NCBI GenBank assembly: GCA_937902985.1
Contig: CALFNG010000256.1
Location: forward strand, 1 to 64,000
Length of the DNA: 64,000 bases
Direction: 5' to 3'
Source: an uncultured Myxococcales bacterium
Lineage (GTDB): Bacteria > Myxococcota_A > Polyangia > Polyangiales > Polyangiaceae
A program made the position numbers and the translations under genes. This document shows positions 1 to 64,000 of this stretch, piece by piece. The notes under the pieces were generated by a model, which was not told where the DNA came from, made no database searches, and worked only from the letters and a program-made list of their open reading frames with translations. Position 1 is the stretch's first letter; each line of letters starts with the position of its first letter.

Positions 1-1051
1 ACGACGGAACGGGCGCGTACTCGCCCGTCTCCTGTTCGTCGACGGGGGGGTCGACCGCCTCGACCGGCGGTTCGCTCACCGCGGCGGCCGCCCGGAGGCG
101 CGCGGCGCTGTCGCGCACCGCTTGCATCTGCTCGGCCGATGGAGCCGACTGCACCCATCGAACGAGGGCGCCGAGCTCGGAGCGCGCCGCCGCCGGGTTG
201 GGGTCGAAGGGCGCGAGCGCGTCGCGCAGGGCCGCCGCCGTGGGGAAGCGCGCCGCAGGGTCTCGCGCGAGCGCGCGCTCGAGGACAACGAACATTCCCG
301 GGGGCAGCGCGGAGCGCGCTGCGCGAAGGGGCTCGATCCGGCAATCGCGTATCGCGAGGAGCACCGCGAGCTGCCCGCTCCCCGCGAAGAGGGCGCGGCC
401 GATGAGCATCTCGGTCACCACGACCGCGCTGGCGAAGAGATCCGCGCGCTGGTCGAAGGGCTCCCCCGCGACCTGCTCGGGCGCGAGATACGCGAACTTT
501 CCCTTGAGCACGGGCCCCGCGCTGGTGCTCAAGGTCGCGCGGTTCGCCGAGCGCGCGATGCCGAAGTCGCCGAGTTTGACGCGCCCGTCGGCGGAGAGAT
601 AGATGTTCGACGGCGTCACGTCGCGGTGGATGATCACCATCGGCTGCCCGGCCGCGTCGCGAGCGGTATGGACGCTCTCGAGCCCGCGAAGGAGCTCGCG
701 CGCGACGTAGGCGCACATCCCGCGCCCGAGGGTCTGCTGGGTGCTCGACATCCGGCGGAGGAGCCGGAAGAGATCGCAGCCGTCGACCCACTCCATGGCG
801 AGCCAGGGCTCGTCGCGTTCGACGCCTGAGCCGTAGACCTGCACGACGCTGTCGCAGACGACCGCCGCGTGGAGCGCCGCCTCGCGCTCGAACATCGTGC
901 GCCCCTCGGGGTCGGCCACGAAGTGGGGGAGCAGGCGCTTCACGACGAGCTTGCGCGGCTGCGCTTGGGGGTCGATCGGCCGCGCCAGATAGACCTCGGC
1001 GGTGCCGCCCACGGCCAGCCGCGCCTCGAGCCAGAACGGGCCGAATTTCAT
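1..1051 (-). CDS. Serine/threonine protein kinase, C-terminus truncated by window start
   Basis: Minus-strand reading from ATG at 1051: MKFGPFWLEARLAVGGTAEVYLARP...KLVVKRLLP...IIHRDVTPSNIYLSADGRVKLGDFGIARS...APEQ; Gly loop, HRD and DFG kinase motifs. Not in the ORF track because it is open at the window edge. Confidence 0.93.
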   Translation of the reverse strand, partial: MKFGPFWLEARLAVGGTAEVYLARPIDPQAQPRKLVVKRLLPHFVADPEGRTMFEREAALHAAVVCDSVVQVYGSGVERDEPWLAMEWVDGCDLFRLLRRMSSTQQTLGRGMCAYVARELLRGLESVHTARDAAGQPMVIIHRDVTPSNIYLSADGRVKLGDFGIARSANRATLSTSAGPVLKGKFAYLAPEQVAGEPFDQRADLFASAVVVTEMLIGRALFAGSGQLAVLLAIRDCRIEPLRAARSALPPGMFVVLERALARDPAARFPTAAALRDALAPFDPNPAAARSELGALVRWVQSAPSAEQMQAVRDSAARLRAAAAVSEPPVEAVDPPVDEQETGEYAPVPS

Positions 1052-1169
1052 GGCTCCACCCGTGAGCGGGCGCGGCACGCCCCTTCCTCTTGGGTTTTCG
1101 CCCGACGACATCGAAGAGAGAGTGTAACTATGCGGAGGCGTCGACGCACAAGATCACGGAGCCACGCCC

Positions 1170-2825
1170 CTGCGCCACCTCGCCGCTACAGTCTTTCGCC
1201 TGGCGTCGCTTCCGGTCTTTGCCCTCGGAATGGCCGCGTGTGAGGGGTGTCGATCGTCGGCGCCGGTCGCTTCCGAGCCGGGCCCCGACGTGGGACCGCC
1301 AACCGCGCGCCTCTACCTCGTGACGGATCTCGCCGGCGCCCTCGAGCCTTGCGGTTGCACGAAGGACCAGCTCGGCGGCGTCGACCACTTCGGCGCCTGG
1401 GTTCGGCAGAACGGCGCGGGCGCGCCGGCCGCCGTCGTCGCTTCGGCCGGGCCGCTCTTCTTCATGGACCCTTCGCTCGACACCGACCGCGCCGAGCAGG
1501 ACCGCGCGAAGGCCGAGACGATCGCGCTGGTCTTGAAGGGCCTCGCTCTCGCCGCCTTCGCGCCGGGGGTAAACGACTGGGCCGACGGCACGGGGGGGCT
1601 CGTCAAGCTGGCGGGCGTGTCGGGCGCGGCGGCGATTGTTCCGACGACGGGGCCGGGCGTTCCATCGCCGCCGTTCGTGACGGTGTCGGTGCGCGACGTC
1701 GGGCCGCTCAAGATCGGCTTCGTGGGCTACGGGCAGCCGGGCGCCCTTGCCGGAGGCACCGGCGGTGCGCCCTTGCAGATGCCGCAAGACGCCGTGAAGC
1801 AAGGCGTCGACGAGGCGAAGCGGCAGGGGGCGAACGTGCTCGTCGCCCTCGCCGCAGTCGGCCGCGGCGAAGCCAAGCGCATCGCGGATGCCGTCCCCGA
1901 GCTGACGGCCGTGGTCGTGGGGTCGGCCAGGTCGAACGGCGACGGAAACACCGAGTCGCCCCAGGGCGAGCGGGTGGGGAACGTCCTCATCGCGCAGGCG
2001 GCGAACCACCTGCAGAGCGTCGCGGTGCTCGACCTCTACGCGCGCGAGCCGCTCGCGCCGGGTCAGCTCGTGAAGTTCGCCGACGGAACGGGGCTCGAGC
2101 TCTCCCGACAGCGCGAAGACGTCGCGCGACGAATCGACGAGCTCCACCAGAAGATATCCGCGTGGGAGCGCGACAGGAGCGTCAGCGCCAGCGATCTCGA
2201 CGCGCGCCGCCACGACCTCGCGAAGCTCGAAGCGGAGCACGACAGCCTCGACAGGAAGGCGCCACCCGCCAAGGGAAGTTTCTTACGGTACGCGCTCAAG
2301 GAGATCCGCGACTCGCTCGGAAAAGACCCCGCGATCGATGCGGAGATGGCCTCCTATTACAAGGCCATCAACGAGCGTAACCGCGTCGCTTTCGCGGATC
2401 GGTTGCCGCCGCAAGCCGCACCCGACCAGGCGCACTATGTCGGCATCGACGTGTGCTCGTCGTGCCATCCCGACGCGCGGCAGGTGTGGAACACGACGCG
2501 CCACACGCACGCGTACGCGACCCTCTCGACGCAGTTCAAAGAGTTCAACCTCGAGTGCGTCGGCTGCCACGTGACCGGCTACGACCGGCCCGGCGGGAGC
2601 ACGGTGGCGCACGTCAAGGGCCTCGAAGACGTGCAGTGCGAGGTCTGCCACGGACCCGGATCGCGGCACGCGACGAATCCCGCGGACCGGACGCGCATCG
2701 TCGCCAGCCCCGCGCCGTCGAGCTGCCTGGACTGCCATCATCCGCCGCACGTCGAGGGCTTCGACGCGGTGGCGAAGATGAAGGACATCCTCGGGCCCGG
2801 ACACGGTCGACCTCTGAAGCCATGA
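1170..2825 (+). CDS. Metallophosphoesterase/UshA-like + multiheme cytochrome c (cyt c554-like) lipoprotein
   Basis: ORF track 1230..2825; EPCGCTKDQLGGVDHF motif plus four CxxCH motifs (CSSCH, CVGCH, CEVCH, CLDCH). Upstream in-frame codons give LRHLAATVFRLASLPVFALGMAAC, a lipoprotein signal, so the true start is probably upstream of 1230 (CTG 1170 possible). Confidence 0.8.
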   Translation: MRHLAATVFRLASLPVFALGMAACEGCRSSAPVASEPGPDVGPPTARLYLVTDLAGALEPCGCTKDQLGGVDHFGAWVRQNGAGAPAAVVASAGPLFFMDPSLDTDRAEQDRAKAETIALVLKGLALAAFAPGVNDWADGTGGLVKLAGVSGAAAIVPTTGPGVPSPPFVTVSVRDVGPLKIGFVGYGQPGALAGGTGGAPLQMPQDAVKQGVDEAKRQGANVLVALAAVGRGEAKRIADAVPELTAVVVGSARSNGDGNTESPQGERVGNVLIAQAANHLQSVAVLDLYAREPLAPGQLVKFADGTGLELSRQREDVARRIDELHQKISAWERDRSVSASDLDARRHDLAKLEAEHDSLDRKAPPAKGSFLRYALKEIRDSLGKDPAIDAEMASYYKAINERNRVAFADRLPPQAAPDQAHYVGIDVCSSCHPDARQVWNTTRHTHAYATLSTQFKEFNLECVGCHVTGYDRPGGSTVAHVKGLEDVQCEVCHGPGSRHATNPADRTRIVASPAPSSCLDCHHPPHVEGFDAVAKMKDILGPGHGRPLKP

Positions 2826-2827
2826 AG

Positions 2828-2963
2828 CGCGGCTGCATCGATCGCTCGAGCAAGGCGAGCGAAACCCCGCCCCGATCTGCCGGCACTCGCGCGGCCCAAG
2901 GGGGGGTCGAGGGCACGTCGAGGTTCGGAGTCTGGGGCGGGCGCTCCGATCGATGCAGCCGCG
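2828..2963. repeat. Inverted-repeat element (17-bp perfect arms, ~102-nt loop)
   Basis: cgcggctgcatcgatcg at 2828-2844 and its exact reverse complement cgatcgatgcagccgcg at 2947-2963; nested ccccgcccc / ggggcggg. Confidence 0.8.
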
Positions 2964-3160
2964 TCGAAGGGTCATCGCATCCCGCGTACCCGAACGCCCG
3001 CCGGTCCAAGTACATGAATTCATTGGTTCCAGCGCGCGCACCGGGTGTCCGAGGTCGATCGGCCCGCGTCGGCGGACGCTGCCGGCAGAGCAAGCTCGGG
3101 CGCGGACGCCGACACGATCGCCGAATGCGCGGGCAGCAGGGGTAACCGTGTCGCGGTCGG

Positions 3161-3910
3161 GTGCGTATTCACGCCATGGAGATCGCGTTCATGAAGTCGG
3201 CTCGCGCAGCTCGCCCCGTCGGGTACCTGTCGGCTCGATCGCCACGCGGCCTTGCCGCGGCGCTCCTCGTGGGAGCCGTGGCGACGTCGATCGCTTGCCA
3301 CCCGGCATCGATGGCGCTGGCCGACACGGGGCCGTCGCCCGGGTCGTCCACGACGGCATCGGTCGGGGCCGTCGGAGCGAACCCGGGAGGCGCGGGCGCC
3401 GGCACTCCCCTCGTTCCGGCCCAGGGTGACGAGCTCGCCGCGTTTGCCGAGGGGTGCTTCTGGGGCTCCGAAGACACCTTTCGTCACGTCGCCGGCGTCG
3501 TCGCGACGGCGGTCGGTTACTCGGGAGGCCACACATCGAACCCCACGTATCCGGAGGTCTGCGGCCACGACACCGGTCACGCCGAGACGGTGCTCGTCGA
3601 GTTCAATCCGAAGAAGGTCACGTACGCGCAGCTCCTCCGCACGTTCTGGGATTCGCACGACCCGACGACGCCCAATCAGCAAGGGCCCGACATCGGCGAT
3701 CAGTACCGGAGCGCCATTTTCACGTTCGGCCCCGAAGAAGACGCGGCAGCCCGCGCGTCGATGGCCGCCGAACAGAAGCAGTACAGGTCGAAGATCACGA
3801 CCGAGATCCAGCCCGCGGCCCGCTTCTGGAAGGCCGAGGTCTACCACCAGCAATACGACGAAAAAACCGGCCGTCACTCGTGCCCGCTTCCCGTGCGCAA
3901 AGGCGCCTGA
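3161..3910 (+). CDS. msrA: Peptide-methionine (S)-S-oxide reductase MsrA, exported
   Basis: AFAEGCFWGSEDTFRHVAGVVATAVGYSGGHTSNPTYPEVC...HAETVLVEFNP...YHQQYDEK: MsrA GCFWG signature, with N-terminal signal sequence. Confidence 0.92.
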   Translation: MRIHAMEIAFMKSARAARPVGYLSARSPRGLAAALLVGAVATSIACHPASMALADTGPSPGSSTTASVGAVGANPGGAGAGTPLVPAQGDELAAFAEGCFWGSEDTFRHVAGVVATAVGYSGGHTSNPTYPEVCGHDTGHAETVLVEFNPKKVTYAQLLRTFWDSHDPTTPNQQGPDIGDQYRSAIFTFGPEEDAAARASMAAEQKQYRSKITTEIQPAARFWKAEVYHQQYDEKTGRHSCPLPVRKGA

Positions 3911-3952
3911 GCGGTGCCTGACCACCGCGCCTGAGCGCGGTGCCTGGCCGAG
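3903..3952. repeat. Imperfect direct repeat, ~25-bp unit x2
   Basis: gcgcctgagc-ggtgcctgaccacc / gcgcctgagcgcggtgcctggccgag, overlapping the msrA stop. Confidence 0.65.
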
Positions 3953-4306
3953 TTGCTCGAGCGTGCGTAACGGCGCCTGACGACACGCGTAAACCGTGCC
4001 GGCGGCGCCTCATTACCTTTGCGGCGAAGCGCTCGTTGCGCTACCGTGTGGGCTGTTCACGAACGTTTCTCAGAGGGGACCACGCTCTCTCGGCGTTACG
4101 GGATTGGCGGGTCGCGGCGGATCGAGTCCGGCGCGATGCAAGGGCATCCAGCGGTTTCCGCGGAGATGCTCGCCGCCAAACGAGTCGAATCCATGGTCCT
4201 CGCTCCGAGAGGCCCGTGACAAGAAGAGAGCTCATCATGCGATCGCGTTTCAACCTCAACCTCTCGCTCGGCTGCGTAGCCGGCGGTCGTTGGTGAGCGC
4301 CGCGCC

Positions 4307-4621
4307 GTGAGCTCGCGCCGCAGCGTCCTCGAGCAGGCCGCGCTGGATACAGCGAAAGCATGGGCGGACAGCCGCATCGATGAGCTCCGCGCCGAAGGGC
4401 GTGAGGTCGCCGGTGGCTGGCCAGGTACGCTGAGCGAGGCGCGTCACTTCGTGCGAGCGAGCCTCGTGCGAAAGGGCGTCTCGTTCGTCACGCACGACGA
4501 GCTCGAGCAGGCGGCGCGGGCCACCTACGCGCGGGCCCGATCGACGTGGCTGGCGAACGCCGAGAGTGAAGACGACGCGAGCCGGGACGGGGAGGGTCTC
4601 GATGAACGGCCGCTCGCGTGA
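4307..4621 (+). CDS. Hypothetical protein
   Basis: ORF in the track, GTG start, precedes and overlaps the next ORF. Confidence 0.45.
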   Translation: MSSRRSVLEQAALDTAKAWADSRIDELRAEGREVAGGWPGTLSEARHFVRASLVRKGVSFVTHDELEQAARATYARARSTWLANAESEDDASRDGEGLDERPLA

Positions 4622-4979
4622 AGCTCACCTCCGGTTCGCCGAGCGCCGCCGTCGCGAAGACGAAGCGCGCCGTCTGCGCGAAGAGTTCCCCCTCCTCCGC
4701 ACGCTCAAGCTCGAGGTCGAAGAGCACCGCCGCGAGGCGACCATCGCCGAGACGAAGCACGTGCGGCACATCATCGTCGACCGCGCGCCCGCTCTCTTCG
4801 CGATGCCGTGCAACGATCCGGCATGCCGAGATGGCGGTCACGACATGACCGACCCGATGGCGCAGCGCCTGCGAGACAAGTCCACCGACTTCGTTCTCGA
4901 GGACGTGTGCATGGGCGACGTCCGGGGCGCCGCGTGCGGCCGCGTGATCCGCGTCATCGCGTCCGCCACGTACAGCTGA
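4602..4979 (+). CDS. Hypothetical small protein with Cys pairs
   Basis: ATG 4602 preceded by ggagggtctcg (RBS-like); MNGRSREAHLRFAERRRREDEARRLREEFPLLRTLKLEVEEH...CNDPACRDGGHD... Confidence 0.6.
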   Translation: MNGRSREAHLRFAERRRREDEARRLREEFPLLRTLKLEVEEHRREATIAETKHVRHIIVDRAPALFAMPCNDPACRDGGHDMTDPMAQRLRDKSTDFVLEDVCMGDVRGAACGRVIRVIASATYS

Positions 4980-5012
4980 CGCGAGCCCCTCGGTCGCGTC
5001 GCCGCAGCGACG

Positions 5013-5843
5013 TCAGGTCGTGAAGAGCCCGGGGACCGCGTCGCCCGCGAGGCCCAGTCGGCACTCGTCGAACATCGCCGCGTTGTCGGGCTCTTCGGGA
5101 CCGACGTAAAGCGTGGTGGCCGGTTTGCCGTCGCCCGAGACCCTCGCCCGCACGGCGCGCACGAACCCCGCGGCGGGGTAGACCGCGCCGCTGCTGCCGA
5201 TGGTCACGAAGACGTCGCACGCGTCGAGCGCCTGCTGGATGCGGTCCATCGCGAAGGGCTCTTCGCCGAACCACACGATGTGCGGCCGGATTCGCGCGCC
5301 GCACTCGCAGCGCGGCACCGCGGCGTAGGGCTCGACGTCGTCGAACGGCGCCCGCGAGCACGACTCGCATCGGCTCTTCATCAGCTCGCCGTGCATGTGG
5401 ACGACGCGGCCGTGGCCGGCCTTCTCGTGCAGGTCGTCGACGTTCTGCGTGCAGAGGAAGAGCCGAGCGCCCAGCGTGCGCTCGAGATCGGCGAGCTCGC
5501 GGTGAGCCGGGTTCGGCTGGCACGCGACAGCCTGCGCGCGGCGCTCGGCATAAAAGCGCCAGACGAGCGCCGCGTCGGCGTTCCAGCCCTCCGGCGAAGC
5601 GACGTCTTCGAATCGATGCTGCTCCCAGAGTCCGTTGGCGTCCCGAAAGGTGCGAATGCCGCTCTCGGCGCTGATCCCGGCTCCCGTCAGCACGAAGACG
5701 CGCGCCCGCGGCGTCAACGCGACCGGCGCGAACGCGGCGAACGGCGCCGTGCGCGGCGAGCGGGTGCTCGAGCGCGGCGAGGTCGGCGGAGCCATCCTCA
5801 TCAGGATAGAGGTCGCGGCCGCCCTTCGCGAGAGCCGCGGCAC
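5013..5843 (-). CDS. cobB: Sir2-family NAD-dependent protein deacylase
   Basis: VLTGAGISAESGIRTFRDANGLW, TQNVDDLHEKAGHGRVVHMHGE, zinc Cys pairs CESC/CECG, IGSSGAVYPAA. Start uncertain. Confidence 0.9.
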   Translation of the reverse strand: MPRLSRRAAATSILMRMAPPTSPRSSTRSPRTAPFAAFAPVALTPRARVFVLTGAGISAESGIRTFRDANGLWEQHRFEDVASPEGWNADAALVWRFYAERRAQAVACQPNPAHRELADLERTLGARLFLCTQNVDDLHEKAGHGRVVHMHGELMKSRCESCSRAPFDDVEPYAAVPRCECGARIRPHIVWFGEEPFAMDRIQQALDACDVFVTIGSSGAVYPAAGFVRAVRARVSGDGKPATTLYVGPEEPDNAAMFDECRLGLAGDAVPGLFTT

Positions 5844-5852
5844 CTCGGCCGC

Positions 5853-5892
5853 AGTGTGTAGGAGTGTGTAGGAGTGTGTAGGAGTGTGCAGG
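5853..5892. repeat. 10-bp tandem repeat (agtgtgtagg) x4
   Basis: agtgtgtagg agtgtgtagg agtgtgtagg agtgtgcagg read directly. Confidence 0.9.
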
Positions 5893-5957
5893 TGAGCGAA
5901 CGTGAGCGGCCGGCGCGCCGGGGGGTGGATGCCAGCTAAGGCTCTGGCCTCCCCTAT

Positions 5958-7046
5958 TTGCCGATCCCTCGCTCCGCGAGGTATGGATCCAGGGTGAAGC
6001 TCGGATCGAAAGCCCCCGAGCCGGCCACCCCGGCAGACGTCGAGCGCCCGTCACGACGCGAGATGCTCACGCGAGTCGGCTCCATGGCGGGCGTGCTTGG
6101 CGCGGCCGCTGTCGGCGGGCGCGTGGCGTGGGATCGCGGGGGCTTCGGCCTCGTCGAGTCCCGGGCGACGCGTCAGGTGCGCGACTACCGCCTGGCCGAG
6201 CGCGACGCGGAACACGCCGAGCTCGCGATCGCGCGTGCGCCCGCCCGGGAAGTGGGAGACCTGTCACCCGAGCCCACGGCCACTCCCGAGCAGCTCGTTC
6301 GGCGAGCCCTCGAGGCCATGGGCGGCATGGGAAGGTTCGTGTCGCGCGGAGACGTCGTCGTGGTCAAGCCGAACATTGGCTGGGACCGGATGCCGATCCA
6401 CGCCGCGAACACGAACCCCGACGTCGTCGCGGCCGTGGTGAAGCTCGCGTTCGAGGCCGGCGCGAAGAAGGTCGTCGTGGCCGACGGGTCGTGCAACGAT
6501 CCGAACCGCTGCTTTCAGCGCTCGGGCATCTGGGGCGCCGCCTACGCCGTCGGCGCCGACGTGGTGCTCCCGCAAGAGCATCGCTTCCGCTCGATGCGCC
6601 TCAAGGGCGACGTGCTCGATGAGTGGCCGATCTTCACGACGCTGGTCGACGCCGACAAGGTGATCAACGTCCCCATCGCCAAGCACCACAACCTCGCGAA
6701 GTTCACCGCCGCCATGAAGAACTGGTACGGCGTCCTCGGCGGACGGAGAAACCGGCTGCACCAGAACATCGACACGTCGATCGCCGATCTCGCGACCTTC
6801 ATGCGCCCGACGCTCGTCGTGATGGACGCCTGGCGCGTGCTCATGCGAAACGGCCCGCAAGGCGGCAACATCGACGACGCGAAGGACATGCACACCGTGA
6901 TCGCGTCGGTCGATCAGGTCGCCGCCGACGCGTTCGGCTGCACGCTCATCGGCCAGAAGCCGGAGAACCTGCCGTACCTCGCGATGGGCGAGAAGCGCGG
7001 CCTGGGCACGACGCGCTGGGAGAGCCTGCGCGTCAGGCGGGTGTGA
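5958..7046 (+). CDS. DUF362 domain protein, probable TAT-type signal
   Basis: SRREMLTRVGSMAGVLGAAAVGGRVAW (RR-containing signal), GDVVVVKPNIGWDR, MKNWYGVLGGRRNRLHQNIDTSIADL typical of DUF362. Start uncertain. Confidence 0.8.
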   Translation: MPIPRSARYGSRVKLGSKAPEPATPADVERPSRREMLTRVGSMAGVLGAAAVGGRVAWDRGGFGLVESRATRQVRDYRLAERDAEHAELAIARAPAREVGDLSPEPTATPEQLVRRALEAMGGMGRFVSRGDVVVVKPNIGWDRMPIHAANTNPDVVAAVVKLAFEAGAKKVVVADGSCNDPNRCFQRSGIWGAAYAVGADVVLPQEHRFRSMRLKGDVLDEWPIFTTLVDADKVINVPIAKHHNLAKFTAAMKNWYGVLGGRRNRLHQNIDTSIADLATFMRPTLVVMDAWRVLMRNGPQGGNIDDAKDMHTVIASVDQVAADAFGCTLIGQKPENLPYLAMGEKRGLGTTRWESLRVRRV

Positions 7047-7078
7047 TCGTGCGGGGCCGGCTGAGCGTGGTGAGTGTG

Positions 7079-7148
7079 GTGAGCGGCGTGGCCGGCGGTG
7101 CCCGCGTGAGCGGCGTGGCCGGCGGTGCCCGCGTGAGCGGCGTGGCCC
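7079..7148. repeat. 27-bp tandem repeat, ~2.6 copies
   Basis: gtgagcggcgtggccggcggtgcccgc at 7079-7105 and 7106-7132, then gtgagcggcgtggccc. Confidence 0.9.
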
Positions 7149-7149
7149 G

Positions 7150-9222
7150 ATGACGCAGCCGGCTACGCCGCAGCACGCGGGCGTGCGCATCGATCTGGCG
7201 CTCGTCACGGGTGGCGCGCACGACGCGGCTCACGCTGACGTCGACCCCATCCCGTGGCGGACCGGCAAGGTCGGCGTCGTGCCGGCGATCGACGCGGTCA
7301 CGTGGTCGCCGATCGCGCCGATCGCGCCGGCGTCGCCGGTCTCGCCCCGCCCGCCGAGCGTGGCGCCGACGACGTGTGCGTCCGGCTCGGGCGCTCCCTG
7401 CGCGTGCTCCACGACCGCGGCCGCGTCCACGTCCACGATCGCGGCGGCTACTGCGGTGGCGAGCGCGCCGTCCGTGCCCGTTGCGCCGGCCAAGAAGGCG
7501 AAGAAGAAGCTGCCCGGGAGCGGCATTCCGGCGCGGCGGATCGCGGTGATCCTCAAGTGGGCGCGGCGGGCCTGCCAGGTCGGGTTCTTCGCGCTCTTCA
7601 TGTACTTCCTCTTCCAGACGGGCTTCCGCGGCAGCTTCGCGGCGCGCGCCGATGCGCCCGTCCGGCTGCCGCTCCCCGTCGAAGGGTTCTTGCTCGCCGA
7701 TCCATTCGTCGCCGCGATGACGGTGCTCTCGACGCATACGATCTACCGCGGGCTCCTGTGGAGCGTCGGCCTGCTCGGGCTGACGATGGTCTTCGGCCGC
7801 GTCTTCTGCGGATGGATCTGCCCCTTCGGCACGCTGCACCACTTCTTCGCCTGGCTGTTGCCCAGCAAGAAGGGCCGCGGAGCCTCGCGCGTTGAGGCCA
7901 ACCGGACGCACACGTACCAGCGGGTGAAGTACTACCTGCTCTACGCGTTTCTCGTCGCGGGGGTCTCTGGGAGCGCCATCGGCGGCCTCTTCGACCCGAT
8001 CTGCATCGCGGTGCGATCCATCGGGCTCGGCGTCATTCCCGGCATCCAGTACCTGTCGCACCGCGGGCTCGGCGCCGCGCAAGACGTGCAGTCCCGCGCC
8101 GTGCAGGGCGCCGCCGACCACGCGCAAGATTTCCTCGCGCAGACGGTCTGGCAGAGCAAGCAGTTCTACTTTCACCAGACCTGGTTCATCGTCTTCTTGC
8201 TCGTCGCGATCCTCTTCGCGAACCGCTTCATCCCTCGCTTCTGGTGCCGCGTCCTCTGCCCGCTCGGCGCATTCCTCGGCGTCTTCTCGCGCTTCGCCCT
8301 CTTCGGGATGACGAAGGACCACGCGAAGTGCACCGACTGCAACTTGTGCATCGTCAACTGCCAGGGAGCCGACTCGCCCCAGGGCGGCGTCAAATGGCGC
8401 CAGGACGAGTGCCACATGTGCATGAATTGCGAGAACGCGTGCCCCGAGGACGTGATCAAGTTCACGTTCCTGCCGAACCGCCGGAGCACCGTCGTCGCGC
8501 CCGACACCGAGCGCCGGACCGCGCTCGCGGCCCTCGGGGCGGGGGCGGTCTTCTTGCCTGCGGCGCGCGTCGCCGACTCGCTCGACGTCAACTACCAGTC
8601 GAAGGTCATCCGCCCGCCGGGGGCGGTCGAGGAGCGCGGGTTCCTCGAGCGGTGCATCCGCTGCGCCGAGTGCATGAAGGTGTGCCCGAACAACGCGCTC
8701 CACCCCGCGTTCTTCGAGGCGGGCGTCGAGGGGCTATGGACGCCGATCTTGATCGCCCGCATCGGCTACTGCGAGTTCTCGTGCGTGCTCTGCGGGCAGG
8801 TCTGCCCGACCGGAGCCATCCAGAAGATCAGCGAGAAAGAGAAGATGGGGGAGGGCCAGCCCCCAATCAAGATCGGCACGGCGTTCTACGACCACGGCCG
8901 GTGCCTTCCGTGGTCGATGCAGACTCCCTGCATCGTCTGCGAAGAGTTCTGCCCCACCTCGCCCAAGGCGATCTGGGTCGAAGAGGTCGACGCGACCGTC
9001 CGCGACAGCAAGCCCGCCGCCGACGGCGGCCCCCCCGCGTACCACACGGTTCATCTCCAGCGCCCCCACGTGGACCCCTCGCTTTGCGTGGGCTGCGGCG
9101 CTTGTGAAAAGGTCTGCCCCGTACAGGACCAACCGGCCGTCTACGTGACCAACGTCGGCGAGACCCGCAGCAAGACCAACGTCATTCTCCTCGAAAACAC
9201 CAACTACAACCAGAAGATCTGA
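7150..9222 (+). CDS. Membrane polyferredoxin (NapH/CcoG-like + NapG/MauM-like 4Fe-4S protein)
   Basis: Membrane segments (FFALFMYFLFQTGF; CGWICPFGTLHHFFAW) followed by multiple 4Fe-4S motifs: CTDCNLCIVNC, CHMCMNCENAC, CIRCAECMKVC, CVLCGQVC, CIVCEEFC, CVGCGACEKVC. Confidence 0.88.
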   Translation: MTQPATPQHAGVRIDLALVTGGAHDAAHADVDPIPWRTGKVGVVPAIDAVTWSPIAPIAPASPVSPRPPSVAPTTCASGSGAPCACSTTAAASTSTIAAATAVASAPSVPVAPAKKAKKKLPGSGIPARRIAVILKWARRACQVGFFALFMYFLFQTGFRGSFAARADAPVRLPLPVEGFLLADPFVAAMTVLSTHTIYRGLLWSVGLLGLTMVFGRVFCGWICPFGTLHHFFAWLLPSKKGRGASRVEANRTHTYQRVKYYLLYAFLVAGVSGSAIGGLFDPICIAVRSIGLGVIPGIQYLSHRGLGAAQDVQSRAVQGAADHAQDFLAQTVWQSKQFYFHQTWFIVFLLVAILFANRFIPRFWCRVLCPLGAFLGVFSRFALFGMTKDHAKCTDCNLCIVNCQGADSPQGGVKWRQDECHMCMNCENACPEDVIKFTFLPNRRSTVVAPDTERRTALAALGAGAVFLPAARVADSLDVNYQSKVIRPPGAVEERGFLERCIRCAECMKVCPNNALHPAFFEAGVEGLWTPILIARIGYCEFSCVLCGQVCPTGAIQKISEKEKMGEGQPPIKIGTAFYDHGRCLPWSMQTPCIVCEEFCPTSPKAIWVEEVDATVRDSKPAADGGPPAYHTVHLQRPHVDPSLCVGCGACEKVCPVQDQPAVYVTNVGETRSKTNVILLENTNYNQKI

Positions 9223-9230
9223 CCGCCACG

Positions 9231-9374
9231 CGCTCGAGGGAAAACTCAAAGGCGCAGAGACGCGAAGGCTGTGCTTGCGTCGCGACGTTCCCGTTCGGAT
9301 CGAAGCGTCCCCCGCGACCGCCCAACCCCAAAACTTCGCGTCTTTGCGCCTTCGCGGTTTCTCCCCCTCTCGAG
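9231..9374. repeat. Dispersed palindromic repeat, copy A
   Basis: Left arm ctcgagggaaaactcaaaggcgcagagacgcgaag; right arm cttcgcgtctttgcgccttcgcggtttctccccctctcgag is its imperfect reverse complement. Confidence 0.85.
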
Positions 9375-9411
9375 TGAGGCGAGTGAGGGGATGACGGGCT
9401 AGGCTTGCGGC

Positions 9412-10431
9412 GTGAACGACCTTTTCTTGCGGGCGTGTCGTCGGGAACCGGTGGAGCGGACGCCGGTGTGGTTCATGCGCCAGGCCGGGCGCTACATGGC
9501 CGAGTACCGGAAGATTCGCGAGACGCGGACGCTCATCGAGATCTGCAAGACGCCGGAGATCGCGACCGAGGTCACGCTCCAGCCCCTGAAGTTCGGGTTC
9601 GACGCGGCCATCCTCTTCGCGGACATCCTGTTGCCGCTCGAGCCGATGGGCGCCTCGTTCGAGTTCGCCAAGGGCGAGGGGCCGGTCATTCACGAGCCCG
9701 TCGTGAGCCGCGCGCAGATCGACCGCCTTCGCGTCATCGACCCCGAAGAGTCGCTCCCGTACGTCCTCTCGACGATCAAGCTCCTCAAGCGCGAGCTCGA
9801 GGTTCCGCTCATCGGCTTCGCCGGGGCCCCCTTCACGCTCGCGAGCTACCTCATCGAAGGCGGCAAGAGCGCGAACTTCGCGAAGACCAAGAGGCTCATG
9901 TTCGGCGCCCCCGACGCCTGGGCGGCGCTGATGACGACGCTGAGCGAAGTCGTGCGCCGCTACCTGCGCGCGCAGGTCGCCGCCGGCGCCGACGCCATCC
10001 AGGTCTTCGACTCGTGGGTCGGCGATCTGGCGCCCGCCGACTACGCGGAGTTCGTGCACCCGTACGTGCACCGCATCCTCGCCGACGTACAGACCACGGG
10101 CGTGCCCGTCATTCATTTCGGGGTCGGCACGTCCACGCTCCTCGAGTCGATGCGCGACGCGGGCGGCACCGTCATCGGCGTCGACTTCTGCACCCCGCTC
10201 GACGAAGCATGGAAGCGCATCGGCTATGACCGGGGCGTGCAAGGAAACATGGACCCGTGCGCACTCCTCGCCACGCGCGACGTGGCGATCCGGCACGCGC
10301 AGCGCGCGCTCGACGCGGCCGGCAACCGTCCAGGGCACATTTTCAACCTCGGGCACGGAATCACGCCCGAGACGCCGGTCGACAACGTGAAGGCCGTGGT
10401 CGAGCACGTGCACCAGGCCAGCGCGCGATGA
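9412..10431 (+). CDS. hemE: Uroporphyrinogen decarboxylase
   Basis: NDLFLRACRREPVERTPVWFMRQAGRYMAEYRKIR; PLKFGFDAAILFADIL; GFAGAPFTLASY; HFGVGT. Confidence 0.97.
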   Translation: MNDLFLRACRREPVERTPVWFMRQAGRYMAEYRKIRETRTLIEICKTPEIATEVTLQPLKFGFDAAILFADILLPLEPMGASFEFAKGEGPVIHEPVVSRAQIDRLRVIDPEESLPYVLSTIKLLKRELEVPLIGFAGAPFTLASYLIEGGKSANFAKTKRLMFGAPDAWAALMTTLSEVVRRYLRAQVAAGADAIQVFDSWVGDLAPADYAEFVHPYVHRILADVQTTGVPVIHFGVGTSTLLESMRDAGGTVIGVDFCTPLDEAWKRIGYDRGVQGNMDPCALLATRDVAIRHAQRALDAAGNRPGHIFNLGHGITPETPVDNVKAVVEHVHQASAR

Positions 10432-11339
10432 GCGTCGAGGCGGTGGTCCTCGTCTCGCACGGCACCGTCGAGAATCTGGAAGACCTCGCGGGGTTCGTCA
10501 CCAACGTGCGTCGTGGTCGACCGGCCCCACCGGAGCTCATCGCCGAGCTTCGCCATCGCTACGAGGCCATCGGCGGCTCGCCTCTCAACCGGATCAACGC
10601 CGAGCTCGCAGGCAAGCTGGCGTCGCGCCTCGGGGTGCCCGCTGCCGCGGCCAATCGCCTCTGGCACCCGTACGTCCGCGAGGTCGTCGGTCCGTTCGTC
10701 GAAGCGGGCGTGCGCCGCGTCGTCCTCCTCCCGCTCGCGCAGCACTCGGTCCACGTCTACGCCGATGACGGGCAGCGCGCCGTCGAGGGGATGGGCGTCG
10801 AGCTCACGACCGCGCCGTCTTGGGGTGAGCGCGCCGATCTCTGCGAGGCGTTCGCGCGTCGTATCGTATCCACGCTCGGCCGCTCTCCGGAGCCGGCGTC
10901 ACCGACGACGCTCCTCTTGACGGCCCACAGCCTTCCGGTGTCGGTCGTGGCCGCGGGCGATCCCTACGAGCGCGACTTTCGCGCCGCCGCGTCGGCGGTC
11001 GAGCGGGCGGTGCGCGCTCGTGTCCCGACGGACTTGAACGTCGTCGTGGCGTTCCAGAGCCAGGGGATGTCGCCCGGCCCCGCCGCCATCGAGTGGCTGG
11101 GCCCGGACCTCCGCACTTCCCTTGACGCCGCGGCGGCGCGTGGCTCGGGGCGCGTCGTGATCGCGCCGATCGGCTTTCTCGCCGACCACGTCGAGGTGCT
11201 CTACGACCTCGACCTCGAAGCTCGGGACATGGCGGCGGAGCGCGGAATGGCGTACGCGCGCGTGCCCTCGCTCAACGCCGACGATGACTTCGTCGACGTC
11301 CTGGCGGCGGTCGCCCGTCCGCTCCTGGGTCATGGCTGA
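10428..11339 (+). CDS. hemH: Ferrochelatase
   Basis: ATG overlaps hemE stop (ATGA); VLVSHGTVENLEDL..NVRRGRPAP, TAHSLPVSVV, VAFQSQGMSPGPAAIEW, IGFLADHVEVLYDLD. Confidence 0.9.
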   Translation: MSVEAVVLVSHGTVENLEDLAGFVTNVRRGRPAPPELIAELRHRYEAIGGSPLNRINAELAGKLASRLGVPAAAANRLWHPYVREVVGPFVEAGVRRVVLLPLAQHSVHVYADDGQRAVEGMGVELTTAPSWGERADLCEAFARRIVSTLGRSPEPASPTTLLLTAHSLPVSVVAAGDPYERDFRAAASAVERAVRARVPTDLNVVVAFQSQGMSPGPAAIEWLGPDLRTSLDAAAARGSGRVVIAPIGFLADHVEVLYDLDLEARDMAAERGMAYARVPSLNADDDFVDVLAAVARPLLGHG

Positions 11340-12573
11340 ACGCAAGCGCCTCGTCGTCGTCGGGGGCGGCGTCACCGGGCTCGCCGCCGCGCACGCCGCG
11401 CTCGCCCGGGCGCGCGAGCTGCGCCGCGACCTTGCCATCACCGTCATCGAAGAGATGCCGCGCTTCGGCGGCAACATCGTGACGGCGCGGGCCGGCGGCT
11501 TCTTGCTCGACGGCGGCGCCGACTCGTGGGTCGCGAGCAAACCGCACGCGTCTGCCCTCGCGCGCTAGCTCGGCCTCGGCGGCGCGCTCATCGGAACGAA
11601 CGAGGCCAACCGCCGCTATTACATCGCGTGGAACGGCGCGCTGCATGCGGTGCCCGAGGGCCTCGTGCTCGGCGTCCCCACGAAGCTCGCGGCCCTCACG
11701 CGGACGCAGCTCTTTTCCCTGCCGGGCAAGCTCCGGATGGCGCTCGAGCTCCTCGTCCCGGTCCGTCGCGACGACGCGGGCGACGAGTCGATCGCGGACT
11801 TCGCGCGGCGCCGCCTGGGCCGCGAGGCGGCCGACCGCCTCGTCGCGCCGCTCCTCGGGGGCATCTCGGCGGGAGACGCGAGCGATCTCTAGGTGCGGTC
11901 CGCGTTCCCCAAGCTCGTGGCGATGGAGCGCGAGCACGGGTCGCTCGTTCGCGGCATGCGCGCGCAGCAGCGGGCGCGCCGCGCGTCGAACGGCGACGGC
12001 CGCGAAGGGAGCGCGTTCGTGTCGCTCGGCGGCGGCGTGGGCGAACTCCTCGACGCCATGGTGGAGCGCCTTCGCGCCGAAGGCGTCGAGCTGCGCCGCG
12101 GCGCGGGCATTCGAGCGCTCGCGCGCGCGGGCAGCGGATGGGCCCTGTCGACGCACGGCGGCGGCGCGCTCGAGGCCGACGCGGTGCTGCTCGCGATCCC
12201 CCCGTACGCCGCGGCGCGTGTGGCGGGCACCCACGACGAAGCCCTCGAGCGAATGCGAGTCTTCGTGGGCGGGCCGCTCGCCACGGAGCACCTCCGCGGC
12301 GACGACGCCTCGCTCGTTGCCCTCGCGCGCAGCGAACTCCAGTCGCTCATGGGCCTCACTGCCGAGCCCGTGCTCTCCCGCGTGTTTCGATTCGAACGGG
12401 GGAGCACGCAGATGCGCGTGGGCCACGCCGGCATCATGCTCGAACTTCGCCGGCGTCTCGCCGCCGTCGCGCCCGGGGTCGCGATCGCGGGCGGCGGCTA
12501 CGACGGCATCGGGATCCCCGACTGCATCCGGCAGGGTCAGGACGCGGCGCGGACGCTCATCGAGGGTCTTTGA
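11332..12573 (+). pseudogene. hemG: Protoporphyrinogen oxidase (HemG/HemY type) with two in-frame TAG codons
   Basis: Single frame from ATG 11332 to TGA 12571-12573 with only two interruptions, TAG at 11566-11568 and TAG at 11890-11892. VVVGGGVTGLAAAHAAL; GGADSWVASKPHA; NEANRRYYIAWNGALHAVPEGLVLGVPT; VAPLLGGISAGD; FRFERGSTQMRVGHA. Confidence 0.85.
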
Positions 12574-12591
12574 GGAGTGGTTCTGGAACCT

Positions 12592-13410
12592 CTAGAACCC
12601 GACGCCGACCACGCTGCGCACCCAGATCGGGCCGTAGTTGTCGTTTGGCGCCGCCGTGTGATCGAGCTCGGTGACGCGGGCGTAGACCGCCGTCGACCAC
12701 CAGATCTTCCCGAAGTCGAACATGACCGCCGGGCCCACGAAGGCTTGCGGCCGGAGGGAGAAGGGCCGAGTCGGCGGCGGAGAGCTCGGGAACTCGTCGC
12801 GGAGCCAGGAGTCGATGCCGACGCTGAAGAGGGGAGTCACCTGATAGGTCGCGCCCAGGGTCGGGTTGATGACCCAGTCTTGCTGGTTCGCCGAGTAGAG
12901 CCACTCGCGCTCGGCCCAGAGATTCGCCGCGACGCGGAGGTCGCCGATCCGCTTTTGCAGGATGATCTTCGCCTCGAGCTCGAACTCGTCTTCGTACTCC
13001 ACGACCTCTCCGTAGAGCGCGACGTCGATCGGCCAGGCCCCCTCGTCGGCGAGGCGAAGGCGAAGGCGCTCCTTGAGGCCCGTGCCCTCCGTGAGCACCG
13101 CGGTGTTCACGTATTGCTCTCCGGGTCGGGGCGCGATCGCGCCGTAGATGGCCATCTCGAGGCGGTCGGTGATGCCGTATTCGAGCTCGGTCTGGAACTG
13201 CGTCGCGGTGTACCAGACGTTCGCTCCCGAGATCTGCGACTCGGCCTTGACCGGCACGAGGTCGACGTATTGCTCGACCTCGGCGTCGCCCTCGGGCAGC
13301 GTCTCGTAGTTGTACGTGAACGGGAGCGGGCGTGGATTGGCGCGCGCGAACACGGACGACGAGCAGACGGCTACGACGATCGCGGGGGCAATCCACCTGG
13401 ACTTATGCAC
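12592..13410 (-). CDS. Outer-membrane beta-barrel protein (operon-terminal)
   Basis: GTG start at 13410 with signal peptide VHKSRWIAPAIVVAVCSSSVFARA; alternating amphipathic strands; ends ...WVRSVVGVGF (C-terminal Phe). Confidence 0.72.
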   Translation of the reverse strand: MHKSRWIAPAIVVAVCSSSVFARANPRPLPFTYNYETLPEGDAEVEQYVDLVPVKAESQISGANVWYTATQFQTELEYGITDRLEMAIYGAIAPRPGEQYVNTAVLTEGTGLKERLRLRLADEGAWPIDVALYGEVVEYEDEFELEAKIILQKRIGDLRVAANLWAEREWLYSANQQDWVINPTLGATYQVTPLFSVGIDSWLRDEFPSSPPPTRPFSLRPQAFVGPAVMFDFGKIWWSTAVYARVTELDHTAAPNDNYGPIWVRSVVGVGF

Positions 13411-13420
13411 GGCTGACCTT

Positions 13421-13999
13421 TCAGAACGACGAGAGTTCGAATCCCATTGTCCACACGAAATCGTTAGTCTTGGCGCCCGCGTGGCAATCGTTGCAGGTGG
13501 CGGGGTTGCCGCCGTACGTCTCGCCGTTGGGGGGCCCGTTGCCGCGCCAAACGATCCGCACGTTGTCGGCGTCGAGGTTCTGGAGCTCGAACCACTCCCA
13601 GTCAACGGCGCCGCCAGGATCGAAGCCTCCGCCGCGCTTCTGCATCGCAAAGATCTTGCGCGTCGTGAGCTCGCCGACGTTGACCTCCTTCACGATGATC
13701 GTCCCGACCGGAAACGAGGTGCTCCCGGGCGGCGGCCTCGCGTTGATGTACGCGGTCATCGGGCCCATCGAGTGCGCTCCGCCATCGACCGCGGCGAGGA
13801 GATCCGCCGCGGCGTCGGGGGGGCCGACGCCGGGCGTGGAGGCCCACGAGTGAAAGTCCTTGAAGGCCGGCGCGTACACCGGGACGCCGGCGCCGGCCGT
13901 TCCTCCGTCGCTCGCATCGGCCCCGCCGCCGCAGCCGGCGACGAGCGCCGAGACGACGAGTGCGGGCAACGCGCGGGAGATGCCGGCGGTCGGGCTCAT
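13421..13999 (-). CDS. Cytochrome P460-like c-type heme lipoprotein
   Basis: MSPTAGISRALPALVVSALVAGCGGG (lipobox); GTIIVKEV..FAMQKRGGGFDPGGAVDWEWFELQ...VRIVWRGNGPPNGETYGGNPATCNDCHAGAKTNDFVW. Confidence 0.75.
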   Translation of the reverse strand: MSPTAGISRALPALVVSALVAGCGGGADASDGGTAGAGVPVYAPAFKDFHSWASTPGVGPPDAAADLLAAVDGGAHSMGPMTAYINARPPPGSTSFPVGTIIVKEVNVGELTTRKIFAMQKRGGGFDPGGAVDWEWFELQNLDADNVRIVWRGNGPPNGETYGGNPATCNDCHAGAKTNDFVWTMGFELSSF

Positions 14000-14001
14000 G
14001 A

Positions 14002-15081
14002 TCACTCGGTGAACGTCGGTAGCCCGCAGAGGGCCGCCGCGTCGTTCATCTCGGAGACGGTAGAGTCGGCCTTCGTCGCGTCGACCGCCGAGTCGGCGGC
14101 CGTATAGAGCTGGCCGAACGGCGTCATCAGGTCGGCGGCGCTCGGCGTGACGTCGCTCCAGTCGGCGGGCGGCTTGGGGAACGCGTCGCCGGCGTACGCG
14201 GCGCTGTCGTAGACCGACTTGAGGCCGACAAAGCTCGCGTTCACCTTGGCGTCGACGTCGCTGCCCCCGGCCTTCGACTTGATCCAGGGCGAGAAGACGG
14301 CATAGATGATCGTCGTCCCGGCGAGGTTCTGGCGAAGGTCGTCCATCGTCCGCTGCGAATAGCGCGACTCTTCCTGGTCGAGGCCCGCCTTCGTGACCTT
14401 CTCCTTCTGCTCGTTCATCAGCGACGTGAGGCCGCTGAACGCGCTCCCGATGTCGATCATGGCCGGCGTCCACCCGTTGAGCAGATCGGTGGCGTCGGTG
14501 ATGATCTTCGCGCAGAGCTTGTTCTTGAAGTCGTCGGCGTCTTGCTGCGTCTTCGGGTACGACTGCGGCGGCACGTAGCCCAGCCCCGTTTCATAGGCGA
14601 CCACCGAGGCCGGCGTGACGCTCGCGTAGAGGATGCGCTCGACCGCGTGCAGCCCGGTCATCCCCTGGTCGCTGAACATGTCGCTCGTCGCGTTGAGCGC
14701 GCCGGTGCCCGCGCCCATCGAGAAGTCTTCGACGCGGCCATCGATCGAGATGTCGATATCCGGAAAGACCGGCGCGGTGGCGCCCTCGACGTGCTCGTAC
14801 GCGTGGCGCGCGGCGATCCAGGCGGCCTCCATCACCGGCACGGCGGGATCGGTCTCGTCCCAGGGGTGGTCCGGCGCCGCCGCTTGCATATCGGTCGCCG
14901 CTTTCACCAGCGCCTTGAGGTCCGTCTGCAGCGAATCGTGCATTCCCTGCGTCGCTTCCTGCTGGAACTGCGCGTCGGTCTTCGGCGCGCTCGCGGCGCC
15001 GCTGCTCGAGCTGCACGCGGTCACCGCCCCCATGACCGGTGTCATCGTGACCCCGAGCGCGCACTTCATCCATCCCTTCAT
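14002..15081 (-). CDS. Imelysin-family (M75-like) lipoprotein
   Basis: Lipoprotein signal ..VMGAVTACSSS; DMFSDQGMTGLHAVERILY contains the GxHxxE imelysin motif. Confidence 0.78.
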   Translation of the reverse strand: MKGWMKCALGVTMTPVMGAVTACSSSSGAASAPKTDAQFQQEATQGMHDSLQTDLKALVKAATDMQAAAPDHPWDETDPAVPVMEAAWIAARHAYEHVEGATAPVFPDIDISIDGRVEDFSMGAGTGALNATSDMFSDQGMTGLHAVERILYASVTPASVVAYETGLGYVPPQSYPKTQQDADDFKNKLCAKIITDATDLLNGWTPAMIDIGSAFSGLTSLMNEQKEKVTKAGLDQEESRYSQRTMDDLRQNLAGTTIIYAVFSPWIKSKAGGSDVDAKVNASFVGLKSVYDSAAYAGDAFPKPPADWSDVTPSAADLMTPFGQLYTAADSAVDATKADSTVSEMNDAAALCGLPTFTE

Positions 15082-15113
15082 CTGTCGTCTCCTCGCGAAT
15101 CAACGTCACTTCG

Positions 15114-16361
15114 TCAAAGAGCCTGGACGTAGGCGACCAGGGTCGCCCGGTCGGCGGCCGAGAGCTGCTGGAAGGCCGCGACGGACGCCGTTGCTTCGCC
15201 TCCGTGCATCGCGATCGCGTCCTCGATCGTGTGGGCCCGTCCGTCGTTCAGATAGGCCTGCATGTACTTGAGCGCGATGAGCGGCGTCGTCCGGAAGTCG
15301 GACGACCTGGCCATGCCATCGGGCATGCCGTCGGCGAGCGCGGGGCCCATGTCGTGCAGGAGGAGATCGCTGTAAATCGGGGCATCGATCCCCGCGAGCT
15401 GCGTGACGGGGTAGTCCGAGCGCGTCTTCAGCGTCTGCACGTGGCACACGCTGCACTGGACCTGATCGAAGAGCGCGCTCCCCGCCGGCGTCAGGTTCAC
15501 GCGCGTCGGAATCGCCGTGAGGCGCATGTACGTCGCGATCTGGTCGATGATGCTCGCCTCGATGTCGACGCCCGGCTTGGCGTCGTCGGTCAGCCCGTCC
15601 GGGTTCGGGAGCTCGACCGGGCGCAGCGGGCTCGTGATGCCCATGTCGTTCTGGAACGCATCGGCCGCGAAGTCGTCGAGCGTGGAAATGCGGGCCTTGA
15701 GGCCGAAGCGGCCGATGACCGTGTCGCCGAAGGCGTGCGGGTTGAATGCAGCGTTCGCGGTCGTCTTCGAGCTGTACGTGACGTAGTTGACCCGCCCGTG
15801 AATCGCGTCGGTGCGCGTGGACTGCTCGGCGGCGACCCGAACGATCTCGCTGTCGAGAACGGCCTCGACGTATCCGCGACCGACGATCGCCGGCGGCGTG
15901 CGGATCGTGACCTTCACGTCCGGCAGGTCGGGCGGGTTCACGAGCGTCGTCGCACCCGCGCTCAGTCGTGCCCGGATCTCGTTGCCGTAAAGGATCGGTG
16001 ACTGATCGGCCGCGGTCGTGAAGCCGTCGGCCTCGACCATCACCATGCGCTGGTCGAAGCCGGGGCCGCGGAGGCCGTTGTCGTGGCACAGGCCGCAGGA
16101 GACGTTCACGTAGAGCGGGCCGAGCCCGTCGACCTCGGCGAACGGGAGATCGAAGAAGCCGTCGCCCCTGGTGAAGCTGTCGAACTGCTCGGTGGTGGCG
16201 CCGGAAAAGATCTGGTCGAGGCGCGCGTTCGTGATCGGCGCCGGCCCCGCGTCCGGCGACGGCGGGCTGGCCGCGGGCCCGGAGGAGCCGCAAGAGCCAA
16301 GGAGCAAGGCGAGGGTAACAAGGCCGACCGCGCGAAGCGGCAACACGGCAACGTCCAGCAC
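15114..16361 (-). CDS. Di-heme oxidoreductase (DUF1111) lipoprotein
   Basis: LLLGSCGSSG lipobox; GDGFFDLPFAEVDGLGPLYVNVSCGLCHDNGLRGPGFDQRM; QCSVCHVQTLKTRSDYPVTQLAG; two CxxCH. Exact start uncertain (GTG 16361 or internal). Confidence 0.83.
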   Translation of the reverse strand: MLDVAVLPLRAVGLVTLALLLGSCGSSGPAASPPSPDAGPAPITNARLDQIFSGATTEQFDSFTRGDGFFDLPFAEVDGLGPLYVNVSCGLCHDNGLRGPGFDQRMVMVEADGFTTAADQSPILYGNEIRARLSAGATTLVNPPDLPDVKVTIRTPPAIVGRGYVEAVLDSEIVRVAAEQSTRTDAIHGRVNYVTYSSKTTANAAFNPHAFGDTVIGRFGLKARISTLDDFAADAFQNDMGITSPLRPVELPNPDGLTDDAKPGVDIEASIIDQIATYMRLTAIPTRVNLTPAGSALFDQVQCSVCHVQTLKTRSDYPVTQLAGIDAPIYSDLLLHDMGPALADGMPDGMARSSDFRTTPLIALKYMQAYLNDGRAHTIEDAIAMHGGEATASVAAFQQLSAADRATLVAYVQAL

Positions 16362-16367
16362 CCTAAG

Positions 16368-16396
16368 ACTCTACTCGAACTGATATTCACTTTCAA
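16368..16396 (-). promoter_or_regulatory. Candidate sigma70-type promoter with overlapping Fur-like box (16381-16395)
   Basis: Minus strand TTGAAA (16396-16391) - 17 nt - TAGAGT (16373-16368). Box TGATATTCACTTTCA matches 11/14 of TGATAATnATTATCA. Confidence 0.55.
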
Positions 16397-16484
16397 GTTC
16401 AAACGTCAGTGCGGGTCGCTCAAGTGTCCCGGTGTCTCCCTGGCGTGGGGAGAGCGCCGTCCGGGCCCATGGAAACGCCGGGCG

Positions 16485-16848
16485 TCAGGGGCAGTTCTGC
16501 GGGAGGCCCACGTAGGTCTTGCCGAGATCGGTCAGCGAGCTGTCGCTGTTCGTGAGCTCCGCGCTCGCGATGGGGCCCGCGCTGAACCACGAATACCGGT
16601 AGAGTGCGGTAGCGTCGTCGGAGCCGGCTCCGACGGCCCCCGCGTCGTCGCCCGCGGCGAGGCCCCCGCTCGAACTCGAGCCGTGACCGTGCTGTCCCGC
16701 TCCGGCCCTGGTTGCGCGCGGGTTGCGGGTCGTCGTACCCGCACGCCGCCAGAACGACCAGGCCGGCGCCAAGGTATCGCCGCGCGCGGCTGAGGGTGGC
16801 GAGGCTAGCGAGGGTGGCGAGGGTGGCGAGGGTGGCGAGGGTGCCCAT
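16485..16848 (-). pseudogene. Small lipoprotein gene, apparently frameshifted
   Basis: Frame 1 carries signal RARRYLGAGLVVLAACGYDDPQP (lipobox); the plausible remainder GAGQHGHGSSSSGGLAAGDDAGAVGAGSDDATALYRYSWFSAGPIAS...GLPQNCP* lies in another frame. Confidence 0.5.
16793..16843. repeat. 9-bp tandem repeat (ggtggcgag)
   Basis: gagggtggcgaggctagcgagggtggcgagggtggcgagggtggcgagggtgcccat; encodes (TLA)n on the minus strand. Confidence 0.85.
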
Positions 16849-16953
16849 GCTCGTTGGTCACGCGCGGGCGCCTGATCTGCTCAGGTTTCGCGCTCGCCGG
16901 CGCGGCGTGGCAGGCGCTGGTCGGCGGGCGAGCCCGGCGGCGGAGCGCGCCCG

Positions 16954-18690
<1,737 letters not shown>

Positions 18691-18743
18691 CCGAGAAGCG
18701 TAGCGCCGTTCGGCGCGCCTGGCCGCCGGCCGGATCCTCGAGC

Positions 18744-19448
18744 TCAGTCGATCGGCGACGTGCCGCCCTCGGCCTTGTAGTGCCGGTAGACCTTGTAACG
18801 CGACCAGGCGAAGTACGCAGCGGCCCCGAGGATGGCGACCGCGATGACCGCGTCGAACTTGTGCATGAAGCTCTTCAGCGGCGAATGCTCGTCGAGGAGC
18901 TCGAGCCCGAGGCGCTGCCCGGCATAGCCGAGCGCCAGGCACCACGGGAGCGATCCGATGAACGTGTAGGCGTGAAATTTCGCCCGGTTCATCTTCGCGA
19001 CGCCGGCAGGAAAGGCGATGAACGTGCGGACCACCGGAAGCATGCGCGCGAGCAGGATGATGATCTCGCCTCGCCGGGCGAACCAGCGGTCGCCCAGCGC
19101 GAGCTCGTGCTTCGAGATGAGCAGGTAGCGACCGTATCGCTCGATGGCGGGCCGGCCGCCCTTCGCGCCGACCCAGTAGGCGACCTCGCTGCCCAGGTTG
19201 CAGCCCAGCGCCCCCGCGATGGCGGCGAGGATCAGATTGAACGCCGGGACCTCGACGCCGTAGAGATCTTGCAGCGCCGCCGCCACCGCCGGGTGCGACA
19301 TCGCCCCCGCGTACGGCATGATGAGCTCACTCGGGAGCGGGATGCAGGCGCTCTCGATCGCCATCAAGAGGGCGACCCCGAAATAGGAGAGCGCGGCCAT
19401 CACGTGGACGCAGAACCAACCGAGCGCGCCAACGATCACTTGAACCAT
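18744..19448 (-). CDS. DedA-family membrane protein
   Basis: [24 protein letters not shown].., [68 protein letters not shown]. Confidence 0.9.
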
Positions 19449-19481
19449 TCGGCCCCGCAGTACCTTTTCGTCAGGAGACGG

Positions 19482-20351
19482 TCAAGCGTGCGCCGGACGG
19501 GTGTCGTCGTCTTCGGTGGTTTCACCGTTGGCGCCATTGGCTGGGCCAGCGCGGCTCTCGGACTTGTCGGCCGTGGCGTGCTCGGGGTCTTCGAGCTTGA
19601 TGAGAACGGCGGTGATATTGTCTTCCCCGCCGCGCTCGTTGGCTCGCTGGATGAGCTTCCGGCAGGCCTCGCGGATGTCGGTGGCGACCGTGACGATCTG
19701 CTCTATGTCGCCGTCGGACACCATGCCGCTGAGACCGTCGGAGCAGAGGACGTACACGTCGCCGGGGCGGGGGTCGTCGTGCTGGAGGTCGACCACCACG
19801 TGGTCCTGCATGCCCAGCGCACGGGTGATGACGTTCTTCGGGAGCTCGCTCTTTTGCTCGTCGGTCAGGTCGGGCATGGCGAGCAGGTAGTCGTTGATGA
19901 GCGAGTGGTCGCGGGTCAGAAGCTGGATGTTGCCGGCACGAACCCGGTAACACCGAGAGTCGCCCACATGGCCAATGTACATGCGCCCCTTCTGTGCGCT
20001 GAACATGGCCCCGACGACCGTCGTTCCCATGCCGTGATACTCGCGCGATCGGGTCGATCGCTCGTAGATCTGGCGGTTGGCGACCCGGATCCCGGTGAGG
20101 AGGCGGTTCTCTTCTTCGCTGAGGTTCGTGTCGAAGTGGAACGGCCACGTGACGTCTTCGTTCGCAGTGCTGCGAAAGAACTCCGAGATCGTCTCGGTGG
20201 CGATGCGCGACGCGACGTCGCCGGCGCGGTGGCCGCCCATTCCATCGGCCACGACGAAGAGGTCGTACTCCTTGAGCACGACGAACGAATCCTCGTTGTG
20301 CTCCCGCTGGAGCCCGACGTCGCTCAGCCCGGCCGCAAGTGCCCGCATCAA
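19482..20351 (-). CDS. PP2C-family Ser/Thr protein phosphatase
   Basis: GLQREHNEDSFVV, VADGMGGHRAGDVAS, GMGTTVVGAMF, HVGDSRCYRVR, LCSDGLSGMV, GGEDNITAVLIKL. Confidence 0.95.
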   Translation of the reverse strand: MMRALAAGLSDVGLQREHNEDSFVVLKEYDLFVVADGMGGHRAGDVASRIATETISEFFRSTANEDVTWPFHFDTNLSEEENRLLTGIRVANRQIYERSTRSREYHGMGTTVVGAMFSAQKGRMYIGHVGDSRCYRVRAGNIQLLTRDHSLINDYLLAMPDLTDEQKSELPKNVITRALGMQDHVVVDLQHDDPRPGDVYVLCSDGLSGMVSDGDIEQIVTVATDIREACRKLIQRANERGGEDNITAVLIKLEDPEHATADKSESRAGPANGANGETTEDDDTRPAHA

Positions 20352-20614
20352 GACGACGATTCCTCCAACGAGAAAAGAGTTTCACCCACCTCGGAGGGTG
20401 TCAAGCAGGTCATGGGCGGGGGATCCTCGGAGGCGGCGTCAAGTTTCGAAAAGATCGGTCGGATGCGCGGCGAGCAGCGTCGTGCCTGAGGCTGCGTGCG
20501 CGGGCGGGCGTGGGGCAGATGTTATCGGAGGTCTTGCTGCTGGGAGCGCTGGCGTGAGCGCGGGTTATCGCGACGACTCGTGACGAATCCCGACGTCTTC
20601 CGACCCTCGCCACA

Positions 20615-21172
20615 TCAGACCTCGAGGATGTCTTTTTCCTTGTGCGAGATGGTCGAGTCGACGTGCTTCACGGAATCTTGCACCAGCTCTTCCACCTTTT
20701 TCTTGCCGCGGTCGACGTCGTCGGCGCTCGATTCGCCGTCGTTCTCGATCTGCGTCAACATGTCGAGCGCGTCGTGGCGGGCCTTGCGGATCGCCACCTT
20801 GCAGTCTTCGCCGTACTTGCGCGCGATCTTCACAAACTCCTTGCGCCGCTCCTCGGTCAGAGGGGGGAGGGGAATGCGCACCACGTCGCTGTCGACCTGG
20901 GGGTTGAGACCGAGATCGCTCTCGCGGAGCGCCTTCTCGACGGCCTTGACCATCGTCTTGTCCCACGGCTTGACGGTGATGAGCCGGGGCTCCGGTATGT
21001 TGATGTGAGCCATCTGTCCGAGCGCCGTGGGCGTGCCGTAATAGTCGACCTTGATGCCCTCGAGCAGGCTCGAGTTCGCCCGACCGGCGCGCAGCTTGGA
21101 GAGCTCCCGCTTGAGGGCCTCGTGCGATTTCGAGAGCGCGCTCGCCAACTCTTTCTGGACGTCCTGAATCAT
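20615..21172 (-). CDS. frr: Ribosome recycling factor
   Basis: MIQDVQKELASALSKSHEALKRELSKLRAGRANSSLLEGIKVDYYGTPTALGQMAHI..., DKTMVKAVEKALRESDLGLNPQ, PLPPLTEERRKEFVK. Confidence 0.97.
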   Translation of the reverse strand: MIQDVQKELASALSKSHEALKRELSKLRAGRANSSLLEGIKVDYYGTPTALGQMAHINIPEPRLITVKPWDKTMVKAVEKALRESDLGLNPQVDSDVVRIPLPPLTEERRKEFVKIARKYGEDCKVAIRKARHDALDMLTQIENDGESSADDVDRGKKKVEELVQDSVKHVDSTISHKEKDILEV

Positions 21173-21365
21173 GTCGGTCTCCGCCGCCTGTTCGCGGCCC
21201 CGGGCCGGCGCATCGACGCCGCACCGCCGCGGGAACTTAGCGCCGGGCGCCAAAGCACGAAAGCGCCAATGTGAGCCGTCTCGCTCGCGGCGGGTAACTG
21301 GCTGGAGAATAAGCACGCGCCGGCCAACGTCATGATAGAGGCTTGCAGGAGCGAGCGGAGGAGCC

Positions 21366-22574
21366 GTGCCGCGACGAGAACTCAGGGAGCCGATGAACCC
21401 GCTTGAAGGGACAGGCGCCCCTCCCGCGGTCGCACGGGGCGCGAGGGCGTCGGCGAGGGCATCGGCATCGGCCACGGTGCGCGCGCTGACGGGCGTCATC
21501 GCGACGGTCGCCATCGCCCTGGCCAGCGCCACCTCGTCCGAGGCCGCGGGCGAGTCGCCGACCCCTGGTACCTCGCCTGGTACCTCGCCCCGCACCTCGC
21601 CGCCCTCCTTGCTCGCGGCGCCGGGGCCGCCTGATGCGGGCGTCGTCGCCGCGCCGTCGAGCGGGTCGAGCATCGCCTCCAACGCTCAGCGCAGCCAGGT
21701 CGTGCCTCCCGACATCAGCGCCGTCGAGCGAATGTGCGCCCTCCTGACGTCGTGCGACCGCCTGCCCATCCCGTCGTCGCTCATTCCGGACGACTTCGGC
21801 TCCTGCGTGAAGAAGATGTCCGAAGAGATGAGCTCCGCCTCCGCGGTCAACTTCTCCCTCACGATCCGCGAGTGCGGGCTCCAGTCCGATTCGTGCGCGA
21901 GCTTGCGATCGTGCGCCCTGCACGGAGCAAGCCCCGACGCGTGCGTCGGCCGCGGCAAGCAGGGGATCATCAGCTTCTGCGACGTCGACGGGCGGGCGCT
22001 CACGTGCTGGCATGACCAGACTCTGGCGGTGCGCGATTGCCCGCGCGGGGGCGAGCAGTGCCTCGTGCAAAGCGGCCAGGCTACGTGCTCGCTGGGCTCG
22101 TGTCCGACCACCATCGTCGAGGGCGACAAGCCAAGGTGCTCGGGGTCGGGGACGCACCTCCTGCACTGCGAGAAGGGCAAGCTGGCGAGCCTCGACTGCG
22201 CAGCGTTCGGCCTGCGCTGCGCCGTCGGACCCGACGGCGCAGCCGGGTGCGCGACCAGCGGTCCGCCGTGCGGCGCGGGCTCGAGTCGCTGCGATGCCAA
22301 CGCGGCGGTCGGCTGCTTCAACGGCCATGAGGTGAAGGTCGAGTGCAGCGCCGCCGGCCTGGCGTGCAACCAGGCGCCGGGAGCCGGGGCGGCGGTCGGA
22401 GCCTGCGTGGCGTCGCCGTTGCCGAGCGGCGCCTGCGATCCGAACGATCGTGTGCGCTGCGACGAAGGCGTCATCAAGTACTGCGCGGCTGGCCGCCCCC
22501 GCTCCTATTCGTGCAAATCGGCGGGGTTCGGGCGCTGCGAAGGCTCGAAGACCGGCATCCACTGCGCTCCCTGA
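21366..22574 (+). CDS. Cys-rich secreted hypothetical protein
   Basis: N-terminal TM/signal, then >25 Cys in CxxxxGxxxxC-like spacing; no family recognised. Confidence 0.65.
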   Translation: MPRRELREPMNPLEGTGAPPAVARGARASARASASATVRALTGVIATVAIALASATSSEAAGESPTPGTSPGTSPRTSPPSLLAAPGPPDAGVVAAPSSGSSIASNAQRSQVVPPDISAVERMCALLTSCDRLPIPSSLIPDDFGSCVKKMSEEMSSASAVNFSLTIRECGLQSDSCASLRSCALHGASPDACVGRGKQGIISFCDVDGRALTCWHDQTLAVRDCPRGGEQCLVQSGQATCSLGSCPTTIVEGDKPRCSGSGTHLLHCEKGKLASLDCAAFGLRCAVGPDGAAGCATSGPPCGAGSSRCDANAAVGCFNGHEVKVECSAAGLACNQAPGAGAAVGACVASPLPSGACDPNDRVRCDEGVIKYCAAGRPRSYSCKSAGFGRCEGSKTGIHCAP

Positions 22575-22709
22575 GCTGAGAGCGCGGCCGTGCGTCGCCT
22601 CGGCTGCGGGTCACGCTGGTCTCGTGTCGGTGGCGTCGACGTCGCCGACGCGATCTTGACCGAGGGGGTCCGCATGGGGGGCGGGTTGTTCTAAGCTCCC
22701 GCGCTGCCC

Positions 22710-23828
22710 ATGTCCGCCGCCGATGTCGTGCTCGTGACCGGTTTTCCGTCGCTCCTCGCGCGGACTGTCTGCACCGAGATTGTCCAGAGCGACCCGCGGG
22801 CGCGCGTCCGCGCGGTCGTTCGCCCCAAGTTCCTCGCGGACGCGAGCGCCTTTCTCGAAGACTTGCCGGCCGAGCAGCGCGACCGCGTGGGGGTCGTCGA
22901 AGGCGACGCCGCGGCGATCGACCTCGGTCTCTCGGGCCTCGAGTTCAAATCGCTGGCGCGCGAGGTCACCCACATCCACCACTGCGCCCAGGTGACGCAC
23001 CTGGGCGTCGATTCCGCGGCCGCCGAGCGCGTCAACGTGGGCGGCGCGCGCGAAGCCATCGAGATCGCGGCGAGCTGCGATCATCTCGAGTCGCTGGTAT
23101 TTCACTCGACGGTCCACGTCTCCGGTGACCGGACGGGTCTCGTACGCGAAGCCGATCTCAAGGCGGGGCAGTCGTTCCGGACCGTGGTCGAGGAGACCAA
23201 GGCGCGCGCCGAGAAGATCATGCGGAGCGCGATGGACCGCGTACCGATCTGCGTCGTGCGCCCGGCGACGATCGTCGGCGACTCGCGGACCGGTGAGGTC
23301 GATCGCTTCGACGGGCCGTATCTGCTCATCTTGCTCGTCGTCACGTCGCCTCCCGATCTGGCGTTGCCGCTGCCGGGACCGGGCGACGAGGCGCTCAACC
23401 TGGTTCCCATCGACTGGGTGGCGCGGGCGTCGGTGGCGCTCGGCCGGGACCCGCGCTCCCGAGGTCGAACGTTCCACCTGGTCGATCCTCAACCGTTCAC
23501 GACCCGCAAGGTCTTCGAGCTCGTCGCTCGCGCGGGCGGTCGGCGAAGCCCGCGCGGCTCGATTCCCGCCAACCTCGCGAAGGCGCTTCTGCGGGCGCCG
23601 GGCCTCGAGCGCATCGCGAAGAGCCCCCGCGTGCTCCTCGACACGCTGACCACCAACGTCACCTACGATGCGCACGACGCCGACGAGCTCCTCGTCTCGC
23701 TCGGGGTCTCGTCGTGCCCGCCGCTCGAGTCGTACGTCGAGAAGCTCGTCGAGTACGTGAAGGAGCACGTCAAGCGGCGCCGGGCGACGAAGGTCGAGCC
23801 GGTCGAGGTGGAGGACCCTCTTGTCTGA
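22710..23828 (+). CDS. NAD-dependent epimerase / thioester-reductase-like SDR protein
   Basis: VVLVTGFPSLLARTVCTEIV; HHCAQVTHLGVDSAAAERVNVGGAREAIEIA; STVHVSGDRTG; VVRPATIVGDSRTGEVDRFDGPY. Confidence 0.82.
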   Translation: MSAADVVLVTGFPSLLARTVCTEIVQSDPRARVRAVVRPKFLADASAFLEDLPAEQRDRVGVVEGDAAAIDLGLSGLEFKSLAREVTHIHHCAQVTHLGVDSAAAERVNVGGAREAIEIAASCDHLESLVFHSTVHVSGDRTGLVREADLKAGQSFRTVVEETKARAEKIMRSAMDRVPICVVRPATIVGDSRTGEVDRFDGPYLLILLVVTSPPDLALPLPGPGDEALNLVPIDWVARASVALGRDPRSRGRTFHLVDPQPFTTRKVFELVARAGGRRSPRGSIPANLAKALLRAPGLERIAKSPRVLLDTLTTNVTYDAHDADELLVSLGVSSCPPLESYVEKLVEYVKEHVKRRRATKVEPVEVEDPLV

Positions 23829-23870
23829 ACGTGGCTCTAGGAGCCATGCCGCTCACTTAGGACCCTCTCA

Positions 23871-23916
23871 CGGCTCTGCGCTCTCTGCGCCTCTGCGGGC
23901 CATCTCCTCCCCTCTC
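23871..23916. repeat. Dispersed repeat, solo half-copy B
   Basis: cggctctgcgctctctgcgcctctgcgggccatctcctcccctctc resembles the right arms of copies C and F. Confidence 0.65.
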
Positions 23917-23918
23917 AA

Positions 23919-24233
23919 ATGAGCAGCAGTGGCTCTAGTAGTGGCTCCAGGGCCTCGCGTGGTTCCGGTAGCTCCGGCGGCCCGAGCGGAACGAAGCGAA
24001 CGCCGGTGACGCCGTGCCTGGGCGATGGGCTGGTCGTGCGCCGCCTCGTCATCCGGTCCCGCGACGTCGTCTTCTTCAAGGGCGTCATCGAGGCGAGCGA
24101 GGGGCTCGCGGCGGTCTTCGCCGAGCACGGGGGAGACCTCACCGTCGCGGCGCCCGTCTCCCGAGCGCCCGAGCTCGACGCGGTGCTGGGGGAGCTCTGC
24201 GTCGAGCTCGGGGCGGTCCGGGTCGACTCCTGA
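23919..24233 (+). CDS. DUF4911-like small protein
   Basis: LVVRRLVIRSRDVVFFKGVIEASEGLAAVFAEHGGDLTVAAPVSRAPELDAVLGELCVEL. Confidence 0.55.
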   Translation: MSSSGSSSGSRASRGSGSSGGPSGTKRTPVTPCLGDGLVVRRLVIRSRDVVFFKGVIEASEGLAAVFAEHGGDLTVAAPVSRAPELDAVLGELCVELGAVRVDS

Positions 24234-24280
24234 CGACTTCGTAGCGACCGCGCGCCGAATTCGGATATCGTGAGGGTTCG

Positions 24281-25186
24281 ATGGCCGAGCTCGTTCGTTG
24301 CGACAACTGCGGCGCGACGATGGCCCCGCAACGAGACGGGCGGGATGGGCGCCTCTACGCCTGTATATACTGCCGTGCGCAGGTCCAGGTGGCCATCGGC
24401 GCCGATCAGATCGCTGCGGGTATGGCCCTCGACCTGACCAACGTCGACGCCTTCCTCTCGCGCCTCGCGTCGAGCCCGTCGAGCTCGTGCTGTCGTCGAG
24501 CTACTTCCACATCGGGTGGCAGTCCGCGTCGTGGACGACGAACACCGAGCTCGAAGCCGTCTCCGCGCTGATGCTCCGTGCCCGGCACACCGCCATCCAT
24601 CGCCTCGTGAGCCAGGCCAGCGCCGCCGGCGCCGACGGCATCGTCGGCATGCGCTTCGATATCGAGCGCGACGGCCACAGCGCGGAGTTCACGGCGATGG
24701 GCACCGCCGTGCGACGCCGCGCAGGAGACGGCAAGGCCTGGCGACGGCCACGGCCGGCCCTTCACCAGCGATCTCTCGGGGGTCGACTTCTGGGCGCTCG
24801 TCCGCGGCGGCTTCCGTCCGGTGGCGCTGGCGCACGGCGTGTGCGTGTACCACGTGGCGCATCGCTCGCTCGCGGGCTGGCTGTCGGGCACGGGCCAGAA
24901 CATGGAGATGCCGGCGTTCACGCAGGGGCTCTACGAGGCGCGCGAGCTGGCGATGGATCGCATGCAGACCGAGGCGCGCGCGGCGGGCTCCACGGCGGGC
25001 ATCGTCGCCGTCGACGCGCGCGAAGGGAGCCACGGCTGGGACTCGCACGTGATCGAGTTCGTGGCGGTAGGCACGGGCGTGGCGCCGATCGTCGATCCCG
25101 GCCACGAAGTCCACGGCGAGCCGGGGCTCGTGCTCGGCATGCGAGACGACGACGACGACGAGCGACAGGATCTGGACGACGCGTGA
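24281..25186 (+). pseudogene. Zinc-ribbon + tandem YbjQ/DUF74-like protein with two compensating frameshifts
   Basis: Frame 2: MAELVRCDNCGATMAPQRDGRDGRLYACIYCRAQ; frame 1 (~24468-24745): RVEPVELVLSSSYFHIGWQSASWTTNTELEAVSALMLRARHTAIHRLVSQASAAGADGIVGMRFDIER; frame 2 again: GDGHGRPFTSDLSGVDFWALVRGGFRPVALAHGVCVYHVAH. Confidence 0.75.
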
Positions 25187-25207
25187 CTGCTGCCGAAGAC
25201 CGCGTCG

Positions 25208-27172
25208 TCAACGCTTGACGCTCGACCTCGCGGCCGCGGCGAGCACGGCCTCGAGGTCGCCGGCCAGCGGGGCTTCGAAGACGACCGCCGCCCCGGTGTC
25301 GGGGTGGACGAGCTCGAACCGCGACGCGTGGAGGAACGTGCGATCGAGGCCGCACTTCTCTTCGAAGTAGCGATTGGTAGGCGCGTGGCCGTAGCGCTCG
25401 TCGCCGAGCACGGCGTGCTCGATCGAGGCCAGGTGCCGGAGGATCGGATGCGTGCGGTGCCCCGGGTGCGGCTCCGGCACGACCCGCAAGACGCTGTGGC
25501 CGCCGACGATCGACGCGCGTCGATAGCGCGTGCGCGCCCTGACGAGGGCGCCGCCTTCCTGGAGCGCGCGGGCGATGGAGCCCTTCGACGGCGTCACGCC
25601 CCGCACGGCGGCGACGTAGATCGTGCGCGCGGTCGCGGCGCCGAGCGCACGCTGCCACTTGACGACGTGCTCGGGGCGGCGAGCGAAGATCGTGACGCCG
25701 CTCGTTCCCGCGTCGGGCCAGTGCACGGGGACCGCTTCTTCGGCGCCCGCGAGGGTCCGCACGCGCGCCTGGAGGGAACCCGCGAACCTGGCGTCCGCCG
25801 CCGTGGGCTCGTGGGGACCCTTGTCGACGACGAGCACGGCGTCGTCTTCGTAGACGACGCGGGGCGCCGGGATGACGACGATGACGTCCCGGTGGAGGAC
25901 GGCGACAGTCTCGACCTCGTCGGTCAGCGGGATCATGTCGATCGGGCGAAGGGCGCCGGGCCGGTATCCGAGGCGCGCGAAGTGCGCGAGGTCGCGCGCC
26001 AGGGTGTCGGGCTCGCACGAGACGTAAGCGATGACGGCCGGCGCCAGCCGAGCGAGGGCCTCCCGCGCCGCCGGGCTGGTTCCCCGCCGGGGCGGGTTGA
26101 CGACAGCGGCGTCGAAGCGTTCGCCTCTCTCTCCGAGCGCTTTCAGGGCCGCGGCGGTGTCCGCGCACACCGCGTCGACCTCGAGGTTCTGAGCCTGGGC
26201 GGCGGCCGCGGCTTGCTGGGCTGCCGGCGCGAACGACTCGACGAGCACGACGCGCGCCCCCGCGGCGGCCAGCGCCAGGGCGATGGAGCCCGAGCCGCCG
26301 TAGAGATCGAGCACACGGGGAGGGCGGGTCCGCGACACGCCGACCGCCTCTGCGAGGAGCGCGTGCACCCGCTCGGTCTGGCCGCGGTGCGCCTGGACGA
26401 ACGAGCCGAACGTCGCGAAATGAACCGAGGCTCCGACGCGGTCGGGGGCGCGCGCCACGCCCGCGAGCGCGCGCGTCTCGCTGCCGAGGATCTGCGGTCC
26501 GTCACGGCCGTCGACGCTCGTGTGGAAGTTCGCGGCGACGCCAGCGACCTGGGGCAAAGCCCGCATCAGCTCGCGAGCGGCTCCCCCGAGGGCGGTGAGA
26601 TCCCCCGCGCGCGCTCGCTCGACGACGAACGTGACCAGCACCCTCGCCCCGGAGGCGTCAGGGCCCTCGCGGACTTCGCGCAGGTCGACCGCGCGAAGGC
26701 TCCCGCCCCCGTCGGGTTCGAAGGGCGCGAGCGCGCCGCCCGTGGCCTTCGCTGCCCGGATGCGCTCGCGCAGGGCTGCCGAGACGGCGGAGAGCGCTGG
26801 CGTGAGGACGCGGCAACGTGGAATGTCGACGACGTGATGGCCGCCGCCCTTCGCGAAGAGGCCGACCGAGCCGCCCCGCGCGACGATGAGCTTCGCTCGC
26901 GTGCGGTAGCCGACGACCGGAAGCGCCGCGGCCACGGGCTCGGGAGCCGCGAGATCGAGCCACGGATAGCGCGCGAACGCGGTCGCGACCCGCGCTCGCT
27001 TGTGAACGAGCTGCTCGCCGTATGTCAGGCCGAGGAGCGGACAGCCGCCGCAGCGCTCGGCGTGGTCACAGTTGACGCGCAGCGCCAGGTCGCGTTCGAC
27101 GTCGCCGGGCGTCGACGGACGTTCGGCGGCCCGAGGCGCGGCCCGGGCGACGAGATCATGCGGGGCGGCCAT
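25208..27172 (-). CDS. Fusion: TrmA/RumA-like RNA (uracil-5-)methyltransferase + RluA-like pseudouridine synthase
   Basis: N-term cluster CDHAERCGGCPLLGLTYGEQL; LDLYGGSGSIALALA; VVNPPRRG; VIAYVSCEPDTLARDLAHF; then VYEDDAVLVVDKGPHEPT...VHWPDAGTSGVTIFAR...RTHPILRHLASIEHAVLGDERYGH. Confidence 0.88.
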   Translation of the reverse strand: MAAPHDLVARAAPRAAERPSTPGDVERDLALRVNCDHAERCGGCPLLGLTYGEQLVHKRARVATAFARYPWLDLAAPEPVAAALPVVGYRTRAKLIVARGGSVGLFAKGGGHHVVDIPRCRVLTPALSAVSAALRERIRAAKATGGALAPFEPDGGGSLRAVDLREVREGPDASGARVLVTFVVERARAGDLTALGGAARELMRALPQVAGVAANFHTSVDGRDGPQILGSETRALAGVARAPDRVGASVHFATFGSFVQAHRGQTERVHALLAEAVGVSRTRPPRVLDLYGGSGSIALALAAAGARVVLVESFAPAAQQAAAAAQAQNLEVDAVCADTAAALKALGERGERFDAAVVNPPRRGTSPAAREALARLAPAVIAYVSCEPDTLARDLAHFARLGYRPGALRPIDMIPLTDEVETVAVLHRDVIVVIPAPRVVYEDDAVLVVDKGPHEPTAADARFAGSLQARVRTLAGAEEAVPVHWPDAGTSGVTIFARRPEHVVKWQRALGAATARTIYVAAVRGVTPSKGSIARALQEGGALVRARTRYRRASIVGGHSVLRVVPEPHPGHRTHPILRHLASIEHAVLGDERYGHAPTNRYFEEKCGLDRTFLHASRFELVHPDTGAAVVFEAPLAGDLEAVLAAAARSSVKR

Positions 27173-27209
27173 CCGGGGGAGCCGCGGACCTTAGCACGCG
27201 CGTCGCCGC

Positions 27210-27878
27210 TCAGAATTTCACCCGGGCAGCGAGAAAGCCGCCCCAGAGGGCCGACGTGTGGATCCACAGCGCATCGCTCCGGGCCGGGTTGATCACCGTG
27301 CACTCGCCCTCCACCGCGACCGACGCGAGGCGGGTCAGGCGAAGCTCGGCCCCGGCCCCGAGCTGGGCCGCCAGCACGACGTCATGCGGAATGCCGGGCA
27401 TGTCGGGGTCGACCCGCCATTGACCCAGCCCGAGCTGCACGAACGGCACGAGCGGACCGTCGGCAAGGCGCCGCCGCATGAGCACCATGCGCTTCGAGCG
27501 CTCCCGCAGCACCTCGTCGATTGGCGACAGGTGACCAAGGAGGAGCTGCGCGGCGTCCCAGTCGCGCGCGATGAGCGAAAGGTGAGCGGCGCGCTCGATG
27601 CTGTCGAGGAAACCGTCGAAGAACCCGCCGAGGAGCCCGTCGAGCCCTTCGACCAGCGGGCTATGCGCGGAGAGCGGCCGCTTCTGCGGGGCCGCCGGGG
27701 CGCCGGTCTCTTGTGCCCCGACTCGCAGGGCGGCGAGCATGATGACCACAGCGAGCGAGGCCGCGAGCCCCCGGGCAAGGCCGGAAGGAAGGCGCCCTCT
27801 CTGCGCATTTTGAGGCGCATTTCGAGGGCCATTTCGAGGCGCGTTTCGAGGCGCGTTTCGAGGAAGTGGGTCGCTCAT
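27210..27878 (-). CDS. Secreted/outer-membrane hypothetical protein with N-terminal PRNA repeats
   Basis: MSDPLPRNAPRNAPRNGPRNAPQNAQRGR..GLAASLAVVIMLAALRVGAQ; ends ..GGFLAARVKF. Confidence 0.6.
   Translation of the reverse strand: MSDPLPRNAPRNAPRNGPRNAPQNAQRGRLPSGLARGLAASLAVVIMLAALRVGAQETGAPAAPQKRPLSAHSPLVEGLDGLLGGFFDGFLDSIERAAHLSLIARDWDAAQLLLGHLSPIDEVLRERSKRMVLMRRRLADGPLVPFVQLGLGQWRVDPDMPGIPHDVVLAAQLGAGAELRLTRLASVAVEGECTVINPARSDALWIHTSALWGGFLAARVKF
27803..27862. repeat. 12-bp tandem repeat x5
   Basis: gcgcattttgag gcgcatttcgag ggccatttcgag gcgcgtttcgag gcgcgtttcgag. Confidence 0.9.
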
Positions 27879-28053
27879 CCTGTCCGTAGACACGAACCTG
27901 AGCAACGCTCGTGCCTCTTCGTGCATCGCCCGGTGAGGCTACCCCGGCGGCGAGCCCTCGTCGTCGTCCTGCGCCAGCCAGGCAAGGGTCGAAACCCCGG
28001 TTGGCCGCGGTCGCATGCGAAACTCGAGCCGTTTCGGCACGTAGTCGTTTTCA

Positions 28054-28737
28054 ATGAATGCGCGGGCGATGACGCTCCCGTCGAGAGCGCCCGCGTCGGC
28101 GGTGGCCGTCACGGCCTTGGCGCCGGTGGCGGCCCCTTGGCCGCTGCGTGGTACAAGCAGCGTCGTGCATCCGCGCACGGACGCCGATTTCGCGATGGAG
28201 CGATACGCCGGGGGAGACACGGCAGCCTTCGGTCAGCTTTACGATGCCCTCTCCCCACGCCTATTCGGTTACCTCCTACGACAGACACGCGACCGCGCTC
28301 GTGCCGAGGATCTCTTGCAGCAGACGATGCTGCAGATCCACCGCGCTCGCGACCGGTTCATCGCCGGCGCCGAGGTCACACCCTGGGCCTTCGCCATCGC
28401 CCGGCGCCTCCTCGTCGACGACATCCGGCGTAACCGCCGGGTCATTCTCTCGGACGACGGCGACCCCGACCCCGGCGTCTCGAGCCTCGACCGCGCAGAC
28501 GACCTGGTCCACGCCGGCGAGCTTGCGGTTCGCGTTCAGCACATCCTCGCGCGGCTGCCTCACTCGCAGCGGGCGGCGTTCGAGTTGATCAAGCAAGAAG
28601 GTCTCACCGTGGCCGAGGCGGCACAAGTCCTCGGGACGACCGTGGCGGCGGTCAAGCTTCGCGCCCACCGCGCGTACGAGTCGCTCCGGGCGGCGCTCGG
28701 GGACCTCGATTCCAGTCTCGAGGGGCGCAAGCCGTGA
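28054..28737 (+). CDS. ECF-type RNA polymerase sigma factor
   Basis: YDALSPRLFGYLLRQTRDRARAEDLLQQTMLQIHRARDRF...LPHSQRAAFELIKQEGLTVAEAAQVLGTTVAAVKLRAHRAYESLR. Start uncertain. Confidence 0.92.
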   Translation: MNARAMTLPSRAPASAVAVTALAPVAAPWPLRGTSSVVHPRTDADFAMERYAGGDTAAFGQLYDALSPRLFGYLLRQTRDRARAEDLLQQTMLQIHRARDRFIAGAEVTPWAFAIARRLLVDDIRRNRRVILSDDGDPDPGVSSLDRADDLVHAGELAVRVQHILARLPHSQRAAFELIKQEGLTVAEAAQVLGTTVAAVKLRAHRAYESLRAALGDLDSSLEGRKP

Positions 28738-29399
28738 GCAGCCTGCCCCCTCCGGACCTCCGCTCCCGGATCCTCGACGCCATCGAGCGCGAGCCCGTAC
28801 CGTCGCGCGCCGCGAGGTCGCGCCGGAGAGCGCTCGCCGTCGTGATCGGGTTCGCCTCTCTGCTCACGGCGCTGGCCGTCGTCGGGCCGAAGATGCACGC
28901 TCGCCCGGCGGCCTATGTCGCCGCGCTCGTCTTCGCCTGGCTGCCCATCGCCGCGCTGGCCACCTGGGCGGGCGTCACCCCCGGCCGCTCGATGCTCGGG
29001 CGCCCGGTCGCATGGCGCGTCGCCGTCGTCACGCTCACGCCCGTGGCGCTGATGGCCGCGTGGGCGGGAGTGGCGATGATCTGGCCCGCGATGCTCCAGG
29101 ACACGTCCACCATCAAGCGTCACTTCATCTGCGACGCCGCCACGCTCGGTTTCTCGATCGGTCCGCTCGTCGCGTTCACCATCGTGCGCCGCGCGAGCGA
29201 TCCGGTGAACCCGCGGCTGACCGGCGCGGCGATCGGCACGGCGGCGGCCACCTGGGCGGCGGTCGTTCTGCACCTGATCTGCGGGTATACGTCGGGGGCG
29301 CACATGCTCTTCGGGCACGTGGCGCCCGTGGTGCTGCTGGCGCTCATCGGCTCGGTCCTCACGGCGCGAACGGTGGCGATCCGAACGAAGACGGGGTAA
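28734..29399 (+). CDS. NrsF/DUF1109-like anti-sigma factor
   Basis: Overlaps the sigma gene by 4 nt; six-TM pattern; WAGVAMIWPAMLQDTSTIKRHFICDAATLGFSIGPLV; GHVAPVVLLALIGS. Confidence 0.75.
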   Translation: MSSLPPPDLRSRILDAIEREPVPSRAARSRRRALAVVIGFASLLTALAVVGPKMHARPAAYVAALVFAWLPIAALATWAGVTPGRSMLGRPVAWRVAVVTLTPVALMAAWAGVAMIWPAMLQDTSTIKRHFICDAATLGFSIGPLVAFTIVRRASDPVNPRLTGAAIGTAAATWAAVVLHLICGYTSGAHMLFGHVAPVVLLALIGSVLTARTVAIRTKTG

Positions 29400-29415
29400 A
29401 CGCCGCAGTCTGTCC

Positions 29416-30939
29416 ATGGCCTCGGGCTCCGTCCGCGTCTTGATGGTGTCGTCCGAGGTCGAATCGCTCGCCCGGACCGGAGGCCTGGGCGACGCCGTCG
29501 AGGCCCTCTCGAGAGCGCTGGGCGTGCTCGGCGCCGACGTGGTCGTCGTCACGCCGAAGTACGGCGTCACCCGCGTGCCCGCCGACGCGCGGTTGTGGCC
29601 ACGGTCCGTCTTCGCGCCCCTCGGCCTCGGGCACACGCGCGAGCTCGGGGTCCTCGAGACGCACCTCGCCGATCCTTCCGCGGCACCCGTCTCCAGCCGC
29701 CGGTCGGCCCCGCCGAAGGCGAGCGGAGCACCCCGCGTTTGCCTGCTATGCGACGGCGAGCTCTTCGAACGCGACGGGATCTACGGCGACCGTCGCGGCG
29801 CCTTCACCGACAACCCCTTTCGCTTCGCGACCCTCGCGAGCGGCGCGCTGTCGGTGGCCGAGCGCGCCTGGGACGGCGCGCTGCCCGACGTGGTCCATGC
29901 CCACGACTGGCACGCGGCCCTCGCGGTTCTCTACGCGCGCCGCACCCGCGGGGCGGCGTGGGCTCGCGTCCCCACGGTGCTGACCATCCACAACCTCGCC
30001 TTCCAGGGCGTCTTTCCGTCGTCCGAGCTCGACTACCTCGCGATCCCGCGCGACGCCTGGGACGGCGGCTCGATCCGCCACGACGGAGCGGTCAACGTGA
30101 TGAAGGGCGCGATCGACGTCGCTGACCGCGTGACCACGGTGAGCGAAAACTACGCGCGAGAGATCCAGCGCTGGCCTCACGGCTTCGGCCTCGAAGGGCA
30201 CCTGCGCTGGAATTCGAGCAAGCTCCTCGGCATCGTCAACGGCATCGACACCGTGTCGTTCGATCCGAAGACCGACGGCGCCATCGCCCGGCGCTACGGC
30301 GCGGCCGACGCTCCGCAGGGGAAGCGCGCGTGCAAAGAGGCCCTCTGCGCCGAGCTCGGGCTCTCGAGCGACGGGCCTCTCTTTGGCGTGGTCTCGCGGC
30401 TGCAATGGCTCAAGGGGATCGACTTGCTCCTCGGGATCTTGCCGGCGCTCGTCGAGCGCGGAGCCCGCTTCGCCTTCGTCGGCACCGGCGATGCGGACCT
30501 CGAAGGCGCGCTGCGCGAGGCGGCGGCGCGCTGGCCCGGTCGCGTCGCGTCGCGCGTCGCGTTCGATCCGACGCTCGCGCGCCGGATCTTCGCGGGCACC
30601 GACTTCCTCGTGGTCCCTTCGCGCGACGAGCCGTGCGGCCTGACGCAGATGTACGCGATGCGGTACGGCGCGATCCCCGTGGTCACCCCGGTGGGGGGGC
30701 TGCGCGACACCGTCGAGCCCGTCGATGTGGCGCACGCGACGGGCACGGGCATCGTCGCGGCCGCGAGCGACGCGTCGTCGCTGCTCCTCGCATGCGAAGA
30801 CGCGCTCGGCCTCTGGCGCGAGTCCATCGGCTTCGAATCGCTCGTCGCGCGGGCAATGGCCCGCGACAGCTCCTGGGACGATAGCGCTCGAAAGTATCTC
30901 TCGATGTACGAGGCTCTGCGCGGGAAGCTCGGCCCATGA
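29416..30939 (+). CDS. glgA: Glycogen synthase
   Basis: VLMVSSEVESLARTGGLGDAVEALSRAL; DVVHAHDWHAAL; HNLAFQGVFP; NGIDTVSFDPKTD; SRDEPCGLTQMYAMRYGAIPVVTPVGGLRDTV. Confidence 0.95.
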   Translation: MASGSVRVLMVSSEVESLARTGGLGDAVEALSRALGVLGADVVVVTPKYGVTRVPADARLWPRSVFAPLGLGHTRELGVLETHLADPSAAPVSSRRSAPPKASGAPRVCLLCDGELFERDGIYGDRRGAFTDNPFRFATLASGALSVAERAWDGALPDVVHAHDWHAALAVLYARRTRGAAWARVPTVLTIHNLAFQGVFPSSELDYLAIPRDAWDGGSIRHDGAVNVMKGAIDVADRVTTVSENYAREIQRWPHGFGLEGHLRWNSSKLLGIVNGIDTVSFDPKTDGAIARRYGAADAPQGKRACKEALCAELGLSSDGPLFGVVSRLQWLKGIDLLLGILPALVERGARFAFVGTGDADLEGALREAAARWPGRVASRVAFDPTLARRIFAGTDFLVVPSRDEPCGLTQMYAMRYGAIPVVTPVGGLRDTVEPVDVAHATGTGIVAAASDASSLLLACEDALGLWRESIGFESLVARAMARDSSWDDSARKYLSMYEALRGKLGP

Positions 30940-30966
30940 GCGCGAGCCGGCTCGATTGAGCGAGTC

Positions 30967-32181
30967 ATGAGCGTCACTTCGCGCGACATCGTCGTCGTCG
31001 GCGGCGGCCCGGCGGGAACGACCACCGCGCTGGCCCTGGCCCACGCCGCCCCGGGGCTCGCCCGGCGCGTCGTCGTGCTCGAGAAGGCGCGTTACCCGAG
31101 GGAGAAGCCGTGCGCGGGCGCACTCGGGGGTCGCGGAGACGCGCTGCTCGGAGACCTCGGCGTGACGATCGACGTCCCGAGCGCCCATGTGGACGGGATC
31201 TCGTTTCATGGCGCGCGTGGCGCCGCGGAGGCAAGTCCAGGGCGGATCGGGCGCGTCGTCCGCCGCGTCGAGTTCGACTACGCGCTCGCGCGCGCGGCCG
31301 CGTCGCGGGGCATCGAAGTGCGCGACGGCGTCGGCGTGGAGCGGCTACACGACGACGACGGCGCGATCGTCGTGGCGACCACCGCCGGCGAGCTCGCCGC
31401 GCGAGTCGTCGTGGGGTGCGACGGCGTCGGTAGCGTCGTGCGCAAGTCGATGGGCCTAGGGGCGGGCGAGCTTCGTGCTCAGGTCATCGAGGTCGACACG
31501 GAGCCGGTGCCGGGCGACCGCGATCGTGCGCTCCTGCACTTCGACTCGGCCGACCGGCGCATCGCCGGTTACGCGTGGGACTTTCCGACCGTGGTCGACG
31601 GGCGCGCCCTCGTCTGCCGCGGGCTCTATCACTTGAAGACGCCTCGGGACGCGTCACGCGACGGGCCGGACCTCGGCGCGCTGCTCGCCGAGCGCCTGCG
31701 CGGACTCGGAATCGACCCCGCGCGCTGCCAGAATAAGCGGTACGCAGAGCGCGGCTTCGAGCCCGCGGCGCGGCTGGCGCAGGGCCGTCGCATGCTCGTG
31801 GGCGAGGCCGCGGGGATCGACCCCGTGACGGGCGAGGGGATCGCCCAGGCGATCGAGTTCGGCGTGTTGGCGGGTCGCTTTCTCGCCCGGACGCTCGGGA
31901 ACGGGCGCGAAGGTCCCGGCGAGCTCGAAGGCTGGCAGCACGTGGTGGCGGCGTCGCGGCTCGCGAGGGACCTTCGCCTCCGCGTCCGTCTGATGGGGCT
32001 CTTTTACGGACCGTGGCGTGCGGAGGTCGAGGCCTTCCTCGCCGAGACTCCGGCCGCTCTCTTCGTCGGCTGTCAGCATTTCGCCGCACAGCCTCGCGAC
32101 TGGGCGAGGGTCGGAGAAGTCGCGGGCCACGCCGTCGCGCGGGTCACCGCGGCGCGCATCGCGGCGCTGCTCGCGCGGTGA
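30967..32181 (+). CDS. FAD-dependent oxidoreductase, geranylgeranyl reductase family
   Basis: DIVVVGGGPAGTTTALALA; EKARYPREKPCAGAL; VVGCDGVGSVVRKSMG; LVGEAAGIDPVTGEGIAQAIEFG. Confidence 0.88.
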   Translation: MSVTSRDIVVVGGGPAGTTTALALAHAAPGLARRVVVLEKARYPREKPCAGALGGRGDALLGDLGVTIDVPSAHVDGISFHGARGAAEASPGRIGRVVRRVEFDYALARAAASRGIEVRDGVGVERLHDDDGAIVVATTAGELAARVVVGCDGVGSVVRKSMGLGAGELRAQVIEVDTEPVPGDRDRALLHFDSADRRIAGYAWDFPTVVDGRALVCRGLYHLKTPRDASRDGPDLGALLAERLRGLGIDPARCQNKRYAERGFEPAARLAQGRRMLVGEAAGIDPVTGEGIAQAIEFGVLAGRFLARTLGNGREGPGELEGWQHVVAASRLARDLRLRVRLMGLFYGPWRAEVEAFLAETPAALFVGCQHFAAQPRDWARVGEVAGHAVARVTAARIAALLAR

Positions 32182-32212
32182 CCGTCGTCGGCCAATCTCG
32201 CTCAGGCTCAGC

Positions 32213-33856
32213 TCATACGTGAATGCCGGGCTTGACGACGCGGGAGGCTCCGATGCGCTCGAGGTGCCCGGCCACCGCGAGCACCGTGGCCTCGTCCCAC
32301 GCGTCGCCGACCAGTTGCAGGCCAATGGGCATGGCCTGCACATCGATGCCGACGGGCGCGTTCATCGCCGGCAGGCCGGTGAGGTTGCCGAGGAAGTTGT
32401 GCCGACACATGGCGTCGATGGCCTGCGGATCGATGAACCCGCCGTCGAACTCCGCGTCGGTCACGGGCGTCGCGGTGGTCACTGTCGTAGGGAGCGCGAG
32501 GAGGTCGACGCCGAGCATCGTCTTCGCGACCTCGCGACGAAGCCCGGCCCGCAGCCGCTGCGCCTGGATCGCCTCGATGGCCGTCGCGCGGCTCAGCGCG
32601 GCGTGCGAGACGGCGAGATCGGGGTTGAACACCGCGCCGTTCGTGAGCCAGTTCCAGCACGACGCCAGCGCTTCGAGCCCGATCGTGAGGTAACCCACCG
32701 GAGCGGCGAACCGTGCCAGCTCGAGCCGGACGTCGACGAGAACGGCGCCCTCGCGCTCGAGCGCCCGCAACGCCTCGCGGCCCGCCGCGGCGATGGCCGG
32801 CGACGTATCGGCCCACTCGCCGGCCTCGACGCCGATCCTGAGCCCCCGGACGCCCCGGGCGAGGGCGCGCGTCAACTCGCCTGGGGCCAGCGGCGGTGCG
32901 AGCGCCGTCTGTTCGTCGCCGTCATCGAGGCCGCAGATCACGTCGAGGGAGCGCGCGAGGTCGAGCGTCGACGACGCGATCGGCCCGAGGTGCCCCACGG
33001 TTCCCGGGAGGACGTCTCCGTGGCGGCTGACGCGGCCCCACGTCGGCTTGATGCCGAAGACGCCGCACAGCGCCGAGGGAATGCGGATCGAGCCGCCGCC
33101 GTCGCCGCCGAGCGCCAGGGGAACGACCCCCGTCGCCACGGCGACCGCCGAGCCGGTCGACGATCCCCCTGCGACGTGCCCGCCGCCGTGCGGGTTCCGA
33201 GGCATCACGCGCTTTGGATTGAAGCCGAGTGGCGTCATTCCGAACTCGGTCATCGGCGTCGTGCCGATGACGATGGCACCCACGGCGCGGAGGCGCGCGA
33301 CGCAGGTGGCATCGCGCGCGGCCGGACTCGCGTCGGTGAGATCGCTTCCGGCCCGGACAGGCAGCCCGGCCACGGCGGTCTGCTCCTTCACGACGAACGG
33401 AACGCCGTCGAGGGGCCCGAGCGGTGCACCGCGACGCCATCGGTCAGCCGAGGCCGCGGCCTCCGCGAGTGCGGCGTCGTCGCAGAAGTCGAGAATGGGG
33501 CCCATGCACGGGCGCTTCGAGGCCAGGTGGCGCGCCGCATCGAGGGCGTGGCGCACGGCGGCGACCGGAGTCGTCGTGCCCGCCGCATAGGCTGCCGTGC
33601 GCGTGGCAGAAGTACCGCCCCACGGCGGGGGCGGAAATGGCAGGCTCGCGTCTCCGGCATGACGCGGCGGTCGCCCGCCGATCGGGGTGTTGTCGAGCGG
33701 GACGTCGCCGAAGTGACGTGGCGCGATCTTCGGGAGCTCATCGATGCGCAGGTCGCCGCGCGTCACGCGGTAGATGATCGCGGAACCGGCCCTCGTCTTG
33801 CCGAGCGCCGCGAGGGACTTGAGGAATCGGCCGGAGATACGCGGAGGAGAAGTCAT
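32213..33856 (-). CDS. Amidase (amidase signature family)
   Basis: GPLDGVPFVVKEQ; GGSSTGSAVAVATGVVPLALGGDGGGSIRIPSALCGVFGIKPTWGRVS. Start uncertain. Confidence 0.92.
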   Translation of the reverse strand: MTSPPRISGRFLKSLAALGKTRAGSAIIYRVTRGDLRIDELPKIAPRHFGDVPLDNTPIGGRPPRHAGDASLPFPPPPWGGTSATRTAAYAAGTTTPVAAVRHALDAARHLASKRPCMGPILDFCDDAALAEAAASADRWRRGAPLGPLDGVPFVVKEQTAVAGLPVRAGSDLTDASPAARDATCVARLRAVGAIVIGTTPMTEFGMTPLGFNPKRVMPRNPHGGGHVAGGSSTGSAVAVATGVVPLALGGDGGGSIRIPSALCGVFGIKPTWGRVSRHGDVLPGTVGHLGPIASSTLDLARSLDVICGLDDGDEQTALAPPLAPGELTRALARGVRGLRIGVEAGEWADTSPAIAAAGREALRALEREGAVLVDVRLELARFAAPVGYLTIGLEALASCWNWLTNGAVFNPDLAVSHAALSRATAIEAIQAQRLRAGLRREVAKTMLGVDLLALPTTVTTATPVTDAEFDGGFIDPQAIDAMCRHNFLGNLTGLPAMNAPVGIDVQAMPIGLQLVGDAWDEATVLAVAGHLERIGASRVVKPGIHV

Positions 33857-34042
33857 TCGTCGAACGTTCTCGAATGCCACGGGGAAGGAAATTGCCACGC
33901 GTCGCGCGGCTCGCCCGTGTGCAAGGCCGGACCGAGTAGCGGTCGCACGAGCGGCTCAGATGCCACTTGGCTGGGGGTTGCTTTTTCGGTGGCCATGTTC
34001 ATCATCCTGCCGGAGTGACGCCGAACGCCGAACGCCGAGCCG

Positions 34043-35341
34043 CTACGGCGCGAGCCGGTTGAGCATGCGCGGGAACGGAATCGTTTCGCGCACGTGCGGA
34101 AGACCGCAGAGCCAGGCGACGGTTCGCTCGATGCCGAGGCCGAAGCCCGCGTGCGGGAAGGTCCCGTAGCGGCGCACGTCGACGAACCACTCGAAGGCCT
34201 CGGGCGGCAGCTCGTGCGCGGCGATCGCGGCCTCGAGCTTGCCGAGATCGTCTTCGCGCTGGCCGCCGCCCACAATCTCGCCGTAGCCCTCGGGCGCGAG
34301 CATGTCCATGTTGAGCGCGAGAGAGGGGTCGGTGGGGTCTGTCTTGAAGTAGAATGCCTTGAGGTCCATCGGATAGCGATGAACGATCACGGGGCGGTCG
34401 AACTGCGACGAGATCACCGTTTCTTCGTCGGCGCCGAAGTCGTCGCCCGCCTTCGCTTCGGCGTGGCCGTTCTTCTGGAGGAGGGCGATGGCCTCGGCGT
34501 AGGTGATCCGCGGAAAGGGCGCGACGACGCGTTCGAGCTTGGTGACGTCGCGTTCGAGGACCTTCAGCTCTTCGCGCCGCGCTTCGAGCACGCGGGCGAC
34601 GACGAACGCGATGAACTCCTCGGCTAGCTGCATGTCCCCGGCGAGATCCATGAACGCGACCTCCGGCTCGACCATCCAGAACTCGGCGAGGTGCCGGCGC
34701 GTCTTGCTCTTCTCGGCGCGGAACGTGGGACCGAAGCAGTAGACGCGGCCGAAGGCCGCGGCCGCCGCTTCCATGTAGAGCTGCCCCGACTGGGTCAAAT
34801 ACGCCTTGTCGCCGTGGTAGTCGGTCTCGAAGAGCGTGCTCGTGCCCTCGCAGGCGTTCGGCGTGAAGATCGGTGCGTCGACGAGCGTGAATCCGCGGCC
34901 GTCGAAGAAGTCGCGGACGGCCTTGATGATCGTGTGCCGGATCCGCAAGATCGCGTGCTGCCGCTTGGAGCGGAGCCAGAGATGACGGTGGTCCATCAAG
35001 AAGTCGGTGCCATGCTCTTTCGGCCCGATGGGGTACTCGCGGGTCACCGCGGCGAGGACGCGCACGTCGGCTGCGTCGATCTCGAACGTGCCCTTGATCC
35101 GGCCGTGCTCCTTGACGACGCCGGTGACCTCGATCGACGACTCTTGCGCGACGCGGTCGGCCTGCGCGAACGCGTCCGGTGTGACGTTCTGCTTCGCCAC
35201 GACGCATTGCACGATTCCGCTGCCGTCGCGCACCTCGAGGAAGTGAAGCTTCCCGCTGGAGCGGCGATGATAGAGCCACCCACGCACCGTGACCGTCTCG
35301 CCCACGTGCTTTGCCAGCTCGTCGACCCGCACGTCCGTCAT
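34043..35341 (-). CDS. asnS: Asparaginyl-tRNA synthetase
   Basis: [110 protein letters not shown]. Confidence 0.97.
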
Positions 35342-35392
35342 GACGAGAGGAAATCACAAGAACGCCGCGGCGTCTCGGGGGCCGTCGTGAGG

Positions 35393-35863
35393 TCACCGCT
35401 TGGCGAGGCGTTGCCGCCGGCGCTCCGCGGCGCCGACATGAGCGTCGCGTTCGGCGTCGGAGTCGAGGCGCAGCGGCGGCACGGCCGTGGGCCGGAGCTC
35501 GTCGCTCATGGCCACGAAGGTGATCCGGCACTCGAGCGTCGGCCATTGCTCTCCGGTCACGGTGTCTTCGCCGAAGACGCTGACCTCGATCTCCATCGAC
35601 GTCCCGAACGCCGCGGTCATCTGCGCGCGAAGGCGCACGACCTGGCCGATGCGCACCGGACGCTTGAAGAGCAGGTCGTCGACGAACACAGTGACGCAGG
35701 GCCGCCCCGAGTGCCGCTGCGCGCAGATGACCCCGCAGAGGTCGACCCAGGCCATGACCTGCCCGCCGAAGACGGTGCCGTAGAGGTTCGCGTGCTGCGG
35801 GAGGACGTACTCGAGCATCTCCGTCGCCGACGCCACGCGCGACTTGGGGAGGAGGGTGTTCAT
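35393..35863 (-). CDS. Acyl-CoA thioesterase (hotdog fold)
   Basis: MLEYVLPQHANLYGTVFGGQVMAWVDLCGVICAQRHSGRPCVTVFVDDLLFKRPVRIGQVV; ATG overlaps the M61 stop (ATGA). Confidence 0.9.
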   Translation of the reverse strand: MNTLLPKSRVASATEMLEYVLPQHANLYGTVFGGQVMAWVDLCGVICAQRHSGRPCVTVFVDDLLFKRPVRIGQVVRLRAQMTAAFGTSMEIEVSVFGEDTVTGEQWPTLECRITFVAMSDELRPTAVPPLRLDSDAERDAHVGAAERRRQRLAKR

Positions 35864-37719
35864 GGCCTCGCTCCGGTCTTTGGCCGCGACGAGGGGGGCG
35901 CTGTTGCAGAGCCGTCGCTGCGGCTGCTGCTCCACGCCGAGTGAGGCTGCCCGAGCCACGAGGCGAACTCCGCGCGGGCACCGGCAGACGCCTCGGCCTT
36001 GGCCACCAGCTTCACGCGGTCTTGCCTGGGCGCGTCGAGCGAGACGGTCTTCGTCTGGAGGCGTCCGTCGCGTGCGACGAGCACGTCGACCGCTTCGCCC
36101 GGGGCGCGTCCGCGGAGCTGCGCCTCGAGGCTCGCGCCTTCGACGCGCATTCCGCCGATGGCGATGAGCTCGTCGCCGGCGTCGATGCCGGCGCGCCAGG
36201 CGCCCGACCCGCGCGCGACGGTCGAGACGACCGAGCGCCCGCTATCGGCGCGCACGCGGACCCCGAGCGAGCAAGGCGCCGCGTCGTGTCGTGCCGTTCG
36301 TTCGATCGCGAGCCCCACGGTGGCCAGGGTGCGACCGTAGTCGATCTCGAGGGGCGCGCGGATCCAGGCGTCGAAGAGATCGCCCATCGGGGCCCCCGCG
36401 ACGCGCTCGAAGAGCTCTTGCATCGCGTCTTCGGGGACGGCATGTCCGGCCGCGCCGTACTCCCTCCAGAGGCGACCGAGGACGGTGTCGAGCGAGCTCT
36501 TTCCGCTGCTCCGCGCCCGGATCTCGAGGTCGAGCAGCGCGCAAACCACCTCGCCTTTGCGGTAGTAGCTCACGCTGCTGTTGAGCGAGTTCTCGTCGGG
36601 CCGATAGAGCTTGATCCAGGCGTCGTAGCTGGCGTCTTCGAGCGCGTGAACGAAGCGCCCCGGCGTCTGATCGAGGTACGCGATCTCGGCGGCGAGGTGG
36701 TCGAGGTATTCGTCGATGGTGCAGAGGCGCGCGAGCGTAAGCACGCGCCAGTCGTAGTAGCTCGTGCCGCCCTCGAACCACCACAGCAGGCGCGTGTAGC
36801 ACTCGTGACCGTAGCGGTACGGGGTGAGCCCTGCCGGGCGAATGCGCTTGATGTTCCAGGCGTGAAACGCCTCGTGGGCGACGAGCGAGAGGAGATCGAG
36901 GTACGCATCGCGCGTCGCGAAGCTGCCGGGCGACGCGATCAGAGCCGCGCTCGCGTTGTGCTCGAGGCCGCCGCGGCCGCGGGGCGACAGGTGCAGGAGA
37001 AGGTCGTACGCGTCGTAGGGCAGCTCCCCGCCGAAGAGGTTCGCTTCGGTCTCGAGGATCGTCTTGGTGTCGGCGACGAGACGCCGCACGTCGGCGTCGC
37101 TCGCGACCTTGGCCGGCCAGATGGCGTAGCCGTGCGGCTTGCCGCAGACCTCGAAGCGCTCTTCGCGGTGGACGCCGAGCTCGATGGGGCAGTCGACCAG
37201 CGTGTCGAAGTCGGGGGCATCGAAGCAGAGCACCCCGGCCGGCCCGCGCGCCGACGTGGCGACCTGGGCAACCGGCAGCGACGTGGCCGCCCGCCACCCC
37301 TGGGGGGCGGCGATCTCGACGCGCGCTCCGAGCTGTTCGTGGCCCTCGACGCCCATGAACAGGGCGGCGCCGACGAGAAACGCGTGGCTCTCGTCGACAT
37401 GGTTGGTGCGAACGGTGAGCTCGCCGCCATAGACCTGATAGCGAACGACCGCGGTCTTGGCCCGGCCGGTCTGGACGCGCCAGGCGTTCTTACGGATCTT
37501 CGTGGCGACCGCGGGCGACTCCGCCGCGAGGCCCTCGACGTGCCGCGCGTACTCGCGCACGAGGTACGAACCCGGGGTCCACACCGGCATGAAGAGGACC
37601 ACGGAGTCCGGGAGAGCGCCAGCGTGTCCACCCGACGCGGACAGCGTGATCTCGACATGAACGAGGTGCGTCTGGGGCGCCGGGATCGAGACGCGATGAA
37701 CGATGGAGAGCGACGTCAT
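35860..37719 (-). CDS. M61-family (glycyl) aminopeptidase with C-terminal PDZ
   Basis: LVAHEAFHAWNIKRIRPAGLTPYRYGHECYTRLLWWFEGGTSYYDWR (HExxH variant HEAFH); C-term GSGAWRAGIDAGDELIAIGGMRV. Confidence 0.9.
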   Translation of the reverse strand: MTSLSIVHRVSIPAPQTHLVHVEITLSASGGHAGALPDSVVLFMPVWTPGSYLVREYARHVEGLAAESPAVATKIRKNAWRVQTGRAKTAVVRYQVYGGELTVRTNHVDESHAFLVGAALFMGVEGHEQLGARVEIAAPQGWRAATSLPVAQVATSARGPAGVLCFDAPDFDTLVDCPIELGVHREERFEVCGKPHGYAIWPAKVASDADVRRLVADTKTILETEANLFGGELPYDAYDLLLHLSPRGRGGLEHNASAALIASPGSFATRDAYLDLLSLVAHEAFHAWNIKRIRPAGLTPYRYGHECYTRLLWWFEGGTSYYDWRVLTLARLCTIDEYLDHLAAEIAYLDQTPGRFVHALEDASYDAWIKLYRPDENSLNSSVSYYRKGEVVCALLDLEIRARSSGKSSLDTVLGRLWREYGAAGHAVPEDAMQELFERVAGAPMGDLFDAWIRAPLEIDYGRTLATVGLAIERTARHDAAPCSLGVRVRADSGRSVVSTVARGSGAWRAGIDAGDELIAIGGMRVEGASLEAQLRGRAPGEAVDVLVARDGRLQTKTVSLDAPRQDRVKLVAKAEASAGARAEFASWLGQPHSAWSSSRSDGSATAPPSSRPKTGARP

Positions 37720-37758
37720 GGCTCGCGATCGAGCGTAGCGTCTGCCGCGCTCCGCGTC

Positions 37759-39099
37759 TCACGCGCTTTTCTCACGGCGCTCGCGAAGCAGGCGACCGAG
37801 CGCGTCGCCTGCGGCGCGCGCGAGGACGCCGACGCGCTCGAGCGCAGCGGGCGCCTGGCCGATGCCGTCGGCGAAGACCACCGCGATCGGCTTGCCCTCG
37901 GCCACCACGGCGGCGACGATCACCTGGCCCGACGGCGGCGAGCGCATGACGGCGACCAGCGGCGCGTGGGCGACGTCCGCGGGGATGCGCGTCAGGCTCG
38001 GGCCGCTGCGATCGAAGGCCTCGTGAAACACCGTACGCAGCGCGTTGGGCAGGCGGACGGCGCGAAGCGCGTGCCGTTCCGCGAGATCGCGGGAACCGGC
38101 CCACCCCGTGAGCGCATCGCGGCGAACGGCGAAGACGCCCGCTCGCCGGGCCACCGCGCACGTTCCTTCCACGAGGAGGTCGAGGATCTCGTCGCGGTCC
38201 TGGGTCTCGCGCATCCGACCGACGACGGCGGCCAGCGCGTCGGGCTTGACGGCGCCTGGGGAGGCCGCGGATGGGGCCGTCGCCGCCTCGCCCGGGAACG
38301 GACCTCGTGCGGTCAGCGGCGGCGACGCGTGGTCGGGCATCGGAAGGGTGCTCGTGGCTTTGCGTCGCCTCAGATCGAGGATCGGGTCCGCGTCGGGCGG
38401 GTCCGAGCGACCGCGCATGCGCCCCCGGTCGGTCGCCTTCTCGATGGCCGGTGGCCCGACGTCGATGACGCGCTGCCAGCCGAGGTTCCGCCGCGTGAGG
38501 GGGATCGCGATGTCGAGATCGTCCGTGGGGACCTCGAGCGCGGCCACCGCCGCGTCGAAGGCGCTCGAACCGTACATGGGCGTCTGAAAGAAGCTCGGCG
38601 GGATCGGGCTGGGCGCGGGCGTCCAGATGGGGGCCGCGAGGGCTCGCATCCCCGGGTCGGGCTCCGGCTCGGAGTCGACGCGGGCCACGATGCGCAGGAG
38701 CGCCGCTTCCATCGTGGCGATCGACGTTCGCACCACCCGGACCGGGGCCTTCAGCCAGTAAGCCAGCTCCTCGACGGGGTGGGGGTCGCGCGCGTCCACC
38801 ACCGCGACGTCGACCGTCCCCGTGCGCGGATCGCTGCGAACGGGGATCGCCAGCAGGCGGTCGCAGAGCCCCGGAGGCAGTCGGTCCACGAGGGCGGTCA
38901 CGGGAGCGATGTGACGCATGTACGGCGCTTCGCCGCGCTCGAGCACCTGTTCGAGCCGCAGCGTGTCAATGGCGCGGGCCGCGAGCAGCGTGCGAACGAG
39001 CGACGTCCCTCGCGTGGCCGACAGAAAGAGCGCCTCGGCCAGCGCCGCCGGGGTCACGGCATCGGCGAGGAGCAGCGAGCGCGCGAGGGCGAAGGTCAC
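37759..39099 (-). CDS. MshEN/GspE N-terminal-domain regulator
   Basis: AEALFLSATRGTSLVRTLLAARAIDTLRLEQVLE...LCDRLLAIPVRSDPRTGTVDVAVVDARDPHPVEELAYWLKAPVRVVRTS. Confidence 0.75.
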   Translation of the reverse strand: MTFALARSLLLADAVTPAALAEALFLSATRGTSLVRTLLAARAIDTLRLEQVLERGEAPYMRHIAPVTALVDRLPPGLCDRLLAIPVRSDPRTGTVDVAVVDARDPHPVEELAYWLKAPVRVVRTSIATMEAALLRIVARVDSEPEPDPGMRALAAPIWTPAPSPIPPSFFQTPMYGSSAFDAAVAALEVPTDDLDIAIPLTRRNLGWQRVIDVGPPAIEKATDRGRMRGRSDPPDADPILDLRRRKATSTLPMPDHASPPLTARGPFPGEAATAPSAASPGAVKPDALAAVVGRMRETQDRDEILDLLVEGTCAVARRAGVFAVRRDALTGWAGSRDLAERHALRAVRLPNALRTVFHEAFDRSGPSLTRIPADVAHAPLVAVMRSPPSGQVIVAAVVAEGKPIAVVFADGIGQAPAALERVGVLARAAGDALGRLLRERREKSA

Positions 39100-39173
39100 T
39101 ACAGCCGAGATTACCTTATAAATTGGGAAGAAAGTGGGACGCGCAGGGTCTGCCGTGGCAAGCTCGCCGCTGC

Positions 39174-39497
39174 GTGTCGAACGTCGAGCCTCAGTCCACG
39201 TCGCCCGTCACGTGGCGCGACCTCGTCGAGCGAACGCTCCCGATCGCGATGCTCTGCCTCGCCCTCATTGCGGTTCCGGTGCTCGTGCTCGAGCCGGCCG
39301 GGCTGCCGCGCCTCCGCGGGCTCGAGAAAGAGCTCGACGACGTGACCGCCGAGAACGCCGACAGCTATCGCGAGGTCGAGCGCCTGCGGGCCGAAGTGCG
39401 CGAGCTGCGCGACGACCCCGCCGCGGTCGAGCGCATCGCGCGAGGCGAGCTCGGGATGGTGCGCAAGAGCGAGGTCGTCTTTCAGTTCGGCAAGTGA
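39174..39497 (+). CDS. FtsB/DivIC-like septum formation initiator
   Basis: GTG start; TM LPIAMLCLALIAVPVLVL then coiled coil LRGLEKELDDVTAENADSYREVERLRAEVRELRDDPAAVERIARGELGMVRKSEVVFQF. Confidence 0.85.
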   Translation: MSNVEPQSTSPVTWRDLVERTLPIAMLCLALIAVPVLVLEPAGLPRLRGLEKELDDVTAENADSYREVERLRAEVRELRDDPAAVERIARGELGMVRKSEVVFQFGK

Positions 39498-39568
39498 CGC
39501 GGCGGCCGCGGGCGGAACGCGGCGACGGTCGTCGAGACGTGCACCGAGACGTGCTAGACGCATGCCCG

Positions 39569-41026
39569 ATGCGGTACGAAGCCGTCATTGGGCTCGAAGT
39601 CCACGCGCAGCTACTCACGAGGACGAAGGCGTTCTGCGGCTGCTCGACGGCGTACGGCGCGCCGCCGAACACGCAGGTGTGCCCCGTGTGTCTCGGCCTG
39701 CCGGGGGCGTTGCCCGTCCTCAATGGGGAGGCCGTTCGGCTCGCGGTCCGCACGGCGCTCGCGCTCTCTTGCGGGATTCGGCCGGCGAGCCGCTTCGCGC
39801 GTAAGAACTACTTCTATCCCGACCTCCCCAAGGGCTACCAGATCAGCCAGTTCGACGAACCGTTCAGCGATCGGGGCGAGCTCGAGATCGAGGTCGGCGG
39901 CGTCAAGAAGACGGTCGGTATCACGCGCGTCCACATGGAAGAAGACGCGGGCAAGAGTCACCACTCCGCTCCGCACTCCGTGGTCGATCTGAATCGGTCC
40001 GGCGTCCCGCTCGTCGAGATCGTCGGCGAGCCCGATCTCCGCAGCGGCGCCGAGGCGGCCGAGTATCTCCGCACGCTCCGCGAGATCCTGGTCTTCATCG
40101 GCGTGAACGATGGCAACCTCGAAGAGGGGAGCTTTCGCTGCGACGCGAACGTGAGCATCCGGCCCGTGGGCGAGACCCGGCTCGGAACGCGCGTCGAGCT
40201 GAAGAACATCAACTCGTTTCGTTTCGTCGAGAAGGCCATCGCCCACGAGATCGTGCGGCAGGCCGAGGTGCTCGACGCCGGGGGTCGCATCGTTCAGGAG
40301 ACCCGCGGCTGGGACGAGGACACCGGGACCACGTTCAGCATGCGCAGCAAGGAAGAGGCGCAAGACTACCGCTACTTCCCGGACCCGGACCTCCCGCCGC
40401 TCCGGCTCGACGACGCCTTCGTCGCCGAGGTGCGCGGCTTGATGCCGGAGCTTCCCGAAGCCAAGCGTCGCCGGTTCACGGGCGAGATGGGTCTCACCCC
40501 CTATGCGGCGCAGGTGCTGACGGTGCATCCCGGAGTCGCCGCCTTCTTCGAAGAGGCGGCGAAGCGCCACGCCGGCGCAGGCCACGGGCCCGCCGGGGCG
40601 ACTTCGAACGCGACCAAGGTCGCGAACTTCATTCAGAGCGAGATCCTCGGCGACGTCCAGACGCACGGGCTCGACGCGAAGATTCCGGTGAGCGCCGATC
40701 AGGTCGCCGCCCTCCTCGGGCTCGTCGATGGGGGGACCATCAGCGGCAAGCAAGCCAAGGAGGTCTACGCGGCGATCGCCGGGACCGCCGAGGCGCCCGC
40801 GGCGGTGGTCGCCCGGCTGGGGATGCAGCAGGTGAGCGACGCGGGCGCGATCGAGAGCCTCTGCAAGCGGCTCATCGAGCAGCACCCGAAGCAGGCCGAC
40901 CAGCTCCGCGCGGGCAAGGTGAGCCTCACGGGCTTCTTCGTCGGTCTCGCGATGAAAGAGACGAAGGGGTCCGCGAACCCGCAGCTCGTCAACGAGGCCC
41001 TGAAGAAGCTCCTCGGACCCGGCTGA
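39569..41026 (+). CDS. gatB: Aspartyl/glutamyl-tRNA amidotransferase subunit B
   Basis: MRYEAVIGLEVHAQLLTRTKAFCGCSTAYGAPPNTQVCPVCLGLPGALPVLN; RKNYFYPDLPKGYQISQFDEP; NEALKKLLG. Confidence 0.97.
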   Translation: MRYEAVIGLEVHAQLLTRTKAFCGCSTAYGAPPNTQVCPVCLGLPGALPVLNGEAVRLAVRTALALSCGIRPASRFARKNYFYPDLPKGYQISQFDEPFSDRGELEIEVGGVKKTVGITRVHMEEDAGKSHHSAPHSVVDLNRSGVPLVEIVGEPDLRSGAEAAEYLRTLREILVFIGVNDGNLEEGSFRCDANVSIRPVGETRLGTRVELKNINSFRFVEKAIAHEIVRQAEVLDAGGRIVQETRGWDEDTGTTFSMRSKEEAQDYRYFPDPDLPPLRLDDAFVAEVRGLMPELPEAKRRRFTGEMGLTPYAAQVLTVHPGVAAFFEEAAKRHAGAGHGPAGATSNATKVANFIQSEILGDVQTHGLDAKIPVSADQVAALLGLVDGGTISGKQAKEVYAAIAGTAEAPAAVVARLGMQQVSDAGAIESLCKRLIEQHPKQADQLRAGKVSLTGFFVGLAMKETKGSANPQLVNEALKKLLGPG

Positions 41027-41030
41027 GCGC

Positions 41031-42587
41031 GTGGCGTCCATCGCGCGCCTCCAGGCAGCCTCCGCGCGCTCGCGGCTGCTGATCCTCGACGACAACGTCG
41101 AGCTCGTCGGGTCGCTGCACGCGGTCATCATGAGCGCCGAGCTCTCCGACGGGAGGGCGGCGTCGAACACCATCGAGGTCGTGACCGCGTCGCGCGGCGA
41201 CGAGGGCCTCGCCATCGCCCGGACGCAGGGGTTCGACGTGGCCATCGTCGACGTGAAGCTCCCCGACATGAGCGGAGTCGATCTGATTCCCCTGCTTCGT
41301 GCGGCCTGCCCCTTCGGCGAAGTCGTGCTCATCACCGGCTTCGCCACGATGGACGCGGCCATGGGGGCGCTGAGGTCGGGCGCGTACGCGTTCATCCCGA
41401 AGTCGTTCCGGCCGGAGGAGCTCATCTCGACGGTCGAGCAGGCGCTGACCAAGGTGCGCCTGGCCCGCGAGCGCGAGGAACTCGAGCGCCGCTATCGCGC
41501 CCTCGTCGAGCTCACCGACGTGCTCGTCGTGGGCCTCGAAAAGGGGGGTCGCGTGGCGCTCTTCAACCGGAAGGCGGCTCTCTTCGCGGGGGTCGAGCCG
41601 GCGGCCGCGGCCGGCTGGCCGTTCGTCGACCGGTGGATGCCCGACGAAGACAAGGCGCGGATGCGCGAGGCCATCGGCAACGCGCGGAGCGGCAAGACGC
41701 AGGAGATCGAGACGGGGTTCACTGACGCCGAGGGCGGGCACGGGCCGGTGCGGGTCTCGTCGCGCGAGCTCAGAGAAGCGCCCACGCGCCGGCGCGTTCG
41801 CTGGCATCTCTCCATGGCGCGCGGAGCCGGCGACGAGGCCGCGCTCGTTTACGGGTTCGGTATCGACGTCACCGAGCGGCGCGCCCTCGAGAAGCGCGCC
41901 GCCGACGCCGAGGCGCTCTCGGCGATGGGCACGCTCGCCCTCAACCTGGCCCACGAGGTCCGCAACCCGCTCAACGCCGCCGTCTTGCAGCTCCATCTGC
42001 TGGGGCGGCAGGTCGACAAGCTCGCCATCGACGAAGAGTCGCGGGCGGCCCTCCGCCGCAAGGGCCAGATCGTAGGCGACGAGATCCAGCGACTCAGCCG
42101 GCTTCTCACCGAGTTCCTCGAGCTTGCGCGGCCGAGGGCGGCCGTGCGCGAGCTCGTTCACTTCGGGAAGCTGGTCGACGACGTCCTCGATCTGGAGCAG
42201 GGGTCCGCCGCGGCCCGGCGGGTGACCGTCGAGCGCGATCTGTCGAGCGAATGCGTTCTCGTGGGCGACCCCGAGAAGCTCAAACAGGTGATCTTGAACC
42301 TCGTCGTGAACGCGCTCGAGGCCATGAAAGACGGCGGCGCCCTCCGCGTGCGGGTCGCATGCGGTCCAGACGAAGTGCAGCTGACCGTGGCGGACACCGG
42401 CACCGGCATCGACGCCGCGAGCCTCAGCCAGGTCTTCGACCCGTTCTTCACGACGAAAGAGGCCGGCACGGGCCTCGGCCTCTCCATCGTGCGAAAGATC
42501 GTCGATCAGCACGGCGGCGAGATTCGCATCGAGAGCGAATCCTGCGTCGGCACCCAAGTAACGGTCTCGCTACCTCGCGGTCGCTAG
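41031..42587 (+). CDS. REC-PAS-histidine kinase
   Basis: DVAIVDVKLPDMSGVDLIPLL; NLAHEVRNPLNAAVLQLHLLGRQ; NLVVNALEAMKDGG; TGTGIDAA; TGLGLSIVRKIVDQHGG; ends TAG. Confidence 0.93.
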   Translation: MASIARLQAASARSRLLILDDNVELVGSLHAVIMSAELSDGRAASNTIEVVTASRGDEGLAIARTQGFDVAIVDVKLPDMSGVDLIPLLRAACPFGEVVLITGFATMDAAMGALRSGAYAFIPKSFRPEELISTVEQALTKVRLAREREELERRYRALVELTDVLVVGLEKGGRVALFNRKAALFAGVEPAAAAGWPFVDRWMPDEDKARMREAIGNARSGKTQEIETGFTDAEGGHGPVRVSSRELREAPTRRRVRWHLSMARGAGDEAALVYGFGIDVTERRALEKRAADAEALSAMGTLALNLAHEVRNPLNAAVLQLHLLGRQVDKLAIDEESRAALRRKGQIVGDEIQRLSRLLTEFLELARPRAAVRELVHFGKLVDDVLDLEQGSAAARRVTVERDLSSECVLVGDPEKLKQVILNLVVNALEAMKDGGALRVRVACGPDEVQLTVADTGTGIDAASLSQVFDPFFTTKEAGTGLGLSIVRKIVDQHGGEIRIESESCVGTQVTVSLPRGR

Positions 42588-42596
42588 CTGTTCTTT

Positions 42597-42772
42597 CTCT
42601 CGAGGAGAGAGGATTGGCCGCAGAGACGCAGAGGGCGCAAAGAGGAGGGTCGAAGCCGCCCGACCAGAACGGTGGACGCAAGAGCCCCTCGCCGCTCTCC
42701 ACGGACCGGAGCGCGCACAAAACCGCTCTTCCTCTGCGCCCTCCGCGGCTCTGCGGCCAATCTCGGGCGCGA
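42597..42772. repeat. Dispersed palindromic repeat, copy C
   Basis: attggccgcagagacgcagagggcgcaaagaggag vs reverse complement of right arm attggccgcagagccgcggagggcgcagaggaagag; begins 10 nt after the TAG stop. Confidence 0.9.
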
Positions 42773-43405
42773 CTACCTGCCGGGCGGTCGCATGGGAAGG
42801 GACGTGGTCGACGGGGGCGGGGGCGGCATCCGCGGGGAGCTTTCGGAGGACTCGCCGGCCGTGTCGATCGCCTGGATCGCCGTGAAGAGCCGCTCCATCC
42901 CCAGCTCGAGCGCGCCCTCTTTCTGAAAGAGGCCGGCCACGCGAACGAGGCGAAGCGACGTGGTCTTCCCGAGGTCGATCTCGCGCTCGACGAACGCTTC
43001 GAACGAGGGAAAGCGCTTGGCCTCGTAGAGGCGGCGCGTCTGGATGTCTTTCAAGACGACGCCGATGTCGAAGAACGTCTTGTTGAGGTTCTTCCGGAAG
43101 GTCTTGATCTTCGACAGCGCCGAGTGGAGATCGCTGACGCGCTGCTTGATGTCCTCGGCATCGACGGGGGTGCGAATGGTCGCCCGCGCGCTGCCCGGGA
43201 GCGGCGGCTCGGCCGCCCGAGCACGGGCCTCTGCAGCATGCTTGGCCGCGTGGCGAGCCGCCCAGGGGGCCGCGCCTCGGAGGCCGAGCTTACGTTTCAC
43301 CCCACCCGCCTCTTCCTTGCCCGCGGCCCCCTTGGCTCCCGGCTTGGCCGGCGCCCCCGGCCGCATCGAGCCCTTCGTCACCGCAGACTTCTTCGTCTTC
43401 GCCAT
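42773..43405 (-). CDS. Hypothetical protein, Ala/Lys-rich N-terminus
   Basis: MAKTKKSAVTKGSMRPGAPAK...DAEDIKQRVSDLHSALSKIKTFRKNLNKTFFDIGVVLKDIQTRRLYEAKRFPSFEAFVEREIDLGKTTSLRLVRVA. Confidence 0.7.
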   Translation of the reverse strand: MAKTKKSAVTKGSMRPGAPAKPGAKGAAGKEEAGGVKRKLGLRGAAPWAARHAAKHAAEARARAAEPPLPGSARATIRTPVDAEDIKQRVSDLHSALSKIKTFRKNLNKTFFDIGVVLKDIQTRRLYEAKRFPSFEAFVEREIDLGKTTSLRLVRVAGLFQKEGALELGMERLFTAIQAIDTAGESSESSPRMPPPPPSTTSLPMRPPGR

Positions 43406-43592
43406 ATCGATCTCGGTTCGGGACAAGCCCCTGAAAAGCTACGGCTTCGTGCCCGTTTTCCCCCGGCCAGGCTTGGGCGGCTTGCGGGGGTGACTCGCGC
43501 AAAAACGCCAAGGGCCAATTACCAGAGTTGTCTGCTGCGCGTCTACTCGTGAAATGCAGCGCAGGGCGTGAGAGGCTACGATTCGCCCGCCG

Positions 43593-44558
43593 ATGGCAGT
43601 CCTCACCCCGATGAACGACCACGACGCGCGCGAACTCCTCGCGCATTACGGCCTCGGGCCGCCCCGAGCGCTCGTCGGCCTCACCGCGGGAAGCGTGAAC
43701 TCGAACTTCGCGATCGATCTCGACGGACGCCGCCTTTTCCTGCGGGTCTATGAAGAGCGCGACCGGCGCGGCGCCGTCTCCGAGACCGCGATGGTCGAGC
43801 GGCTCGCGGGCGCGGGCGTCCCCACCCCGGCGCCGCTGCGACGCATCGACGGGGGGCTCGTGTCGGACATGCGCGGCAAACCGGCGGCGCTCTTTCCGTG
43901 GCGCCCGGGCGCGATGCGCTGCCAGGCCAGCGTGACCGTCGACGACGTCTTGCAGCTCGGCGAAGCGCTGGCGCGCGTCCACGTGGCGGGGGCCACGGAG
44001 GTCCGCGACGAGAGCCGCTTTCGCTACGAGGACCTCGACGCCCGGCTCGACCGCATCGCGGCGAGCGGCGACGCGCGCTTCGCGCCGAGGGTCCCGACGC
44101 TGCGGGACGCTCTGGCGACCGCGCACGCGGCGCGCGATATCGGGCTGCCGCGGGGGCTCATTCACGGCGACCTGTTCCGCGACAACGTGCTCTGGGAGGG
44201 CCCGCGGCTCGCCGCCCTGCTCGACTTCGAGAGCGCTTCGGACGGAACCTTCGCCTACGATCTCATGGTGACCGCCCTGGCCTGGTGCGTGGGCGACGAC
44301 CTCGACGTCCGCCTCGCCCGGGCCCTTCGTGAGGGGTACGAGCGTGTCCGACCCCTCACCCTCCGGGAGCGCGAGGGGCTCGCTTCCGAAGGTGCGTTCG
44401 CGGCGCTCCGCTTCGCCGTCACGCGCATCACAGACTTCGCGATGCGCGCGCCGTCGGGCGGCCCTCCGCCGGCCAAGAACTGGCGCCGCTTCATGATGCG
44501 CTTCGATAAGCTTCGCTCGCTTGGCTCGGCCGGCTTGCGCGACGTGCTCGGCGACTGA
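43593..44558 (+). CDS. Homoserine kinase-like phosphotransferase (ThrB2/APH fold)
   Basis: LTAGSVNSNFAIDLDGRRLFLRVYEE; GLPRGLIHGDLFRDNVLWEGPRLAALLDFESASDGTFAYDL. Confidence 0.85.
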   Translation: MAVLTPMNDHDARELLAHYGLGPPRALVGLTAGSVNSNFAIDLDGRRLFLRVYEERDRRGAVSETAMVERLAGAGVPTPAPLRRIDGGLVSDMRGKPAALFPWRPGAMRCQASVTVDDVLQLGEALARVHVAGATEVRDESRFRYEDLDARLDRIAASGDARFAPRVPTLRDALATAHAARDIGLPRGLIHGDLFRDNVLWEGPRLAALLDFESASDGTFAYDLMVTALAWCVGDDLDVRLARALREGYERVRPLTLREREGLASEGAFAALRFAVTRITDFAMRAPSGGPPPAKNWRRFMMRFDKLRSLGSAGLRDVLGD

Positions 44559-44592
44559 ACCACCGGCGGAGACCACGGGAGCACCCCCCGAG

Positions 44593-45978
44593 ATGGGCCA
44601 CGACGAGCACTTCCTCGAGCGCCTCGACCGGGTTCACCGGGACCAGGTGGAGCTCGCGCTCGGCCTCTATCGGGACCACGAGCTCGTCCGGGCCATCCTT
44701 TCGGACGCGCGCCTGCCGCCCGACGCCGAGCGGGTCGCGCTGGCCCTCGAAGACGGTGGCGGCGGCCCGCACGTGGTGGTCGCGCGCAACGGCGCGTTCG
44801 TCACGTGCCTCGGCGAGGGGATGAGCACGGGCTCGCTCCCGATCATCTCGCGCGCCCACCTCGAGGGGCTCGCGGTCAAGACGGAGCGCGTCCGCGAGGG
44901 CCTCGCCCTAGCTCGCAAGCGGGGAGTGAACGAGTCGCAGCTCCTCGAGCGCCTCGAGCAGGCCGGCCCGGCGGTGTCCCGCGAAGACTTCGTGAGCGCC
45001 TCCGCGCTGCTCGGCCCCGCGGTGCCGTTGCTCACCGGGATCTACGTCTCGTGGGCGCAGGCGCTCGAAGAGATCTTTCCGCTCCTGCACTCGTCGCGCA
45101 CCTGGGCTCCGGCGATCCGGAAGCGCTCGGAGGAGTCCATCGCGCGCGGCGCGTGGGCGATGGCCCACTCGGCCATGGTCCTCGTCAACTCCGCGACGCG
45201 CGAGTGGGTGCGCGAGTGGGCCGAGCTCCCGGCGCACGAGAACCTCTCGCCCTGGTCGTTCCTGACGATGACGTCCGCGTTCCCGTTCGTCATTCGCGCG
45301 GCCTGGCTGGCGGGGCGGCTCGGAAAGCCGATGATTCACTCGTACAAGACGCGCTTCACGAAGGCGATCAACTCGATTGACCTGCGCGAGGCGGGATGGG
45401 GGCTCGCGTGCATGGGCCTCCGACACGCGTCGCTTCGCGCCGAGGCCTTTCGCGCGCTGCAGGCGCCGGTCGCTTCCGGCGGATCCGGGCGCGAGGCGTG
45501 GGTCGACCAGGGCTACACGTACTTCGCGGAGATCGCGCGCATCCTCGAGGCGAAGGAAGACGAGCTCCGCGCCGAGGGCAATCAGCTCGGGCGCGACTTC
45601 GTGCTCGTGCGCACCGACTGGCTACCCGAGACGTCGCGTTACAGCTTCAGGAAGCGCGAGCGGGTGCCGGATGACCTGGTGCTGCCGGGCCTCTTCGACG
45701 GGTGGCACGACGCGAACAACGGAGAGCGGAGCGCCGACCTCATGCTGCTCGGGGTCGTGGCGGCGGCTCGAGCCCGGGCCGAAGACTTCTACTTCCCCGC
45801 GTCGATGCTCCACGCGATCGGGCCGCCGGACCTGGCGGTCGACGGCGAGTCGATGGTCAAGATGCGGCGCAAGCTCCAGGGGATCTCGAACACGGTGCGT
45901 CACGGCGAGCGCCCCGGTCGAAACGACCCGTGTCCGTGCGGCGGCGGCAAGAAATACAAGAAGTGCCACGGCCGCTGA
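44593..45978 (+). CDS. SEC-C motif protein
   Basis: C-terminal PGRNDPCPCGGGKKYKKCHGR SEC-C zinc motif after a ~430-aa uncharacterised domain. Confidence 0.82.
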   Translation: MGHDEHFLERLDRVHRDQVELALGLYRDHELVRAILSDARLPPDAERVALALEDGGGGPHVVVARNGAFVTCLGEGMSTGSLPIISRAHLEGLAVKTERVREGLALARKRGVNESQLLERLEQAGPAVSREDFVSASALLGPAVPLLTGIYVSWAQALEEIFPLLHSSRTWAPAIRKRSEESIARGAWAMAHSAMVLVNSATREWVREWAELPAHENLSPWSFLTMTSAFPFVIRAAWLAGRLGKPMIHSYKTRFTKAINSIDLREAGWGLACMGLRHASLRAEAFRALQAPVASGGSGREAWVDQGYTYFAEIARILEAKEDELRAEGNQLGRDFVLVRTDWLPETSRYSFRKRERVPDDLVLPGLFDGWHDANNGERSADLMLLGVVAAARARAEDFYFPASMLHAIGPPDLAVDGESMVKMRRKLQGISNTVRHGERPGRNDPCPCGGGKKYKKCHGR

Positions 45979-45981
45979 CGG

Positions 45982-47814
45982 TCACGACGCGGCGGCGGGC
46001 GTCTCGTCGGCGACGCGCAGGCGCCCCAGCGGCGTCCGCAGCTCGGCCCGCAGCTTCTCGAGATTCGCGGCCACCCTGGCCAGCGCCGCGGCCTGGCCCT
46101 CGACCGCCGCCCTGGTCGTCGCTTCGTCTTCGTTGCCCGAGCCGCGCGCGTCTCTTGCGGCGCGCAGGACCTCGACCACCTCGCGGTGCAGCTCTTGCCC
46201 GGCGCTCACCACCCAGGCGTCGAGCTTCTTCGCGAAGTCTTCGATCATCTCGTCGAGCTTGGGGGCGACCTTCTTCGCCGTCTCGCGCATGGCCTCGGGG
46301 CCGAGTTCGTTCGCCCGCTTCTTGAACTCTTCGTGGATCTTGCCGCGGGCGAACATCGCGAAGATCGCCGGCCCCGCCACGGCGAGGACGCCCCCGACCA
46401 TCAGGTTCACGGCCATCAGCGCGACCCCGCCGAACATCAGGGCCACGACGCCGACGTCGTACTTGATGGTGTCGATCCGGACGTCGAGCCGCGTCGCGTC
46501 GTTCCCCAGGAGCGTCGCCACGCGGCGCGCGTCGTCCTGCGCGTCTTCGCGAACGAGCGCGATCGTCTTTTCGCCGAGCTGCTCGAGCTTGGTCGCGATC
46601 TCCTTCGTCTCGGCCTCGGCCCACTGCTTGAACGCGTCTTCGAGGAAGGCGGGGAGGAATTGCTTGAGCTCTTGAGCCTTGGCCGATTCGATGACGTTCG
46701 GGAGCTGCCGGCAGATGTCGTCGACGAAGCGGTCGAGATCCTTCCGGGCCCCCGTCTTGATCGCGCCGACCTCTTCGCGGATCTGCACGCGCCGCTGCTC
46801 GATGCTGCCCGACTTGCCTGCGAGGTCTTTTTCGAGGGCCTCGATGCGACGGTCGATCTGCTCGCCGTTCATCATGATGCTTCGCCGCCGCGCGTCGACC
46901 CCTTTGGAGAGGAGCTGCGCGACGCCGAGCCCCTCGCCGAGCGCGTTGTCGAGGAGGATTCGCCCTCGCTCTTCGGCGAGGAATCGCGTCAGGTGGGCGA
47001 TGAGCTCGGGGAGGCCGCTCCCGGGCGTGTTCGGGCCGTCGCCGCTCAGCGCCGCCTCGGCGCTCACCGGAAAGACCACGGGGTCCTTCACGAGCGCCGA
47101 CAGGTGATGCTTCGCGTACGCGAGGGCCTCGGCCTGCTCGTCGGCCGAAAGGAGGTCCCACTTGGTGATGACGAAGATGATCTTGTCGCGCGACGCCTTG
47201 AGGAGCTTGTCGTTGAGGAAGACGCGCTCGCTCTCCTTCAGGATCTGCCCCGCGTCGAGGAGGAAGAGCACGGCGTCGGCGCGCGGAATGTAGCTGTACG
47301 TGATGTCCGCGCGCTGGAGGGAGAGGTCGTTCACGCCGGGTGTGTCGACGAGGAGAATGCGCTCGCTGAGGAGCGGGGCGGGGTAGCCGATCTCGAGGTG
47401 ATCGACGTCGTCGGTCGCCGCGCCGCCAACGGCGAAGCGCTTGGCCTCGTCGAAGGGAATCGGGCGGCGGTCGCCGTTGGGCGCGACCACGAACGCTTCG
47501 GGCTGCGCCGCCCACCGAATGTGGTGGATCGTCGCGGTGGTCGGCGTGACGCCGACGGGGAGCGCGTGCTTGCCGAGCAGCGCGTTCACGAACGTGGTCT
47601 TGCCGTGGTTGAACTCGCCCACGACCACGAGGTGAAATCGATCCTCGACGAGCTTCTTCACGAGCTCGCGATCGACCCGCTCGCGCAGGCTCTTCGTCCC
47701 GAGGGACGTGGCGATGTCGCCGAGCCCCTGCAGCGCGCCGACGATCTCGTCGCGCTTCGTGAAGAACGCATCGAGCGCGGGCCTGGCGGCGCCGGTCTGA
47801 CCGTTTGCGGACAT
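45982..47814 (-). CDS. Dynamin-like GTPase (membrane-associated)
   Basis: VVVGEFNHGKTTFVNALLG (G1), PTTATIHHI (G2), LVDTPGVNDL (G3), VITKWDLL (G4); hydrophobic hairpin VVALMFGGVALMAVNLMVGGVLAVAGPAIFAMF. Confidence 0.92.
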   Translation of the reverse strand: MSANGQTGAARPALDAFFTKRDEIVGALQGLGDIATSLGTKSLRERVDRELVKKLVEDRFHLVVVGEFNHGKTTFVNALLGKHALPVGVTPTTATIHHIRWAAQPEAFVVAPNGDRRPIPFDEAKRFAVGGAATDDVDHLEIGYPAPLLSERILLVDTPGVNDLSLQRADITYSYIPRADAVLFLLDAGQILKESERVFLNDKLLKASRDKIIFVITKWDLLSADEQAEALAYAKHHLSALVKDPVVFPVSAEAALSGDGPNTPGSGLPELIAHLTRFLAEERGRILLDNALGEGLGVAQLLSKGVDARRRSIMMNGEQIDRRIEALEKDLAGKSGSIEQRRVQIREEVGAIKTGARKDLDRFVDDICRQLPNVIESAKAQELKQFLPAFLEDAFKQWAEAETKEIATKLEQLGEKTIALVREDAQDDARRVATLLGNDATRLDVRIDTIKYDVGVVALMFGGVALMAVNLMVGGVLAVAGPAIFAMFARGKIHEEFKKRANELGPEAMRETAKKVAPKLDEMIEDFAKKLDAWVVSAGQELHREVVEVLRAARDARGSGNEDEATTRAAVEGQAAALARVAANLEKLRAELRTPLGRLRVADETPAAAS

Positions 47815-48719
47815 CAAGCGTCTCCCTTGAGGAGCGACGCGACGCGTTCGTCGACCTCGGTCATCGTGAGGCCCGGCCGCTGCCCGAGCTCGGCGACGCC
47901 GACCGCCTCGCGAAAGAGCTGGCTCTCGCCGAACACCCGCATGGCGAGGACGCGCTTGGGCAGCCAGGGGTGGGTGGCGAAGACTTCCAGGTACCTGCCG
48001 ATGCCGTGGCTGCCCTCTTCGTGTTGCTCGAGGAACGCGTCGAGGTTGAATTCTTCGTAGAGCTTCCGCGACCCGACCGCGAGCTTGGTGATGGCGCGCT
48101 CCGCGGCGTGCTGATCGCGGCTGACGAGCATGCCGGCGCGGTCGCAGGTGATCTCGGCGCGGCGCGACCACGTCCGGAGCGCGACGAGCGCCGGCTGCAG
48201 GATCCAGGGCACGAACATTCCCGCCATGTACGTGAGGTAGTGGAGCGCGGTCAGGTAGGAGACGTGCGAGTTGTGGATGTGACCGCACTCGTGCCCGATG
48301 ACGGTGAGGAGCTCCTCGTCCGTGTACTGATCGACCAGCGCCGAGTGCACCATGATGAACGAGTCGTCGTTCGTTCCCAGCGTCCCGGCGTTGAAGACGG
48401 GGCTGTTCACGACGAAGACCTGCGGCATCGTGATCTGGAGCGTGTCGCACGCCGTCTTCGTGATCCGGTGGATCCGGGAGAACTGCCGGTCGCTCACCTT
48501 GACGGCGTGGCCGAGGAGCTGATGCTTCCCCAGCTGCTTGAAGAGGCGCACGCTCGCCTCGACCGCCAGAGCCACCGGTTTGGTGTTCTCGAATGCGATG
48601 CGCGACTGGCGATCGAACGAGTAGGTGTACTCGTGCCCGGTCGCCAGGGCTCCGCCGGAGCGTTCGGCCTTCTTTCGGGCAACGAAGGCATCGAAATCGA
48701 GGTTGGGTGCTTGCGCCAT
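47814..48719 (-). CDS. M48-family metallopeptidase
   Basis: ELLTVIGHECGHIHNSHVSYLTALHYL (HExxH), TCDRAGMLVSRD; stop overlaps the dynamin start. Confidence 0.9.
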   Translation of the reverse strand: MAQAPNLDFDAFVARKKAERSGGALATGHEYTYSFDRQSRIAFENTKPVALAVEASVRLFKQLGKHQLLGHAVKVSDRQFSRIHRITKTACDTLQITMPQVFVVNSPVFNAGTLGTNDDSFIMVHSALVDQYTDEELLTVIGHECGHIHNSHVSYLTALHYLTYMAGMFVPWILQPALVALRTWSRRAEITCDRAGMLVSRDQHAAERAITKLAVGSRKLYEEFNLDAFLEQHEEGSHGIGRYLEVFATHPWLPKRVLAMRVFGESQLFREAVGVAELGQRPGLTMTEVDERVASLLKGDA

Positions 48720-48822
48720 GTCGTTTCTGAGGCTCCGTACCTCAGAGCCTAAGCACCTGGGCTTCGATCCGCAATTCGCGGCGTATCGCGGCGTCGGCGC
48801 GCCCGATTCGTTCGGAGGCACT

Positions 48823-49974
48823 TCACTGACTTTTCAGGCCGCCCGTGACGAAGCGCGTGCCGGTCGGCGCTGGCAGAAGCGCGCCCGAGGCCACGACGAC
48901 GACCCCCGCGGCGAGGGCCACGCCCGCGCCCGCGAGGGCCCAGCTGGCCCACGCCGGCCAGCGGTGTGCGCCGGTCTTGGCACCTTCGACCGCCGGCGCG
49001 GGAGGAACGCGCGTCCACGCGGGCGCGACGGGCCCGTCGGCGAAGGGACCGCAGACGTCGGCCTCGCACTGCGCGACGCGAACCGTGCCCGGCTCCTTGC
49101 CCGCTGCCACGGCGAGCCACGAGGGGCAGGCGACGGCCCCCGCGTTCACGGACGGCACCGCGGTGCCCGCGGCCGGCGCGATAGCGCCGACGCTACCGAT
49201 CGTGCCGGCCACCCCACCGGCGACCCCACCGCCAACCGTCGCATGTCCGAGATCGGCCAGGGAGCAAGGCACGATCGTGGGCGCGTCGATCACGATGCTC
49301 GAGCTCCCCGCGGCGAGCTCGAGCCACCCGGCCCAGACCGGCGCGCCATCGGCCGTGACGACCAGCACGTGGGGACCCGCGATCGTGACGACGGAGACGA
49401 AGGAGCGAGTCGTGCCGCGCCGCGTCTCGGCGGTTGCCTGCAGCGCGCGCTCGATGGGGCGCCCGTCGAGCCGCGCCGCGTCGTCTCCGGGGAGCGAGAG
49501 CGAGACGGTCACGGGCACCGCGCCTGCGGACGGACCTGCGGCTGCGACCTCCCCGATTCCCGCCACGCGCCCGCCGTCGAGCGCCTCGGCGCGGAGCCAC
49601 GCGCGCTCCGAGGCTTCGATGTCCTCGGGAGGCACTCGCCGCCAGCGCGTCGCGCGCGCGCGCTCGACCTCCGCCATGAGCCACGCCGATTGTGGAAGCT
49701 CCGGGTGGGCGCGGAGCAGCGCCTCGGCCGCGGCCGTCGCGCGCTCGACGCCCTCGCCGTCGCGCGCGGCGATTGCGTCGCGCGCGCGGTCGAGCAGGTC
49801 TTCGATCGAATCGGCCTTCGCGAGGTCGACGGCGATCGCCGCCGGGTGCCTCTCGGCCGGCGGCGCCACCGCCAAGCCGCGCGTCCGGGCCCAGCTCGAC
49901 AGCGCTCGAAGCTCCGCGGCGCCCGGCGGCTCCGGCGAGATCCAGACGAACGTCACGGGAGCCTCTCCGATCAC
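48823..49974 (-). CDS. Hypothetical membrane-anchored protein
   Basis: Coherent ORF with C-terminal TM (WPAWASWALAGAGVALAAGVVVVASGALL). Confidence 0.6.
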   Translation of the reverse strand: MIGEAPVTFVWISPEPPGAAELRALSSWARTRGLAVAPPAERHPAAIAVDLAKADSIEDLLDRARDAIAARDGEGVERATAAAEALLRAHPELPQSAWLMAEVERARATRWRRVPPEDIEASERAWLRAEALDGGRVAGIGEVAAAGPSAGAVPVTVSLSLPGDDAARLDGRPIERALQATAETRRGTTRSFVSVVTIAGPHVLVVTADGAPVWAGWLELAAGSSSIVIDAPTIVPCSLADLGHATVGGGVAGGVAGTIGSVGAIAPAAGTAVPSVNAGAVACPSWLAVAAGKEPGTVRVAQCEADVCGPFADGPVAPAWTRVPPAPAVEGAKTGAHRWPAWASWALAGAGVALAAGVVVVASGALLPAPTGTRFVTGGLKSQ

Positions 49975-50513
49975 GGCCGCGCTTTCTTCTTCGCCTTCGG
50001 TGCCGCCGGCTTCTTGCCCGCGCCGGCCGCGTCAAGCTCGCGGATGGCGTCGATGACCGCGTCGGCGTGCCCGTCGACCTTCACGCTCCTCCAGATCCGG
50101 GCGAGCGCCCCGTCGGGCGCGATGAGGAACGTCGACCGAAGGGTGCCTTCGATCTCCTTTCCGTACATCATCTTCTTGCCCCACGCCCCGTACGCCTTGT
50201 GCGCGACAAGGTCGGGGTCGCTGAGGAGCGGGAACCCGATCTTGATCTTGTCGCGGAACGAGCCGTGGCTCTTCACGGAGTCTTTCGACACGCCGACCAC
50301 AGCCGCGCCGAGCTTGCGAAGACGAGGGAGCGCGGCCGTGAAATCCTGGGCTTCGCGCGTGCAGCCGGGCGTATTGTCCCGCGGATAGAAGTAGAGAACG
50401 AGCCACTTGCCCTCGAAGTCGCCGAGCGCCTTGGGCCCCTCGGCGCCCCCGGCGTCGCTCTCGAGGGCGAACTCCGGCGCCGCTGCGCCTACAAGAGGGG
50501 TGATGGCGGTCAT
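49971..50513 (-). CDS. bcp: Thioredoxin-dependent peroxiredoxin (Bcp)
   Basis: KWLVLYFYPRDNTPGCTREAQDFTAALPRLRKLGAAVVGVSKDSVKSHGSFRDKIKIGFPLLSDPD. Confidence 0.93.
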   Translation of the reverse strand: MTAITPLVGAAAPEFALESDAGGAEGPKALGDFEGKWLVLYFYPRDNTPGCTREAQDFTAALPRLRKLGAAVVGVSKDSVKSHGSFRDKIKIGFPLLSDPDLVAHKAYGAWGKKMMYGKEIEGTLRSTFLIAPDGALARIWRSVKVDGHADAVIDAIRELDAAGAGKKPAAPKAKKKARP

Positions 50514-50572
50514 GCGGGAGAGTCTACTGCCCATGGCGCAGTCCGAAAAGATTGGCGAGTATTGGAGGCTCC

Positions 50573-51319
50573 GTGCAGATCAATTTCGGCGGCCGCGAGA
50601 TCGCCCTCAAGCTCGTTTACTACGGCCCCGCCCTCAGCGGGAAGACGACCAACCTGCGGTCGCTTCACCAGCTGACGACCGAGGGCGCGCGCGGGCGCCT
50701 CATGACGCTCGAGACCAAAGACGACCGCACCCTCTTCTTCGACATGCTGCCTCTCGCCCTTCGCGCCGAGGGCGCGCGAGGCGCCCCTTCGACTGGGATG
50801 ACGCTCCGGATCAAGATCTTCACCGTGCCGGGGCAGATCCTCCACGCGTCGACCCGCCGGCTCGTCTTGCAGGGGGCCGATGGCGTCGCCTTCATCGCCG
50901 ACTCGCAGATCAGCGAGACGGAGCACAACGCGGCGTCGTTCTTCGACCTGCGCCAGAACCTCAAAGAGATGAGCTTGAACATCAAGGCGCTGCCGCTCGT
51001 CATTCAGTTCAACAAGCGGGACCTCGAGCGCGTCCGCCCCGACCAGGAGCTCGCGGTGCTCGCGAGCCGTGGCCGCGAGCCGGTCTTCAAGGCCAGCGCG
51101 GTGAACGGTCAGGGCGTCCTCGAGACGTTCTTCGGCCTCTTGCACCAGACGTGGGCCAAGCTCGACGGCGAGCACCAGATCGCCAAGATGATCGGCGTGC
51201 CGTCCGACCAGCTCCTGCCGATGGCCGCGCGCCAGCTCGGGATCAAGACCGACGTGCAGACGCTCCTCGCGTCGTGCGTCGGCGGCGCCCTCGTTCGCGC
51301 CCCGCAGGTGACCCCGTGA
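50573..51319 (+). CDS. MglA-like Ras-superfamily small GTPase
   Basis: VQINFGGREIALKLVYYGPALSGKTTNLRSLH; FDMLPL; TVPGQILHASTRRLVLQGADGVAFIADSQ; IQFNKRDL. Confidence 0.88.
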   Translation: MQINFGGREIALKLVYYGPALSGKTTNLRSLHQLTTEGARGRLMTLETKDDRTLFFDMLPLALRAEGARGAPSTGMTLRIKIFTVPGQILHASTRRLVLQGADGVAFIADSQISETEHNAASFFDLRQNLKEMSLNIKALPLVIQFNKRDLERVRPDQELAVLASRGREPVFKASAVNGQGVLETFFGLLHQTWAKLDGEHQIAKMIGVPSDQLLPMAARQLGIKTDVQTLLASCVGGALVRAPQVTP

Positions 51320-52743
51320 CCGCGCAAGCGCCGGACGTCAGCGTCGACGACCTGCTCCTCGACGGCAGGATCAGCCTCGAAGACATGGTCGACCGCGACG
51401 CGCTCGACGAGCTCTGTCGGAGCTTCGCGTCGCTCTTCGGAATCTCCGTACGGATCTACTCGAAGGAGGGCGCGCTCGTCGCAGACACGGCGGGCGAGCA
51501 AGAGCTCTGCGTGTACGTGAACACGACCACCGATGGGCGGCGGGCGTGTTCGTCGACGGTCGCCGCCGTGCGCTCGCGAGACGCCGGGCCTTCGGGCGAC
51601 GTGATGCACCCGTGCTTCACGGGCGCCGCGTATCGCATCATCGCGCTCGAGTACGACGGCCGGGTCGTCGGCCGCCTGATCGTGGGGCCGTTCCTGCCAG
51701 CGAACGTGACCGACGCCCCGGCCACGCTCCTCGACATTCCGGGCATCGCCACGGAGCGCGCGGCGACCCTGCTCGCCAAGATGCCGCGCGCGAAGCTCGA
51801 GACGGTCACCCGGATCGCCGCGCACCTCAAGGCGTCACTCGACCTCATCTTGTTCAGCGGCCACAAGGCCTTCGTGACGAGCAAGATGCACCTCATGAGC
51901 GTGCGCGAGAGCTATCGCCAGCTCGAAGAGAAGACGGCGCGGCTCCAGGAGGCGTTCGATCGCCTGAAGGAGCTCGATCGGCTCAAGAGCAATTTCCTCG
52001 CGACCGTCAGCCACGAGCTCCGCACGCCGCTCACCTCGATCATCGGCTACAGCGAGATGCTCGGCGAGGGGTTCGCCGGGCAGCTCACCGCCGAGCAGCT
52101 CGACTTCGTGAAGACCATTCACGGCAAAGGCGATCAGCTCCTGTCGCTCATCATGAGTCTGCTCGACCTGAGCAAGCTCGAGAGCGGCACGATGCGCATG
52201 ACCATGGGAACGATGCGCCTCGAGCCGGTACTGGCCGAAGTGGTCTCCACGCTCGCGCCGACCGCCCGCAAGAAGCGGGTCAAGCTCGCCCTCGCGCCGT
52301 CGGGGCTGCTCGCCGAGCTGCGGGGCGACCCCGAGCGCCTCCGGCAGGTGTTCTTGAACCTGGTCGAGAACGCGATCAAGTTCACCCCGGCAGACGGCAC
52401 GGTGACCTTGAGCGCCGCCATGATCGACGACGACGGCACTTCACCCGACGACGGGAGCGAAGGCGACGACGACTCCGGCCTCGCGCTGCTCGCGCCCGTA
52501 CGGACTCTGGTCGAGGTTCGCGTCGCGGACACCGGCATCGGTATCGCGGCGCGGGAGCGACCGCGCGTCTTCGACCCGTTCTATCAGGTCGACTCGTCGA
52601 GCACGCGCGAGTACGGCGGCACCGGCCTCGGCCTGTCGATCGTGAAGCGCCTCGTCGAGGGGCACGGCGGCTCGATCCGGATCGAAGACAATCGCCCCAC
52701 GGGGACGGTGTTCGCCGTCCGCCTGCCCCAGGCCCCGCCGTGA
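51316..52743 (+). CDS. PocR-domain sensor histidine kinase
   Basis: GTG overlaps the GTPase stop; PocR-like LCRSFASLFGISVRIYSKEGALVADTAG..CVYVNTTTDGRRACS..HPCFTGAAYRIIALEYDGRVVGRLIVGPF; FLATVSHELRTPLTSIIGYSEML; YGGTGLGLSIVKRLVEGHGG. Confidence 0.92.
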   Translation: MTAQAPDVSVDDLLLDGRISLEDMVDRDALDELCRSFASLFGISVRIYSKEGALVADTAGEQELCVYVNTTTDGRRACSSTVAAVRSRDAGPSGDVMHPCFTGAAYRIIALEYDGRVVGRLIVGPFLPANVTDAPATLLDIPGIATERAATLLAKMPRAKLETVTRIAAHLKASLDLILFSGHKAFVTSKMHLMSVRESYRQLEEKTARLQEAFDRLKELDRLKSNFLATVSHELRTPLTSIIGYSEMLGEGFAGQLTAEQLDFVKTIHGKGDQLLSLIMSLLDLSKLESGTMRMTMGTMRLEPVLAEVVSTLAPTARKKRVKLALAPSGLLAELRGDPERLRQVFLNLVENAIKFTPADGTVTLSAAMIDDDGTSPDDGSEGDDDSGLALLAPVRTLVEVRVADTGIGIAARERPRVFDPFYQVDSSSTREYGGTGLGLSIVKRLVEGHGGSIRIEDNRPTGTVFAVRLPQAPP

Positions 52744-53711
52744 ACGAGGCCGGCCGCGTCGCGATGCTCTCGCGGATCCTCGCGGCGTCGGCCGGCGGCA
52801 TCGCGACCGGGATCGGCGACGACGCGGCCGTCCTCGAGGTCGCCGGCGCGGCTGCGGAGCGCGGCCGTCTGGTCTGGACGATCGACGAACAGGTCGACGG
52901 CTCTCACTTCCGCCGCGACCTGGCGTCGTGGCGCGACGTCGGCTGGCGGAGCTTCATGGCCGCAGCCAGCGACATCGCCGCGATGGGCGCGGTTCCGTGG
53001 TGCGCGCTCTCGTCGCTCGTCGTTCCCGACGATGTCGACGACGCCGCGCTCGAAGAGCTCGCCCGGGGCCAGCGGGCCGCCGCGGAGACCCTGGGCGCTC
53101 CCGTCGTCGGAGGCAACCTCGCCAGGGGTCCCGCGCTTTCGGTCGCCACGACCCTCCTGGGCACGTGCGAGACCCCCGTCCTCCGGCGCGGCGCCCGTCC
53201 GGGAGACGGGCTCTGGCTGGCAGGCCGCGTCGGGCTCGCGGCGGCGGGCCTGCGCGCTCTCGAGGCGCGGAAGGGGGGGGAGGCTCCTCTCTCTGTGGCC
53301 ATCGACGCGTGGCGCACGCCGCGAGCGCTCGTGGCCGAGGGTCGCGCGATGCGACCGGTCGCGCACGCCGCCGTCGACGTGTCCGACGGGCTCGCGCGCG
53401 ACGTGGGCCACATCGCCGAAGCGAGCGGCGTGCGAGTCGTGCTCGACGCCGGCGCGCTCCTCTCTGACGGCGTGCTCGCCAGCGTCGCCCTCGCGCTCGC
53501 GGCCGAGGCGCTCGAGTTGGCCCTCTACGGCGGCGAAGACTACGCGATCGTCGCCGCGAGCCCGGTCCCGATCGCGGGCTTCCGTCGCATCGGAGACGTG
53601 ACGTCAGGCCAGGGGGTCGCGCTGCGAGGCTCGAACGGAGAGGATCCGATCGAGCCGCGCGGCTTCGACCACTTCACATCTGGCAAGCCGAGGGCAGCTT
53701 CACGCTCTTGA
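52740..53711 (+). CDS. thiL: Thiamine-monophosphate kinase
   Basis: GIATGIGDDAAVL; WTIDEQVDGSHFRRDLASWRDVGWRSFMAAASDIAAMGAVPWCALSSLVVP; AAVDVSDGLARDVGHIAEASGVRVVLD; ALYGGEDYAIV. Confidence 0.95.
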   Translation: MNEAGRVAMLSRILAASAGGIATGIGDDAAVLEVAGAAAERGRLVWTIDEQVDGSHFRRDLASWRDVGWRSFMAAASDIAAMGAVPWCALSSLVVPDDVDDAALEELARGQRAAAETLGAPVVGGNLARGPALSVATTLLGTCETPVLRRGARPGDGLWLAGRVGLAAAGLRALEARKGGEAPLSVAIDAWRTPRALVAEGRAMRPVAHAAVDVSDGLARDVGHIAEASGVRVVLDAGALLSDGVLASVALALAAEALELALYGGEDYAIVAASPVPIAGFRRIGDVTSGQGVALRGSNGEDPIEPRGFDHFTSGKPRAASRS

Positions 53712-54123
53712 GGATCTGACGGAGCTGGTTGAGCTCGGGCGCGTTGCCGGCGGGACCCACCTGGGACGCGAACATGTCGCACTGCGCCGCCAGCGCGTTG
53801 ATCTGGAACCCCTCGGGCGACGACCCGAGCGACTTGGCCTGCGCGCGCATCGCGTTGCAGCACTCTTTGATCTTGAGCTGGTTGGTGTTGTAGCCCCCAC
53901 CGCCGCTGGCCTTCTTGCCAGCCTCGGGCGCTGCGTCTGCATCCGGACCCCCGTCGTCGGTCAGGGGTGCAAGCTCCGTGACCGTGGGCGTGCTCGCGGG
54001 CGGCGGCGGCGCGCCTGCGTCTTCCACCGCGGGCTCCTTCTTTGGGCAGCCCGTGACGAGCACCGGAAGGAACACGGAAAACGCCAAGAAGACGAGGGTG
54101 CGGCGAACGGGCGATCGCGTCAT
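53674..54123 (-). CDS. Small lipoprotein, hypothetical
   Basis: MTRSPVRRTLVFLAFSVFLPVLVTGCPKKEPAVEDAG; Cys-rich C-terminus; 3' end overlaps thiL convergently by 38 bp. Confidence 0.75.
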   Translation of the reverse strand: MTRSPVRRTLVFLAFSVFLPVLVTGCPKKEPAVEDAGAPPPPASTPTVTELAPLTDDGGPDADAAPEAGKKASGGGGYNTNQLKIKECCNAMRAQAKSLGSSPEGFQINALAAQCDMFASQVGPAGNAPELNQLRQILKSVKLPSACQM

Positions 54124-54168
54124 AGCGGCCGAGACTACTGCGTCCTCCGGGGGATCGCGCAATTTTCG

Positions 54169-54293
54169 AAGCCGAGGAGAGCCGCGAAGGCGCAGAGACA
54201 CGAAGGATTTTGGGTTCGGCGCAAGCGTGCCCGAGCTTGCATCGATCCTGTGAGTCCTCCGCGTCTTTGCGGTCTCTCGGTTCTCTGGTTTGT
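54169..54293. repeat. Dispersed palindromic repeat, copy D
   Basis: gaagccgaggagagccgcgaaggcgcagagacacgaaggat vs ctccgcgtctttgcggtctctcggttctc. Confidence 0.75.
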
Positions 54294-54294
54294 T

Positions 54295-57200
54295 TTAGGA
54301 GCAGCCCATGGAGTTGCCGCAGTTGAGGCACTTGTAGCAAGCGCCGTTGCGGACGGTGATGTGGCCGCAGACGTCGCAGACGGGCGCGTCGCCCATCATC
54401 GTGTCGAGCTGGGCGTCGAGGGGGGAGCCGTCGACGCGGGCGCCGTCGAGTATTCGCACTTCGGGCCGTGCTTCGTTGAGGGTCTCGCTCATGGCGGCGC
54501 TTCGCGCCGTGGCCTCGCGCGTGTGGGGGAGCGGCCGGGAGTCGGCGACCGCCGGGAGGGGCCGCAGGCTCGGCGGCTCGGGCGGGGTTCCCTGGTGGTG
54601 CGCCGAGTCGAGCGGCGACGAATCGATCTCCGGCTTGATGTGCGCGAGATCGTGGCGGTGCAGATACTCGACGCCGAGCGACCGGAAGATGAAGTCGACG
54701 ATCGACGTCGCGAACTTCACGTAGGGGTGCCCCTCGACCGGGCCCTGCGGCTCGAAGCGCGTGAACGTGAACTGATCCACGTACGTCTGGAGCGGCACGC
54801 CGTATTGCAGGCCCACGCTCACGCTCATCGCGAAGCAGTTCATGAGGCTGCGGAAGGCGGCGCCCTCCTTGTGCATGTCGATGAAGATCTCGCCGAGCGT
54901 CCCGTCTTCGTACTCGCCGGTCCGGAGGAAGATCTTGTGACCGCCGACGCGGGCCTCTTGCGTATACCCATGGCGACGCTTCGGCAGGCGGATGCGCTGG
55001 CCGTACATTCGCGTGTTCGGCGTCATCTGCAGCGAGAGCTGGGCGCTCTCGGTGGCGGTGCTCTGCGGCAGCGGCGCGAGCAGCGGCTCGGGCGCGTTCG
55101 CGACCGTCGCTGCCTTCTTTTCGCTCTTCTCGCTCTTCTCGCCGGAGCTCGAGAGCGGCTGGCTCGCCTTGCACCCGTCGCGGTACAGGGCGACGGCCTT
55201 GAGTCCGAGCCGCCAGCCCTGCTCGTAGATCGTCTGCACGTCGTCTACCGACGCGTCGTTCGGGAGGTTGACCGTCTTCGAGATGGCGCCGCTCAGGAAG
55301 GGCTGCGTCGCCGCCATCATTCGAACGTGCGCCATGGGCGCGAGATAACGGACGCCCTTCTTGCCGCAACGGTTCGCGCAATCGAACACGTTGTAGTGCG
55401 CCTCTTTGAGATAGGGCGCGCCCTCGATCGTCATGTGGCCGACGATCACGTCCTGCGCTTCTTCGATCTCGGAGCGCGAGAAGCCCACGTGCTCGAGCAG
55501 CGAGAAGCCCCTCTTCGAGCGGAGCTCCTTGGTCGCCCCGAGGCGCTCGTAGGCCTCTTCCCCGAGGATCCATGCGGCGAACGCGCTGTCGAGGTCGAAG
55601 ACGCCGGGTATGGCGTTCTCGACCTTCCCCAGCTCGGCGTCGGTGAACCCTTTGGCCTTCAGGGTGCGGCGGTTGATGTTGGGGGCCGTGAGGAGCGTGT
55701 TCGTACCCGAGACGAAGGCGACGATCTCCTGGACCTCGCGCTCTCCGTACCCGAGCCGCCGGAGCGCGTGCGGGACGGTCTGGTTCACGATCTTGAAGTA
55801 GCCGCCGCCGGCGAGCTTCTTGAACTTCACCAGCGCGAAGTCGGGCTCGATGCCCGTCGTGTCGCAATCCATGAGCAAGCCGATCGTTCCCGTCGGCGCG
55901 AGCACCGTGGCCTGCGCGTTCCGGTAGCCGTGCGCTTCGCCGAGCCGAACCGCCTCGTCCCAGTCTTCGCAGGCCGAACGATAGAGATCGCCGGGGATCG
56001 CCAGCGTCTCGCCGGGGAGACGGCACGCCTCGCGATCGATGCCGTACGCAGCGTCGCGGTGCATGCGCATGACGCGGAGCATCGGCTCGCGGTTCTTGGC
56101 GTAGCCGGGGAAGGGCCCCGTCACCTCGGCCATCTCGGCGCTCACGCGGTACGCGTGGCCGCACATGATCGCGGTGAGCGCCGCGGCGATCGCGCGGCCC
56201 TCGCGGCTGTCGTAGGAGACGCCGACCGACATGAGGAGGCTGCCGAGGTTCGCGTAGCCGAGGCCGAGGGGCCGGTAGTCGTGGCTGTTACGCGCGATCG
56301 TTGCGGTCGGGTAGCTCGAGAGATCGACGAGGATCTCCTGGGCGATGAAGAACACGCGGCACGCGTGGCGATAGCCTTCGATGTCGAACGACCCGTCCTC
56401 GTGCAAGAACTTGGTGAGGTTCACGCTCGACAGGTTGCAGGCCGTGTCGTCGAGGAACATGTACTCGGAGCACGGATTCGACGCGTTGATGCGGCCCGAG
56501 TTCGGGCAGGTGTGCCAGCGGTTGATGGTCGAGTCGTACTGCACGCCGGGGTCGGCGCAGTTCCACGCGGCGTCGGCCACTTGCCGCAAGAGGTCCTTCG
56601 CGTCGAGCGTCTCGCAGACCTCGCCGGTCGTGCGAAAGCGCGTCTGCCATTTGCCGCCGGCGAGCGCCGAGTGCATGAACTCGTCGGTCACGCGCACGCT
56701 GTTGTTCGAGTTCTGCCCGCTGATCGTGTGGTAGGCCTCGCCGTTGAAGTCCGAGCTGTAGCCGGCGGCGATGAGGGCGTGCGCCTTCTTCTCTTCGCTC
56801 GCCTTCCAGCCGATGAAGCCGGAGATCTCCGGGTGGTCCATGTCGAGGCACACCATCTTGGCCGCGCGCCTCGTGGTCCCGCCGCTCTTGGTCGCGCCCG
56901 CCGCGCGGTCGAGGACCTCGAGGAACGACATGAGACCCGACGACGTGCCGCCTCCCGAGAGCTTCTCCTGCTTGCCGCGGATCGCGCTGAAGTTCGAGCC
57001 AGTGCCCGAGCCATACTTGAAGAGGCGCGCCTCCGACTTGCAGAGGTCGTAGATGGACATGAGGTCGTCCTTCGCCGACTGGATGAAGCACGCCGAGCAC
57101 TGGGGCCGCTCGTACGCCGTCTTCGTCTCGAGGACCGTCTCGGTCTCGTCGTCCCAGGCCCAGTTTCCCCCCGACCCGGGGATCTTGTACTCGTGCCAGA

Positions 57201-57795
57201 GCCCGAGGTTGAACCAGACCGGCGAGTTGAACGCGCCGAACTGATTGACGAGCAGGTACGAGAGCTCGGCCTCGAACGTGTCGGCGTCGGTCTTCGTGGC
57301 GAAGTAGCGGCTGCCCGCGGTTCGGATCGTGTGCGAGAGGCGATGCACGACCTGGCGAACGCTGGTCTCGCCGAGATCTTTGTCGCCGTAGAGGCCCGCC
57401 TTGCGGAAGTACTTCGAGATGAGGATGTCGCTCGCGAGCTGGCTCCAGCTCGCGGGGACCTCGGCGCCGTCCATCTTGAACACGACGCTGCCGTCGGGGT
57501 TCGAGATCGTGCTCGATCGCCGCTCGTAGACGACGGCGTCGAGAGGATCGTTGCCGGGGGTGGTCAAGCGACGATCGACCCTCACGCCCCTCGAGGAGCG
57601 TTTCTTCGCGGACTTCTCGGGCGCTTCCGCGTGCGTCTGAACGTCGCCGTCGGCGGGGCGTCGCTTGGCGGCGGGTTTCGGCGGCGCGTCGTTCTTCGCT
57701 TTCGCCTCTTTCGCTTCCTTCGCGATCGAGCGCGTCAGCTTGGCGTGACCGTTGCGCATTCCCAAACCATTCCCATTGAAGTCCGAATTCGCCAT
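54295..57795 (-). CDS. nrdJ: AdoCbl-dependent (class II) ribonucleotide reductase
   Basis: ATG 57795 preceded by gaaggagggcggtaca (RBS); FNSPVWFNLG, QCSACFIQSAKDDLMSIYDL, GTGSNFSAIRGKQEKLSGGG, NPCSEYMFLDDTACNLSSVNL, ATVLAPTGTIGLLMDCDTTGIEPD; C-term CDVCGHITVRNGACYKCLNCGNSMGCS. Confidence 0.96.
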   Translation of the reverse strand: MANSDFNGNGLGMRNGHAKLTRSIAKEAKEAKAKNDAPPKPAAKRRPADGDVQTHAEAPEKSAKKRSSRGVRVDRRLTTPGNDPLDAVVYERRSSTISNPDGSVVFKMDGAEVPASWSQLASDILISKYFRKAGLYGDKDLGETSVRQVVHRLSHTIRTAGSRYFATKTDADTFEAELSYLLVNQFGAFNSPVWFNLGLWHEYKIPGSGGNWAWDDETETVLETKTAYERPQCSACFIQSAKDDLMSIYDLCKSEARLFKYGSGTGSNFSAIRGKQEKLSGGGTSSGLMSFLEVLDRAAGATKSGGTTRRAAKMVCLDMDHPEISGFIGWKASEEKKAHALIAAGYSSDFNGEAYHTISGQNSNNSVRVTDEFMHSALAGGKWQTRFRTTGEVCETLDAKDLLRQVADAAWNCADPGVQYDSTINRWHTCPNSGRINASNPCSEYMFLDDTACNLSSVNLTKFLHEDGSFDIEGYRHACRVFFIAQEILVDLSSYPTATIARNSHDYRPLGLGYANLGSLLMSVGVSYDSREGRAIAAALTAIMCGHAYRVSAEMAEVTGPFPGYAKNREPMLRVMRMHRDAAYGIDREACRLPGETLAIPGDLYRSACEDWDEAVRLGEAHGYRNAQATVLAPTGTIGLLMDCDTTGIEPDFALVKFKKLAGGGYFKIVNQTVPHALRRLGYGEREVQEIVAFVSGTNTLLTAPNINRRTLKAKGFTDAELGKVENAIPGVFDLDSAFAAWILGEEAYERLGATKELRSKRGFSLLEHVGFSRSEIEEAQDVIVGHMTIEGAPYLKEAHYNVFDCANRCGKKGVRYLAPMAHVRMMAATQPFLSGAISKTVNLPNDASVDDVQTIYEQGWRLGLKAVALYRDGCKASQPLSSSGEKSEKSEKKAATVANAPEPLLAPLPQSTATESAQLSLQMTPNTRMYGQRIRLPKRRHGYTQEARVGGHKIFLRTGEYEDGTLGEIFIDMHKEGAAFRSLMNCFAMSVSVGLQYGVPLQTYVDQFTFTRFEPQGPVEGHPYVKFATSIVDFIFRSLGVEYLHRHDLAHIKPEIDSSPLDSAHHQGTPPEPPSLRPLPAVADSRPLPHTREATARSAAMSETLNEARPEVRILDGARVDGSPLDAQLDTMMGDAPVCDVCGHITVRNGACYKCLNCGNSMGCS

Positions 57796-57980
57796 TGTAC
57801 CGCCCTCCTTCGACCCGATCCGCCGCGCCTCGTTGTCTGCATCTGCCTGAGCTGCCCTGCCAAAGCCTCTGCCTGGGACACCACGCGCCGACACACCACG
57901 CGCGAGCCACCTCCCGGCACGCCGGCATCAGCTGATGCGGGCGCCGAGAGAGGTCGTCAGGTTGTCGAGCCGTTCAGTGT

Positions 57981-58460
57981 CGGCCGGGCCTGAACAAGCC
58001 CAGCCAAGAAAGATGCCAATAGCCTGCTATCTCGTTCAGCTTCTCCGCCGCGCGGAGCCCGCGCAGAACACAAAGAAACCCCCCCGCCCGGACTGCCGAT
58101 GCAGTCACTCGGGAGCTCATCCACTGCTCTCTGGATACCGCCAACCACCCGCTTCCGGCCTTGCGGCCGGTCAGCTGAGTCAGTCGTTCTAACCCCAACA
58201 TCTTGGGCCTGTCCAGCAAAAAGCCACCAACGATTGTGGTTACAGGGGTCTCCATTGTGGACGCCGTGTGGACCCCGGCGGCCCTTCGCGACCCCGTTTT
58301 TCGAGAGGAGTCCCCGACGCCCGCGAGGTCGACCGGGAAGGAAATTGTCCCCACCACCCCGAACCGCAGCAATCACTGAACTCCCGGCGACAGGTGAACG
58401 GCTGATACCCACAGCTCCAACACAGCTGACGCGCTGCTTCTCCGGCCCTTGTTCAGCGGT
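57981..58460 (-). ncRNA. Candidate large structured RNA / nrdJ 5' leader (unidentified)
   Basis: Series of perfect stems: GCGCGG-AGC-CCGCGC (58050-58064), GACTGC-N4-GCAGTC (58091-58106), ATCCA..TGGAT (58119-58136), CCGGCC-GCAA(minus strand)-GGCCGG (58155-58170), GGGGTC[TCCA-TTG-TGGA]GACCCC (58245-58276), GGCTGGGC..GCCCGGCC (57981-58004); no coherent CDS. Confidence 0.45.
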
Positions 58461-58566
58461 TCTCCCCAGGGAGGAGAAAGGCAAAGGCGCGAAAGGCGCA
58501 AAGCAGAGATCGCGGTTCGGGCTCTCGACGCCGTCACGCCTTAGCGCCTCACGCCTTCCGGCTAGC
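58461..58566. repeat. Dispersed palindromic repeat, degenerate copy E
   Basis: ctccccagggaggagaaaggcaaaggcgcgaaaggcgcaaagcagag ... cgtcacgccttagcgcctcacgccttccggctag. Confidence 0.6.
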
Positions 58567-58603
58567 CATCCGAGACGGTCGACACCCCGTGCCCTCGATC
58601 TGC

Positions 58604-58732
58604 CCTAAATCAAGCGTCGGCTATGCGGAACGGGTCCGGCTCGACGGTCGCCGCGCGGAGGCGTACTTCCCGTACGCCGAGCACGGCGAGCGTCGAGACG
58701 GGCTCGTTCCGCGACGCCGGCGCTTAATTTAG
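58604..58732. repeat. Long imperfect hairpin / MITE-like element
   Basis: Termini ctaaatcaagcgtcggctatgcggaacg and cgttccgcgacgccggcgcttaatttag complementary at 23/28; nested ctcgacg/cgtcgag, cgccg/cggcg, ggcgtac-ttccc-gtacgcc. Confidence 0.8.
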
Positions 58733-60060
58733 AAGAGGCGGGCGGCTGTGTCGTCGGTCCAGAGCCAGGCGGCGCGGGGGACGCGAAGGCGCGGGCCGCT
58801 GCGCTCGAGGCGCCCGCGTTGCTCGAGCCACGCCACGGCGCGCTGGCGGTCGGTGCTCCACGGATCGACGCGCAGGTCGCGGGCGATGGCGTCGAGATCG
58901 ATGCCCTCTTCGACGCGGAGCCCGAGCATGATGCGTTCGCGGAGGAGCGTCTCGGCGTCGAGGCTCTCGACCGTCGCGCCGGGGCTCTGTGCTCCGCTGG
59001 CGACATAGCGGTCGGGTTGAACTTCGTTTCTCCAGCGCAGCCCCGCGGCTGGCGCGGTGGCCGACGCGCTCCGCACGAAGCCGTAGGCGCCGCAGCCGAG
59101 GCCCAGGTACTCGTCGCCGCGCCAGTAGCCCAGGTTGTGTCGCGCCTCCTCGCCCGGTCGCGCGTAGTTCGAGATCTCGTAGTGGCGAAATCCGAGCCCG
59201 CCGAGCGCCTCGTCGATGGCGAGGAACGCGTCGGCGACCTCGCCGTCCTCGGCGAGCGGCAGCCGCCCGCGGCGAGCGAGCTCCCCGAAGCGCGTCCCGG
59301 GCTCGATCGTGAGCTGGTAACACGAGAGATGGGCGACCCCGAGGTTCACGAGCTCGATGGCCTCGTCGCGCGCGTCGCTGGCAGACTGGCCAGGCAGACC
59401 GAAGATGAGATCCGCCGAGACCCGCGGGATGCCCGACGCGATGGCCCCCTCGACCGCGCTCCGCGCGCCGGCGGCGTCGTGCAGCCGGCCGAGGTAGCGC
59501 AGGCGGTCGTCGCGAAGGGACTGGACGCCAATCGAGAGCCGGTTCACGCCCGCGTCGCGGAGCCGGCGGGCTCGCTCGACGTCCAGCGACGTCGGGTTGC
59601 ACTCCACCGTCACCTCGGCCGTCGAGCGCGCGCCGAAGCGCGCGCGCAGCCCGTCGAGCACTCGCCCGAGCTCGGCCGGTTCCCAGAGGCTCGGCGTGCC
59701 GCCGCCGAAGAAGACGCTCTCGAGTCGCCTCTCGACGTGCCCCTCCATGAAGGCCGGCGCCCGGGCGTCGAGCTCCCTCAGCACCGCGTCGGCGTACCCG
59801 GCGTGATCGATGGCCGGCGCCACGTAGCTCACGAAGTCGCAGTAGGGGCACTTGGCGAGGCACCAGGGAAAGTGCACGTAAGCGCTGGCGGCGCGCCGCG
59901 CGGTCACGTTCGGCAGCGGAGCGGGGGGAGGGTCCGCCGCCGCGCCCGCTCCGGCCGCGCTCGCTCCCACCGTGCCGCCACCGGTCGAACCGGTGCGGGT
60001 GCTCGAGGGGGGGCTCGGGGGTGCGGTCGAGGTGGCGCCAAGAGACGAATCGAAGGTCAT
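58729..60060 (-). CDS. hemW: HemW-like radical SAM protein (coproporphyrinogen III oxidase-like)
   Basis: SAYVHFPWCLAKCPYCDFVSY (CxxxCxxC); SVFFGGGTPSLWEPAELGRVL; VNRLSIGVQSLRDDRLRYLGRLHDAAGARSAVEGA. Confidence 0.92.
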   Translation of the reverse strand: MTFDSSLGATSTAPPSPPSSTRTGSTGGGTVGASAAGAGAAADPPPAPLPNVTARRAASAYVHFPWCLAKCPYCDFVSYVAPAIDHAGYADAVLRELDARAPAFMEGHVERRLESVFFGGGTPSLWEPAELGRVLDGLRARFGARSTAEVTVECNPTSLDVERARRLRDAGVNRLSIGVQSLRDDRLRYLGRLHDAAGARSAVEGAIASGIPRVSADLIFGLPGQSASDARDEAIELVNLGVAHLSCYQLTIEPGTRFGELARRGRLPLAEDGEVADAFLAIDEALGGLGFRHYEISNYARPGEEARHNLGYWRGDEYLGLGCGAYGFVRSASATAPAAGLRWRNEVQPDRYVASGAQSPGATVESLDAETLLRERIMLGLRVEEGIDLDAIARDLRVDPWSTDRQRAVAWLEQRGRLERSGPRLRVPRAAWLWTDDTAARLF

Positions 60061-60129
60061 CGGGTCGATTTCCTGAGGAGCCGCTTTACCTAGCACTCGC
60101 GGGCCCCGCCTCGGGGCCGTGGGGCAAAG

Positions 60130-60195
60130 CAGGGGCATGGCGGAGCGCCGCCGGACCCGTCCACGGGCGAGTCCGGTTGCGTGTGATTGCCCCTG
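60130..60195. promoter_or_regulatory. Nested inverted repeat between divergent hemW-like and rsh genes
   Basis: caggggca (60130-60137)/tgcccctg (60188-60195); inner ccggac (60151-60156)/gtccgg (60171-60176) and ccgt/acgg. Confidence 0.6.
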
Positions 60196-60248
60196 CGAGG
60201 CACCGGTGTTACTTTTTTTGCACGGGTGACGGACACACGCACCCGCTA

Positions 60249-62411
<2,163 letters not shown>

Positions 62412-62414
62412 AGC

Positions 62415-62569
62415 GCTCGGGAGAGCGAGAGATTGGCCGCAGGGGGCGCAGAGGGCGCAGAGGAAAGAAGGGTCGTAGACTCGCGGCTGGCACGCGTGGC
62501 GAACGTCCCGAACCCACCTCCTCTCTGCTCTGTGCCCTCCGCGGCTCTGCGGCCCATCTCGTCGCGAGC
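62415..62569. repeat. Dispersed palindromic repeat, copy F
   Basis: gctcgggagagcgagagattggccgcagggggcgcagagggcgcagagg vs reverse complement of right arm gctcgcgacgagatgggccgcagagccgcggagggcacagag; starts 3 nt after the rsh TAG. Confidence 0.9.
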
Positions 62570-62670
62570 TTGAGGGCGCCTGACGCGCAACGTTAGTTTT
62601 CCTTGTTCGCCAGTGATTACGCGCGAATGGGCTTGCAACCGGCGCGGCTCTGGGGCATCCAGGGCTGAGC

Positions 62671-63261
62671 ATGAGAGCCCGATTTTCTGTCGTCGCCGTC
62701 TGCGCAATCGTCCTTTCCGGGGTCGCCGGCGCGGCCTGTGGAGGCGGCGAGCCGCCGCCCCCCGTCGCGCCGCCCGCTCCGAGCGAGGCGCCGGCCATGT
62801 CGAGCGCACCGGCGGCCAGCTCGGCGCCGGCCGAGAGCGCGGCACCGGTGGCGAGCGCAGCCCCGTCGGCGAGCGCGGGTCCCACGGGCGGTCCGCCCAA
62901 GGCCGGCGAGTGGGATTCGTGGTCCCACGATCAGAAGCTCGCGTACATGAAGACGGCCGTCTTGCCAAAGATGGGCGGTCTCTTCCACGACTTCGACGCC
63001 AAGCGCTACGCGGAGCCGAAGTGCGTGCTGTGCCACGGCGCCGGCGTCAAAGATGGCAGCTTCAAGATGCCCAACCCCGGGCTCCCCAAGCTCGACGTGA
63101 CACCCGCCGGCTTCAAGGCGATGCAGGCGAAGAAGCCCAAGGTCGTCGAGTTCATGATGAAGCAAGTCGAAGAGAACATGGCCGAGCTCCTCGGTGAGCC
63201 GGCGTACGATCCGGCCACGCAGAAGGGCTTCGGCTGCCTCGACTGCCACACGAAGAAGTAG
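62671..63261 (+). CDS. c-type cytochrome lipoprotein
   Basis: VAGAACGGGEPPPP lipobox; PAS-rich linker; CVLCHGAG and CLDCHTKK heme motifs; ends TAG. Confidence 0.82.
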   Translation: MRARFSVVAVCAIVLSGVAGAACGGGEPPPPVAPPAPSEAPAMSSAPAASSAPAESAAPVASAAPSASAGPTGGPPKAGEWDSWSHDQKLAYMKTAVLPKMGGLFHDFDAKRYAEPKCVLCHGAGVKDGSFKMPNPGLPKLDVTPAGFKAMQAKKPKVVEFMMKQVEENMAELLGEPAYDPATQKGFGCLDCHTKK

Positions 63262-63392
63262 CTCCGCGGGTGCGCCGGCTTGCTCGCCTCGCCCGATCCA
63301 GCGGAGCAGGGAAATGACGGAGAGAGCGGAAGATCGGGACGTTTCGATCCCGATCGACTGAACTTCTGATCTTCTGTCTCCTCTCTGGATCC

Positions 63393-64000
63393 ATGTCGAG
63401 CTCAGGATTTAGGGTTCCCGACCTTCTCTCGGCCGATCCTGCCGCGTCGCTCGAGGCGCGCATCGATCTCGCGACCCTCCGGCAGGGGCTCGTCTTCGGG
63501 TTCGCTGCGGGCGCGTCGCAAGAGGTGTTCGATGGCGCGCTGGCCAGGGCGAAGTTGCCCGGGTCGGCATGGAGGCGAGGGGGCTTCGCGCGAGACGTCT
63601 ATGCCGACGAGCTCGTGGCCAAGGGCTTCGAGATCCGCATCGACGGCGCGCGCTTCGAGCCGTGCGGGCGGTACGTCACCCGCGTGCTCACCGAGCCGCC
63701 TCTCGACGAGGGAGACATCGAGCTCCGGCGCGAGATCCTGCGCGAGCTCGCGGCGTCCGAGGGCGATCGCCGTTCGATCGAGCGCGTCTATGTGGCGATC
63801 GTACGGTTGCGGACGCTCCTCTGCGCGCCACGGCAGCCGTCGCCGCGCGGACGGCGGGTCGAGATCCTGCGCACCGCGCGCGAGATGTTCGAGCTCCTCG
63901 CGACCAGCTTCGCGAGCTCGCGCTCGGCGCTCGCCCGCCTGCGCGCCTTCGGCGAGGCCGTCGTCGCGGGACCGGGCTTCGGCCGCCTCGCGGCGCTGCT
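63393..64000 (+). CDS. MutS-family-like protein, truncated at window end
   Basis: ATG 63393: MSSSGFRVPDLLSADPAASLEARIDLATLRQGLVFGF...; C-part RRVEILRTAREMFELLATSFASSRSALARLRAFGEAVV; absent from the ORF track (edge-open). Family call tentative. Confidence 0.45.
   Translation, partial: MSSSGFRVPDLLSADPAASLEARIDLATLRQGLVFGFAAGASQEVFDGALARAKLPGSAWRRGGFARDVYADELVAKGFEIRIDGARFEPCGRYVTRVLTEPPLDEGDIELRREILRELAASEGDRRSIERVYVAIVRLRTLLCAPRQPSPRGRRVEILRTAREMFELLATSFASSRSALARLRAFGEAVVAGPGFGRLAAL

Follow-up and report, generated by a model that had tools for sequence, protein, structure and literature searches.

The four-gene operon described here, from an uncultured myxobacterium, is fairly likely to encode an iron-regulated, envelope-anchored module for iron capture and redox chemistry; in kind, it is an imelysin/DUF1111 operon with additions. 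It lies on the minus strand of the window (the whole stretch of 64,000 nucleotides that was analysed), running from 16361 to 12592; the contig is C256, and the draft genome to which it belongs measures 8.3 Mb and is 96% complete. Read 5′ to 3′, the first gene encodes a di-heme lipoprotein of family PF06537 (DHOR) and the second an imelysin of the M75 family, also a lipoprotein; a P460-like c-heme lipoprotein comes third and an outer-membrane barrel fourth (Table 1). The recurrence of this gene order, the co-occurrence of its parts across genomes, Fur-like boxes upstream and conserved metal ligands in the imelysin all count in favour of iron capture. So do published imelysin/DUF1111 operons of other bacteria, for which either control by Fur or induction at low iron is on record (PMC3143127, PMC7567364). 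The pairing of a di-heme protein with an imelysin is already known; what appears to be new is the recurrence of a P460-like gene in third place, along with the exchangeable barrel, and a literature search of partial coverage found no paper joining imelysin and cytochrome P460.

Table 1. Features of the operon and its upstream region.
Feature	Position	Strand	Basis and remarks
DHOR/DUF1111 di-heme oxidoreductase lipoprotein	15114..16361	-	PF06537; start codon position approximate
Imelysin/M75 lipoprotein	14002..15081	-	PF09375; M75 domain alone
P460-like c-heme lipoprotein	13421..13999	-	CNDCH; PF16694 below cutoff
Outer-membrane beta-barrel, ~12 strands, signal peptide	12592..13410	-	AlphaFold2 model, Foldseek, C-terminal Phe
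Fur-box-like 7-1-7 palindrome TGAAAGTGAATATCA	16381..16395	-	10/13 consensus positions
Promoter-like hexamers TTGAAA / TAGAGT, spacer 17	16368..16396	-	Consensus match alone

The four gene products

A sequence-only reading had described four closely spaced genes of these families, with three lipoproteins, c-type heme motifs in the first and third products, a GxHxxE imelysin and a terminal barrel ending in Phe. Each of these points is borne out. The gaps between the genes measure 32, 2 and 10 nt, the predicted lipoboxes (LGSC, VTAC and VAGC, in gene order) can be read by motif, and Pfam, profile and structure evidence supports the families. The P460-like and barrel frames in the mechanical list of open reading frames begin farther upstream than the conserved products, which start at 13999 and ~13410. 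A terminator scan of the operon region found none.

The di-heme protein matches PF06537 at E 2.6e-44 (151.9 bits against a Pfam cutoff of 22) and is the one such match in the whole genome. Its two heme motifs, CGLCH at 16097-16083 and CSVCH at 15455-15441, are both kept in 50 of 50 homologues. PDB searches with the sequences of this and the P460-like protein, and with the barrel profile, gave nothing useful.

For the imelysin, the match to PF09375 has an E-value of 4.2e-16 (59.8 bits; Pfam cutoff 23.5), and the GxHxxE motif reads GLHAVE at 14655-14638. In EfeM, the metal ligands are His126, Glu129 and Glu189 at site III, and Glu90, Glu93, Asp103 and Asp107 at site IV (PMC9174327). Matched by motif, these correspond to H145, E148 and E238, and to E96, E99, D110 and D114, respectively. 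All seven positions are at least 95% conserved among 60 imelysin homologues; the position of EfeM Asp190 is occupied by Ser. Together with the Fur-like box, the conserved ligands support the link to metal, here iron, that had been drawn from the sequence. It is very improbable that the same architecture serves another metal (copper or zinc), or that the imelysin has the metallopeptidase activity originally suggested for ICMP. The M75 family was founded on a protease report, although structural work has argued against a peptidase role (both PMC3143127); Cu and Zn also stabilise EfeO, as cited in PMC9174327, whereas boxes of the Fur type favour iron.

The third product carries its CNDCH motif near the C-terminus (13495-13481). 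Its match to PF16694 falls under the Pfam cutoff of 27 (E 3.2e-4, 21.5 bits), the homologue in locus L064 scores 31.7 against the same cutoff, and 19 of 26 family members give matches at E ≤ 1. A profile built from 26 homologues retrieves cytochrome P460 structures at 7e-5, with related entries weaker, and hhalign pairs the protein with McP460 at 95.7% probability. In this alignment Lys104 (13690-13688, within FPVGTIIVK) falls on Lys78 of McP460, the heme-cross-linking Lys of that protein (PMC11928373, PMC6427953); Lys104 is thus a candidate for the same function, and 50 of 60 family members have Lys at its position. One further Lys, one Trp and the heme Cys and His are invariant among the 60. 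These residues resemble in kind, with numbering unmatched, the two Trp, one Gly, two Lys and CXXCH that are fully conserved among 144 cytochromes P460 (PMC6427953).

The protein thus shares with cytochromes P460 and c′-beta (McP460, NeP460, NsP460) the C-terminal CxxCH, the aligned Lys and the conserved Trp/Gly/Lys. It differs from them in being a lipoprotein, in belonging to an imelysin operon and in lacking the stretch that holds the catalytic carboxylate (Asp102), which hhalign shows as a gap across the family. With this distal carboxylate missing, on which hydroxylamine oxidation by the active cytochromes P460 depends, a role as hydroxylamine oxidase is not favoured. The structural model has a pLDDT of 79.5 and six short strands; a Foldseek search of the PDB gave no match below E 1e-3 and did not retrieve P460. 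The P460 assignment therefore rests on sequence profiles, and is good at the profile level and unproven at the fold level.

The fourth product has no Pfam match. Its AlphaFold2 model, built on a 21-homologue alignment, is a confident barrel of about 12 strands (pLDDT 93.9, pTM 0.87); such a prediction had been proposed earlier as a check. The best Foldseek match is the COG4313 channel Pput2725 (4rl8; E 1e-7, TM 0.6, 14% identity), followed by FapF, and the model and these ranks identify the product as an outer-membrane barrel. Pput2725 likewise has 12 strands and comparable length; besides the low identity and the lack of a Pfam match, the operon's barrel differs in its many near-invariant acidic residues. 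The near-invariant charged positions of the family are indeed mostly acidic, which would suit a cation path.

COG4313 channels have been proposed to carry hydrophobic substrates (PMC4493636). A system in which the barrel imports a hydrophobic organic compound and the heme proteins oxidise it at the cell surface would fit the nearest solved relative, which also counts against iron capture, as well as the weak match of one barrel homologue to Phenol_MetA_deg. Among homologues, matches to the COG4313 family profile (PF13557) are only weak. This explanation is nonetheless improbable; it accounts neither for the unrelated barrels at other loci, a TonB-dependent receptor included, nor for the imelysin and the Fur-like boxes.

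Recurrence of the gene order

Loci were collected from 184 genomes of the same order, from named genomes and from a phylum-wide search, and were merged to 82 distinct loci after removal of duplicates. The most frequent order among them is di-heme, imelysin, P460-like, and 38 of the 82 have the same three- or four-gene order. All four parts, with a barrel-type gene fourth, occur in 17 loci including the window; since 16 other distinct loci carry them, the four-gene order is not due to chance. The neighbourhood search suggested alongside the sequence-only reading thus found the genes together elsewhere, and the observation withstood the main refuting condition set for it, a lack of co-occurrence. 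The relatives' records are labelled Polyangiaceae, Byssovorax, Labilithrix and Myxococcales, among others. One metagenome-assembled genome with a myxobacterial-type four-gene cassette is titled Klebsiella pneumoniae, probably wrongly.

The fourth slot is filled by three families. The window-type barrel occupies it in six loci (the window and five others), another porin in nine, one of which matches Porin_O_P, and a TonB-dependent receptor in two; in the remaining 21 loci with the three-gene order, no barrel was recognised, which counts against iron capture. Cassettes of the porin type are also found in genomes beyond the order and beyond the class, and the layout therefore spans the phylum, with a changing barrel. 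This exchangeability suggests that the first three proteins form the core. Most homologues of the operon's barrel sit apart from the other three genes, which counts against iron capture, and the idea of a barrel family dedicated to the operon was rejected on this ground. A further 19 members lie outside any such operon and have few neighbours in common.

Among the 184 genomes, 41 encode an imelysin and 37 a P460-like protein (strong scores); both are present in 33 (hypergeometric P 1.7e-24, uncorrected for relatedness). At 28 of 51 imelysin loci, the next gene downstream on the same strand is the P460-like one. P460-like proteins are thereby placed in a gene context that recurs and lies outside nitrogen metabolism, and the imelysin/DUF1111 operons acquire two more recurrent parts.

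Some loci depart from this pattern. Five lack the P460-like gene and have one for a ferritin-like or rubrerythrin-like protein after the imelysin, as if the two genes were mutually replaceable. The ferritin-like protein in these five loci and the TonB-dependent receptor in two stay within an iron theme and so count in favour of iron capture. In one locus, a phosphoesterase gene (PF04185) stands between the imelysin and P460-like genes; in L064 and three others, a gene for a PhoX-like protein adjoins the P460-like gene. Distant P460-like relatives come from six loci, in records labelled Prolixibacteraceae, Ignavibacteriae, Thalassomonas and Desulfobacterales, and have neither imelysin nor di-heme genes nearby; the collection scan for such relatives used a five-sequence alignment, which undersamples distant members.

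Regulation and the proposed role in iron capture

Some 20 nt separate the Fur-box-like palindrome from the start of the first gene. The palindrome overlaps the promoter-like hexamers, which are the sole such match between 12400 and 17000 (0.4 expected). Homologous operons show a strong enrichment of Fur-like boxes in their upstream regions: of 50 such regions, each preceding a homologous di-heme gene, 20 score at least 10, not all of them independent since some loci are close relatives. Only 1.4% of random windows score as high, and no more than 1 of 50 Markov-resampled upstreams does. Among 400 permutations of the half-site letters, the Fur pattern and one near-identical variant score highest. 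The box is thus a predicted Fur-type site, of a pattern that Fur and PerR share, and the operon is probably switched on under iron scarcity.

In the proposed mechanism, iron shortage would release a Fur-type repressor from the operator, and the four genes would be transcribed together. Free or chelated iron would enter through the outer-membrane barrel and be bound by the HxxE and ExxE/D/D sites of the imelysin lipoprotein. The di-heme and P460-like proteins may control whether the metal is oxidised or reduced, or clear peroxide made beside it. A transporter of the inner membrane, encoded at another place, might then take over the iron; FeoB is one example, and the genome has a gene for it. 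None of the four operon genes encodes an inner-membrane permease, and with positive controls detected, the 96% complete genome has no match to FTR1/EfeU; both findings count against iron capture. The earlier description of a self-contained periplasmic metal module therefore holds for the four-gene neighbourhood and not for the self-containment; with no permease in the operon, and a barrel family found mostly elsewhere, "importer" in that sense goes too far. Metal oxidation or import by the operon is what we infer.

The shared pattern of Fur and PerR boxes also counts against iron capture, and it bears on the chief rival, envelope defence against peroxide or NO. Under a PerR-type box, a di-heme peroxidase would act beside a P460-like protein that binds or converts NO or related gases, while the imelysin withholds iron from Fenton chemistry. 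The first gene product is indeed of the di-heme peroxidase type, P460 and c′-beta proteins bind NO and CO (PMC11928373), and the third product lacks the carboxylate of hydroxylamine oxidation yet retains the Lys. In Leptospira, both H2O2 and low iron induce an operon with an imelysin and a cytochrome (PMC7567364). Detoxification, however, needs neither a barrel nor a TonB-dependent receptor as fourth gene, and the acidic metal site conserved in the imelysin speaks for uptake; overall, we regard a defence role as unlikely.

What is known of P460 chemistry concerns nitrogen compounds and the binding of gases rather than iron, and this too counts against iron capture. A more far-reaching form of the iron-capture reading can be offered tentatively, and with considerable doubt: myxobacteria may have recruited a P460-fold heme protein, possibly Lys-cross-linked, to iron acquisition. 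Together with the di-heme protein, it may work in the envelope as a ferroxidase or as a ferric reductase and so load the imelysin, with the outer-membrane gate swapped freely among unrelated barrels. The exchangeable barrel makes the question of how imelysin systems move metal across the outer membrane directly testable.

Related systems and flanking genes

A second imelysin of the GxxxxE type (PA4372-like) is found in Pseudomonas and Vibrio operons and is absent from some published ones. None was found in the present genome, which has a single M75 match, although a divergent copy could escape the profile. In this respect the myxobacterial operon differs from the type of P. aeruginosa PA4370-PA4373 and Leptospira LIMLP_14170-14180, where the operon has two imelysins; it also has the extra P460-like gene and the exchangeable barrel. 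The shared features are a GxHxxE imelysin lipoprotein beside a di-heme DUF1111-type protein, iron-linked regulation (predicted in the present case) and the lack of EfeU (PMC3143127, PMC7567364).

With the ferrous-iron system EfeUOB/EfeM, the operon has in common the M75 domain and its metal-ligand positions; the imelysin scores 57.8 against the EfeO family (cutoff 270). Identity with EfeUOB was rejected, because the genome has no match to FTR1 or, again with positive controls detected, to DyP/EfeB, and FeoB is encoded elsewhere.

Genes for heme synthesis lie next to the operon. A protoporphyrinogen oxidase-like gene at 11329-12573 on the plus strand, convergent with the operon, has two in-frame TAG codons; it may be a pseudogene or a more unusual case, or reflect an artefact of the assembly or strain. 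General recoding of TAG is unlikely, since TAG ends the barrel gene normally. At 9412-11339, also on the plus strand, genes for uroporphyrinogen decarboxylase and ferrochelatase adjoin the heme-protein operon and face it.
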